Part shown: piece after piece, positions 1-64,000 of the stretch
How the letters are laid out: every line of letters begins with the position of its first letter
Position numbering within the stretch: position 1 is the stretch's first letter
From: Linnemannia elongata
Lineage: Eukaryota > Mortierellomycota > Mortierellomycetes > Mortierellales > Mortierellaceae
Length of the DNA stretch: 64,000 nucleotides
Direction: 5' to 3'
Assembly (NCBI GenBank): GCA_036320915.1
Contig: JAXBDG010000002.1
Span: 1,116,001-1,180,000 of the forward strand
Made by a program: the position numbers and the translations under genes
The notes under the pieces: model-generated
What the model was told of the DNA's origin: nothing
Databases searched by the model: none
Seen by the model: the letters and a program-made list of their open reading frames with translations, nothing else

Positions 1-291
1 TTTGAATCAAAGCTACCCCCCTCCCCCAGGACTCAATTTCGACTGGACCGTTCATCATAGTTATGGACTACTATTCCTTGATATTATTGTGAAGTCAGGT
101 TCAGGGGTCCATCAATGCCCTGCATTCAGATCGACACACCTGCCTCGAATACGATACAAAACAGACCTGGAGCCAGGATGTACCCCTTTCACAGAGCGAA
201 GGCTCAAAGGCGATGCTGCTTCATCAAAAACACGTCCAAGAGTATCCTTACTAACCGTACACGCCTCCCTACCACCAACGAAAACAAATAG
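1..291. other. intron or upstream sequence before the LSM5 exon
   Basis: No coding exon is recognisable here. A TAG acceptor ends at 291, directly before the first LSM5 exon in the window, and the reading phase needs one base from an earlier exon. I found no donor preceded by a plausible Lsm5 N-terminus, so the first exon probably lies left of the window. Confidence 0.5.
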
Positions 292-806
292 AGTTGATTG
301 ATTCGTGCATTGGATCCAAGATCTGGGTCGTCATGAAGTCAGAGAAGGAGTTCACAGGAACGCTCAAGTACTTTGACGACTATGTCAACATGGTTCTCGA
401 GGACGTCACAGAATTGTAAGTCGAGGGGGAATTGCCGCCATCAGACCCAACCCAAGACACAGCGTCATTTGCATCCAAACGTGCTTTATCATCGTACATG
501 TATATTGATACGAAACTTATACCCATTTTTTCAATTGAAATGTTTTGTTGGTGTAGCGAGAACACGCCTGAGGGACGGAAAACTACAAAGCTGGAACAAA
601 TTCTTCTCAACGGAAACAACATCTGCATGGTAATAGTCTTTTTTTGTTTGACACGGGCAGGATATGGTCCTTGTGTGTTGATTTTTTTTGCCATTCGTTG
701 TTGTCATTTGAACTAAAATGTCTTTTTTCTTTTCTTTTCTTTCTCCACCATGTTGTCACCGCCTTTACGCTTTTAGTTGATTCCTGGAGGAGATGGACCA
801 CAGTAA
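292..806 (+). CDS. LSM5: U6 snRNA-associated Sm-like protein LSm5 (5' partial)
   Basis: LSm5 is one subunit of the Lsm2-8 ring that binds the U6 snRNA 3' end in splicing, and of the Lsm1-7 ring in mRNA decay. Visible exons are 292-415, 557-629 and 777-806 (stop TAA 804-806), with introns 416-556 (phase 2) and 630-776 (phase 0). The joined protein starts in [21 protein letters not shown] and has the Sm1 core [18 protein letters not shown], then the Sm2 motif LLNGNNICM and ends IPGGDGPQ, as in Lsm5 of other eukaryotes. Only the extreme N-terminus is missing, because the first exon is outside the window or not recognised. The gene converges on DGAT2, with 275 bp between the stop codons. Identity is secure; the first exon is not. 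Confidence 0.92.
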
Positions 807-1081
807 TAGGACATACAACAACAAAACAACTCTTTTGCCCGTGACAGGAATATGACATCCAAGGCGGGATCAGTCAAGAAATAAAACAGAAACTGAGAAA
901 AAAAAATAGGCGTGCATCATTCACAGGACTCATTGACATTTCAACATGAGAATAATTGACAGCCAGCGCGGACCAAATTGTTTTCAAAGTTCATTGAATG
1001 AATGCGAACGGTATGTTATTTTATTGTATCTCCAAAAATGGCTGCTGAAGGCAGTTATATATACACAAAAAAAAAACTTCT

Positions 1082-2519
1082 TTACTCGATTATCTGGAGG
1101 TCCTGGGTACGACCGACGGCATAGACGTCCTTGTACTTTTCCCAGATACCCAAAAGGGCATCGATATATTTCTTCTGCAGGTCCTCCAATTGCTCTATCG
1201 AGGGCGATCCCTCAACTTTCTCGACGTGGATCGGCTCTCCGATCACAATCGCCACAGGCTTTCTTCTAGGCATCAAACCAAACTCGTCTAACAATGATGG
1301 ATGAGGACAAAAAAGCGTGTATGTCAGCAAGGTAGTTCAAGCGAAGCAAACAGAACGAGGGTCAATCCAAAAAAAGATTTAATGGAGGAAAAGGGGAGGA
1401 GAACACTTACAGTTGAAGACACCACGACCGTTGAACATGGGCATGGTCCATCCTAAGACGTTCTTCATACACTGCTGGACGTGATACATCTTGCTGGTGT
1501 GGTCAGTGCTGTAAAGCTCATACAAATCGTTCTCGCCAAACGCCAATGTTGGCACCAAGCTTGCCCTACACAATAATTAAGCGACAAAAAGAGGTAATGT
1601 GAGTTTTACCATTGTATGACGCAAGTTATAGATCAACTAAAAAGTGAGAACCACTAGCAGTAACAACTTGTGAAGAGCAAACGTACCCGTTGACGAGAGC
1701 CAGTTTGATAAAGCCCAAACGCTTCTTGAGCGTCAAATCCAGCGTTCCAGGCTTGGCTCCCAAACTCTCCTGTGCGCCTCCGACAACGATAGTAATTGAG
1801 CTGCCGGGGCCTGAATTCAAGATCCTTTCACATGATTGCTTCGACACTGACGCCATTCCCATCGCCATAATGTAATCTCGATAGAACGGAATCTGGAAGT
1901 TAGACTGGAGGGTGAGGAGGTGAGGGTGGACACCCGGATACTTCTTGGAGAACCCGAGTCCTTCGGTACCGAATGTGCAGACTGCCCCGAGAGAGATGAT
2001 TCCGTGGGGGTGGTAGCCAAAGATGTAGTTCTTGCTGGGGTCCAGATCTCCTTCCTATTTGTTATGTCGTGTAAACGTATAATGCGTATTCATGGTTAGT
2101 TTTTTTTTGTTAGGTCGCTATGGTGGTACATGTCTTGAAAAGTCGAACCTCTGACAGCAACAAGTAACCACTATTTATGCCTGTCCATTTGTTTTGCTGT
2201 CGCACAGAGATTTTCTACACTAAACACAAAAACACAACCCAACCATTACCTTAATAAGAGTCATGGGAAAGTAACGAGCAAAGTACGTCCACCCAATCCA
2301 ATTCCTCCACATGAGCGACCGCCTACCGCCATGCTCGGGCGCCCGATCGACCATGAGGATCCAGAGGAGGTAGATAATAATAAAGGGCCAGAGATAGCGG
2401 ATGGTGCAGATGTAAAAGAAGGCCGTGAAGGACATGCCCAAGGCGGCAATCCACACCAGAACGGCGCCTGTCTGTAACCGGCGCTCAACCGGGAGTATCA
2501 GTGGTGCAAATATGGCCAT
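1082..2519 (-). CDS. DGAT2: diacylglycerol O-acyltransferase 2
   Basis: DGAT2 transfers an acyl group from acyl-CoA to diacylglycerol at the endoplasmic reticulum and lipid-droplet surface, the committed step of triacylglycerol synthesis. Exons on the minus strand are 2250-2519, 1687-2054, 1411-1565 and 1082-1287, giving 332 aa, close to the family length. The start ATG at 2519 opens a short N-terminus followed by a hydrophobic hairpin (about residues 19-57). The YFP motif is at 83-85 and the catalytic HPHG motif at 105-108. A conserved block RLGFIKLALVNG joins across intron 2 to ASLVPTLAFGEND, and the C-terminus has NYEFGLMPRRKP. Splice phases all agree. Identity is very strong, and the protein resembles the DGAT2 of Mortierella-type oleaginous fungi. 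No damage is seen. Confidence 0.96.
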
Positions 2520-3390
2520 TGTGTATTTTTTCTGTGAGTGGGTGTTGTTGATTGTCCTTGTTGAGAGGTGTGCGATGGAGAAGAAAAGGAATGCTGATCG
2601 TTTGTTTTGTTTTCGTGAAAAGAGGTTGGTCCAAGCGTATGATCCAGTACGTTTGTGTAAGGTGGCACCAAAAAAGACGAAAAAGAAGGTGCAAGCAGAT
2701 GCAAAAGGGTATGAAGAACGAAAAAGTATAAGAGTTGAAAGAGAAAGGAATGGCAGTTGAGGAATGGGAGGGAAAAAAAGACGATTAGCATGGTCTTTGT
2801 CTTTTTATCCAGTCTCTGTCTTTCCCTCACTCACAACGGTTGTTCGTCATGCTGAGATAGATATGGTGGTCGGACTTAATCAGCCCGGCAAGGAATTTTC
2901 AAGACCCCGACGATCGACTGTTATCAATCCAGTGCAAAACATTTTTAATCAAAAGCAAAACCTGCCTGGTTGCCGTTCTGGAGCACGGCCCGACCAAAGA
3001 GCTCAAAGGGATAAGTGAACATGTGAAAGTGTAAGAAGAATAGGAATAGAAAGGGAGAAGGGCTTCCCATAAGCTGAGTTCACGTTCCACTGCCATGTCG
3101 TTTTTTGTCGCGTGGGAGAAGAGAAAGGAGATGAAAAATAGCATCTCATTTCTTAGACAAAGAGGCTCTACCGCCGTTTATTTCTCGATCATGGATATCG
3201 CATTTACAATCCGTGTATAAATTTAACCGAGTCATCCCAAATGGCATGCATCGGCAAATACTATTGCAGCATAGGTTTTTTTTGTCTATCGGGATCATGT
3301 TTATTTGTAAGAGAGGGTGTGGATGTGAATGTATAAATTCTCCTGTATGCTTGCGTATTGATTATCATTTCTTTCGATGCCGTCCATAAT
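2520..3390. other. intergenic region between DGAT2 promoter and PDX1 3' end
   Basis: This holds the upstream region of DGAT2 (leader T/C-rich on the minus strand) and the 3' flank of the E3-binding protein gene. I see no exon with consistent splice sites and no RNA gene. Confidence 0.5.
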
Positions 3391-6281
3391 TTAGAGGATC
3401 ATGGACTCGGGGTTCTCGACGTAGTGCGACATGCGGCTCAAGAACCGCCCAGCAATCTCAGTGTCGACCATACGCTCGTCAATGCTCAATGTCACACTGA
3501 CAACCTGCGACTGCTCCAACGAAGGGCGAAGACGACGCAACAGCTCATCGCCAATTGCTGATTGCGAGGTCGAAGTAGACTTCTTCTTCAAGGGTGCGTT
3601 GCCTCCCAAGAAATCGATCAAGTCAAGATCCTCGTTGGACTTCTTGGCAGGGGCTGCTGCAGATGATGCCTTCTTGGACTGTCCTCCAAGGTAATCAAAG
3701 ATCTCAGCGTCGCTCACAAACTCGGTCTCCTCCACCGCTGAGGGCTTGAGGACTGTGCGGGAGCCTCCGACAGCCAGGATGCATGCCTGGGGAAGGTTGA
3801 TGATAGCTGTGAAGTTGTTGACGCCAAACATACCCAAGTTGGATACACTACGTGAACAATAACGAAGAAAAGAACACGTTGAGTTAGTTTTGGTGGCGTC
3901 CTTGATGAGAAAGTAATAAAAAGCTTAACCTATCTCATTGTCAATCGATGGGTACCTGAATGATCCGCCCTGGTATTCCTCAGGCTTGAGCTTGTTCTTC
4001 TTGGCTCTCTCAGCCAATTCCCTGACAGTAGTAGAAATCGACTGGAGACCGCGAGACTCGGCGCCTTTGACGATGGGAGTGATCAATCCAGTGGGGGTGG
4101 CAACAGCCACTGAGATGTCAATGTTCTTGAGCTGCTTGACATTGTCTCCAGAAGCAAACTGGACGTTGGACTCGGGAACATCGCGTAAAGCCAACGAGGC
4201 AGCCTTGATCAAGAAGTCGTTGACAGAGACCTTAACCTGGAGCTCGTCTGGAGGGTTGTGTTCCAATACCGGTCGGGTCAAAACGGAATAGAATGACGGG
4301 TGTTAGAATTTAGAATATAAGGCAAAAGACATGACATGAATTTGACTAGCGCCTTGGAATAAGACTGACCAGCCAAGAGGTGACGGAGCTTCATCATGTT
4401 GTCAATGACAATATCGCGGGTAACATAGGAGTGGGGAATAGTAGTCTTGGACTCGCTCAAGCGGGAGGCAATGACCTTGCGCATGTTGGAGGTGGCGTTG
4501 TCGGTGTAAGCAGTTCCAGGAGCAGGGGCAGCGGTCTTGGAGGCAGCAGGAGAGGCGGCCTTGGCAGCAGGGGGAAGGGTCTTTGGCTGGGGAATAGTGG
4601 GCTCAGGGGCAGGGCGAGCCTTGATCTTGCCCAAGAAAGCAAGAACGTCACCCTTCAAGACGCGGCCCTTGGGTCCGGTCGAAGGAATCTGGGTGACATC
4701 GCTGATGTGGTTCTGGAGCAAGAGGTGAGCAACAGCGGGCGAAATGAGCTTGGATGAGGGGGTGGATGCGGTCTGCTGAGCGTGTTGAGTCTCTTGCTTA
4801 GGGGCTACTTGACATATAATTATATGAACAAAGGATTCGGTCCATCAGTTTATCGTTCCAACTATGGTGGCGAAACGAGGATGGTCTGTTCTTGCGAGCT
4901 CCTGAAGACTATAAGCTTGGTCAAAGAGCGTTCGCCTCTGTCGTGTCATGTCGTATGGCGCATTATCGATCTGTGTCCGTTTGATTGACGTAGTAGACAA
5001 CATCCGATCTATCCAAACAGTGCTTTCTAATGCCTCCTCACCCTTCAATTCCAATTGTCCTGATCCGCTGTGTTCCTCTGCTTCGTTGCCTCCAAACTTT
5101 TGAATGACTCCAAAATGGTCTGCATGCTAGAAAATACTCACCTGGAGTCTCCTTCTTCTCCTCCTTTGCAGGGGCAGCAGCAGCAGCCTTGGGGGCTCCA
5201 CTGGACTTGGGAACCTCGACCTTGGAAAGATCGTCACCCTCCTCGGCCAACAATGCGATAGTCTCGTTAACAGCAACCTTGGAACCATCAGGGAACTATT
5301 ATAAAGCAAAATAATATTCACACAAATACGCTGGGGTTAGATCTCAACGCGACAGGTTTTTCTCCTCGACAGTTCTTCCTAAATAGCAGAGTACGTTTTA
5401 GTCCTGGACGCGTGGGAAATGCGAAAATGAGAGCATTGAATAATAACGTATTCCCCGTTTTTCCATTGCGCACGAAAAAAAATCCTCTGTTGAAACAGGC
5501 GAGAGATAGCGATAAAGACGTAGACAATAAACTTGCCAAGATCTTTGCGAGGATACCATCCTCAATAGCTTCAACATCCATGCCAGCCTTGTCAGTCTCG
5601 ATCTCGAGAAGGACATCTCCTGCAACGACCGAGTCACCTATCAACAATTGCCGAAACAATACAACAACAATGATATCAGTATCGCGAAATGAACAAATGA
5701 ATCCACCACGCCTTTGACTTTTGCTTTCTTTAGATAAGAACAAAACAACCATCCAGATCGGAGAAGCGTGATCCTTCTTGATAACATAATACCACCTGTT
5801 TCGCTTACCCTCTTTCTTCTTCCATGCGGTAATAGTTCCCTCGGTCATGGTAGGTGACAGAGCAGGCATCGACAATGTGGTAGTAGCGTTCTGGACAGCG
5901 GCAGCATGGAAGTCTATTCAAAGATTGCAGATAATTTTGGGGGGAAATAGAAGGTGGGTGGTCGTCAAGATAACAGGTTCTTTTCTCTCTGTTGTTTGTT
6001 TTTTTGTTGGATGCTCGCTCGCAAGTATAGCGATCGCGTTTTTCTGCCATGAATGTGCTCCCCGTGCCTGTTGGTCGGTCGATGGTTTTCATTAAGTCCC
6101 GGAAAGCTGATCAGTCTTTCATTATGTTGCAATGTTGCTGTCGTTCCGGGTCTTCCTTTGGTTGTGGGAGTTGGCGATAAAATTTAGTTCCGAGTTGGGG
6201 AAGTAAGAAGGCAAGAAGGTTGCCCGTACATTTGACGCCAGCGACTGAGCGCATGGCCAAGGTCTTGGAGAGGTTGAGCAT
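3391..6281 (-). CDS. PDX1: pyruvate dehydrogenase E3-binding protein (protein X), E2-like with degenerate active site
   Basis: Seven exons (6230-6281, 5809-5913, 5537-5637, 5142-5295, 4370-4804, 3956-4247, 3391-3847) encode 531 aa. After a short presequence come a lipoyl domain beginning LSMPALSPTMTEG, with the lipoyl lysine in ETDKAGMD, an Ala/Pro/Lys linker, a peripheral subunit-binding domain (ISPAVAHLLLQN to GPKGRVLKGDV), an Ala/Pro linker and an E2-like acyltransferase core with SVSNLGMFGV. True E2 enzymes have DHRxxDG at the active site; here residues 503-509 read DERMVDT, so the catalytic His and the Gly are gone. The same place in animal PDHX is also degenerate, so I infer a structural E3-binding protein of the mitochondrial complex, not the catalytic E2. 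Residues about 413-490 form an unusual Lys/Ser/Ala insert with FDYLGG and IDFLGG. Intron 3 is GC-AG. An E2 paralogue elsewhere is expected. Confidence 0.85.
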
Positions 6282-7492
6282 GGCGTTTTGTGTGAATGAA
6301 GAAGTGAATGAATAAAAAGAGAAGAAAAAGGAAGGTGCGAAGGAAGAATAAAAAGGGGGAGTTGTGGAGGAGAGAGGAGGAGTGCGAAGAAGTAAAAAAA
6401 GTAGGAAGCTATGTTATGAGACCGACGTCAACGAAAGAGCACCCAAAAAAATAAAAAAAAATAAACACACAACACCACGCACGACTATCTCAGAAGAGAT
6501 GTGGGTGAAGCAGGGCCTGTGTTTTCGTTCTCTTTCTCTTTCTCTCTCTATCTGCCTGCTCAATTGGCCGCTGCAGCTCTGTATCAAAGCAATGGCAGAT
6601 CCAAAGCGGCCGCTGCAAAGGGAGAGATATGATATGATATGGGAAAAATATGATAGCGAGCGGGAACTTAAACCGTATGTGATGAAATCAATCGCCGTCA
6701 AAATTATTTTTCTCGTCCCCACTCGCTCGCTGCTCAGTCGTCCTTCTTCCTCGTTGCCCTCTTTGTTCTCGTTGTCCCCATCAAATCTAAACCGGGCTCG
6801 ACCGTATATACGCCCCTCTCTCCGAATTCGACCGACTTTCTAGCAGGGTAAAAGGCTTCCTTCCTCTGGACTCTGCCCTGAACACACACACACTCCACAC
6901 TTCGCACCTTGTTTATTTGCTCTCACCTCTTCTTTCAGACACACACACCCACATCCAGGAACACAACGCATATATGCAAAAAAAAAAAAAACAATCCGGA
7001 CGCGGGCACGTCTATGTTTATGGTAACAACTCGAGTGTGTCCGAAAACACCTCGCATACAACGTTCTTACCGCTCAAAAGCAGCACCAAAATTCTGCCTG
7101 CCTGTCATGACTCGATCATTCCTGTCTTACATCGTTCGTTCCCTCCTTTGCCTTCCTTCCTCGTGAGTTTTCTTTCCTGCCGCTGCGGGGAACCAAGCCC
7201 TGCAGCAGAAAAAAAGCAACTTTGACAAACTTCCCAGCCTGGCTCGTAGAAGATTCATCCGCCACCAACTCATACTGATACTATGAAACACCGGCCCATA
7301 GCAACTGCACTGTTGCAGCTTAATTGCATCCACGCTCACATATTTCTTGCCTCCACTTGTGCTCCTACGCCCACTCAAGCCACTCATTCCCGCTCTCCAT
7401 CCCAATACTCTTCCGCCGAGTCGATTCAATGCGCAAATGAATATTATTCTAATGAACGACCAATGTGTAATTTACAATAACGAAATCCCTAT
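6282..7492. other. intergenic region, PDX1 upstream and TIM54 downstream
   Basis: The sequence is rich in CT tracts and short A runs (for example a 13-A run near 6977-6989). It should contain the PDX1 promoter at its left side and the TIM54 3' end at its right. The open frames here are low-complexity and have no recognisable domain; I see no gene. Confidence 0.5.
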
Positions 7493-8839
7493 CTAATGTT
7501 GCTCCTCAAGTACAACCTCTTCATCAGCCTTCTTGAGCTCTGGGATAAGCTCAGGCGTCACATAAAGCTTGACCTGCTCCCGGACGCGATCCAAGATATT
7601 GATCTCGACAGGGCCTCTGTATTTCTTGAAGAGTGGCTCCTCATCTCGACCAATTTCCAGATCGTCCTTCTCAAACTCCTTGGTCTCGGCGAACGCAACC
7701 TTCATCACCGAAGCTCCTGCATATTCGACACAGTCATATGAGTTGAAAAGCGCAAAGATCTTCTTGTGGAAGTTGCGGAATCCGGTCAGGTTCTTGAAGG
7801 GGATATATCCGACGGGCTCCAATCCTGAGGGAGGTACTGAGAAGTAGGACTCATCCTGAGGGATGGGGATGGGTGCTGGTGCCTTCTCTTCTTCCTTCTT
7901 CTCGCCATTCTTTTCCGCCGCCGCTGCTGCTGCTACGAGTTCTGCTGCTGCTGCTGCTACTGCTGCCTCTGTAGATGTAGTGGTATCCTCGCCGCTCTTG
8001 TCTAATGCCGTAGCCTCGACCGATCCTGTGGCCTCGGTCGCTAATGAAGCAGCTTCATCCTTGATCGAAACCTCCTTAACCTTCTCCGCCACAACAACAG
8101 GTTCGGGATCATCCAGACTCTGAAGACATCCGTCGTTGTAACCCTGGAGGACCTCTGCCAAGGCAATACGACCCAAGACAACAATTCCGTCTGAAACAGA
8201 CTTCAGAGGCACAACAGGTGCATTCTGCTCGGCCTCGGACAAGGCAGACTGCTTTCCTGCAGCAATACGGCGCTTCTTGCGCACATCCGCCGCAACCATG
8301 GCCTGGATCTGACCATCCACCAATCCTTCCTTGACCTCATAATCCACTGCTGCAGCATCAAACACAGGCTACATATATATTACAGCGAAACGCAAAAGGT
8401 AAGTAAAATAATACTTCAAAATGAAGGTTATACAGCATGTCGATCAGAGATCAAAGTCGAACCAAAAAAGGGGAAGGTATAGGATCTATAGGTAACAATT
8501 GTTTACCTTGACAAACGCCTTGAAGTAATGACGGGTCTTATGGATACCATCACCAGGAGGAGCAGTTATATAGACGGTGACCTTGCGGGGCATGTCCTGA
8601 ACACCACAGCTCTGCTTGGCCAGAACGTCAACCTTATCAGCAACCCGCTTTTTGGCAGCGACCGTCAGGTAGTGATCACGAACCACCAGACCTCCAATCG
8701 TTCCAAACGTTGTCCAGAAGATCATCCATCCGCGGCTGGGAAGCTTGGCACGAAGCTTTCCTGAAAGTGTTGTTGGAACGGCGGGCTTGGCAGCAGCGTC
8801 GGGTGTCAACTTGATACGAGCTTCTGTCGAGTTCTCCAT
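7493..8839 (-). CDS. TIM54: mitochondrial inner-membrane translocase subunit Tim54
   Basis: Tim54 is a subunit of the TIM22 complex, which inserts carrier proteins into the mitochondrial inner membrane. Two exons (8507-8839 and 7493-8368, phase 0 intron 8369-8506) encode 402 aa. The start ATG at 8839 gives a short N-terminus, then one membrane segment in RGWMIFWTTFGTIGGLVV at about residues 36-53, and the family block KVTVYITAPPGDGIHKTRHYFKAF. The C-terminal half has the motifs GYIPFKNLTGF and YAGASVMKVAF. A low-complexity Glu/Ala/Lys linker with runs of alanine (about 7915-7980) sits in the middle and is probably disordered. The gene lies in tandem between two other genes for mitochondrial proteins. 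Identity is strong. Confidence 0.9.
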
Positions 8840-9097
8840 GGTCGAGAGAAAAAGTGAGGTGTGTGAGTGTGAGAGTGAGTCGGAATGAGGGGTAAAGAGA
8901 GATCTTGACCCCGCTTCTTAAGGCCTTAGTAAACATCGCGTGACAGTCACACTTACAGATCGAACACATGTCAATCGGTCTTCCTTTTGGCAATATTCTG
9001 TAGTCTGGAAAGTGTATGCTTATTTATTACGAGGAACAAAGTCCTCTTACTGTCGATGCCTCTAAAAAAAATATGAAAAAAGGGTTGCGCTAACAAC

Positions 9098-11467
9098 TTA
9101 CACCTTCTTGTCGTCGTCCTTCTTAGTATCGTCCTTCTTGGTATCTTCGTGGTGCAACTTGTCCTTCAACTTGTCAAACGTAGACTTGAAGAACCCAGTT
9201 CCAGACGACGACGAATCATCCTTATTTGTGCTCTTGTCGCTCGACGTCGATGATGAGGATGATGTAGAAGATGATGATGAAGAAGTCGAAGAGTTACTAG
9301 TGCTGCCAGGGTTGGTGATCTCGGCATACTTCTCCAAGATCTCACGCTGAGCCTTGGACAAAGTCTTTGGGAGCGCGACCTTGAGTGTGACAAACTGATC
9401 TCCCTTGTCGCTCCTGTTCAATCTCTGGATACCACGCTTAGCAAGACGGCTGACATCGTTGGGCTGCGTTCCTGAAGGAACCTTCAACTCCACATCGCCA
9501 TCGACTGTGGGGATCTTGACTGAGCCTCCCAAGGCTGCTGTAGTGAAAGGAATAACAGTCTCGGTATAGACATCTGCTCCCTGACGTTTAAAGAATGGAG
9601 AAGGCTTGACTCTGAGACGCACAAACAGATCTCCGGCCTTTCCTTCGCCCTGTACAGGAGCATTGCCCTTTCCGCCCAAGCGAATACGAACGCCCTCATC
9701 AGCACCTATTTCATATTTGTCGCAATAAACAATCACTTAGTCAGTTGAACTGATCGAATCATAATTCACAATAGGTCGTGAACAACAGAACGTAGATCAT
9801 ACCTGGAGGAATGTGAACATCGACAGACTCGTGGACGCGCACACGACCGACTCCTCCGCAAGTGTGGCACTCCTTGCCCTTCTGAAGCATAGTTCCGACA
9901 CCACCGCAGGCTTGGCAAGGTGCTGCCATATGGAATCCCTGGAGGGAGATCTTTTGTTGACCAGTACCGTGGCACACCTTACAGGTCTCAGGCGCTTTTC
10001 CATTCTTTGTTCCATGTCCATGGCAAGGCTGGCAAGTCCTGATGGGGTCCACCAAAACCTTCTTTGATGCTCCCTTGACTGCCTCCATGAAATCAATGAC
10101 GAGTGGCACCTAGAATGGTATGGCAAGGAAAATCGGGTTTGAAGTGAGTCGCTTGTTCGATAAGAACTGGATCCATCATGACATAAACCAAAGACAGACA
10201 TGCTTACCTCCAAGTCCTCTCCAACGCTGGAGAATCCTGAAGATCGCGATCCGCGTGGTCCACCGAATCCACCGCCAAAGAAATCAAACACGTCCTCAAA
10301 GTTGCCAAAGCCTCCAGCACCTCCTGGGAATCCGCCAGGGAATCCACCAGGGAAACCTCCTGCTCCATGAGGCGAGTTGCCTAAAGCATGACCGAATCAG
10401 TTTCAAAGCAACGGTGGTTTGTCAGTATCCAAGCTGAGCGTTTCGTTGACACATGTATACATTTCGATGCAGGTTTGATATGTAAAAGGCAAATCCATGA
10501 TCAGGCAAGTCTCACCATTGAATCCTGCATGGCCAAACTCATCGTATTGCGCCTTCTTTTGCTCATCCGAGAGAATTTCATACGCCTCCTGGATCTGCAC
10601 AAACTTTTCACGGGCAGCTGGATCTTTGTTGGTGTCGGGATGGTACTGCTTTGCAAGCTATTGAATTGCAACAAAGTAGGATATTAAAAGCAGGTACAGT
10701 TTAGTAGTGAACTCCATGATATGTCAAGGTGACATGGCAACCGTTGAGGTGTAGTTGGCTTACCTGGTAATAGGCTTTCTTGATCTCGGCTTGCGATGCA
10801 GTCTTCTTCACTCCGAGAAGCGTGTAGGGGTCCTGCTGGCTGGCTGAGGTTGGGGCTATATCATCGCGATGTAAGTAAGAAGCACCGTATCAAATGGTAA
10901 GCGAACTGTTCTTGGGAGAGAAAAAGAGGTACATAACATCATAATCTCATAGCCAAAAATCGTAAAGTACCTGAAGCATGAAAGTCTCTCTATGAAGTAC
11001 AGATCGTGCAATTGGGCCAAATGAGACAAAAAGGGTGTTAGAGGGGTGGGTGTGGAGGACTTAAAAAATAGATCAACTCGACGCTGAAGAAGGCCAAACC
11101 ATCGACGATCCCGGGACTGGTGAGATAGATATTGCCTTACCTTTTGGCTAAAGACCGAGGGTGCGCACCCAACAGCTTGGCCGTATCCTATTGAGTCACA
11201 ATTCCATGGGAAAAAAGTGTGAATAGATCAAAAATTCGTCTCTTGCCCTTCTTTTCCTATTTGCACACTGCAAGGGTGTGGGAAAATGGCGGGTGGAGTA
11301 CCTTTAAAAGAACCACCAAACTGAGCGAGGTTGGAACCAATACGCCTGGTTCCGAGGACCGAGAAGGACCGAGGAAGACCCAAGGAGGTCGAGGCAACAT
11401 GTAATGACGACTTTGTGGAGTTGGAGGTGCATCGAGAGCCAATGCGGAGAACAGAGGCGACAGACAT
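9098..11467 (-). CDS. MDJ1: mitochondrial DnaJ (Hsp40) co-chaperone, Mdj1 type
   Basis: A type I J-protein that works with mitochondrial Hsp70 in matrix protein folding. Eight exons (11302-11467, 11141-11187, 10971-10989, 10764-10855, 10516-10657, 10208-10380, 9803-10109, 9098-9705) encode 517 aa, and all phases agree. An Arg/Ser-rich presequence comes first, then the J domain with the HPD triad at 114-116, a Gly/Phe-rich segment ([10 protein letters not shown]), and a zinc-binding domain with the four repeats [24 protein letters not shown] and CHTCGGVG. The C-terminal peptide-binding domains follow, then a Ser/Thr- and Asp/Lys-rich tail of about 60 residues. Exon 3 is only 19 nt. Targeting is inferred from the presequence and from similarity to Mdj1. 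Confidence 0.92.
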
Positions 11468-14400
11468 GGTTCGTTGTTGAATTCCAAGGGAAAATGACTG
11501 ATTGACAGTGATGGAAAAAAGAGAGAACGAGAGTTGTCCTTCTGGGGGTGCGATGTGTGAGAAGCAGCAAAGACGGATGCTCTTGCGCAAGCAGAAAAAG
11601 GGTCGATCGACGGGCGAGAGAAGAGACAAGCGGTGGAGACGGAAAAGAAGGGACAGCTCTTTGCTTTATGTGTGAGGTTGTTCAGAGCTCCGAACGGGCG
11701 GATTTTTTCTTTTTTTTTCCATTGGTCTTCACTCAAAAAGGAAGGTTTGGCCCTGTGGCTTGGCTCTGTCTGCTCTGACTGTGTTTCTCTCTGCAAGCAA
11801 ACGCGCTGAGAGTTTCACCCCTGATGCAATCACCACTGATTCTATGCGACGCGTCAAAGGGAAATAAAGGAAGGCGAAGCTATTTCGCAACTTATCAATG
11901 AGTAGCACCCATCTTACCCATCAATAACCAACGGCTCCTTTTGTAATATCCGAATTCATTCCTCAGCAACCATCCAGGGTCGAGGAGAGAGAGAGGCACA
12001 CTTGGAAACCCCTACTCGTGCTCGAACAATGCTCACTTTCAAGTGGCTAAGCCAGAGAAGGAAAAAAAAAAAAAAAGGAAAAGATATTCAGTAGCCTGGA
12101 CTTGGTCTGGTAACCGAAAACCTTCCGCATTTTGCACAATGCCGATGTTAAAAAAAAACATTGTACTTTTGAACAATTCGGTCCTATTACTTTCTTTTGT
12201 TTGAGGCAGGAGTATTGACCCATGGATCCTGAATAACCAACCTGAAAAGGGTCCCCTCTGGGATGTGACCTTTTTGAATCCCTCCTTCTTCATTTCTCCG
12301 GGCTTTGCAGCCTGCAAAACGATACAAGTTGGCACGGTCATCAAACCCTCTTGATACCTTTCTCTTTTCAATTCTCAAACAAGCAAACAAACTAGAGAAG
12401 CACATCTCGAAAAGGGTGTGTTATTCGGTTTTTTCCGCGTGCTCGCTTTATAAAGCGTTAGCACAGTGTCATTATCTTCTTTTTTTCTTGTTGGGATGGT
12501 CAGCTCTTAGAAAGATGAATGAACTCGCCACTTTCCTTTCCCAGCCACAATCATCTGCCCAGAATGGGCAAAGCTCTTGCATTTCTTCATTTGAGCCGAT
12601 GAATGGATCTTTTTTACTCTCCTTCACCTATCCTCCATCTCTATTTACTCTCTTTCTCGTTTCGCTTTCTCTGCATCGAGTAAATGCAGTGACCTCAGCC
12701 TTTCCCTTCAAACACCGTTCTCCAGCCTCACTGTGCTGCAGGATGGTGGAGCACCCATATTTCTCGATTCCCCTCTTGTTATCTTTGCTGAAGAAACGAA
12801 ACGTAGCTAGTAAGCACCGCAAGCGAAACATGATTGACTAGAGTATGAAGAGATCAAATACAATAGACACACCTTAAAATTGAAAAGAGCGAATGCTGTT
12901 GTTTGATCTCATATTCTTTACCTTCATTGGATCCTCTGTTCTAGTTAGATGTGTTTTTTTGTTCCAGTCAAAGGGGAGTTGAAAGCTTACTTTTGTTCTG
13001 AAGATGATACCCTGAATTAAAAAAAACTTGGGTCTGTGATCGCCTCTGCATCCCTAACAACCCTCTTTGTTGTGGAATGTTTGTTCTAAGCAAGTTGTGT
13101 GAACGGTGTTGCTTTTTCTGTGTGTGTGTGTGTTTTTTTCTCCTGTCGCAGTATGTGAGCGAAGAGTGCCCGATGCAAAACGCGTCGGTGCTCCTTTCAT
13201 CGTCAAACGGTCAGCCTTAAAGTCGATGAAACTAAGGAAAAGGAAGACAGCCAAATCAGCTATTGAAATACGAATGTGACCAGCCTCTCGATATCCACTA
13301 TTCGACCCAGCAGGACGTTTTGGTGCATCCCGATTATTCCAACTGTTCACGCATTCGTTAATATATGCCTATCATGAAATTGTGGCGAGGCAATGTCGAA
13401 GAAAAGGGGAAAGAGGGACGAGAAGAAAGCGTTAGAAAAAATATTAGTACAAGAAAAGGAAAGTGGCAAGTCCGTTTATATGCTTATGTCTTTATTTTTG
13501 TATCCCCCCTGTATGGGAATAATAAAACGAAAGGCGAGAACAAAAGGCTAGGTGTGCCAGGGGTAATGCGTTGTGCTCGATTATTGTGTTCCTATACCGT
13601 ATGCTGCTCTCCATTCAAGTTATTCTCTCGTTCACCGTCATGTTCTTTTCATTTGTTGTAGTAGGCGTGACCAAGAGAAAGGAAACAAAGTTGAAGCGAT
13701 GGACGACCCAACCACCACTCCTGAATATGTTTGACAATCTATTGTTTTCACTCTTCCCCGCTGGCATTGTAGTCCAAAATAAGGGATGATTGACATAACA
13801 GAGCATGCTAGTGCTCGCTACACTTGTTCTTATAGTTTGTGTGATTTTCTATTCATGGTTTCTGCTTTTCCTCCATCCTCCTCCCGGACCAACTTTCGTA
13901 TAAACACTACACTCCCACATGGTCAATCCTTTTTTGTTTGTATCACTCCCATCTTTCCGATGGTCAATAATAGCGCATGAAGAAGAGAAGGAGGAAGTGC
14001 AAGGGGGGAGAGAATGCACAGCGCGACTGATAGGGACATAGAGAGAGAAGTAGTGATAGCCTATGTCGGTGTGTATACTGTCGACTGTTTGTTGTTGTCT
14101 GTTTTCTGTTGCTCTGCTATTGTTGACATGGTTGACGTACAGGGATTGTTTTTGTCTTTATTTATCTATAAATGGCCACTTTGTCCACCTCCTTTCTTCT
14201 CACGTCTGTTACAAAAAAAAGGTCATTTCATCGTTTTCCTCCCATTCACCATCAACGCCTCTTCTACCCTCCCTTCCCCCTCCCTCTGGTCTTTCCTTTC
14301 CCCATTTCCTCAATCGCGCATCCTTTCTTTCACCCTTCCTTCTTTTCTTCCCAACATCCTTCCATTCACTCCTCCTTCCTCGTGCTCTTCATTTTACTCC

Positions 14401-14561
14401 ACTCTCCACTCATTCACCCTTTCGCCATTCATACTCCAAATAATTTTGATCCCCTTGCACCTTCGCCCTCTACCATTACAAGGTGAAATACTTCACCCAC
14501 TTTCCTCTGCCAACCTTTTTGTTCCAATTCACTTCAACTTTCACCACTCTTCTATCAAAAT
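11468..14561. other. 3.1 kb intergenic region between MDJ1 and the C2H2 factor
   Basis: This is the shared upstream region of two divergent genes. The right part (about 14170-14480) is a strong C/T-rich leader typical of fungal promoters. A GT repeat sits at about 13118-13133. Open frames at 12039-12405 (-) and 12305-12841 (+) are low in recognisable content and lack supporting splice structure, so I do not call a gene. Confidence 0.4.
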
Positions 14562-16550
14562 ATGAACTGGCACTCTGGTCTCCCCTCGCTGCATTGCTCA
14601 ACTTCCGACGTGCTCCTGTCGGATCGCTTCTCAGAGTTTGGCTTCCCCCTCTCATCCAACCCTCCCTCCCCCTCTCTCTCGCCTGCCTTGTCGCCCATCC
14701 ACATCGACTCCCTCGACACCTGGCAAGAAGCCACTTACCCGCGCCGCCTCTTGACCACACTCGAGCTACAGGCGATGGACACCGACGACAACTACTACAG
14801 CGGTTGTGAAGGCAGTGGTAACGGCAGTGGCTATGAGAGCGACATGTTCACAGCCCCTCAAGAAATGCCCGGCTCTCAGGGTATGCTGCAGATCCCTGTG
14901 CACTCGCGCGAGATGTCCTCACTCCATGCCCGATGCAGTCCCTATCCAAGCTCTCCTTCATCTCAGCCTCAGACCCAGCCCCCGCACTCCTTGGACAATT
15001 CCTTGCTTGGAACTCCAGTGGCCAGATCCCCCAACCCACAGCACATTGATGCAGCCCAATTCCAGGTGCTGATGAACGAGGCTACTAATCGCATCAAAGC
15101 CTTGGCCGAGATCGACTATGTTCCCCCGTCCCAACCCAGCTTTCTCACCGCCAATGTCGGGTTTCTGAGTCCCAACAACCCAGCTGCCTTTTCTGCCTAT
15201 GCTCAAAACGTCCCTCGCGTGTATCTGAGACGATCGAACAGCGTCGAATCTCTTGTCGCCGAGTCCGCTTCAACTTGGACTACAGCCGAGCAGATTGGAC
15301 AGGTCAACAGCGCCCAATTCCTGTACCAGCAACAACATCAGCAGCATATCCAATACCTGGAGCAGCAACATCAACGAAATCAGCAACAGCAAATGGTTGA
15401 CTACCCCATCGCCCCAGCTATTGCAATGATGCCTGCAGGAAACGTCAATCATATGAGCGAGTTGAGCATGAACATGGTCCAGATGCACATGGGGTTGACG
15501 AACAGCAGTAACACCTACGAACCCATGGCTACTGTGGACAACCACCTGTCTCGAGAGTCAGACCCAATGCCCATGGTTAAGGCCATCTGTAATATGCGCC
15601 CTCTCTCGGCATGCTCATATTCCTCCATCGACTCCCCTTCCTTCTCTTCGCCTTCCACAGCCTCTCCGAGCCCAATCTTGCACTCGACAAGCCCAGCCTT
15701 TCTTGTCACCTCCCTTCACACACCCGATCACAAGCGCCATACCCATTCTGCAAACATCAACACCGACATCACCCTCACACCCCCGCCACACTCGACGTTG
15801 TCAGCATTATCATCTTCATCTACGATCACATTCCCTAGAAATCAATCTTCCTCTCTCCCAAGGACGCGTCTTAAAAGCACCCCCTACAAAAGACCGGTCA
15901 ATAGCAAGGATGGCAATGTCAGGTCTAAAAGCGTCCACAAGCCTCCCGTTAACAAATTCGTTTGTAAAAAACCCGGTTGCGGCCGCACTTTCTCGCGACA
16001 GTTCAACCTCAAGTCTCACGGCATGACCCACGAGACTCTCCGCCCTTACCCTTGTGACCAGTGCGACAAGACCTTTGCCCGGATCCACGATCGCGACCGC
16101 CATGTCAAGAGTCACGTCGGGAAGGCTTACTTCTGTGTCGTCTGCCAGGGCAAGTTTGCTCGCCAGGATGCGGTCACCCGACACTTGAGGCTGGCCAATG
16201 AAAATAACCCCTGTGCAGTGATCCTGAAAGAAAACGGCGCCAGCTTCCGAGACGCTGCCGCTGGTCGAGTCACGAGAAGTCAATTGGGGAACGAGTTTGC
16301 ATTGAAGAGACGGTTCCAGGAACTGGGGGATGACGCGAAGAAGACCAGGGCGACCAAGACCTTGGAGAAGAGTATGTTGAGCATGGAACTGTTGACTATG
16401 AGCAATCGCATGTCGTTGAACATTCCTCAGCTGAAGCATCAAAAGTTGCAGCTCCAGACACCCACGGGCTCGGCCTCTCAGTCCCCTTCGACACAACAAT
16501 CGTATTCAGCAGGCGGAAAGGGATTGGATTTAACTGACCCAGATCAATAG
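14562..16550 (+). CDS. C2H2 zinc-finger transcription factor, Crz1-like finger array
   Basis: An intronless 662-aa protein. Three adjacent zinc fingers lie at about residues 467-551. Finger 1 is CKKPGC followed by H-x3-H; finger 2 is CDQC with H-x3-H; finger 3 starts CVVC but ends with His followed by a distant Cys (RHLRLANENNPC), a C2HC form. This order, with NLKSH in finger 1, FARxHDRDRH in finger 2 and FARxDAVTRH in finger 3, resembles fungal Crz1-type calcineurin-responsive factors. I saw no obvious calcineurin docking PxIxIT motif, so that role is inference only. The first 450 residues are Ser/Pro/Gln-rich, with poly-Gln around residues 257-280, a likely activation region. DNA binding in the nucleus is secure; the target genes are unknown. 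Confidence 0.88.
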   Translation: MNWHSGLPSLHCSTSDVLLSDRFSEFGFPLSSNPPSPSLSPALSPIHIDSLDTWQEATYPRRLLTTLELQAMDTDDNYYSGCEGSGNGSGYESDMFTAPQEMPGSQGMLQIPVHSREMSSLHARCSPYPSSPSSQPQTQPPHSLDNSLLGTPVARSPNPQHIDAAQFQVLMNEATNRIKALAEIDYVPPSQPSFLTANVGFLSPNNPAAFSAYAQNVPRVYLRRSNSVESLVAESASTWTTAEQIGQVNSAQFLYQQQHQQHIQYLEQQHQRNQQQQMVDYPIAPAIAMMPAGNVNHMSELSMNMVQMHMGLTNSSNTYEPMATVDNHLSRESDPMPMVKAICNMRPLSACSYSSIDSPSFSSPSTASPSPILHSTSPAFLVTSLHTPDHKRHTHSANINTDITLTPPPHSTLSALSSSSTITFPRNQSSSLPRTRLKSTPYKRPVNSKDGNVRSKSVHKPPVNKFVCKKPGCGRTFSRQFNLKSHGMTHETLRPYPCDQCDKTFARIHDRDRHVKSHVGKAYFCVVCQGKFARQDAVTRHLRLANENNPCAVILKENGASFRDAAAGRVTRSQLGNEFALKRRFQELGDDAKKTRATKTLEKSMLSMELLTMSNRMSLNIPQLKHQKLQLQTPTGSASQSPSTQQSYSAGGKGLDLTDPDQ

Positions 16551-17771
16551 CATTGTAGACAAGTGTATTCATTCAAGAATTATCGTTCATATTTTTTTTT
16601 CTTTGACAACAATTGATAAACTATAGAAGCATCTCCAAACAACAGGTCGCCTTGGCTTAAAAAAACCTTTTAATCAATAATATCTGCAGAAAGTGTGGAT
16701 AAAGAGTAAACAGAAAGACAGGGAGAAAATTATAGTATCCATAGTAGAGTGTGAATGAGGCAAAACAGAAGGGTGAGGGTAAAAGAAGAGAAAGGCAAGG
16801 ACGCCTATTCCTTGCTGTTTGAAGGGCGAAGAGCGTGGAGTGAAGGATAAAAGGGACACACCAAGCAGGAAAGGAGGTGCAAGTAAAAGAAGTAATTGGG
16901 AAAAAAACAAGGTAAAAAAAAGGAGGCGAGTGAGGTACAACGGGGACGCATGTTTCTCGCATGAGTAAGTGCTGAGGTGTTTGGTGTTGGTTTAGAGCTG
17001 ACCAATGCCATGCTCATTTAAAAGAAGACGTGAGCATGCGAGGAACAACAGATGGACGCTACAGGGTGAGTGCCTTCAGTATGAATCCCTTTTTTTTTCT
17101 GCCTTGTGCTGTCACGTCAGGTGCTTTTTATGCTTTGGCACTCCCACTATCCTCGGGCAGTGAGCGCGTTGCATATTTGTATAGTTCAATGACCTTTCAG
17201 ACACCATCTTCTCAAATTTGACTGACCAACAGGCATTCCTCGTCCCCGAGCGAACATCGGTATGGTAGGTCATATAGCAATGCCATGTTAGTACTTGCTC
17301 CTTCCTTTACAGGTAGATAGCAATGGTCAGAGTGAAAAAATACACACTTGTATTGACGAAGCGCACTGGCGGTATATAACCAATTCAGCACCAATCCCTG
17401 AGGAGAAAAAACTAATGCAGTGGACATCGTTGTCCTCGCATCCCCCTGTTCTTTATGTCCACGGACTGTTATTGCTTCCTTGTCAGTACGTTAGTCTTGC
17501 TGAAAAGCTCGTGATTTTTTTTTACTTCTAACGCGCAGTGTCTAGGCCACCCTTTGGTTATGTAGTAAGCGGTACACTAATAGCCACGGATTATCAGATT
17601 TTATCGACAATTCTTCATTGCATTTGAAAATAGATATATGGTAATACCAACAACCATACAATCCTAAAATTCTCTTTCTCCTGCTGTTGGCCGTCAAGCG
17701 GCACAAAAAAAACATGCTCTGACTGGTAAGAAAGGGTGAGTAGAGAAAAGAAGGATTGGGAAGGGCCAAGA
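16551..17771. other. intergenic region after the C2H2 gene
   Basis: This contains the 3' flank of the zinc-finger gene and the 3' flank of the small minus-strand gene that ends at 17772. I see no convincing exon. Confidence 0.45.
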
Positions 17772-18281
17772 CTAACGAGTAGAAATGAAGGAAATGATAC
17801 TCTTGGGTTGGTCATTCTGCATGATCACTGCCTGGTGGTGTCCAGGCGGCTGCATGAAATAATATCGATCTGGATCAGCCTTGTACAACTGAAGACAGTC
17901 GTCCTCGGTTTTATCATTTCGACATCTGCATCCAAAGGCGCTAAGTGTGGCAGAGATCTGCACATTCACAAGTGCAATGTATCCAGCGTCTCCCTCGACC
18001 AGATCGAATTTGTAGCTGACATGTATTTGGAAGAGTACCTGAATTTACTTAAAGTTACATGGATTTGTTGGCGTTGTAATAGGCTCAGGCTTTTGACGGA
18101 CGGGTTTTGTTCGGTTATTCCGTTTGCTTGGGGGAGGGCGTGTACATCACTCAAAGTAGATTGTTATCACGACAGAAGTGGTAAATCTAGGATCGGCACT
18201 GGGAGGGATGACAACGGTGTTCTTCGGCACTGTTCTTATCAGCGTTGTCGTCGTGATTGCATTCAGGTGCAATAATGCCAT
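17772..18281 (-). CDS. small unrecognised spliced gene
   Basis: The main exon is 17772-18038, 89 codons including the stop, entered from an AG acceptor in phase 0. Its product has natural-looking composition, with SYKFDLVEGDAGYIALVN, the Cys-rich CRCRNDKTEDDC, then YKADPDRYYFMQPPGHHQ, and no low complexity. A phase-compatible first exon is 18171-18281 (ATG at 18281, GTGATA donor), giving about 125 aa. A second reading of the upstream stretch, starting at an acceptor near 18286 and rich in Cys and acidic residues, is also protein-like but does not fit the phase. The final exon is the better supported part. I recognise no family. It lies 287 bp beyond the ECT1 stop codon, on the same strand. 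Confidence 0.4.
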
Positions 18282-18568
18282 TATAAGCTGGCCTTTTGTT
18301 TTGTTTATGCAGTTAAAAAGTACTGCACCTGTTCTTTTTTTCTATCAATCTTTTGATTATACAACAAATCTTTCATTTGGCATGAAATATCAAAGAGAAA
18401 AATAAGGAAGAAGCAGAGGAAAAGAAACCACACGATGGTGATGACTGCTATGTCAAGCTCAGGCCTTGGGCTATCCTTGAAGACGCCAACAGATTTACAG
18501 TGCTTTATTTGTCCAAAGTTACACCCAAGAGGCTAAGTTGTTCTCCTTCAAAAGTGGTACTGTACAAA

Positions 18569-20288
18569 TCATTTCTTTGCTGTAGCTGCTGCATCCTTGA
18601 GGGCTCTTCTTCGCTGGCGTTCCTCATACCTATTCCCATAGTAGAAAGCAAAAAAAGAAATATCTAATCAGCATCCTAAACCCCTCCCAGGTCCATACAA
18701 TACATCCTTTTCAGTCCTCGGTCGAGAGATTCTTACATTGCGCGCTGCTTATCTATACGATGAACAATACTCTGAGTCGTGACCTCATGCGCAGGTCCAT
18801 CCAGTTGCACAAAGATGCCCCTCTCCTTTGCCAGTTGGTACGGATCAGCTTTCATTTCGCTATCCTGTGTTGTCCTTTCCTGCCGGCGATGATGGTGATG
18901 ACTACCCCGGACTACTTCGTGTACTGTAAAGTCGCCATCCAAAACGTGCTCTGTGAGATAATATGGTGCAGACAGGATAACATCGTCAACGTGCTATCTC
19001 GCGTTTAAAAGTTAGATTGAAGGAATAAGAAAGATGGTGAGAAATTAGTGTCTTCACTAATGGGCGTGAAAAATAGAAATACGACCAGCGCATTTTTTAG
19101 ATGCTCTCCTGAGTCGTGTAGAGTACATGGATAATTGGGATAGCGTAAATAAACAAACGCACGACCTCATTGTCATGAATTACCCGACATGCAAGGAGGG
19201 CAAGAACACGTTCATGCATGCTCATCAGCGGATGGCGAGCGCCCTTGATAGTCCGGACAGTCGCATCATCATACACGCCCACAACCAAATAATCCCCTCT
19301 CGCCTTGGCCCGCTTCAGGAACTCAATATGCCCGACGTGGAACAGATCGAACGTCCCGTCGACATAGATGATCCTGTCCCCCTTCTGCGGGTCCCTATTC
19401 CCACGAGCAAAGGTCGAGATCTTGCGTGCTGTCGATAACACCTCATGCTGTTGTTGCGTCCGCTGTTGTTGTTGTTCTACCCTTCCGGTGATGGTGCTAC
19501 CACCATTGCCCTCACGAACAGCCTGACCTCCTTGTCCTTGCTCCTGCTCTTTTCCCTGTTGTTGACTGGTCATGAGCAACATCCGGTTGACAAGATCCGT
19601 GGTCGAGACACCCTTGGTGCGCTTACATTCCAGATACCGCCCCTGTGCCTTGACGTATTTGAAACTGTCCGTCCCATCCGCAAGCGTCGAGGTGTCATCT
19701 CCATGAACGCAATAGTCACAGTTGTACTTGTCCATCCATTCGAGGGAGGTTGAGTATGGAGCGTTCGGGACTACTTCGTCCACCCACTTGCATGCCGCCA
19801 CCGCCGCCATTCTATTCATATCGTAGCAAAAAGCCCAAAAAAAAAGGAACATGTCAGAACTCTGTCTGCGATTGTGATAAAAACAAAGAGAAACAATGAT
19901 CGTGTGATCGGTACCTTTCGTTCTCGTTCATAACAGTGGGTCCTTTATGCAACAGCAGCTCCGCATCCGAATGAACACCCGCAACAACTATATCGCCCAT
20001 CGCTTTTGCTTGACGGAGGGCGTTAAAGTGACCATGGTGCATCACGTCGTAGCAGCCGTCGACCCAGATCCGAATCGGCTTTCTTTGCCCCGTCGAAGTT
20101 GTTACTGTTGCTGGTGTGAGAGGCACAGTGGAGGTCGATGGTGGGTGTGAAGGTTCGGAGATGTTTAAGGACACCATTGTTGAAACTGGATCTGATGTTG
20201 CAGTTGTTGTAGTGGTGATTGTGGTTGCAGCTATCGATGATGACGATAATGATGTTTGCTGTTGTCCTGTGAGTAGCGTGGGAGTCAT
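18569..20288 (-). CDS. ECT1: ethanolamine-phosphate cytidylyltransferase
   Basis: This enzyme makes CDP-ethanolamine from CTP and phosphoethanolamine in the Kennedy pathway to phosphatidylethanolamine. Four exons (19915-20288, 19184-19811, 18737-18993, 18569-18629) encode 439 aa from the ATG at 20288. As in the family there are two cytidylyltransferase folds. The first has HHGH at 84-87 and RTKGVSTT at 189-196. The second has VDGTFDLFHVGH, with HVGH at 283-286, and only a degenerate form of the second signature (TTQSIVHRI), which is usual for this family. The N-terminal 70 residues are Ser/Thr-rich, with a second possible start at Met38. The linker between the two folds is Gln/Gly-rich. Identity is very strong; the exact start is less sure. 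Confidence 0.94.
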
Positions 20289-21014
20289 GATTTCCTTTCT
20301 CGCAGGATGATTAATATAAAAGTATGTGAAATGAAAGGACGAAATAAGGAGGGAAGGAAGAAAGAAAAACAAAAACAAAAAACAGAACTAGAGCGGGAAG
20401 AGAGAATGTCGATATTCTTATTTCTTCTCCTTCGAGGAGCCACTCGTAGAGACATATTACCGTTCTTCCTCTTCGCATGCAAAAGCGTGTGTGTGTGTGT
20501 GAATGTATGTGTTGACAAAAGCAAAAAAAGCCAGGGGGGTTTGGAATGACCAATGATCGCCAAACACTCTTGCACCTGACGCTGCATTCTCTCCTTAACT
20601 CAAGCTGTGTACAACAATCGTACTCTTGACTTGGTTTAAAGTTTTGTTGTGCCTTTCCTTCATTGTACACCCGCGCCGCCGCGTGCCTGAACCAAACCCT
20701 GGAATTGGCTGAACCTCCTTCCTTCCAACGCCGTGCTAACGGAAGACGATGGGACGTTGACGCTCTTCCTGGGGATGAGTTTTTCCATTTATTCATTCAA
20801 AAACATCATTTTTTTTTTTTTTTTTTTTTGAAAGTACTGGTTTTTTTTCTGACGTGTGTTTTCTTTGTCGTTTCTTTGCTGAATGCGATGAGAAGGGGTA
20901 TCGAAAATGATATAAACAAAACAAAAACTAACCATACAAAACTGCGTACAACAAACTGCTCCCCTCCCCTCCTCCTCGCCACAGTCTGTTTTGTCTCTTG
21001 CGCACGCTGCCTCC
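20289..21014. other. intergenic region, ECT1 upstream
   Basis: This contains the ECT1 promoter and leader and the 3' flank of the pseudokinase gene. It includes a 21-nt T run at 20809-20829 and a short GT repeat near 20488-20501. I see no gene. Confidence 0.5.
20809..20829. repeat. poly-T tract
   Basis: An uninterrupted run of 21 T, interpreted as a simple mononucleotide repeat between genes. Confidence 0.9.
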
Positions 21015-24000
21015 TTAGAAAGGAATACCAAACTGTCGACACCTATCAATGGCCCGCTGCTCCTTCTGCCTTGCTGCCATCTGCCAGTAATGGTCCCGTC
21101 TCTGGACGTTGATCTGCACAACTGCGCTACCTCGGTGATAGGCATCCCCCACCAAGAACTGAGCAAACGCGTTTCCTGTGTCTGCTGCGATCTCCATATG
21201 TCCGAATCCGGTAGTGTTGTTCCTCTCCACTCCTTGGCCCTCCAGATAGCAGACCGCCGCATAAAAGTGGGCATTCGACGACAACAACTTTAGCTCAGGA
21301 CCCAGCTCCATCAATGTCACCGCGTGGAAGAGCTCAAACGCAGTCCGACGGTCCTTAGCCTGACCACCCTCACCGTGGAACAGATAGTATCCTGTCCAGT
21401 ACATTCCTTCAGGGTGACCCTGATCGCTATGCGCCTTGAAAATTTTCCAGGCATCAGCGCGCTCGCGTGCCTCGTGGAAAAGCAGTGCCTGTGACATGGT
21501 ATTGGCCACGGGTGCTGGCGAGAATCCTGTCGACCGAGGGCGACCACTCTCCTGTCCTGATGAGGCCTGCCGTTCGTGTTGAGACCTTGGGCTGCTATTG
21601 CTACTGACACTGTGACCGCTATGGTTGCTGTGCGTGCTCCCAATGCTTTGGCTGCTCTGGTGCCGTTGGGCGCTGTTGGTCGCTTGCTGGTCAGAGTTCT
21701 GAGGTGTCGACGCGCTACCGTCGCTGCTCATCGACAACCTATGCATATCTGCCTCGAGAGTCTGCTTTCGGGCTTTGATCACCAAAGGTCGAGTGTTCTT
21801 GTTGATCGGTGGTGATTCCAGTCTGGGAGAGTTCAACGGCGACCCGGAGGGTCCTGAGGCCTGTGTGGGCGACATTACATGAGCGTCGCTGGGGAATATA
21901 ACGCCGTTGTGGTTTTTGTGGCCGGTGAAACCGTGTGGTTGAGTGGTAGTGGCTGGCAAAGACTGATGCGGCCTTGCTGTGCGAGGCAAGTTCACGTTGT
22001 TGACTGGGACGGGGTCGACGTACTCCTGCTTGGAGTCTGAGGGCTGGTACTCGATACGGGATCCCGTCTCTGGTTGCGAATGAGGCTTGGGTACCGTGTG
22101 ATGAAGGCGAGGCGATTGGGTTGGCTGTTGAGGGGTTTGCTGCTGATTCTGACCCTGGGGTCTTGCCTGCTGAGGTATTGCCAGATGTGCTTGTTGGTGC
22201 GTGGATGATGGCTGGGACGACTGTTGTTGCTGAAGTTGCCTCTGCTGCTGTTGCAACTGCTGCTGCTGTTGGATCGCCTCATCCACGTAGCGTTTGTTGA
22301 CATAGGGGTTCTTATATGCCTCTGGTGTCAAAAGACCTGCGACAGGAGTCATGGGTGGCGAAAACAGTCCTTGGTTCTTGGTTGCTGGAGGAGACACGGC
22401 AAACAGAGGTGGAGGATCCTTAAGGCTGGAGGGCAATGCGAGGGGTTCTCCACTCGTGTGCTTTTCGCAGGTGTCCCTGAGAACCAATAGCACCTGCGAA
22501 ACAGTTGGGCGCAGACGAGGATCGTGTGACCAACAGGCGGTCATGATGTTTCCAAACTCTGCGGGTGTGCCCTCTGGCACCTTTTCGTACAGGTCATCGC
22601 GAACAATCTTCTCGGGCAACTCGCGATCGTTGAATGAGACGAATGGGATCTTGTTTGACGCAATCTCGAAGAGCAACATGCCGAAACTGTAAATATCGCA
22701 TTCAGGGCCATATCTGACCTCTGGGGGTGTCATCTTTTCAGGGGCCAGCCATCGCACAAAACTGAAGGGATCCGACATAGGACGTGTCTGTGCTGACTCC
22801 AGTCGACTTTGGCGGAAATTGGTGATCTTGGCTTGGTTGAATCTTGTCAGCAGAATGTTTTTGGCACGCAACGTCTTGTGGATAATGCCGACCTACACCA
22901 TTTCAAAAGAAAAACAAGTCGTGTCAGATATGCAATGACATGGGTAACATGCACCCAACGACATATATGACCCTTTAACAATAAACCGACATGTTACCTC
23001 GTGCAAAAAGTGCAATCCACGAGCGATATCAGCAGCGATGAATAGCTTTTGCTCCCAATCCAATTCATCCTAGAAGCACGAAAAAAAAAAAGTCAAGCAA
23101 AGGAAGGTCAGCTGAGAGTGACCAAATAACGTTTGCTATGGCACCTTATATGCCCACTATTTTAGCATGTAATGCTCATCATATTCATTCAAAGTTGACT
23201 GATTTTGAATGAAGTGTCGGCTCTTCCATTTACCTTTGCCAAAGTCGAAGCAAGATCGCCATTGGGAAGCCATTCCATGATAATGCTGATCTGATTGTTC
23301 CTGTTAGTGATGCCCATGAATTTTGTGATATAGTTGCATCGGTCCAGTTTCTTTAAGATGGCGACCTCCTTCTTCAGCATGTCAAGCATATCCTGCGATC
23401 CAAAAAATCCCAGGGGCTTCTCTGCAACCTCCTGAGCCAACCATGACCTTTTGTGAACAGGGAAGGTTCTTCCTTTGCGAGTCTCTGATGGTGTGATGCT
23501 GACGACCTGGCGATAGTCGATCTCCACCATGGCCAGGATATCGTCCATGGGTCGGTTGGTGGCGATCATCTGTCGGATTCCGACGAGTTGCCCTCCCAGA
23601 GTATCCAGTCCGTTCTGCAGTTCCTTTCTGAAGACCCTGAGCTCGACCATGTCCTCCTCCAATGCATTTCTGTCCGTCTCCAACTGAGCCTGAGTTCTCA
23701 GTGCGATTCCAAGGTTCAACTATCAGTTGTTGATGCAAAGGGGGGCAGATGAGCGGAAGACAAGCACAATTATGCGGATAGCAAAAGACAAGAAGGCAGA
23801 ATAGAGTGTCAGAAGGTGTCACGTTTTTCGGCGTTGTTGTTTGTGCTTTTGTTTGTTACTGTTGTGTCAGCAATACCAAGCAACTTTGTTGTTTTCTTTC
23901 TCCTTTGAACCACATTGGGAGTCAGTGGTAACGAAAACGTTGACAGAGTGGGGTACAACGTAATGATAAAAAGCAATGCATAGAGCCAACTTACATCCAA

Positions 24001-24792
24001 GACACAGCTGTCGAAATCCCGCAGCAGCGCGTCAAACTCATCGCGAAACCTAAGCGCGTAGAATAGCTACAATAATGGTGATATCGAGATAGCAGGTAGT
24101 GGGTACAGGGCCAGCGAGTGAGGAATGGGTTGAATAGTGTTTAATTGACCAAGGAAACATAAGCAGAAAAAAGGAGAGAGAGGAAAGGTCAGTTCAGCAT
24201 TTAAATGCCATATTCATGCTACTGCCAGAGCAACTATCATGTTTAGCATCAACCATTAACATCCTCAGATTCAACAACCATTCTCCACTGCAACATCGAT
24301 TATCATCCCCGGCAACAACAACTAGCATCTTTTTTTCTATATGATTAGCTGAAGACAAAGAAGAAAAAAACTAACGCTGTCCAGCCGGTTCGTTTGGGGG
24401 CGCTAATAGAAATCCACCAAAAAAAAAATGCACCAACTCCTTCACACCAACCTCCCCGACGGTCTTCTTCTCTCCTCCATTCCCTTCACAAACCCTTATC
24501 CTTTCTCTTTCTCATTTACCTTGGAGAAAGTCTTGCGCTTACTTATCTCAGCGACAAAGTCGCGCATGCGTTCCAGGAGCTGGAAATAATGCTTAAAGGC
24601 CGTTTCGGAGATGACAAAGGCCTTTGGGTTGGCCTTGAACTGCTCGAATGCAGCCTTGATGATCTCGTTCGCGATCTGGATGCGGTGGTTCATGGCCATA
24701 CAGGAGACCTTATTGGACTGGGCTGCCCGTGCGATCTCGTTGATGATCATGGCTAACTGGATAGCACCAGTGAAGATACCGTAGTCGACCAT
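21015..24792 (-). CDS. four-helix domain + pseudokinase (TKL-like) + SEL1-repeat protein
   Basis: Five exons (24520-24792, 23995-24066, 23234-23719, 22998-23069, 21015-22892) encode 926 aa; every intron is phase 0. Residues 1-170 are helical, with the order seen in MLKL-like four-helix bundle and brace regions (AIQLAMIINEIARAA, then RFRDEFDALLRDFDSCV). Residues about 185-450 are a kinase fold with beta3 Lys216, helix-C Glu233 and the APEK motif. The catalytic loop reads HKT (306-308) instead of HRD, and the metal-binding DFG reads NFR (326-328). Both aspartates are therefore missing, and it is probably inactive as a kinase. A Gln/Ser/Pro-rich linker of about 300 residues follows, then SEL1-type repeats from about 765 to the end (EGMYWTGYYLFHGEGG, FYAAVCYLEGQGV, FAQFLVGDAYHRG). 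I infer a signalling scaffold or cell-death-type membrane effector; the function is unproven. Confidence 0.85.
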
Positions 24793-27367
24793 TGTTGTGG
24801 CTGGCTATGGGGTTTGAAGCGGACGATGATGTGAGTGAGGTAATGGAGGTATGAGTGGGAGTTAAGAGTGGTGGTTGGTGTGTGTGTGGGTTAGGGGTAG
24901 GGAAAGGAGGAGAGGAGGAGAGGAAGAGAGGAGGTTGAAAAGAGGGGTTGGGGTACGGAGTACGAGAGTAAGGGTGAGTGTACAACAACCAGGTGAGAAA
25001 AAAAGTGTGAGCGAGGGCGAGGGGACGGGAAGTAAGTGAAGGAGGGAAAGAAGAAAGAAATAAAAATGCAAGACAAGACAAGAAAGAAATAGAGGCATGA
25101 GCGAGAGAGTGATCTCGAAGATTCGTGTGAAGTAGCAAGAAATAAGCGCTCGGGTTGGAGCTTAAAGAACAAAAAAAAAAAAAAAAAAAGCCAGACTCTA
25201 GTAGAGAAGAGTGGGATGGCGAGAACGAGGGATAACGAGTGAGGTCAATGTGCTAAAACCAAAGGGCTTTTGCACGCTTTTCCTCCAATCTATCTTACTC
25301 TCCCTCTACTGCCAATTTTCTCTCTCCTCTTTCCTTTCTTCCTCCTTGTTTCTTCCTCTCTTGTTGTTTGATGCAATCGCATCCATTAAGGTCCATTCGA
25401 GCTGCCAGACAAGTAAGAGAGTGCGCTGTTGAAGACGTCCTTTTTTTCTCTACGGCGAACATTATTTTTCTTAATTTTGATCAAAATTGTTTTCTGATGT
25501 TTGCTTCAGTGAGACACATAAAGTGAGCAGTGATGGAAGAGAATAAGTGTTCAAAACCAAATCAAGGACAAGGTAATCAATCATCAGTGATAGTGCCTGG
25601 ATAAGGATCATCCTTCTTTGCTGATTGTCGATCACCTTTTGGGTGGAAGATAAAGGACACCATTACATGTGAAGAGTCTTGGGCGCCATGGACCTGCGCC
25701 TCCTTGTTTTCAGTTAGCGGAATAGGAAGAAGGATACGGAAACAGAAACGACGAAACGGCAAGCACAAGGAAACAGAACGTATACCCATCGGCATCAAAG
25801 GCATACTAGGTGGGTCTCGAGCGAGGTCTATTCTACCCCTCCTTCCTTTTTACTTATTTTTTTTTTTTCTTTTTTCTTTTTTCGTCGTGTCGCATTCGGT
25901 CATTCTTTCGTTTGTTACTTCTTTATTTTTTTCTTTTTCCCCGATGGGCCTCTTCTATGTCTTTCTTCCTTTCGCGTTGGTTGATTTATATCTTCCTCAC
26001 CTATTCTCCAATCCCCCTTTTTGTCTATCCGTGCCTGCGACAACTCCTGAGCAAAAAGAAATGCCTTTCTTTGTGATCGATCAAAAAAAAAAAAAAAAAA
26101 AAATATAACAATCTGATTGACACACGACTGTCATCCTGTACTACTGGTACACCACGGCGAGGGAAGAAAAGAGGAGGAGCAGGAAACAGATTGATGGAAT
26201 AAATAAGCATTCGCTCAAGCAAAATAAAATAAAAAAAAAACCCTCTTTCCCATTATCGGAACCCAGTAACAACACTGAACCCAATTGAGAAACAGTGGGA
26301 ACGAGCGAAAGCCCAAGGCTGAAGAGAGAGGGAGAAATGTGATGTTGAATAGTCGAATCGCGCTTTCTTTCTTTTTTTTTTTCCTTGATGCTATCTATCT
26401 GAACGGCATCTTGGCCTAAAAACAAATGTCTTATTTTTGTAGTGTGACATGTCGGGGGAGGCACTGTCCTATCCCCGTCGTTCTATTTTGCCACCACCGA
26501 CCCCCCTTCCACTACTTCGCATTGCACTACCATTCGTTCCATTTTCGTGTCGTTACCCAAACCATGGTCCAAAACTATTCTTCCGTCTACCCATGACAAA
26601 TGGGCCATCGACTCTCTCTCTCTCTTTTGACTCAGAAAAAAAGGGGCGGAGCAGCAGCAGCCATGCTCGACATTTAACATGCATCTCTACGTTTCTCTAT
26701 GTGAACTCTATGCTCACTCGCACGCTTTACTCACTCGCCACAAACCACCCCCCCCCCCCCCCCCCCCCCCCCTACGTAACTCACTCGCATATCGCACACA
26801 TCCTTATCCATTGCACATATACTTTTCTGAAGAATACCATCAAATCCAATGCGGAACAACAAACCTTCCAAGAACCTGCCGACCTTCACCTCCTCCCCCA
26901 GATCCCACCCTCCTTCTTTACCCTCGCCATCGTGTCTCACTTTTTCTGTTCATATCTCTCTTTCTCATTTCACTTAGTCTCGTCTCTGTTCTGTCGCCTA
27001 GAAGCACTGCCTCTCGCGTATTAGAAATACAGAGTCGAAAAAAAACGAAAATGGAGAATAGCGACAACAGATACTCCTTCACCCATGACAAAGACTAGCT
27101 CTTTTTTCCTCTTCCTATTCATGCCGTTGACCTAAACGGACCTGCATTTTCACTCATTCGTCTGTTGTTTTCAAGGCATTTTCTTTATTCTTTTTTTGTA
27201 ATTGACAAAATGCTGAAAGAAGAGGGGGAAAGTTTTGTTCATGGAAGAGGTGCGGGGTGGGGTGAATATTATGTTACAAGAGGCACGCTGCGCCTCTGCT
27301 TCGCCGAAAAAAAAATGATGTCAATGATCTCTATTGATCATCATTCAAAAACCAACAAGGAGTTTAC
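24793..27367. other. 2.6 kb intergenic region
   Basis: This is the upstream region of the pseudokinase gene (purine-rich on the plus strand up to about 25190) and the 3' flank of the dipeptidase gene. It holds A runs at about 25171-25190 and 26084-26102 and the poly-C tract at 26748-26772. Open frames are compositionally simple. I see no gene. Confidence 0.45.
26748..26772. repeat. poly-C tract
   Basis: An uninterrupted run of 25 C. Long G/C mononucleotide runs are much rarer in fungal DNA than A/T runs. Confidence 0.9.
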
Positions 27368-29812
27368 TTAAAAGTCCTTGGTGGAGAGCTCCCAGAGGTA
27401 GGCACCGAGCAACTTGGTGCCCTCAATGTAGTTGGAGCGGTCCAACTTCTCGTTGATGGAGTGGGCGCCATCGGAGGAACGACCCATGGGCAACAAGAGG
27501 ACGTTCTTGTTGAGGGCATCCTGGAAGGTCAAGGTGACGGGGATCGAACCTCCCTCACGAGTCAAGTCGGGCTTGACCTTGAACACGCGCTCAACAGCGG
27601 CGGCAGCAGCGACTAATTAGTAGTATATGTTGAAAGGGGAGAACGGTCAGATCCAAGGTTCGGACACGATCGAGCCCATGTATGGTAAGGTACGTTTGGT
27701 ACAACCACCGATTATTTTTTGCATCCTGGGAAATAACACAACCCAAGGGAAACATGAACACAAAGAAAAACCTAGTGTCACAAAGCGCTTGACAATGCAT
27801 CGAAAGGAGGGAGGGAGGGAAGGAAGGAAGGAAGGAAGAAAGGAGGAGGGAGCAAAGGAAGAAAAACAAAAGATGGTGACGCCGTGGGAAAGAGAACAAA
27901 GAGAATAAGCAATGAACGTACCATAGTTGGGGTGCTCGAAGGAGGCAACCCAAGGCTTGCCGGCGTGGAGGCACTCGACCTCGACAGTGTTCTTGGATCC
28001 GAGCTTGGCAAACTCGGCGTTGATGTACTTGACAACGCAGGCATCGATCTTCTCGGGAACCATGTTGGGGACAGAGCGGATCGAGAACTTTCCAATGACC
28101 TTGGCAGGGATCACAGTCTTGGCTCCAGCAGCAGAGAAGGCGCCCTCAATTCCGTGGAGGGAGAGCGAAGGGTAGCGCCAGCGACCCTTCAAGGCATCAA
28201 TGTGGTTGTCGTGGATGGTGTTCTTGGCATCAATAGCATTGTGGAGAGTGCTCAAGGTGAAGTCCAAGGGAGGGTACGAAGCCTCCTCAGCAGCTAAAAG
28301 TCCAATGGAATAAGGTCCAGGATTAGCGCATTGTACAATCGCTTTTCCTGGTGCCTTCGAAAAGAAAAAATAATTATTGTGAACAATAAAAGCAGTAGAG
28401 ACGTACCGGTCAAGGGAGCGACGTCGTCCATGATGCCGGGGATGAGGATCTCGCCCTGAGGGGTGACGAGCTTGGAGAAGATGTAGGCCAAGTCAGTCAT
28501 GGGCTCGTGGACGGTACCACCAAAGACACCAGAGTGAAGATCACGGCCGGGTCCCTTGATGGCGAGCTTGTAGTAGGAGATTCCACGGAGACCGTAGGTA
28601 ATGCAAGGCTTGCTATCGCCGAGCCAATAGTTGTCAGAGATGCAGACGGCATCAACATCCTTGAACCAGCCCTTGGCCTCGGCAACAATGACATCGTCCA
28701 AACCCTCCGATCCGTTCTCCTCCATACCTATTTTGTTGGACATTATTTTGTTTGACTTATTAGTATCACTATTAAAACAGTTTCAATTATGAAAATAAAA
28801 AAAAGCCATAAACAAAGCAACTTGACATACCCTCGAAGCACATGCGGAGGTTGACGGGGAGCTCAAGACCCAACTTCTGGTGAGCCTCGATGGCGTTCAA
28901 CCAGCCGAGGATAGGTCCCTTGTCATCAGTAGAGCCACGTCCAACGAGCTCGCCCTTCTCGTTCTCAACCAACTCGAAGGGCTCGGTGGCCCAACCGTCC
29001 TCCTTGAGAGCGGGCTGAACATCGTAGTGACCATAGACGAGGACGGTCTTCTTGGCGGGGTCACGTCCGTAAGCACCCAAGACAATGGGAGGAAGCTGAA
29101 GGGTGTGTCCGTCCATCTCGTGAGTGCCGGGGTCGCGGATCTCGAACCTGTCGATTAGAAGGATCGGAAGAACCAAACACGGGTTAAAACATGGAAGAAC
29201 ACCGGATCAATTAAATATGACCAATGCTGAACAACACCCTCGGAAAACGAAGACGACAACCATAGGCGTAGGTGTGGCACTTACTCGACGCCGAGGCGGG
29301 TCAACTCCTTCTGGATCCAAGCGCCCATAGCAAAGACGTCGGGGCGGTGGGAAACGTCGGAGCTCACACTAAAGCGGAGAGAAATGCGCAATTGATGGGA
29401 AAATACGACATTAGTATTTATGAAGACGACATTCGTTTAGAGGGTGTTGTGAGAGTGAGAGACGGATATCGATACAATTTGATATCAACTGGTAGAAGAA
29501 AGTGCCTTGGATGAATGGTAACTGCGCGAAGGTGAAGGAGAAGATTATTCCATTGCTGGGCTCCAGGTTGCAAGAAAAAAGTACATTGTTTCCCACGGGT
29601 TACTGTGAATATAATTTTTTTTTCTTTCCTCTTCCGGCAGTGTTACTGTCGTGTGCTGTTGTCGTGTGCTGTTGTCGTTTGTTGTGGTGGTGGTGGCAAG
29701 AAGAAGAAAAGGGAAAGTACCTGGGGATGGCGACGACCTCGCGGAGACGGTCGACGTAGATGTTCTGGTCCTTGTCGACCTGAGCAAAGAATTGGTTAAG
29801 GGAGGCGTCCAT
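27368..29812 (-). CDS. DUG1: cytosolic M20 metallodipeptidase (CNDP2/Dug1 type)
   Basis: This is a zinc or manganese Cys-Gly/nonspecific dipeptidase; in yeast Dug1 acts in glutathione breakdown. Six exons (29721-29812, 29285-29368, 28831-29147, 28407-28727, 27922-28293, 27368-27612) encode 476 aa, the normal length of the family. Metal-site residues are in place: His99 in VYGHYDVQP, Asp132 in GSTDDKG, the glutamates in [11 protein letters not shown] across an intron, Asp in CISDNYW, and a C-terminal His in [13 protein letters not shown]. The lid region carries HSGVFGG. Short acceptor and donor sites agree in all phases. A 411-bp divergent promoter separates it from TMEM18. No signal peptide is seen, so a cytosolic location fits. 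Confidence 0.95.
27806..27840. repeat. GGGA/GGAA microsatellite inside a dipeptidase intron
   Basis: Purine-only tetranucleotide repeat (GGGA, then GGAA units) within the intron 27613-27921 of the dipeptidase gene. Confidence 0.8.
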
Positions 29813-30223
29813 GGCTGTTGAGTATGAGGGGAAGGGTATGTGTGAAAAAGGGTGTGGGGGAGAAAAAGAAGAAAAAAGAAAAAAAGAAAACAAATTTGTG
29901 AGAAGTCTGTAGAACTTTTTTTTCTTGTGCGGGGCTTTTTTCCGCCAGAGTGGTCGTCACGTCACAGGAGACGCTTGACGCAGAGAGAGACAACCGGCGA
30001 GTGTTGGGCGTAGAGAGAACTCTTCTTTTGCTTCTATCGACACATACTCGACAAGCAACAAACACACGGACAGAACCATATTTCACAAAGGTCAAGGAAC
30101 ACAAACCAAACAAGCAAACAAGAACGCGAAGGATTCATATAATCAGCAGCAGCAAACCCATCAACAACGCACCCACAGTCATCATCAACCTACCCAACAC
30201 ACTCTCTCATTGAAACCTCATTC
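29813..30223. promoter_or_regulatory. divergent promoter region of the dipeptidase and TMEM18 genes
   Basis: Only 411 bp separate the two start codons of divergent genes, so both promoters must lie here. The left half is T/C-rich when read on the minus strand toward the dipeptidase, and the right half is A/C-rich toward TMEM18. I cannot assign a TATA box or factor site with confidence. Confidence 0.6.
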
Positions 30224-31343
30224 ATGTCAACAGCGACATCCCCAGGAAGTGGCGCCAACGTCGACGGCAGTCATGCTCAGTTCTGGGAAGACTTCTGGAA
30301 CACCCTTTACCAGTTCACGCACCCCTTCTCCTCCACCTTCTTCGACACCGTCTTCTTCTCCCAGGACTCTCCTTCCTCATCTTCCTCACAGCAACAGGAG
30401 CAGCAACAACAGCAACAGCAACAGCCTCCAACCGCGGATAAGCCTTCGTCGAGTCGATTCTTCAAGGATGAGGCTTCGTTTCAAAAGTTCTGGCAAGGAT
30501 TGCAAAACGGGTCACCCGACGGCAACCCCAGCGGCAATGGCAGTGGCTCTCTGATGGACCATCTCCAAACGGCCTGGGTCGACTTCAAATCTGCCTCGTC
30601 GGGCTTTATCCAAGCCGTAAGTTGAACCCTGTCCTGTGTCGGAAAATCACACGAACGAAACTCAGAGGGAAACAAAAAAAACGTGACCAATTAAGGTCTT
30701 GATGGGAAAATGAAGGTACTCACACGTTGTATTCTTCCATTTGCCTCGGTGCTCTGTTGGATTAGGTCGAGTGGCAGCAGACATGGATCCAGATGGTGCT
30801 GGTGATGCACTTGATCTTCTTTATCATCATCATCTCTCTCCGTAACCGCCCCAACCCCTTGGCCGCCATGCTCTTCTGCACAAGTAACGTATCCCCTCGT
30901 CGCTAATCTCACAAGCATGTTCTGTTATTTACAATTGGTTGTCTGGGCGGTCAGCTTTTACTGACCTCCTCTCATTGTCGCTCTCTCTCTTTTATCTTCT
31001 TGCAGTTCTCTTGGCGGCACTGTCAGAGCCACTGAACGGAATAGGAAGCCGGCATTGGCAGCTATTTGCGGACGACAACTACTTTGACTCCCATGGCGTC
31101 TTTACCAGCCTTGTCTGGGCTGCACCCCTTCTCGTGAACGCCATGGTCACTACAGTAAGGACAAATCTTCGTTTCAATGAATTGAGGCCTCAGTCACAAA
31201 CACACGCATAACGCGACTGACATGTACTCCTTCTCAACTGATTTTTCTGAAAATAGATGCTGCTGTTGAGGGTAACGGTCAAGTTGCTGGTCAAGGTCAA
31301 GAGGGCACAACTCCAAGATAGCAAGAAGAAGAAGCAGAAATAA
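30224..31343 (+). CDS. TMEM18: TMEM18 homologue, membrane protein of the nuclear envelope
   Basis: Four exons (30224-30616, 30766-30883, 31006-31154, 31257-31343) encode 248 aa. The N-terminal block WEDFWNTLYQFTHPF and the core, with WQLFADDNYFDSHGVFTSL followed by APLLVNAM, match the animal TMEM18 family closely. Three membrane segments are visible: about residues 138-151, 165-178 and 199-217. The C-terminus is strongly basic (KVKRAQLQDSKKKKQK), as in animal TMEM18, where the tail is reported to act in nuclear retention and DNA binding. This fungal protein carries an extra N-terminal segment of about 100 residues with Ser and Gln runs, so it is far longer than the human protein (140 aa). Identity is strong; the cellular role in fungi is not known to me. 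Confidence 0.88.
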
Positions 31344-31600
31344 ACACTTGACTGTGGACTTGCCACTTTTTTTTTCTCACAATGCACAGACCCTTACATC
31401 AATATGGATACATTTGGATAGAGGAAGTGATGTAAATGAAAAGACTTGGTAGAATACATGGCCGTGTGAAAATACACAAGAGGAATAGGTTTATTATTGA
31501 AAGTACTTATTTTGTTCCCATGAACAACGACTAAACCGAGCTGAAGAATAACTTGGACACCTTTGAGGGAAAAAGGATGAGATTACTTGTACTAAACTAA

Positions 31601-31786
31601 TTAAACGGGAGCGGTGCAGCTGAAAGAAGTGGCAGAGCTGACCTCAAAGGCCTGCTTGATCGAAACCCCGGACCCCCACATACCCAACCCAGCCATGGCC
31701 AAGAACCCAACCGCCAACACTAAATTCAATGCCTTGAACCAAACCCGACCCGTCAAGATTCCGCGTCTCCAGCGGCTCGAGTCCTT
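31601..31786 (-). other. in-frame continuation of the permease after a TAG codon
   Basis: The reading frame of the adjacent permease stays open for 61 codons past its TAG (31787-31789) and then ends in TAA at 31601-31603. The translated stretch begins KDSSRWRRGILTGRVWF and continues into a 23-residue hydrophobic helix (ALNLVLAVGFLAMAGLGMW), followed by GSGVSIKQAF. That is how AAAP permeases of fungi normally end. A tryptophan codon (TGG) in place of TAG would restore a continuous family-like C-terminus. A 45-nt intron with a GTCTAT donor ending at this TAG is also possible, but shorter than the other introns here. Confidence 0.6.
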
Positions 31787-33334
31787 CTAGGTATCAATTC
31801 TTCCGGCTGTACCATGACCGGGCATATAGACCGCGTCCTCGGACATGGCGTCTGTGATGATATCGTATCCGAGTCGGAGAGCTGGAGGGAAGGTATATGA
31901 GAACTGCATGATGCAGATGGCGGCGATCAGGGAGGAGATGTTCTCGACTTGGGGGACTGCTGATCCAACAATGTAGGCGAGAGCCCAGTAGATGACGACC
32001 ATGATTGCCCAGATAATGTGGCCCTTGCGGGAGAGGAGTGGTGGACCATGGAACCAGTCTTCGACTACGTTGACGTAGGCGACCTTGATACCGATGTTGC
32101 CGTAGAGACCTGCAGCAATGATGCCGCTGATGAGGGCCAGGACGTTGCCGACGGTTTGCCAGGAGTACTTGCTAACGCCCTGGTAAGCGAGTGGGAGGGT
32201 GAACTGACCCTGGAAGGAGTAGACAAAGACGCCGTAGACGAGGTAGGCGACATAGATGAGGGATTGGGCACAGGCCATGCCTTTCCAGAAGTCCATGGGG
32301 CGACGCATCTCGGCCATGATCTCGGGAAAGATCATGGCGCCTCCGTAGGCAAAGACCATCTGCATGATGCCGTTGATTTTTGTGGTTGTGGGGAGGGGGA
32401 CCGAGGCGTGGGTGACGACAGGGCCCATGGGGACACCCATGCTGGCAAGGGCGGCAGCATAGTTTGGGGGAGAGTGGGCTATAAACCCCATGGAAGTGAA
32501 GATGATCAAGAGGTTGACCCAGACAGAAAAGTTGGCCAGGAGGGAGAAGGATTGGAGGGTTCGGATTTGACCGATGACCATTCCGAAGAGTGCCCAGATG
32601 ACAATGGCGAGGGTGAAGCAGATGTAACCTGTTCCGCTCTCGCCAGCGACGATCTGTGCAAGGGATTGACCGTTACTGAGACAGATAACACCGACGTTAA
32701 CGATCAGCTGGAGCGACTGAAGGAAGGTACAGACATGGCGGGCAGAACGACCAAAGATTCGCTCACAGATGTCAGCGTAGGTTTTGACAGGGTACCGGTC
32801 CGAGTCGAGATGGATAAAGAGCCTCCAAAGAAGGATGCCACAGTAAAAGGCCGCGATGCCCATGACGGTGTATAGAATGATCCCGGGGACATACCCGAGC
32901 TGGGCAATCGCAATGGGGGCATTGAAGGGTCCTAGGATATCGGTGGTAATGAGATAGAAAACAGCGGCCCAGCCGGCTTGCCTGAGAGCACGACGTGCAT
33001 TTGCGCGTTCAAGTTGGTCGGCCGTCATGTTGGCGGTCGAGGCTTCAAAGGAGTTGACCTCTGCCAAGGGGAGACGGGTGTTAGTCCAGCGACCGAAGGG
33101 GTTCCTAAAGGAGGAGGATGACGAGGCGCTTTCGTCGCCTTTTTGGAGGTTGGCAGCGGCATGTTCTTCTTGGGTGCGTTGGATGAGAGAGTAATGGAGA
33201 AACTCTTCAAAGGGGACGTCGGAGATGTCGGTGTACGAGGTGTGATAGGTGTGGTTGTGGGAAGAAACCTCCTTCATTTCATCCATGACGATCTCATTGT
33301 CGAGCTCGATTTTCCCTGGGAACTGTTTGGCCAT
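31787..33334 (-). CDS. AAAP-family amino-acid permease, interrupted by an in-frame TAG near the C-terminus
   Basis: A 515-aa intronless protein of the amino acid/auxin permease family (proton-coupled amino-acid transport; plasma membrane or vacuole is not decidable). After a soluble N-terminus of about 115 residues, the first helix starts near the conserved LRQAGWAAVFYLITTDILGP, and about ten membrane segments can be counted up to SSLIAAICIMQFSYTFPPA. The motif SLIYVAYLVYGVFVY and the block YGGAMIFPEIMAEMRRP (about residues 334-350) fit the family. Translation stops at TAG 31787-31789 (last residues GRIDT). The same frame continues with a final helix (see 31601-31786), so either the protein is truncated, the stop is read through or edited, a small intron removes it, or the base is an assembly error. 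Confidence 0.85.
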   Translation of the reverse strand: MAKQFPGKIELDNEIVMDEMKEVSSHNHTYHTSYTDISDVPFEEFLHYSLIQRTQEEHAAANLQKGDESASSSSSFRNPFGRWTNTRLPLAEVNSFEASTANMTADQLERANARRALRQAGWAAVFYLITTDILGPFNAPIAIAQLGYVPGIILYTVMGIAAFYCGILLWRLFIHLDSDRYPVKTYADICERIFGRSARHVCTFLQSLQLIVNVGVICLSNGQSLAQIVAGESGTGYICFTLAIVIWALFGMVIGQIRTLQSFSLLANFSVWVNLLIIFTSMGFIAHSPPNYAAALASMGVPMGPVVTHASVPLPTTTKINGIMQMVFAYGGAMIFPEIMAEMRRPMDFWKGMACAQSLIYVAYLVYGVFVYSFQGQFTLPLAYQGVSKYSWQTVGNVLALISGIIAAGLYGNIGIKVAYVNVVEDWFHGPPLLSRKGHIIWAIMVVIYWALAYIVGSAVPQVENISSLIAAICIMQFSYTFPPALRLGYDIITDAMSEDAVYMPGHGTAGRIDT

Positions 33335-36235
33335 AGGTGCGAATATGCAATATTAACAGTGGAAGGTAGAAAAGGTGAAAGTGAATAAGCGGAAGCAGAG
33401 AAAAGGAATATGAAATAAGGGATATGTACACTCAATGAGAGGCAAAGGGAGCCAAGGGCAGCGTCGGATGTAAAAGAAGAAAGAAAGAGAAATAGTAACA
33501 ATGGTAAATGGATGAAAGCAAGGGAAAGCAATGAAGTGGAAAGAAGGGAGGGAGAGAAGGCTGCGAGGAAAGAAGCGAGGGGTGGGCTTTTGTAGTTCTT
33601 CGGACTTTCGGTTGCGTTGCCAACAATTGCCACTCTCACACCCCAGTTTTGTCTTTCGTTATTGATGGGCCGTCGAATCGAAGTGAACCATGGTCGAACC
33701 TGCAAGTCCATGTGCTAACAATGCTACTTCTTTTTTCCTTAGCGCTTTTTTGCCATTGTTCCCTTACAACAAAAATGACACAGGAGGATACGGAGGAGAG
33801 ACGAAGGTGCTAAATGATTAGCAGGTTCTCGCCAAGTTGACATGGGCAACGATGGGATTATCCGATTGGACTAGAGGATGGATTCACTTCTCACGCGTTG
33901 TTCTCATTGTCTTTGGCCGTTTTTCTTTGTCGACAAAAGTCTCGCGTCATGGGTAAAAAGAAGGACAGACAAGGGCGTGTGGACATGGCGATAAGTAACC
34001 CCGTGCGTAATTGGCCTAATCTTCCTCTGCAATTTATCGTCCGGAATAACGTCCTGTTGCAATGAAAATATACCTCACCTGCGAGTAGTACAGAAAGCGT
34101 GTAGAGAGGGTAACGGACGAAAGCGGCAAAACACAGGTCGGCTGGACACTTTGACATACTTTACGTGCTCGATCAACTTTTTCGTTCTCACGGTGTCGTT
34201 CACCGGTTGCGTCGGCTTGCCGTAGTGTGATGCTATGGTCTCCTCTTTTTTTTGTCTCTTCTTTCTTCAATTGATGTTCCCATATCAGCAAAGAGGTTTA
34301 TCCCTCTTCCTCCATTTCTTTCTCCTTCTCCTTTGACTGGTGGGATGGGAACCATGCCCTCTACCCTTCTGGCTGAATCCACCCTGGTGACTAAAATATC
34401 AATCAGCATTCTTGAGTGCGTCATAGATATAAGCACACCAATCGACCCATGGCTTTAGATCCGGACTAGACTCCTATTTTTATTCTCAGCAAGCCCTTCT
34501 TGTTCTATGCCTCTTGCCAAGAGTCCCAGAAAATGAGGGGTAAATATGAAAAAATCAAGGAACAAGGATATTGCCTCTGTTGCTGTGCCAGGTCATTAGG
34601 CAGAGGTACCTTTGTAACAACGTTTCGGAAAATATTATTTCGAAAGCTCAAAAGAGTGGTTGCCTCCCTATTCGTCCGAAGAAAATGGGGGTGGGGGAAG
34701 GAGAAGAGTGCTACGTCGTTAATTCCGGTCCTGGCCTTGCCCCTGGGCCTGATCGACTCTGGACCCTTTGTCTTACCGTTTATATTTAACTGTGGCTTTT
34801 GTACCTGTTGCAGACACATAGCCTTGATTGGTGTGATCAAGTGTCTTGCTCTTTCTTTCTCTGAAGGAGGTGCATTCATGCCTTCCAAACCCTGCCACCA
34901 TGCAAAGAGAAAGTGGGCTTAGAAAAAGAAAAGTAAAGGGGGAAGAAGGGGGCACTGACCGTCACAATTTCGGACATAAAGGCAATGCTGCAGGGCCATC
35001 TTTTGTTTCTTCTCGTTGGGCGAAGCAACAAGCAATAAGCAGCAACAAGCTAGCGATGCATGAAAGGAGGAGAGGGTGAGAGAAAGAAAGATGAAAAGAT
35101 GTGAGGAACCAGACTGATCGCCCAGTTCCTTTAAACACCATCTTCAGCCTTGAAACCACAGGTGGTGTGCTGATCTGATCTATGCATCTGCCAAATACTG
35201 TCAGCTTGTTCACTTATACTTATGTTGGCCATCAAGACTAACAGAATTATCTCACACGTGATGAAATGCGTGGGTTTGCCACCTTTTTTTGTTGCCACTC
35301 TTTCGCGTTTTCTTGGTTCGCGAAATACATTCATCTGTCGTGGAAAACAAATAGGGGTGGGGAGGACAGATGATCAAACCTTGCTGAGGAGAAAGAAACG
35401 CAAAAGGTGAACAAAAAGGTCATTTTTTTCATGCTTACTCCGGCGAGAAATCTTCTTTATGAAAAATCGTAAGCTAGCATGGCAACCAAGAAAAAAAAGG
35501 AGATCAAGTCAGTACAGGAGAAGGATAAAAGGTCGAACCTTCACCCATCCCTTTTTTTCAGAGTTTGGTAGACCATCATGTTGTACTCTTGCCTGATGAC
35601 AGATGATCCACCCAACCTTTGCTTGCCTTTTGCCATGTGTCCGTGAAACAAAGAGGAGGAGGAGACAACGAGAGACGTCTGTGTGTCTACCTCTCCGCCA
35701 CCGAACCCTCTCCTTGAACCTCCTTGCACAATTGCCTTCGAGCCTTTCCCTTTCACTCCCTCCTTTCTTTAGCCTCCTCGAGAAAAACCTCCTTGGTTTA
35801 GTTGAACCCGTGTTGTTTTATCAGTAGCAACTCATAGCATTGGGGGGGTTGTGTAGCAAATAGAAGCAAACATCGACGAACTTGAGGACCCTTGTTTTTG
35901 AATGATTTCTCGTTTGTTTGGACAATTGGACCAAGCGAAAACCAAGAAAACAACAAAGGATACAACCACATCAAAAGTCAACGAGTGGAAAGAAAACGTC
36001 CATCATTGGCAAACGAAAGGAAAGAAAGTGAGGAGGGTACATCCTCCGGTCAAGATTGCTTGCAAAGGCTCAATAGTTTGTAGGTTGGTACACATGGCTG
36101 AAGTACTTGTTGTAGGAGCTTTGGTGGGACAACAATTTGGATATGAGGGATAAAAGAAATCAGGCCACTCATCTTTCTTCCCTTCAGCCTTCATCAGCGG
36201 TGTAGTTTATTTTGTACTGTTAACAATCGTGGCGC

Positions 36236-36263
36236 TTTTTTTTTTTTTTTTTTTTTTTTTTTT
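36236..36263. repeat. poly-T tract
   Basis: An uninterrupted run of 28 T in the gene-poor region. Confidence 0.9.
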
Positions 36264-36642
36264 CTCTCAAGCGAGAGAGATGGATATCCAATCGTACTGT
36301 GGGGTGGGCTGGGACAAGTCTAGGCTGTGGATCGGACAGGAACAGAGATGATCCTTTGAGGAAGTGCATGTGGAGAGAGAGAGAGAGGGAAGGGCGAGTT
36401 TAACGAAAATAAGCATTTCCCTGCAAAAAAATAAAAAGATGGACAGAAATGAGAGAGGGAAAGGGAAACAGCCCACAGTCCGTTCAAGTCTTGATACACG
36501 TTGTTTACTCATTTGAATTCAAGAAGACATTCATTCACAACAACAACAACATACAACGCCCAATCTGTCTGGACTTGTACAGACACACAGGCACATCCAC
36601 ATCAAGGTCATTCATCCATTACTGAACGACCTCAAATGTATG

Positions 36643-36663
36643 GACTGACTGACTGACTGACTG
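36643..36663. repeat. (GACT)n microsatellite
   Basis: Five tandem copies of a GACT unit. Confidence 0.9.
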
Positions 36664-36818
36664 ATGCTGACCAACAGGCGGACAGACAGAAAGAGTGTGA
36701 ATGACTTGAGATGCCCCCCTTTATTGAGATGTATGTGTGTGTCCCCCTGGACAGTTCTTTTTCTCTCTCTCTCTCTTTTTCACTACCATTCATCCCCTCC
36801 CCCTTTGCTTTCCCTATC

Positions 36819-36850
36819 TTTTCTTTTCTTTTCTTTTCTTTTCTTTTCTT
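36819..36850. repeat. (TTTTC)n microsatellite
   Basis: About six tandem copies of a five-base T4C unit on the plus strand. Confidence 0.9.
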
Positions 36851-37145
36851 TCCTTCGTGTCATGGAGGACAAGCTGAGTTAGTGTTGTGTGTGAGTTTAA
36901 TATGCCTCGCTCAAACCTGTCCTGTCGAGTCCCTTCTTCACCGAGGCAGTGTCCACTGCCACCGAGCAATACGACTGGCTGATCCAATTTTTTTTTTTTT
37001 TCCTTTGTTTTTGTCATTGTGTTGTTGACCAACAGAGCATAGGGCATCTTACTTTTTCTCTCCGACTGCCAGTACCACTAGTTCTATGACAACCAACACT
37101 GCGGCCACGATGACCATTAATTATAATACTTCGACTGCAAGCTAG

Positions 37146-37170
37146 CAACAACAACAACAACAACAACAAC
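37146..37170. repeat. (CAA)n microsatellite
   Basis: About eight tandem CAA units, not part of a recognised reading frame. Confidence 0.85.
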
Positions 37171-38004
37171 GATGACAATGATGATGATATGTTTGCTACA
37201 TGTGTCCCCGATGTTGTTGACTATGACTGACGAGTAGCATTGGTCGATTCGACTGTGTGTCATGCCAATTATTTTTCAAAAGAAAGTAAGTACCCTTTAG
37301 CCTTTTTCTTTTTCTCTTTTTTTTTTTGTGCAGATACACACGTCTCAATTGTTTTCTCTTCTCAATCATCCCTTCTTCTTCTCCCTTCCCCTATAGTTTG
37401 CGTTGTTCAGTTATGACCTGCGACCCATCCCCTTCTTCACCCTGCCTAAGCCTATTTATGTATTGATCCTATCGTGGGTGTGCATCCCTCGTCTCTCTTT
37501 TCCTTCTCTTTTCTTTTTCTTTTTCTTTTTTATTCTTTCTTTTTCACCATTGCCCTGTGCTCATTCACCCCTTTCGTTCTTCGTTGTTCATCGTAGTTGG
37601 CTGCTTTTCTTTCTCTTTTTCCCTTTTTCCCTTTCTTCATTCTTCTTTCTTCTTTTTATCTTTTTTCTATCGTCAAAGAGTGACATTGATCTCTCTCTCC
37701 ATCTTGCCTGTATATATTCCTTCGAGTCCCCTTCAGCCCGGACCTTCGCCCTCTTCTTTTTTTCTTTTTTCTTTTATCCGTTTCGCTCATACCATTTTCA
37801 GTACCAATTCTCCTACGCCCACACTATCTGTCGGTTTTCTTACTCTCTCACACTCACACCCTTCCTTTCCTCCATACACCCCAACAACTAGCCTCGTTTC
37901 TTCGCTTCATCACCTCCTCATTCTCATTCCCTCAGTCAACAGCAACCAGTTGCAAGAAACTGATTCCCATTCCAACCCGGGACCAGCCCAAACGCCGGAC
38001 CTGG

Positions 38005-38028
38005 CTCTCTCTCTCTCTCTCTCTCTCT
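38005..38028. repeat. (CT)n microsatellite in the flippase upstream region
   Basis: Twelve CT units within a longer pyrimidine-rich leader upstream of the P4-ATPase gene. Such tracts are common in fungal promoters and 5' leaders. Confidence 0.85.
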
Positions 38029-38768
38029 TTCTTTCGTTTCCCCTTTTTTCTCACTTCCTCTTCTTGTTGTCCATCCTTCGACGGACTAAAGGAGATCATC
38101 CATTTCAACTCAACCAACAATCGGTACGTTTGCAACCCAACACACACACACAACACTCAACACTCTCCTCTTCACCCTCACCCCTTTATCTGCACCGTGT
38201 GTCCCTGTCCGTGTGGCTCTTTTAGACCGGACCAGATTGCGATCGACGTGCTAACCCGCTCATTCTTTCTTTTCTTCCCGCCCCCCTTTGTCCTTTTTTT
38301 TTCGGCCATTTGTCCCAAACAATTACAACTGTAACAACAGGTTAGAGTGAGTGTTGTGTCTCGAGTCGAATGACAATTCAAGTCAACAAGACAGGAACAA
38401 CTTACTACCCTTTTGCGACAGGCACACGAGTGAGAAAGTGCTAAGAGAAGAAATTGTAGCATACGCCGTGAGCCCTTTTTTTGTTCTTACTATATTACCC
38501 TCTGCGCCTTGAGGGTTCCCATTTCTTATTTATTACACTTTTTTTCATATCTGTTCCTGTTCCTGGCTCCCAATTCATTCTCCCTCTCCAACCCAACCCA
38601 ATCCCAACCCATTACACAACAAGTCAGACCCAGGCTCTCTGCATCGTCGATTCTCTTCTTTCTATTTTTCCCTTCCACTCCCACTTTCAACGGTGCTTGT
38701 AATTCGTCCTCTTCTCCCTCACCGTCGTCCTCGTTTCCTCTCGTCACACCAACTTTCAATTCCTCACA

Positions 38769-41220
38769 ATGACTTCATCAGGAACAACACCTCCTTCTTC
38801 TTCTTCTTCGGTCCCTTCTTCCACCTCAACTTCTTCTTTATCCTCTTCTTCTCCAAGTTCTTCTCTTCATCCTACCCCCTTATCCCTATCCATTACTCCC
38901 CCTGACAGCTCCCAGTCGGCTGCTTCCTCTCAACTGACCCAGTCTCCCACCTCCCTCGTACCCCCTTCGACTTCACCGTCGCCACGCTCATACCCTGGTC
39001 CCTCCCCTTCTATGACCACACCCTCGCCAAACAGATCTCTTACTCCGGGTGCCGCCAACAATCTCCTCACCACGCGACCACGTAGTGGGTCATTACCAAT
39101 GGCACACCTTTCCTCCAGAGCCCCTGCAACATCCTCGTCGCTCAGGCTCGAAGTATTACCCGACGATCTGGCCACACCCTCTTCCTCTTCCTCGCCACCA
39201 GTATCATCGTTATCGTCATCTTCATCATCTTCACTATCACCTCTTTCTCAGTCAATACCAAGGAGCGGATCGTCAACACTGACAGCACCCTCAAAATTGC
39301 GCCATGTCACCTCACACTCGACCTTCAGTTCCACCTCCTCTGGCGGACGATCCAGAAGCGGCTCTATCACCTCTCCTCGACCTGCCAACCTCTCCCTCCT
39401 CGCACCCCCATCTCCATCAAGTACACCTGCTCCCACATCGACCTCTTCCTCTTCCTCGTCACCCTCATCATCGTCAACACTGGCAGCGCCCGTTCAGGGT
39501 CGTCCTAGGAGTGGGAGTGCAGCGCCTGTGCTTAATAGCAACTCGTTTCGGAAAAAGTCTGCCCAGCACGACGAGCAGGAGGCCGATCATATGCGCACGC
39601 AACTCAACCTCTCGCTCGACAAAGGCCCTCCTCAGAGCATTGACACTTGGGATCCTGTCATTCCAGATATCATGGTCCACGACGAGGACGCTCACCACAG
39701 CTCAGACCAGGCCGATCCAACAGAAAACCTCCACCAGCAGCACCACGATGAGGAAGAGGAAAAGATCGTATCAGCCTACCAGATCCTGAACCTCATTATC
39801 CCCGACATCTCGGAAGCTGCCGCTGCCGCCGACGCCGCAGAACAACAAGAGTTGGAGCAACAACAGCAACAGGAAAACGAGCAAGGCCAACCCTCAACCA
39901 CATCCCAGTCCTCAACAGGGACAGCACTCTCAGAACAGGCCGGCAACGCCACTAGCAACGCCAATGAGAAGACGATGAGCGAGTATTTGAAGACCAATGC
40001 GACCTCTGCAACGGACTATCTCGCCCTCTCATCTATGGGGATCGGCACTGGGCTTATACCTCCTTCAGCATCCGGTCCATCCTCTCGTTCAGGAACCCCC
40101 CTTCCTCCCATGTCGGCCTCCTCATCTGCACTCAACCTGGCTAACCCCAACATCGCGGGGGGTGGTATCAATGCAGCCCCCCCTGCAACACTCAGTTCTC
40201 GGTTCCGTCTGCCTTTCTCGTCCAAAGCATTCGTTCCTCCTTCCCGCCCGGCTTCGGTCCATCAATTGAACCAGCCTCCGGGCGAGGCCCCGTTTGCAGG
40301 CCAGGAGAACAACCCAATGGGAATTAACAACCCGATGCAGAGCAGTACTAACCTCGGCAACAGCGGATCGGGCATTCGATCGTCATTCTTTGATTATCGT
40401 CTGACAAACCTGTTGCAGTTTGCAGGGTCGAGTATTGCTCCGAGTATCCGATCCTTTGATCCCAACCGGACGATGGGCGACGGGTCGAACGATGAGAACC
40501 GACAAGAGTTTTATGAGGTCGAGTTCAATGTGGCCCCTGATCCGGCCAAGGAGGAAGCTATGCGATACGACCACACGGCTTGGGGTCGAATCCGTAAGGT
40601 TCTTCGATCTGGATTCCCTGGCCGTGATTTGGACCCTCAGACGAGGAAACCTCGCTACAAGTACCCAACCAACAACATCAAGACTACCAAGTACACATTG
40701 CTGACCTTCTTGCCCGTCAACCTCCTGTTCCAGGTAAAGTGAGATTTTTTTGTCTTTATTTTTATTATTTCTTTTTTGCGTTAAGCTGTTTGTTGCATCA
40801 AGGGACGGAGACCAACATGGCGATGAGAGTAGTGGGTACTGGCATGGCTGAAAAAAATGGGAAAGAGACCCCTGATCTTCGGTAGTTTCAGTTGAATTGA
40901 ACTGGTTGTCGGCAAAACCGATTAAACGAAAATCGAGTAGCGGGCCCGGTAAATTAGGTTCCAAGGGAAGAAAAACAAAAAAAAAAAAAAAACAATGTGT
41001 TCCTTGTCCGCAACAGTCTGTGTAATGCGCATGTCATCGCACCGGTTTGGGAAGAAGAGCAGGGGAAGAGCAGGGAGGTAAGTTTTTACGGATAAGAGAG
41101 CAGGGAGGGGCAGAGAAAGTCGAAAGCTACCACATTCTCTGGAAAAAAAATAGGAAGAGAGTGTGGAAAGCTTCTCAGTGTTCGATCGACCCTGAAGGGA
41201 GGACTTGAAATTACGTATAC

Positions 41221-41255
<35 letters not shown>

Positions 41256-44200
41256 TTCCTGTTTCCTGTTTGTCCCTGTCTGCGCACGGTGCATGTTTGT
41301 GCCTGTTTATGTTCAATTGCGCATCTCATGGTCGCGTGTGTGTTAGTGTGTGCGGGTTAAACTTGTTCGCCGAAGAGACGCGCGTCATTGTTTTTGTTTG
41401 TATTTATTTATTTTTTATCTCCTTGTACAAACCTAACCTTTCTATTCCATCTCTTTAACAATAGTTCAAACGTTTCTACAACATCTACTTCTTGTGTGCC
41501 GCTATCTTTGTCTGCGCAGAGCCTTCGCTCTCTCCCGTCACTGAGATTCTTCCTTTGACCCTTGTGCTCACCATCACCGCCGTAAAGGATGCACTGGAGG
41601 ACTATGTACGTGCTGATAATCTCATGGCTAATTATTAAGTACAGAAGTAACAAAAAGAGCGTAGACTAAACACGTGTATGCCTCCTTCATTCTCGTGAGT
41701 AGCGCCGGTACCAACAAGACAAGAGATCCAACAGTCTGGAGTGCACATTGGTCAAGCAGGGTGAGTTGATCCCGATCAAGAGCAAGGATATCCGCCCAGG
41801 CGATGTACTCAAGATCTGCAAGAACGACAAGATCCCCGCTGACGTCGTTCTCCTTTCGACATCCATGGATGAGGGCGCCTGCTTTGTTGAGACCTCTGAG
41901 CTCGATGGCGAGACCAACCTGAAGCGCAAAGCCGCTTTGACACTTTCAGCTGGGTGGACACAAGTCGAACAGGTCTCTCACATCGTCGGCAAAATTACCA
42001 CGGAGATGCCCAACGAGCGATTGTCGAGACTGGATGGCAGGATCAAACTGCACTACGAAGGTCCAGAGTACAACTACGAGACCTTGCGCGAGGACACTTC
42101 GATAGGACTAGCAGTCGGCTCCAGAATCAACGAGAAGGCTGCTTCGGACAAGTACGATTCTGGTATGACTCGAGGTGCCAGCGACAACAGTCTCAAATCC
42201 CTTGCGTCTTCAGGAAAAGGCATTATTCCTCGAGGCAGCGCACCAAAGTCCAAGCAGCCACAGCAACCGCAGGATGAGGTCGCCCCAGTGACCATGACCA
42301 ATGTGGCTCTTCGAGGATCGTGGCTCAAGAACACCGAATGGGTGTACGGAGTGGTCCTCTACGCTGGAGTCGACACCAAGATGATGCGCAACCTCAAGAA
42401 CACTGGACTCAAGTTTTCGACCATGGAGACCCGACTGAACCGCATGATTGTCGCTATTTTCGTCTTCAACGCCTTCCTCCTGATCTCGTCCATGTGCTTT
42501 GCCTATGTCGGAACCCATTCGACCTACTTGCGCGCACCCCTGGCTTGGTACACGACCCAGACTGGAGACGAGTTCGGAACGAGCCCCACCGATGCCCGTG
42601 TCTTTGTTGGTCAATTGATGAACTTTTATGTCGTCTACACCTTTGTTATCCCCATCTCGGTTTTCATTTCGGTCGAATTGTGTCGTGTCGTCCAAGCGCT
42701 CTGGATGATCTGGGACGAGGAGATGCGCAGTTACAACGACGGACCCCTCAGTCAAGCCGAGCAGGAAGAGTTGGCGCTGGAGCAGGAAGGCGATCCTATT
42801 GGTGCACCCCTCAAGCGCATCAGGGCCTCGCGAACTGCCTCTGAGGCGACAACGCCCATCGCACTCGCCAAGAACGCCAAGCCCCCAACCAAGAAGCTCT
42901 GGAAGCGTGGACCTTTGAGACTCTTGCGCAAGAAGAAAAAGGCTCCCAAGAACTGGACCAGGATGCACGTTCGCAACTCGAACTTGAACGAGGATCTTGG
43001 TGCGGTGGAGTACATCTTTTCGGACAAGACTGGTACTTTGACCCGAAACGTCATGAAGCTGTCCAAGTGGCATATCGGTGGTCGGACCTTCCATGATCTC
43101 CAGCAGCCAGGCAGTTTGGGACAACGGATGCGCGACCCTTCGATCAGCGACGAGGAATACGACTTGTTGATGGCTTTCTGTCGCAACATTGCGGTCTGTC
43201 ACGCTGTCTTGCCCTGCGAGGATTCCAGGACGGGCGAGCTTTTGTACGAGGCTCAGTCGCCAGACGAGTCGGCACTGCTGGAGGCCCTGAGAGACAACGG
43301 AGTGGTTCTGAAGGCCAAGACCAAGGACTCTGTCACGGTGGAGATCTTTGGAATCGTCACCGAGACATATACGGTCCTCAAGGTTCTCGAGTTTACTTCG
43401 GACCGCAAGTGCATGTCGGTCATCATCGACACTCCCCAAGGAATCCAGCTCTTCTGCAAGGGTGCCGATAACGTCATCCTGGCCCGTGCTGATAATATCG
43501 AGAACGATCCCCTCATGGTCCGCCAACTCAACTCGACGGTTCACCGATTTTCGATTGCTGGTTTGCGTACATTGATGTTGGCCTGGCGTCCACTCAGCCC
43601 TGAGGAGTACCGAATCTTTGACGAAAAGTACAGCAAGGCCGAGTGCCATATCGGCGACGGCGAGGATGGGTCTGATGATCGCGAGGAGCTGATCCGTGTT
43701 GCCTGCGAGTCGATCGAGGGACGTTTGCGACTGTTGGGATGTACCGCGATCGAGGATCGTCTTCAGGACCAGGTGCCCGAGACGATCGAGTACCTGATGG
43801 ATGCCGACATCAAGATCTGGCTGTTAACTGGAGATAAGCAGGAGACGGCGATCAATATTGGAATCTCGTCTCGTTTGATTTCGCCTGCAATGAAGATTCT
43901 GGTTCTGAATGTCAAGGTCGAGCGGGACTGCCGTCTTGTTTTGGAGTACTTTGTTGAGAAGATCAAGGAACGCGAGCGGGACGAGGAGAGGTTCTGGCAG
44001 GATTACGAGTCTTCGGGCAAGGTTGGCATTGAGCTTCCTGAGAGGGACCGGTATGCGCTTGTGGTCAATGGCGAAAGTTTGGCGTTTGTCCTTGGCAATG
44101 AGATTCTTGAGGATATGTTCCTGCGTGTCGGAACAAACTGCCACTCTGTAAGTGAGACTCGACTTTGAGAGCACTGCTGTATATGTGGTAATCGCGTCTA

Positions 44201-45628
44201 TTTGTGATTTTTTTTTTTTTTTTTGAGCTGCTCTAACAAATAATGCAATTATAACAATTGATAGGTTATCTGCTGTCGTGTGACACCATTGCAAAAGGCG
44301 TTGGTGGTCAAGCTTGTCCGCAAGAAGCTGCACAAGGTGACACTCGCGATCGGTGACGGAGCCAACGACATTTCGATGATCCAGGCTGCCCACGTCGGTG
44401 TCGGTATCGAGGGTATGGAGGGCGCCCAGGCAGCACGTTCGTCTGATTTCAGTTTCAAGCAGTTCAAGAATCTGAAACGGCTGTTGACGATTCACGGACG
44501 ATACTCGTACCTGAGGATGAGCAAGATCATCTTTTTCTCGTTCTACAAGTCGATCTGTCTGATCACGGTCCAGTTTTGGTTCGGGTTCATGAACGGATGG
44601 TCTGGTGGAGCTCTCTATGACGAGAACTTTTTGACGTTGTGGAACATGGTCTTTACTGCCCTCTTGCCCATCACGACGGCCTGTTTTGAGAAGGACGTAG
44701 AGGAGGAGAGCATCGGACAGTACCCCAAGCTGTACAAGGCTGTCAAAGATGGATTGTACTGGAATACCCTGACCATGGCCGGATGGGGCATCGCTTCCTT
44801 CTGGCATTCTGGAGGTAAGAAACCCTTCCATATCAATGAACCATCGCCTTGCTTTCAAACATAGCATGCACTAACGAACGCTTTCTCATTATTTTTTTCA
44901 TCACAATAGCTTTGTTTGCGGGTATTTACGGATCACTGCAGCATGGAGTGGTCAACGGGGCATCAGAGACAATGGACATCCCCATGGTCAGCTTCTTTGC
45001 AGGATCGTTAGTCCTAATCACCGTCACGCTCAAGATGCTCCTCATGATCTCGCACTACACGATGCCAATCTTTATGGCATTGGGGATCAGTATGGCAGGC
45101 TATATCGTCGTCTTTATCGGACTGGAGGTGGTCGGGATGTTGGAACCGGGAGTCTTTGCGGCGATGCACACGATGCCATTGTATTACCTTGGTCTGCTGG
45201 TCATCCCGATCGGATGTCTCTTGCCTGATTACACGATCGCCTATTTGATGCGACAGTACTTCCCTTCGGATGCTCAGATTATTCAGGAGGATCAGCGGTT
45301 GGCCAAGATGAAGCAGCGTCAGTTGGCAATGGCGGCTGCGTCTGGAAGCCCTCAGGGTGAGGATGGCAATGATGGAGGGAAGGGAAAGAAGAGAGATGAT
45401 TTGGAGGATCAGGAGGCTATGGTGGACAATCGCTCCGCAGCAGCAGCTCGTCAGGCGGGGGATTCCTCTGCGCCTGATTATGAGGACGATGACGAGGAGG
45501 AGGAGGAAGAAGAGGAGGAAGATGAGAACGAGATGGTGGGAGTTGTTGTGCAGGAACCTAGTGATCGCGAGAAACAAGAGTTGTATCCCCATCAGGACGT
45601 GAAAGTCAGCAGCTTTGGTCGTGCGTAA
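38769..45628 (+). CDS. P4-type ATPase, phospholipid flippase
   Basis: This protein uses ATP to move phospholipids from the outer to the inner leaflet of plasma or Golgi/endosome membranes, normally with a Cdc50 partner. Five exons (38769-40733, 41465-41605, 41703-44147, 44265-44814, 44910-45628) encode 1939 aa. The flippase core starts at about residue 640 (NNIKTTKYTLLTFLPVNLL). It contains DGET (770-773), the PIS motif in VIPISVFISVELCR in place of the usual cation-site sequence, the phosphorylated Asp1143 in DKTGT, and GDGAND (1547-1552). Six membrane segments follow, and the C-terminus is acidic with a Glu run. The first 600 residues are Ser/Thr/Pro-rich low complexity, much longer than in known yeast flippases. 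Subfamily (Dnf1/2, Drs2 or Dnf3) is not decided; FKRFYNIYFL and ITAVKDALEDYRR suggest a Dnf-like protein. Confidence 0.92.
41225..41254. repeat. poly-T tract in flippase intron 1
   Basis: An uninterrupted run of 30 T inside the 731-nt first intron (40734-41464) of the flippase gene, the longest intron seen within the coding region of any gene in this window. Confidence 0.85.
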
Positions 45629-46900
45629 AAAGGCTTCAGCTTTTTTTTTTCCCCCTTGTATTTATAGTGTAATAAAATCAGATTGTGTATTTGAAAGAGG
45701 TAAATGCAGCAATCGATAATAATGCCAAGTTTATTGAATGGTATACCAGTGCTTGCTGAACTGACGATGGGAGAGTCAAACGCTAGAAAAGTGGGGGCGC
45801 GATCCGAATTCAGTAGCATTGCTGCCGGCGACGGCACCAAGGGCAGCGGAGGCTTGAGTATCTCGTCCTCTCACGGTGTATCCCGCAACATATGATATGC
45901 ATGAACGGTTTACGCACACAGGAGAATCGTAGAGAATCTTCATCCGCATCTTGCCCTCTGACTAGCTCGTACGCAGTCCTTGCGCCCACTTGACCAGCTC
46001 AAAGCAAAAGATGCAAAGGCGGGATATTCTCAAATCAAGCCCAAGGTAAGTGCTCGATCCAAATCATATCTACTCCAATCCAGTCTGCTCCAAGCTCAAA
46101 GCACTAGCTCTCTTTCTCGCCTTAAAGTTGACGGTGCATTTCTTTTCGCCTCTTAGATTGTTATGGTCCTTCCAACATGAGTTTGAGGCAAGGTTTTCCC
46201 TTCGATCCCGGCACTCCCGGCCATGTAATATGTGTCGCAAGTCACCACAGGGCAGGGCAAAAGTCGTATGGCGTAAGGTAACTTCTCTATCAAATCGGCT
46301 TCTCTAAACCACACGACTGGATCGGCGTATTTTTCAACTGCCATTTCCATTGCACATATTGACATTAGCGATCACTGTTTTCTATTCACTAGCCCTCCAG
46401 TAGGCTGCCATATCCATTTCGGTCCTCCTCCAAGCTCTACGGTCAACTTTCACCGCTGAACTCTGGCCAACTTTTTTGACCTACAAACTTGTCCACGAAA
46501 TGAAAGTAGCTTTGTCATTATAATATAGAAGTCTTCACGCGTTCATGCTTGCATTTTTTTTTTCTTCTTGGCTACAATCCTAGTAAATGCAATTTAACAT
46601 TTGTTTGTTGAAAGTCAGCGATATAGTGTTTCATTTATCTTTTTACAGCAGCTTTCTGTTTTCTTTGCTTGTAAATAAATGTTTAGCATGTGAATTATGC
46701 GCATTTATTTGTGGATATGAATATAGATCTTCAAAAAAAAAGGGGATATGTGAGTGTGGGAAAAAAAAAACGAGAGAAAGAAATAGGGGTGTGTGAGGTC
46801 CGAGATACGCCGAATCTATCATGGTCATGTCATTTTCTTGCTCCTACACCTTTGTCCTTTTTTTTTCCCTGGCTCATAACTCCTAAACCTCCCCTCCTAT
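45629..46900. other. intergenic region between convergent flippase and SER1 genes
   Basis: Both genes end here, so no promoter for either is expected, yet the 1.3 kb middle part is not as T-rich as other intergenic DNA. Two minus-strand ATG frames have protein-like composition (45776-45949 and 46153-46365); see the separate entry. The right end near 46735-46770 has short A runs. Confidence 0.4.
45776..46365 (-). other. possible coding fragments, unrecognised
   Basis: The frame 45776-45949 (57 aa) contains YVAGYTVRGRDTQAS and then GSNATEFGSRPHFSS. The frame 46153-46365 (70 aa, ATG start) contains DPVVWFREADLIEKLPY and TCDTYYMAGSAGIEGK. Neither is low-complexity, and both are on the same strand, as would be the case for exons of one small gene or a decayed one. 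I could not join them with consistent splice sites and recognise no family. Confidence 0.2.
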
Positions 46901-48214
46901 TTAGTACTGGCTCTCGAACTCCTTGAGGTAGGCGATCAAGACATCAACACCCTCCTCCGTCATGGCGTTATAGATCGAGGCACGAATTCCACCGACCGAA
47001 CGATGACCTGCCAACTGCAACAATCCCTTGGCCTCAGCCTGAGCCACAAAAGCGGCTTCCATCTCCTCGCCCTTCTTCTTGTCAGTAGTGGCCGAGGAGT
47101 CTCCCTTGGGGGTGGCGGATATCCTGAAGGGGATGTTCATCTTTGAACGAGCAGCCTTGTCCTGAACGACGATCCTACAGAATCGAGAATCCTCCAGGGC
47201 CTTGTAGAGTTTCGAGGCCTTGCGTTCGTTCCTGGCCTGGGCAGCTTCGACTCCGACAAAGGACGAGTGAGGGTAGATGGAAGCATCGCCGTCCTGGACA
47301 CGCTGGGCAGAAGGGTCGAGGAGCCAGTCAAAGACGAGGGAGGACATGTAGATTGCAAACATGGGTGGGGTATTGTAAAGCGAGTTGTTCTTGACCATCG
47401 TCTTGTAATCCAACATCAACGGCACGGGCTGCAATCCATCCTTGAGTTCGCTGGTCTGCAACAAGTCCTCCCGGATGATGACGACCGAGACACCGGCAGG
47501 TCCGATATTCTTCTGGGCGCCAGCATAGATGACTCCGAATTTCGAGACATCCACGGGGCGGGAGAGGATGTTGGACGACATGTCACAGACGAGAGGGACT
47601 GCGGGGTCATGGAGTGAAGGGACAAACGGGAACTCGACACCGTTGACAGTCTCGTTGTCACAGTAATACAAGTATGCAGGCTTCTGCCCGGCCTCAGCAT
47701 CCGCTTGACGAGTAGCTCCCTGGGGGTCAGAAGTCGCCCAAGTCTCCTCGGCCGGGATACCCGTGTACGCGCCCAGAACCTTCTTGGCATCACACACAAC
47801 CCTCAAGTTGGCCCCCAACCTCTTGGCCTCCTCCGCCGCCTTGGCAGACCAAGATCCAGTCACCACATAATCGACCGGAATCTGTCTCCAATCGCCCCTG
47901 GCACCATTCTGATGATGCCTCCACGCAATGAGGTTATAAACCACCGCCGCAAACTGGGTATGTCCGCCTCCCTGCATGAAGATAATCTTGTAGTTGTCAG
48001 GAACATTCAAGAGCTGACGGAGTTGCGCTTGGGCCTTGTTGTTGAGGTCTTCGTAGGGTTGGGAACGGTGGGAGAGTTCCATGAGAGAGAGACCTGTCGA
48101 TTGGTAGTTGAGGAACTCGGCTTGGGCGCGTTCAAGGACTGGGCGGGGGATCATAGCGGGGCCGGCTCCAAAGTTCCATTTGTGCTGTCCTGCGTGTGCT
48201 TGTGCTGCTGCCAT
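46901..48214 (-). CDS. SER1: phosphoserine aminotransferase
   Basis: A PLP enzyme that converts 3-phosphohydroxypyruvate and glutamate to phosphoserine and 2-oxoglutarate, the second step of serine synthesis. Intronless, 437 aa from the ATG at 48214. The N-terminus has the family opening WNFGAGPAMIP. The substrate loop FMQGGGHTQFAAV is at 79-92, and the PLP-binding lysine is Lys235 in YAGAQKNIGPAGVS. The C-terminus has GHRSVGGIRASIYNA, which binds the substrate phosphate. A short Ser/Thr/Lys insert (GDSSATTDKKKGEE) lies before the last domain. The same frame extends upstream of the chosen ATG into a hydrophobic low-complexity stretch, which I read as leader, not protein. The gene converges with the flippase gene. 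Confidence 0.95.
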   Translation of the reverse strand: MAAAQAHAGQHKWNFGAGPAMIPRPVLERAQAEFLNYQSTGLSLMELSHRSQPYEDLNNKAQAQLRQLLNVPDNYKIIFMQGGGHTQFAAVVYNLIAWRHHQNGARGDWRQIPVDYVVTGSWSAKAAEEAKRLGANLRVVCDAKKVLGAYTGIPAEETWATSDPQGATRQADAEAGQKPAYLYYCDNETVNGVEFPFVPSLHDPAVPLVCDMSSNILSRPVDVSKFGVIYAGAQKNIGPAGVSVVIIREDLLQTSELKDGLQPVPLMLDYKTMVKNNSLYNTPPMFAIYMSSLVFDWLLDPSAQRVQDGDASIYPHSSFVGVEAAQARNERKASKLYKALEDSRFCRIVVQDKAARSKMNIPFRISATPKGDSSATTDKKKGEEMEAAFVAQAEAKGLLQLAGHRSVGGIRASIYNAMTEEGVDVLIAYLKEFESQY

Positions 48215-48865
48215 GGTTGTTGTCCGTTTGGGGTGTTTGGTTTTTGGCGTGGGTGTTTGGTGAAGTTTGGTTTGGTGGGGTGTGTATTGGTGGTCTGGAC
48301 GACTTGGTGTTGTGTGTGGAATTGCGTGAAGAAGAAGGAGAAGGGAGAAAAAAAAGAAAAGATAAGAAAAAAAAAGAAAGAAAAGAAAAGAAAAGTTGAA
48401 AGGAATGGGGTGACGAAGAAAAAGTGAATGTCGAGTCAGAAGAAAAAAAAAGATAAGCAACAACTGCACAACTGCAAGGTGAACGAATCATGATTCATGA
48501 ATCATCGTGTACTCACTCCATAAAAGGAAGGTGCGGGGAGAGATGATGCCTGTACCTGAAAATAAAAAAAAAAAAACAAATAAAATTTTATCACTCATCC
48601 TTGAATCACACCATCACACACCACATCCATCCTTTGGTAAAGTAAAGAAAAAAGCAGGAGGGTAGATCGGATCTCGAAAAAATGAAAAAGCATGTTGTTA
48701 TTCTTGTTATTAGAAATGAAAAGGATGGAAGAGGAAGAGGGAGAAGGAAGAGAGGACTATGCTACAGAATAAAAGACAATGAAAAGAAAAACAAAAAAAC
48801 GCGCACTCCCGCCCGACACTCTACTCTTTCTTCTGCTAACCTGCGCTCAGCTAGAAAGCAAAGGA
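48215..48865. other. intergenic region, SER1 upstream
   Basis: This contains the SER1 leader (T/C-rich on the minus strand) and the 3' flank of the PWWP gene. I see no further gene. Confidence 0.5.
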
Positions 48866-49179
48866 TCAGCGAAGGCGTCGCTTGGCACGCGTGGTGATGG
48901 CTCCACCATCGCCGGTGATCGCGGCTGCAGCAGCGGCGGCTGCTGCTGCTGCTGCTGATGCTTGTGCCTGTGCGGCCGAGGCCGCTCCTCCTCGTCTCTT
49001 GGACTCCTTTTCGCCACTCGAACCATTCGATCCGCTGCTTTGGTGGCTCTGTCGACTCGCTCGCGACACCGTGGCTGTGACCGCTGCTGCTGCAGCCGTC
49101 GCCGCCGATCGACGCGTCGTTGTCGAAATGTTGGACGTCAAAATAGCAGACGACGGTGTCGAGCCCTGGTAGATTGCGG

Positions 49180-49211
<32 letters not shown>

Positions 49212-52200
49212 TCTGCCTTGGCCGCCGCTGCTTCCGCCTTTGTTGTTGTTGCCGCGGTTGCTGCGGATGAGAATGTCTTGGAAGATGGTGCAGCCTGGTT
49301 CTCCTTGTTGCTGGTACTACTGCTGTTGCTGTTGCCATTATTAGGGTTGGGTGTGTTGGAAGAACTGCTCTTGGATAGTGCTGGGGACTCGTTCCGATGA
49401 CTCTGCTTCTCCTCTGGAGGCGAGTGGCGGCGGTGATGGTGGTGACGATGGTGGTGGTGGGACGTATGGTATTGAGGTGAGGACCGTGTAGCACGTCGAC
49501 CCTTGGGGACGTACTCTGAGCTCTTCAGGACTTCCTTCAGTCGACGATGCTCCTGTCGCAACCTCTGCATATGATCCATTATGTTCTCATAGAACGCCTC
49601 CCGCTCCTTTGATCCAATCGCTAGAGTCGGCAACACAATTGAAAACCCGCGATCCATTTCTTGTCGGTCCAGAGCCAAAGACTGGAGCCGTCCGTTAGTC
49701 GAAGTCGTTGATGAGGTTGTCGATGCTGATGATGGCATCTGTCCATCATCTGGTCCCATAGATGCTGGCGACGAGGTTGTTGAGGACGCTGTTGTTGAGA
49801 CCAAAGATGATGGTGGAATCGATCCAGACTGTTCCCGGCCTCGACCTTGGTTCCTGGTAGACTTGGGTTCTGGTTCGTCCACATCCATCGCTGTCGACTC
49901 CTCCTCCGTTGTTGCTGCATCACTTGATGGCTTTGTTTCCTCCGTCTCTTCCTTCTTGGTCGTCTCCTCGGCGTTGGGTACTTTAACTTCCTTGATGTCA
50001 GGCATAATAGACGCCCGCTCTGCCTCACTTGAGGCAGTCTGAACAGTTATTGTTGGCGCTGGCGGTGGGAGAGAACTGGCGCTCTTAGGCATGGATCGCT
50101 GACGAGTCATGCGATGTGTTGGTAGCCGTGTCGAGACGGCAGGCTCAATGGGTGACTCGGATCTTGGCTCACCTTGGCCAGCTTGCTGGATGTTTTCAGG
50201 GGCCTTCGAGTGACGAGAAGAATGTCGAGTCGACCGCGGTGACGTGCTAGATTCGACTGATCCTTGTCTTGAAGATCGAGCCGAAATTGCTGCTCCTGTT
50301 TCCGGCGCCATGCTTTGAGAGTCTGTCGAGATGGTAGGCTCTCCACCTGTTTTCCGTTTCTTGATGCCCTCGCCTGACCCGGATGTTGAGGTTAATCCTG
50401 GCTCTGTCGAGGGTACCATTCCTGCGTTATTGTTGCTGTTGCTACCCGCAGAGGAAGAGCTGGGCGACGAAGACAGTTCGCTGGTGTTGCGGGATCGCTT
50501 CGAGTTTTCCTTCTTGTCTACTGCTGCTGCTGCCTTGGAAGTAATGTCCTTGGGAGAAGATGTCGATGCGGCAGCAGAGAGAGAAGTGGCGGTTGAAGAC
50601 GAGGATGTTTTGGGGTCAACCTCCCGACTTCCGCGGCGGGACCTTGATCGACCAGGGACGGGACTGTCTTTTGTGGATGTCCCTTCGGTCTTGGACTTTG
50701 TCGAGCGGGTCTCTAACTCAATTTCGTCCATTGGTTCGGCTGTGGCCAGGTCCTGCAGGCTAACGGGAGAAGGGAGCAGAGTCGTCGCATTGATATTATT
50801 ACCAGACGATGTTTGCTGCTTCTGTTGCTGCGATGATACTCCTCCTCCTGTGACTGGTCGCTGCATCCCGTTCTTGAGAGCACTTCCCGCTGCTTGTGTG
50901 GCCGCTGCTGTTGCTGTTGTTGTGTTAAGCAAGGAAGACGAGGCAGACGAAGAAGGAGTCAGGGGCATCGATGACAAAGAAGAAGAGGGTCCCGATACGG
51001 GGCCGGAGCCTGATTGACTTTGGATGAGCAGCGGATCATTGCTTCCGGATTCAATGTCCGTGTCATCCTTGGTCGAGATGGCGGGTGATGAAGCAGCAGA
51101 GGACAAGTGCGAGGCGACACCCGCCTGGGACTGCGCCTGAGATCCAAGGTACTCCTCGTCAGTGATCAAGGGTAAGTTGATCGCCTTGGTTCGCTGCATA
51201 TCCAAGTTCAGGTCTTGATCCTGAGCAGAACCCCAGCGGTTCCAGGAGAAACGGCGCTTGACCTTGCCCGACTCGAGGTAGGATAGTGCGTTAACGACGC
51301 CTCCGTTCTTGAGGAACTTTTGACCGGCAGCGAGTTCAAACTCGAGGAAGGGGATAGTTGTGGGCTTGAAGTGCTGGAGGTCAGAGAAGGGGACGACGGA
51401 GTACTTGTTGTCTTCAAAGTACTTGACGAGACACTCGCCAGGGTTGAGGACTGTGCATTCCATGGACGAATCGATCTCGGGGACAGGTACGATCTATTGC
51501 GATAATGGGAGCAAATACAAACACAAAAGAATATTATTACCCACGATCCCATGAAGAAGTGTGAGCTGTGTGAGCGAGAGCACGAGCAAGACCACAGCCT
51601 GACGAGACCAGACCAGACTAGATAGCACAAGACACATCCCCGAATGCGCATGCCATTGTCAATATAATAAAGAAGTCGAGAATAAAACCATAAGCTTGAT
51701 AAGGAAATGCGGGCCACGGGAGCCAGCCAGGGGAACGACGAAAAGGAGGCGCATGGATATGTATGTGTTATGTGAACAAATACAAAAGAACCAAAGAATG
51801 CCTGCGTCCCATCCCACCACCCCTTGCCACACCACACCGATACACCAACAGAGCCATTAAACTCCAAAGACAAATAAAATAAACCCCCTCAGACAACAAA
51901 AAAGACACAAAAAATGATCATTACCATGGCTGGCCACCAGTAACTCTCCTTGTCATCTACATTCAAGGGAAAAGAGGACAAAGGGGCATCCGAATGAGTG
52001 TGCTGCGTCTTCAAAGTAGAATGCCTTGTCCTTTTGTTGCGCCGCAGGCACTAAAGAAAAGGTTAACTGTCAACCAGTCCACCCTAGTTCAGGCACAGTC
52101 GACGAACGACGTATTGCAAGAGACACCACTCACCGAGAGGATCAACAAAGACAACGTCTCGGCCCTTGAAGACAGGGCCTGGTCTTGAATTGGCGGCAGC

Positions 52201-52242
52201 ACTCCCTGTGCTGTGCTTCCGATTTGATGATGCCCTTGTCAT
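48866..52242 (-). CDS. PWWP-domain chromatin protein
   Basis: Three exons (52134-52242, 51925-51956, 48866-51493) encode 922 aa. A PWWP domain occupies about residues 23-90. It opens with PVFKGRDVVFVDPLDD, has YWWPAM at 42-47 as the variant of the name-giving motif, and continues through VKYFEDNKYSVVPFSDLQHF. PWWP domains bind DNA and methylated histone H3 lysine 36, so a chromatin role is inferred. The rest is long and probably disordered, with Ser/Thr/Gln/Asn-rich tracts. A predicted helical part near residue 620 (EREAFYENIMDHMQRLRQEHRRLKE written in part) follows, then a His-rich stretch (HHHHRHHHHRRH) and long Ala runs near the C-terminus, which ends in basic RAKRRLR. I recognise no catalytic domain, and the ortholog is not clear to me. 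Confidence 0.85.
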
Positions 52243-53710
52243 ACTTGAAAAGTGTCAATTGGGCGATTGAAAGGTAAAGAGAGTGTCGGCGTTGTTCTTG
52301 GGGTTGTTTGTTATTATGGTAGCAGATCCAGGTCCGGGTAGTCCGTTGGTCCGCTGGAATAAGGTGTATTGGAAGAGAAGCAGCAGAAAAAAAAAGGGTG
52401 GATGGATGACTGATCCCTTCTCTACTGGAGTGGATGCGTTCTGAGTGCGTGGTATCGGTGGGGAGGTTCTGTTTTGTAAGGAGTATTGCCACTGCGTGTG
52501 TGAATAGATCGCAGCTGAGTCTGTGGTTGTGTTGTGTTGTGTTGAGCTCCTTGGTTTAGCGGATTGTGTTTTAGTGTGTTGTTGTGTCCAGTGGCAAGGC
52601 CGGCGTGGTCATGGTCCCGTCCAAGGAATCGTTTCGGGGGGTGATCTTATCCTATGTTACCGTACACAAAGGGAATCAAGCAAAAAGTGTGGAGCAAAGC
52701 GTTAGAGGAACACACTGTCCGTGAGCTGTTTTTTTGTATCATGGCGACCGTGGCGACGGTGATGACAATGCAGGACAACGACAACAGGCCCACAGCTCGT
52801 TACTCTTTTTGTAGTTTTTTTATCCTTGTATCCTTGTGCCTGCCCCTGCGACCCATGCCATGCTGTGGATCATTTCTGTCCTTGTATGCTGGTGGGGTAG
52901 TAACAAGGGTCGAAACGGGTACGGCGAGTCTTGGTCCCCCACCTCTCTCACTCTCCCTCTCCCTATTCTTCTCTCACTCCTCTCTCACTCCCTCCTTGTC
53001 TCCTCGTCTCCTAGCTCATTATCTTTTTTGTTTTCTTGATTAAGTCCCCTCCCACATCCCATTGATCTTATCTTGCCATCATTGTAGGTCCCCGTCGCTA
53101 CAACGACATTGAGTGTTTTAAGCAATTGAGGCCAGACTGTGGGAGGCTAGAACTGGCCGGACCCTTCGTTGCCCAGTGCGCATCCGAGCCATCAAGGTTG
53201 AAAGGTCTCCGGAAGAGAAACTTTTCTGAATGCGCCGAGCTGTGGTTCACATACGCTCGGTCTTTGTCTCCAAACCCCAGCACTCAGGCTCGCCTGAGCT
53301 TCATGTCGCATTGGGTGGATACAGCGGTCAATTGGGTCCTGAAGGAACGAACACACGAACTCACGGTCCACCCAATCCAGTATTGCCACAGTGAAGAAGG
53401 CAAGTTGTTCTCTGGCCAGTGCTGGTCTCCCCCAGAGCTCTGTTTCTGTTTTCTCGTTTTCCCTGGAATGAGAGTTGAGGTCCGGACGGTGGACGAGGAA
53501 TGAGGGGATGACCCTTTTCTCCGTATGGACGTTGGCCAAGAGGCGAGACGGAGGCGGCAGGGATACTTACGTGGTTGGTTGTTGCTGTTGACCTCAGGAA
53601 AAGGAAGGTCTGTATGTTGGGGGCGAAGGGGGTGGGGGGTATGGTCTATGTGGGAGAGAGAGAGTACCAACGACGGGAAAAAGAGAAGGCAGGGCGAACG
53701 ACGGTGTATT

Positions 53711-53736
53711 AAGAAAGAAAGAAAGAAAGAAAGAAG
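53711..53736. repeat. (GAAA)n microsatellite
   Basis: About six tandem GAAA units in intergenic DNA. Confidence 0.85.
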
Positions 53737-53930
53737 CAAGAGGGAGAGAAAAGTTGATTTCGCCTGCACAGAAGGCTAATAAAAAAAATATTGCCCTCCC
53801 TAATCGAACGATCTCTTCCTGCACATTGCCATGAAACTCATAGGCACTCTTTTTTTCTGTTCTCTGCCACTTCTTGTGTTTCCGCACTCTTGACTTTTAC
53901 CGTAATGGTTTGTATTTGTATTCAGTCCAT

Positions 53931-54524
53931 TCACTTCCTCACACACTCATACATACTCAAACACATACGCATACCGAAGCACATACTCAAACGCATACTT
54001 ACACATGCCTCACTACACCTCACAATTAGCCTATACACAAGGCAATCGATGGCTGGAAAGAAGGACCCTCGAAGCATGCCTTGCCTTGACATCGGTCCTT
54101 TATTCAATTGATAACATTGGCTTTCATATACTTCTTCCATGTACGGATCCCAGCCCTCAATAATCAGACCTGCTACAGTGGCGATCTTACTTGACTCTTC
54201 AACAAAGGCAGCACTTACAAAGACAAGCCAAGGATGATGATGATCACCAGCCTGCAGCATTCCGCTTGTGCTTACTTAAATACATGTATTCGGCGAGAGA
54301 GGGAGGGAGATGAGGGAGACGAACCTCCATTGCTCAATCCCTCGCATTCTGGTGCGACCTAGGAGAAGGTGCAAGCCGGGGATGTATCTTTTTGTAAACA
54401 TATGTGATCGCACCTTGCCTGCCGTTGAATCGTGTCCGTTCGTCGCCTTTACGTCTTCGATCACATCAGTACAACCAATCCACTCCAACTTATGCCCAAA
54501 CCAAATCGTATATTTCAACCTCAT
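53931..54524 (-). other. possible small gene, unrecognised
   Basis: An ATG frame at 54276-54524 gives RLKYTIWFGHKLEWIGC and RSHMFTKRYIPGLHLLLG. Further along the strand a frame at 53931-54260 gives LVFVSAAFVEESSKIATV and LIIEGWDPYMEEVYESQ. Both look like natural protein, not low complexity, and a GTAAGT donor lies in the second part. I could not build one consistent model and recognise no family. It lies directly upstream of the divergent FMP52 start. Confidence 0.22.
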
Positions 54525-54679
54525 TCTTGCTCTTGCCTGTCCCTCTTTCCCTCTCTGACACCCCTTTAGTTGACCACCTTCTTTCCTCCCCCTCTCTTCC
54601 CCTCACCCTCTCGCTCTTTCCGTCTCTCTTTCTCACTCATTCCTTCATTCACAATCAACACACAAAAACAATCACAAAG

Positions 54680-55477
54680 ATGTCCATCCCTCTGAACTCA
54701 TGCATTATTCTCGGCGGGACAGGAGCCGTCGGAAAGTGTATCGTCAAGGACGCCCTCTCCTCAAACGCCTTCACACGAGTCCTGACCCTCGGCCGCCGCC
54801 CCGTCCCAACCGAAAACGACAGCAGCTTCACCAACCTCTCAGTCCTTGAACAAAAGACCGTCGACTTTGAAAACGTCGCCGGCACCTTCCCCGACGAAGG
54901 TGAAAACCTGCCCCAGGTCGTCTTCTGTACCCTTGCCACGACCCGTGGGGCTGCCGGATCCGCCGAGGCCTTCAAGAAGATTGACCAGCAGTACGTCCTC
55001 GACTCGGCTCGTCATATCCACGAGAAGGCGCCCAAGGATCCCGCCACAGGATTGTCAAAGGTCCACTTCCTCTATTGCTCCTCCACCGGCGCCAACCCCA
55101 ACTCATTCTTCCTCTACCCAAAGACCAAGGGCGAGACCGAGAAGGCCCTGGCTGAGATTGGGTTTGAGCGTGTCAGTATCTTCCAGCCTGCGTTCTTGAA
55201 GACTGTCGAACCCCGTGCAGGAATTCGCGCGGGCGAGTGGATCTTCGGCAAGATTGTTCCTGTGCTAGATCTGGTCGCGGAAAAGTCGGCATCGGTCAGT
55301 GTGGCATCGGTGGCGCTTGCGATGCGGTTGGCCGGAACCTCGGACTCGGTCGACGTTCAGGGTGTGTCGCCCAAGAGCGTTGGCGTCAATCCCAAGTCGA
55401 AGAGCAAGGTCGCCTATTTTAGCAACCCCAACATCCACGACATTGTCAACAAGTACAACGCTGCGTCCAAGCTCTAG
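54680..55477 (+). CDS. FMP52: FMP52/TIP30-like NAD(P)-binding Rossmann-fold protein
   Basis: An intronless 265-aa protein. The N-terminal dinucleotide-binding motif is IILGGTGAVGKCIVKDAL (Gly-rich loop at about residues 10-16), typical of atypical short-chain dehydrogenases related to human HTATIP2/TIP30 and to yeast Fmp52, a protein found in mitochondrial outer-membrane and highly purified mitochondrial fractions. The block VVFCTLATTRGAAGSAEAF and the later FLYCSSTGANPNSFF with YPKTKGETEKAL, whose YxxxK may supply the active-site pair, fit this family. The substrate is unknown. The frame is open further upstream, but the ATG at 54680 matches the family start and sits after a C/T-rich leader and the A-rich stretch common before fungal start codons. 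Confidence 0.85.
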   Translation: MSIPLNSCIILGGTGAVGKCIVKDALSSNAFTRVLTLGRRPVPTENDSSFTNLSVLEQKTVDFENVAGTFPDEGENLPQVVFCTLATTRGAAGSAEAFKKIDQQYVLDSARHIHEKAPKDPATGLSKVHFLYCSSTGANPNSFFLYPKTKGETEKALAEIGFERVSIFQPAFLKTVEPRAGIRAGEWIFGKIVPVLDLVAEKSASVSVASVALAMRLAGTSDSVDVQGVSPKSVGVNPKSKSKVAYFSNPNIHDIVNKYNAASKL

Positions 55478-56136
55478 AATCGTAGGGCATGTCCTCATTG
55501 TACCAGGAGTCAGGAATAGTGTTACAAGCATTAGTATATAAATAAATATCACAGTTTCCGCACATCATTTGCATGGAGTTGGTGCGACCTGAGAGACGAA
55601 AAAACTAGAATTTGAATAAAAGAAAAGAAAAGAAAGAAATGCGATGAATTCGAATTAGAGAGGGCAAGTTTCTATTTAGTGGGCGGTGGTTCGCGCTCGT
55701 TTCAACCTCCTTTCATTTCTTTGTATGTGCTCAGAGGGACAACTGAAATGCGGACTGTGGCGACAATGTCTTTAGGATAGATGTACAGACATCCGTCAGT
55801 CCATCATCCATCGATCGATACCACCATTGGCACCTTTGTTACGATCCTATCCATCCGTTCAGGAAATGCAGCACGAAACTAACACCCATCATCATCTTTT
55901 TTTTTTTCTGCTGTCTACATATCACTTTTTTCACTTTCGGGAACCCGACTTTACAACTTTTGCTGTCATGCGGCGAACCTCTGATTCAACTCGGGATCGG
56001 GATGCTACTTTTTACCATCACACAAAACGCCAACATCTCTTACTCGGATACGACCTCTACATCAACGTCCCTCAACCCTAAAAAAAAACAACCAACACTT
56101 GAAAACGGGACGTTCATGGCGACACTATAGAACAAT
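55478..56136. other. intergenic region, eS7 promoter and leader
   Basis: This includes the FMP52 3' flank and the eS7 upstream region. The TAG six bases before the eS7 start (56128-56130) could end a 5'-leader intron, or close a four-residue upstream frame that starts at 56116. I see no other gene. Confidence 0.45.
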
Positions 56137-57640
56137 ATGGCCAGCCTCAAGATTGCCAAGAACGGCCCTGCTGATGAGATCGAGCTCTCTGTCGCTCAGG
56201 CTCTCTTTGACTTGGAGAACAACGTCGCTGACTTGAAGAAGGAGCTCAAGGCCCTTCAGATCTCCAGCGCCAAGGAGGTGAGTTTTCTCTTTTTTGTTCA
56301 AAAGAGGAACGAACAGGACAGCAAGGGGGGAAAGTGAGGCTAACTAGCCTCGTGGGGGGGTCGGGGACGACGTATAAACTACCAGCAGGATATAACAACA
56401 TATGACCTCCAGCATATTCAACCGCAGTCTTGAGAAGAGAAGTGTTGGAGGTTCAGGTTCAGGAATCGGGAAGTCGGCAGAAGGAGGAATAAGGATGGAG
56501 GATACTTTTATCCAGGATGATGTATTTTCCATGCCGAACCTTTGATTCGGTGACCAACATCGACCAACCGAAAAAAACGAACCAGCGTCCAAGCAGACCA
56601 GCAGTCATATCATCATCAACCGAGCTTAATTGCTCCTGGCCGCTAACAGGAAGCAGCAAGGATGTGAGAAAGTTATCCACGACTTCAATTTATTACGCCC
56701 CCAGCGACAACCCCCACAGGCCTCACCTTTTCTACAGAGGTCAATTTGATCAATGGGAAAGGAGGAACAGAGAGCAGCTTTACAAGGAGAAACCTTCTCC
56801 ATCGGTGTTCTAGGGGAAACCGCCAGCATATTACCAAAAAACAACACAGTGCACCAGTGCAGCCCGACTGACCCAAATCTCTCTTTTCTATCACCAAAAA
56901 TCTCCTCTGATCAGATCGAGACCGGCCACGGCAAGAAGGCCATTGTCATCTTCGTCCCCGTTCCCCAGTTGAAGGCCTTCCACAAGATCCAGGGAAGGTA
57001 ACAACCAAAATCCACGACAATGCCAGGAAGCTACGAAGGGCAAGGGAGATATGGCACCGCTTTCTTCGACCTCACAACAAGACACTAACAACACTTTCAA
57101 TATATCAAACAAAACAAAAAAAAAATGTAGACTCACCCGTGAGCTCGAGAAGAAGTTCTCTGACCGCCACGTCGTCTTCGTTGCCCAGCGCCGCATCATG
57201 GCCAAGCCCACCCGCACTTCCCGTGCCAAGCAGATGCGCCCCCGCTCCCGCACCCTCACCTCCGTCCACGAGAAGCTCCTCGAGGACTTGGTCTACCCCA
57301 CCGAGATCACCGGCAAGCGCACCCGTGTCCAGACCGACCAGAAGAAGATCATCAAGGTGTAAGTCTTCTGTCTTCCTCGTCGGTTGTCGATAAAAGAACG
57401 CGTCGACGCGTTCTCTTGTCTCGTTCATAAACTATGCAGCCCATCACCATGGAAAGAATACGCGCGTAAATTTCTCACACCTCTTTTTCCTTTACATATC
57501 CTTTTGGCACAAAAATTAGCTTCCTCGATGCCAAGGACTCGACCTCTTTGGAGTACAAGCTCGACACCTTCGTTGCCGTCTACCGTCGTTTGACCGGCAA
57601 GGAGGTCGTCTTCGAGTTCCCCGCTCACCACGCCGAGTAA
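56137..57640 (+). CDS. RPS7: 40S ribosomal protein eS7
   Basis: A structural protein of the small ribosomal subunit, needed for 18S rRNA maturation in yeast. Four exons (56137-56277, 56915-56997, 57131-57358, 57520-57640) encode 190 aa, close to the human 194. Family blocks are clear: [74 protein letters not shown], and the C-terminal [20 protein letters not shown]. Intron 1 is 637 nt, unusually long and less T-rich than the other introns here. The gene converges on PEX16, with 358 bp between the stop codons. Identity and exon structure are very secure. Confidence 0.97.
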
Positions 57641-57998
57641 ATTATCTCGTTCTCTTTCCACACTATTTTTATGGGAGATAATGAGACGATGACTGGGCTA
57701 TTAAAGTTAAAGGGCCATGGCCAATATGGACTTTTTTTTTTCTGGACCATTCAAAAACAAATAAACACTAAGGAAAGAACACCTCCATTCTTTTTTTTCA
57801 ATGCCTTTGTGTGTTCTTTTTGATTTGTTGCATCGAAGGGAGAGTAGTTACAAAAGGAACAAAGTAACCATTTAGTGTTTTCATTGTCAAAATCGTGGAA
57901 TATACAGTGCAGAGAATGGGTAGGTCGCAAAGAGTTGGATGTCTTATGAACCGGCAGCTATTAGAGTCAACAAGACAAAAGGTGAAGGTGTGGGCTCG
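57641..57998. other. 3' flanks of convergent eS7 and PEX16 genes
   Basis: A 358-bp stretch with T runs; AATAAA occurs on the plus strand at about 57760-57765 and could serve eS7 polyadenylation. No gene is seen. Confidence 0.5.
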
Positions 57999-59873
57999 TT
58001 AGGACCATGTAACTATTGCCAACAATAACAATTAACAAGTTCAAGCAGCAGATCAGAAAAAAAGAGGCTTACTGTAAAAGTAGACAGACTCCCAGAGGGG
58101 CTGATAGTCACGTACAATGCCTCCAACGAGCGAGATGAGAGGCTTCTTGCTGGCCGATTCGCAAAAGTTATGAAGACGCTCCCTATTGAAACAAACAAAA
58201 AATTGCCACCAAAAAAAAAACAAGCCGATCGGAGCCATTAGTAAAAACAACTTGGAACAACCTGTACACATTCATCATCACTCCTGACAATATAGCAAGG
58301 AAGATTGATCCTTACTTGGTGAAGCGGTCGTAGAAGGGGCTGCGGAGAACATAGTAGAGCAGCAACCAGAGTCGCCTCTTCATCTCATCCTTCTCGAGCA
58401 AAGTTCCGGATCCACTACGGCCACCACCAGGACGGCTGGCCAAGCCATGCTTAATACTCGCTCTCGACGCCAACTCGATCGCCAGGGACAAGAACCAGGG
58501 GTACCACGACTTTTGTCCGTACTTGCGCATTGCCAAGACATAGATCAAAGGTCTCAGCACAAACATGTACTCGCCAATAGCGCCCAATCCACTCAACACG
58601 CCAACGAGATCACGAGGCTTGCGGACCACATCGGGTGTGAGAACCTTGCTGAGCAAGAACTCTGTGACATCCGATTTGCCGCCTGCCTTGCCGCCGCTGC
58701 TCTTCTGGACAGCACTCAACTGAAGACGAGTCGATCCTGTCCTGGTGCCTGTCCAGTGGCTCTCCTTGACCGACAGTTCTGCCTCGGCGAGATCAGCGAG
58801 TGTGGAGGGGTCCACGTCGCGCTCTGTGTGAATCGGGTGCATGACCATCCTCTGGTTTGTCAATCGCAGCAAAGTCAACCGTCCAGCAGCCCTATAATTC
58901 GAGAGAGAAAATCACAACGGGTTAGTTCTGAATAATGCGATCGTCGGTTTACCGTCGGTGTGTGACACAAGTGGACAGACACACAAATAAAAAAAGCTAA
59001 ATGTTCTTCCTGCCAATTGCTCCACAGAGAACGCTCTGTTCGTTTCCTCTTTGTCATGCTAAAGCTGACATTTTTTTTTTCCAACGCTTTGATGTGAAAA
59101 GGAAGACTTACTTGATGGCCTCAAGGGCGGTAATGACACGCCACTTGTACTGCTGACCCCATTTCTTCTGAACACCCATCTCGATCAAGACCTCGGTGTA
59201 CTGGATCACCGTCAGAAGCATGGCAATCCTCTTGTAGGTCAACGACGAGCTCTGCCAGTCCCGGGTGTATCGGTTCAAAGGCGATGGTGTAGGTCGATGA
59301 GTCGCTGGCAAACTAGCCACATGCTTTGTCAAGATTGTGTCGTGGTAAATGCCAAGCAAGTTCAGCGTCGAGAACACTATCAAGTTGAAAATATGAGAAG
59401 AGAGTGAGTTGGGGGGAATTCTTACTAACAAGCAATGACTGATGGGTTGACATTGGGCTCCAAACTGTATAATTCAGACAACCAAGACAGGTCAAAAGGG
59501 GTTTCCGGGAAGCGGCAGAAGCGATCCGAAATATCGAATCAAAGAAACGGTTGCACTTACAGGCCTCTGAGGCGAGATCAGCATCATCGAACCGACCTAA
59601 AAAGGGGCACATAGAACGAGAGTGAGCGAGAGAAGAGAAAGCAGTGACGGGAAAATGGGAAGAGAGAGGAAAAGAGGAAGTGTTTCCGTAACGTATCATG
59701 TCAGTTCATAAGTAAGAAAGCTAGACCATAGTAACAAGGGAGTAGACGCATGAGACAAAATGATAGGCCTTACCAGGGAGGATGTAGGTGAGTGACCTGA
59801 GGGTGCTCTCGATGCTGGAGATCTGGGAGGCGTTCTTAAAGATGAACGACTCGTACTTTTTGAGAAAGTCCAT
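57999..59873 (-). CDS. PEX16: peroxisomal membrane biogenesis protein Pex16
   Basis: Pex16 takes part in early peroxisome formation and in bringing peroxisomal membrane proteins to the organelle. Six exons (59774-59873, 59561-59596, 59112-59376, 58316-58891, 58073-58182, 57999-58012) encode 366 aa. Joining exon 2 to exon 3 restores the family block DDADLASEALFSTLNLLGIYHD. Later blocks are YKRIAMLLTVIQYTEVLIEM, RVITALEAIKAAGRLTLLR, and GEYMFVLRPLIYVLAMRKYG followed by WYPWFLSLAIELASR. The last exon is only 14 nt (ending ITWS) and is the least certain part. A 39-nt stretch in intron 2 (59426-59464) has splice sites in the same phase and no stop, so it could be an optional exon. Confidence 0.92.
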
Positions 59874-62104
59874 GGCGAGCCGGTTATGTCTTTGTTGGTT
59901 GCTAAGATATTTCTATGTAACCCGACACTGGGAACGTAGAGTGTTGTTGGTAGTAGTTTGAGGGTGCGATGGAGGGAAGGAGGTGTCAAGTGACTAGGGC
60001 TGTAGGGTAGACGGAGAAAGAGACAGGAGTATGGGGGCAATTAGTTGATGTGAGTGGAGTGGGTAATGGAGGAGAGCAAAGAAGGTGAGAGATGGGGAAG
60101 GAAAGAAAGGCTAGAGGAGAGAAACACTCACACTACCGACTATCAGAGAAAAAGAATAAAGAGGAAGGACGGAGAGCAGCAAAGACGAGAAGAAGGGAGA
60201 ATAGAAGTGAACGAGAAACAGTCGTGATTGCAAGTAGGGGACCACGCACTCCTGTCTCTACCGCACAGAAAACAGAAAACGGCTGAATTTCGAAGCGAAA
60301 ATTGTTCTCTGCTGCGAGCCGAACACCCTTCTCTTTACCTGAATGACTTGACAAATAAGACTCACTCCTCACTCTTGGCTTGGGGATCAAAAACAAACTA
60401 GACACCACCCTTGCCTGTTTTCCAATTGAAGTGCCATCTAGCATTATAAAACATCAACAATGATATGCTAATTGCTTCTTGCTTCAATAGAAATGTTCAT
60501 CTATCCACCTTGCAGTACGATTCGATCGGGATGCCGGCGCCAAGCTGGACTGCAAGGCAGCCTCAGCACATGCAAATCGAAATCTTGTTCCACTTTATTT
60601 CCATGCTGAGTTGATTTTCTGTTGCTTCTGCGACCATTATTTGTACCTGGCGTGATTACTCCTCTCTCTCTCTCTCTGTCTCTCATTCCATCTCAAACCT
60701 CGAAGTCAGAGTGAGACGATCCCTGCAGGGTGGGGAAAGTGATGCTGCGATGCACAATGCATAATTCGAAGGATGGGACACAGCGCAACCCTTCTTTCTT
60801 GTTTGCCCCCTATCCCTATTCTCCTTGTCCACCCCTTCTTTTTGTGTTCGCCCCTGAGTAATAATCCTTCTCCATGTTCCGTAACCCCCAACAACAGTAT
60901 TTGTCTTCAGTGAGCGAGTGAGTGGTGCGGATCGAATTTATTATTGTCAGCATGATTTCGCCTGCTGATCAATGCAAGAAAACTCTATCCGTTTCGAGGA
61001 ACCAGTCGCGCGCAAGGTGGAGCAAGCTATCTTTTCAAGATAGTCTGTTTGTCGCGAACATGAGTGGGCCACCAGCTTGAATAATGCATATTTCACTTTC
61101 TTTGAAGGCGGAATCGAAGTTGAAAAGGAAACCGCAGTTTTTTTTCAGGCGTTTGGCCCTGAATGAAAAAGGAAAATGAAATCCATAATAGGCAGGCATG
61201 GGAAAGTGAGAATGAAAGAGAGAGGGCTCTCAAAGGCGACGTGTGTGCGTGTGTGTATGTGTGCGTATCAACTTCTTCGATTTCCTTTCTGTTGCAAGTT
61301 ATTGCGAATTATGGGGTGCGGTTGTATGTGAAGGAAGGCATTGAAGGAGAATGAATGAGTGAAAGAGCAGAGCAAGAAAAGCAAAGCAAACTAACGAGAG
61401 GAGATGGCCCCCTGGGAAATAAGAAATAGGATGTGATTGGTTGATCGATAACATTCTAGCCTCACCCTGTCCTTTCATCAAACATCCAAGATGAGAGTTG
61501 ACCACGAGTTGTCTTGGGTCACCGGGCTGGTTGACTCCTTCCCCAAGAATAGCCTTTTTTTTTTTTGGTGGATGATGATGACTCTTCATTGTGTTGAGGC
61601 TGCTATATCATATAACTCTTATCGAGAATGAATAAAAATGATGATACCAATGATGACCGCAATGAAGATGATGATGGTGCTGTTACTTTTAAAAGAGAAG
61701 CATGTTTCGTCTTTTTTTTCTTTCACCTTTTCACCTTTTCACCATTTCATCTTTTCACCTTGCCCTTCCTCTTCAGTTTTCCCCTTTCCTCGTTTACTCT
61801 CTCCTGCACACAAATCAATACACTTTTTGCTTGTATTCAATTCAATAATCAAACACGCCTCCTTGTTTTCCGTTCTCTTTTCAGTCCTTCATTCTCTCTT
61901 TTGCTCTCGCCTCATTTTTATCCACTCTGCTTCTCACTCTTTGCTCCTCTCATTTCTTTTTTCACTTCCACTTCCCTCGCTTATAAAAACCCCTTCTCCC
62001 TTCTCTCTTTTTTTTTTCTTACTTCGCACTTCACCCTCCACACCCGCCCTCTCCCAACTTAACCCAACCCACCAACTCATTCCTCTCAGACTTATAACGC
62101 CAAC
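59874..62104. other. 2.2 kb intergenic region between divergent PEX16 and SLC35F6 genes
   Basis: This contains the promoters of both divergent genes. From about 61700 it turns into a strongly pyrimidine-rich leader of the SLC35F6 gene with a tandem repeat (61720-61761). Open frames in the middle have no recognisable content. I see no gene. Confidence 0.45.
61720..61761. repeat. imperfect 10-nt tandem repeat in the SLC35F6 leader
   Basis: About four imperfect copies of a ten-base TTTTCACCTT-type unit in the pyrimidine-rich leader. Confidence 0.75.
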
Positions 62105-64000
62105 ATGTCCATCAATAGAGGCAACATCGCCCTCGTGATCGGAATGCTGGTCGCAGGAACAGCCAACACCGTCATCACAAAGTGTATGTTACTCTTCTTC
62201 TCCCACTCTTACTCCTACGCATATAAACAACAACCAGGACAGCAGACAGGAAGACAGAAGGACAGGATGATTGTCAGGACCAGATTGACAGGAAGGGACC
62301 GTACACATATTTGTTTATGCGACAGAGCTAAATATGTGTGTCAACGCCCACGTTTATTGCGTGTCCTGTTGTACCAGTTCAACATCCGCCTCTCTCTCTC
62401 TCCCATCCTCCCTGTCATTCTTTTGAACTCCTCCTCTTTGTGTGAATTGCGTTTATCTATGTTTGCTCTTTGCCATGTTTAAACAGGACACACACAGAGG
62501 ACAAAGAAAGGACACAGGAAAGAAGAAAAACAAGAGCGTCGAAAGGAATGACAATCCGCACTAACAAAAGCATATTCCACAAGGACCCCACAACAATGAC
62601 AAAACCGTTGACTAATTCCACCCGCTCTCCTTTGTCGCTTCCACCTTCCTTCTTAGACCAGGATATGGCCTGTGTCAAGAACTGTGACAACCCTGACCCC
62701 CGGACTCACGAGCACTTTGAACAGCCCATCTGGCAGACACTCAACATGTTCATGGGCGAGACCCTCTGTCTGGTTGCCGCCTCTATCTTTGCCTTCTTGG
62801 CCGAGAAGTATGGCCGTGCCAAATGGGCCGACTTGATTCTGGACGCCGAGGAGGACGATATCCTTGCAGTGGTCGAGTCGGACGGCCTTCTTTCTTCTCC
62901 AGCCCATGCACAGGGACATGGGAACGGACATGGAGACGGTCTTGCTGCTCCCTTGAAGAAGAAGAAGCTCGAGGGTCCCTTGGTCCTGTTGCTCTGGTTG
63001 CCCACCCTCTGTGACATGACCGCCAGCACAGTACGTAACACAACATCACCCCTTTGCTTACCCCTACGAACTCTCATTGGCACACTCCACTCTCTCCCTT
63101 TCCTGCTCTTTTCTTCCGCCTTTTGAATTGGACTCGAAAGCTCTTGACCCCTCCCCCCCTTTTTTTTTTCATCAGACGGACTGCAACATCCGGGATCTTG
63201 GAATGGCGACATCTTTCAGATTTGGACCTGCGCGGGATAACAACAACAGCGACAGAAGTATGCAACGTGAAAACAGGAATGAGATCAAGGATATGCCAAC
63301 TAAGGACGCTAAAAGAGATTCACATTATAGGACATCCATCAACACAGGCCATTGTTAGCAGCAAGACTAGCAAGACAGGCTGAACCATCAGCGCATTTGA
63401 ACCGGAGGATATTGGCATGAATCATGGTGACCCAGTGGAACAGTTGCATGTGTTCTAACCAAACAACTGTCGTTGTATCCAATGATGCGCTTTGCATATA
63501 TAGCTGATGAATGTCGGTTTGATTTATTGCGCTGCCTCGGTCTACCAGATGCTGCGCGGTGCTCTGGTCATCTTCACTGGACTTCTCTCGGTCATTTTCT
63601 TGGGCAGGAAGCTCCTTGCCTATGAATGGTTCGCTCTCTTCACTATCGTCGCCGGTATCGCCACCGTCGGACTCGCCTCTGTCATTACCCCCGCCACTAA
63701 GGACCTCAACGCTGAACCCGACTCGGATGAGGCCATCCAGGCTGCCAAGGCCATTCTTGGAATCTTCCTCGTCCTCTTTGCCCAGATCTTTACCGCTACT
63801 CAGTTTGTGGTCGAAGAAAAGTTTTTGTCGGGATACCAAATTGCTCCCCTGCGCGCTGTTGGTTTCGAGGGTCTCTTTGGAACCATCACCGTCTTGGTTG
63901 CTATGCCCATCCTCCACTTCACTATCGGCGCATCGCACCCTGGTTCATACTTTGATCTCAACGCTGGCTGGGAACAGATCAAGACTTACCCTCAGATCTG
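62105..64000 (+). CDS. SLC35F6: SLC35F6-like membrane transporter (3' partial)
   Basis: A member of the drug/metabolite transporter superfamily. Human SLC35F6 is reported in lysosomes and linked to mitochondrial membrane potential; its substrate is not settled. Exons are 62105-62183, 62657-63030 and 63504 to the window end, with introns 62184-62656 (phase 1) and 63031-63503 (phase 0). The first helix is NIALVIGMLVAGTANTVITK. The family blocks are WLPTLCDMTAST, then LMNVGLIYCAASVYQMLRGALVIFTGLLSV (written in part: YQMLRGALVIFTGLLS), FLGRKLLAYEW, and FVVEEKFLSGYQIAPLRAVGFEGLFG. A hydrophilic His/Gly-rich loop precedes helix 3. The frame is intact; the C-terminal part is outside the window. Confidence 0.93.

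What the first reader, a model, noticed from the sequence alone, without database searches (positions are those of the whole stretch)
21015..24792. MLKL-like architecture: four-helix N-terminus, kinase domain without catalytic aspartates, SEL1 repeats
The sequence shows a helical N-terminus of about 170 residues, then a kinase fold with HKT in place of HRD and NFR in place of DFG, while the beta3 Lys (216) and helix-C Glu (233) remain, then SEL1-type repeats. Known: in animal and plant MLKL proteins, a four-helix bundle in front of a pseudokinase permeabilises membranes when triggered. Inference: this could be a fungal relative, either a regulated membrane-active death or defence effector or a scaffold, with SEL1 repeats as the sensor. 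The SEL1 addition makes the domain set unusual.
Basis: partly seen in the sequence, partly recalled or inferred. Interest (0 to 1): 0.75.

Follow-up and report, generated by a model that had tools for sequence, protein, structure and literature searches.

The report
Fungal MLKL-like pseudokinase with SEL1 repeats
A soil fungus carries a strongly conserved protein built like the animal and plant cell-death protein MLKL (a helical bundle joined to a dead kinase) with an extra repeat domain at its end; whether it punctures membranes has not been tested.

The parts
21015..24792 (-). whole gene, 5 exons (24792-24520, 24066-23995, 23719-23234, 23069-22998, 22892-21015), 926 aa
   Evidence: product equals P0001 at 922 of 926 residues
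23711..24792 (-). four-helix bundle, aa 1-118 (helices 4-22, 28-54, 63-85, 88-116); interrupted by introns 1 and 2
   Evidence: AlphaFold2; MLKL executioner domains top; family profile
23525..23710 (-). brace-like region, aa 119-180 (helix 125-168, short helix 173-179)
   Evidence: confidence under 50 at 146-168 and 170-173 in the full-length model; profile match to mouse MLKL residues 11-172
22461..23506 (-). kinase-fold domain, aa 187-445, interrupted by introns 3 and 4
   Evidence: Pfam; model; structure matches
23417..23419 (-). beta3 Lys216
   Evidence: K in 20 of 20 close orthologs and 19 of 19 Glomeromycotina rows
23366..23368 (-). helix-C Glu233
   Evidence: E in 20 of 20 close orthologs; in 3 of 19 Glomeromycotina rows
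22872..22880 (-). HKT (306-308) in place of HRD
   Evidence: HKT in 17, HKN in 3 of 20 close orthologs
22812..22820 (-). NFR (326-328) in place of DFG
   Evidence: NFR in 20 of 20 close orthologs
21498..22460 (-). Q/S/P-rich linker, aa 446-766, mostly low confidence apart from a predicted helix at 501-525
   Evidence: pLDDT under 50 at 448-500, 526-681 and 683-763; mean pairwise identity 0.44 for aa 441-790
21030..21497 (-). SEL1-type helical repeats, aa 767-922
   Evidence: Pfam Sel1 1.8e-9, 2 stretches, best 841-874; helices at block pLDDT 70-96

Best explanation
This is a fungal MLKL-type protein: an N-terminal four-helix bundle and brace, held in check by a kinase-fold domain that no longer catalyses, with a flexible linker and SEL1 repeats behind it. 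Most likely mechanism: partner binding to the SEL1 repeats, or phosphorylation or binding at the near-invariant activation loop, changes the pseudokinase, which releases the bundle through the brace; the bundles then assemble on a membrane. Shown here: gene structure, fixed loss of both aspartates, homology to Glomeromycotina MLKL_N kinases, a predicted fold closest to MLKL. Inferred: autoinhibition, trigger, oligomers, membrane action.
Confidence: 0.5

Rival explanations
1. It is a signalling scaffold: the bundle is an oligomerisation or docking module, the pseudokinase an allosteric binding platform, and SEL1 repeats hold the partners. It never permeabilises membranes.
For: N-terminal matches in the genome are only this gene's own exons; slow evolution of every folded part; 23 member sequences in the P0001 cluster at 90% identity; weak helix-1 hydrophobicity in part of the family.
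Against: The resemblance of bundle plus brace plus pseudokinase to MLKL in one stretch, where the known members act on membranes (PMC11476962 and PMC12881547, passages).
Confidence: 0.37
2. The kinase domain keeps unusual catalytic or nucleotide-dependent activity despite HKT and NFR.
For: K216 and E233 in 20 of 20 close orthologs; Glomeromycotina relatives keep the HRD-type Asp in 17 of 19.
Against: Both catalytic aspartates absent in 20 of 20; a single Gly in the stretch TRKGRTFPVHK before K216 (sequence).
Confidence: 0.06
3. The four-helix resemblance is a generic helical bundle and the MLKL relation is not homology.
Against: The seven best rows are all MLKL, family profile 6e-6 with the next non-MLKL row at 0.048, profile-profile link to relatives that carry PF22215.
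Confidence: 0.05
4. A decayed copy of an ordinary TKL kinase.
For: None beyond the missing aspartates.
Against: Same loss in 20 of 20 close orthologs, intact frame and splice sites, strong conservation.
Confidence: 0.02

Closest known systems
Glomeromycotina MLKL_N-kinase-Sel1 proteins (TCDB 1.A.105 homologs of PMC8778642; rows P0021-P0038 and P0042 here, subphylum assigned from genus names, recalled)
   Same: N-terminal domain, brace-like stretch, kinase domain, Sel1 in 13 of 19; DFG Asp replaced in all 18 rows with a letter there (17 N, 1 K)
   Different: 17 of 19 keep Asp at the HRD position (2 have E); helix-C Glu in only 3 of 19; reported as expanded in Glomeromycotina (PMC8778642, passages), whereas the N-terminus finds only this gene in the window's genome
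Animal MLKL (2msv, 6zvo, 4btf)
   Same: four-helix bundle, brace, pseudokinase (PMC11476962, passages)
   Different: 14-18% identity over the aligned bundle; no SEL1 or long linker in animal MLKL, and other residues in place of HRD and DFG (both recalled)
Plant MLKL (AtMLKL3, 6ka4)
   Different: no SEL1 in the plant protein (recalled); no tree with plant MLKL was made
Fungal HeLo/HELL effectors
   Same: four-helix MLKL-related domain; PMC12881547 states that some HELL domains sit in proteins with kinase/pseudokinase domain (passage)
   Different: those systems are described with NLRs or amyloid motifs; neither was searched for here

Membership tests
MLKL family | N-terminal MLKL-type four-helix bundle | tested here: met
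   predicted fold, MLKL top cluster; family profile 6e-6; but Mortierellaceae-only profile finds none
MLKL family | Pfam MLKL_N gathering score reached by the window protein | tested here: not met
   17.7 and 17.5 bits against 27 for the N-terminus; not listed for the whole protein
MLKL family | brace helices between bundle and kinase | tested here: inconclusive
   helices 125-168 and 173-179 predicted, but under pLDDT 50 at 146-168 and 170-173 in the full model; profile covers the mouse brace
MLKL family | C-terminal kinase fold lacking catalytic aspartates | tested here: met
MLKL family | kinase domain groups with MLKL in a tree | not tested
   no animal or plant MLKL sequence was in the tree; by single-sequence score CTR1, TYK2 and TNNI3K rank above MLKL
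MLKL family | membrane binding and permeabilisation after a trigger | not testable with these tools
   needs experiment
Glomeromycotina MLKL_N-kinase-Sel1 group | homologous N-terminus, kinase and Sel1 in this order | tested here: met
   joining support 89/77 is moderate
Catalytic TKL kinase | HRD and DFG aspartates | tested here: not met
   HKT/HKN and NFR in 20 of 20 close orthologs

The most novel reading that the evidence does not exclude
Mortierellaceae keep, as a strongly conserved gene, an MLKL-type membrane switch whose kinase died stepwise: the DFG aspartate was lost before the split from Glomeromycotina, the HRD aspartate afterwards, with SEL1 repeats as built-in sensor. That would be a necroptosis-like module outside the NLR and amyloid systems known from Dikarya.
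Probability: 0.3. Interest if true: 0.75.

Novelty: new variant of a known kind. Interest (0 to 1): 0.5.

Why it matters
If the bundle acts on membranes, fungi outside Dikarya would have an MLKL-like switch with the animal layout of bundle, brace and dead kinase in one protein. The Glomeromycotina relatives with one aspartate left and the Mortierellaceae with none would then give a natural series to test when and why such a kinase stopped catalysing. None of the listings and passages I saw describes this protein in Mortierella; most subscription papers are not in the library.

Tried and rejected
No relative was found in viral contigs for the exon-5 part, nor in viral or genome contigs for the metagenome group A3. 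The N-terminus alone as protein query found 19 proteins, all rows of the close-ortholog group, so no wider spread could be read from it. The single-sequence PDB rows, all Roquin at E 0.28 or worse, were taken as chance. Helix-1 hydrophobicity as support for pore formation: mixed, not used as support. The idea that this is the only kinase of the genome without both aspartates was dropped: of 28 other kinase hits, 27 aligned; 22 were read at both motifs and each keeps at least one Asp; 3 could not be read at both; L025 and L033 read PCT and GFG. VIA-align on the full model lists only other kinases in its 50 rows; absence from that list excludes nothing. Rows left out: P0017 and P0020 (partial) from the domain identities and, with P0038, from the profiles; P0020 was not entered, P0038 of 19 Glomeromycotina rows and P0058 of 7 other rows fell to the length filter, and 18 of 28 own-genome hits passed the filters; that tool warned of long branches. 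In A1, 17 of the 39 family members were used, chosen by hand. The full-length model was made on P0001, which differs from the window protein at 4 linker residues.

Full report
What is there. On the minus strand the gene runs from ATG at 24792 to the stop ending at 21015, with four phase-0 GT..AG introns. The 926-aa product equals P0001 of Linnemannia elongata at 922 of 926 residues, the four differences lying in the linker; P0001 stands for 23 member sequences. Order: four predicted helices and a brace-like long helix, a kinase fold, a mostly low-confidence Q/S/P-rich linker, and SEL1 repeats.

Loss of catalysis is fixed. One search lists 120 of 145 hits. Its first 20 rows (P0001-P0020, 71-100% identity; 19 carry names that I place in Mortierellaceae from recall, P0007 has no name) are the close orthologs. 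In 20 of 20 the HRD triplet reads HKT (17) or HKN (3) and DFG reads NFR (20); K216 and E233 are present in all 20. In the 19 Glomeromycotina rows the HRD position is Asp in 17 and Glu in 2; the DFG Asp is absent in all 18 with a letter (17 Asn, 1 Lys, 1 gap); helix-C Glu is present in 3 of 19. In the same genome, 22 of 28 other kinase hits could be read at both motifs and each keeps at least one Asp; L025 and L033 lack both.

Descent. A tree of 66 kinase pieces places the Mortierellaceae group (99/99) beside the Glomeromycotina group (100/98) with moderate support of 89/77, excluding 18 kinases of the window's own genome; the deeper split is weak (52/86) and the tool warned of long branches. 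The Mortierellaceae stem is long (1.24) and most of its tips short. That fits a burst of change followed by constraint. Mean pairwise identity among 18 complete orthologs: aa 1-118 0.80, 119-180 0.85, kinase 201-440 0.88, linker 441-790 0.44, 791-926 0.75.

How it may work. By the MLKL precedent described in PMC11476962 and PMC12881547 (passages), the pseudokinase restrains the bundle and a signal at the activation loop releases it. Here the loop is nearly invariant (24 of 28 positions), with S330, S341 and S345 in 20 of 20, which is notable in a protein that cannot use it for catalysis. SEL1 repeats would be the docking site for the partner. Against it stand the moderate hydrophobicity of helix 1, slow evolution, and the lack of any found partner. 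A scaffold role is close in likelihood.

What is known. PMC8778642 (passages) reports MLKL-family homologs 'exclusively in Glomeromycotina', with Sel1. PMC12881547 (passages) notes HELL domains in proteins with kinase or pseudokinase domains. PMC11476962 (passages) uses a Basidiobolus MLKL, so that word 'exclusively' is already loosened in print. PMC9815663 (12 of 22 places shown) compares HeLo, Goodbye and basidiomycete MLKL domains. PMC10197012 (passages) reviews HeLo and MLKL. Of the 4 papers listed for Mortierella with MLKL I saw passages of two, and of the 5 for Mortierella with pseudokinase passages of two; the others only as listings. None of what I saw describes this protein. Kwon et al. 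2019 on pseudokinases was not held.

Noticed in passing
L043 (G000:C1:1844400-1853000) and L044 (G000:C8:295500-303500): Two further genes of the same genome match MLKL_N above Pfam's cut-off (31.0 and 29.4 bits). Both have a P/Q-rich N-terminus before the domain; L043 has a long C-terminal part with a Cys/His cluster in which I saw no kinase motif by eye.
   Followed up: partly
P0055, P0121-P0125 (metagenome proteins): A separate group, organism unknown: MLKL_N in 6 of 6, kinase in 5, Sel1 in 4. The five with a kinase show HRA, HRG or HRS instead of HRD; four of them keep an Asp at the DFG position, one has Glu, the opposite pattern to Glomeromycotina. No relative found in viral or genome contigs.
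   Followed up: partly
L025 and L033 (G000 C1 and C31): Two related kinase-like genes read PCT for HRD and GFG for DFG, so further likely pseudokinases.
   Followed up: no
window 19097-20378, minus: Neighbouring reading frames look like an ethanolamine-phosphate cytidylyltransferase (VDGTFDLFHVGH and VDGCYDVMHHGH; name recalled, not searched).
   Followed up: no
G000 whole genome: 150 Sel1 matches in the 51.1 Mb genome, the number scored being capped at 150 of 1469 candidates.
   Followed up: no
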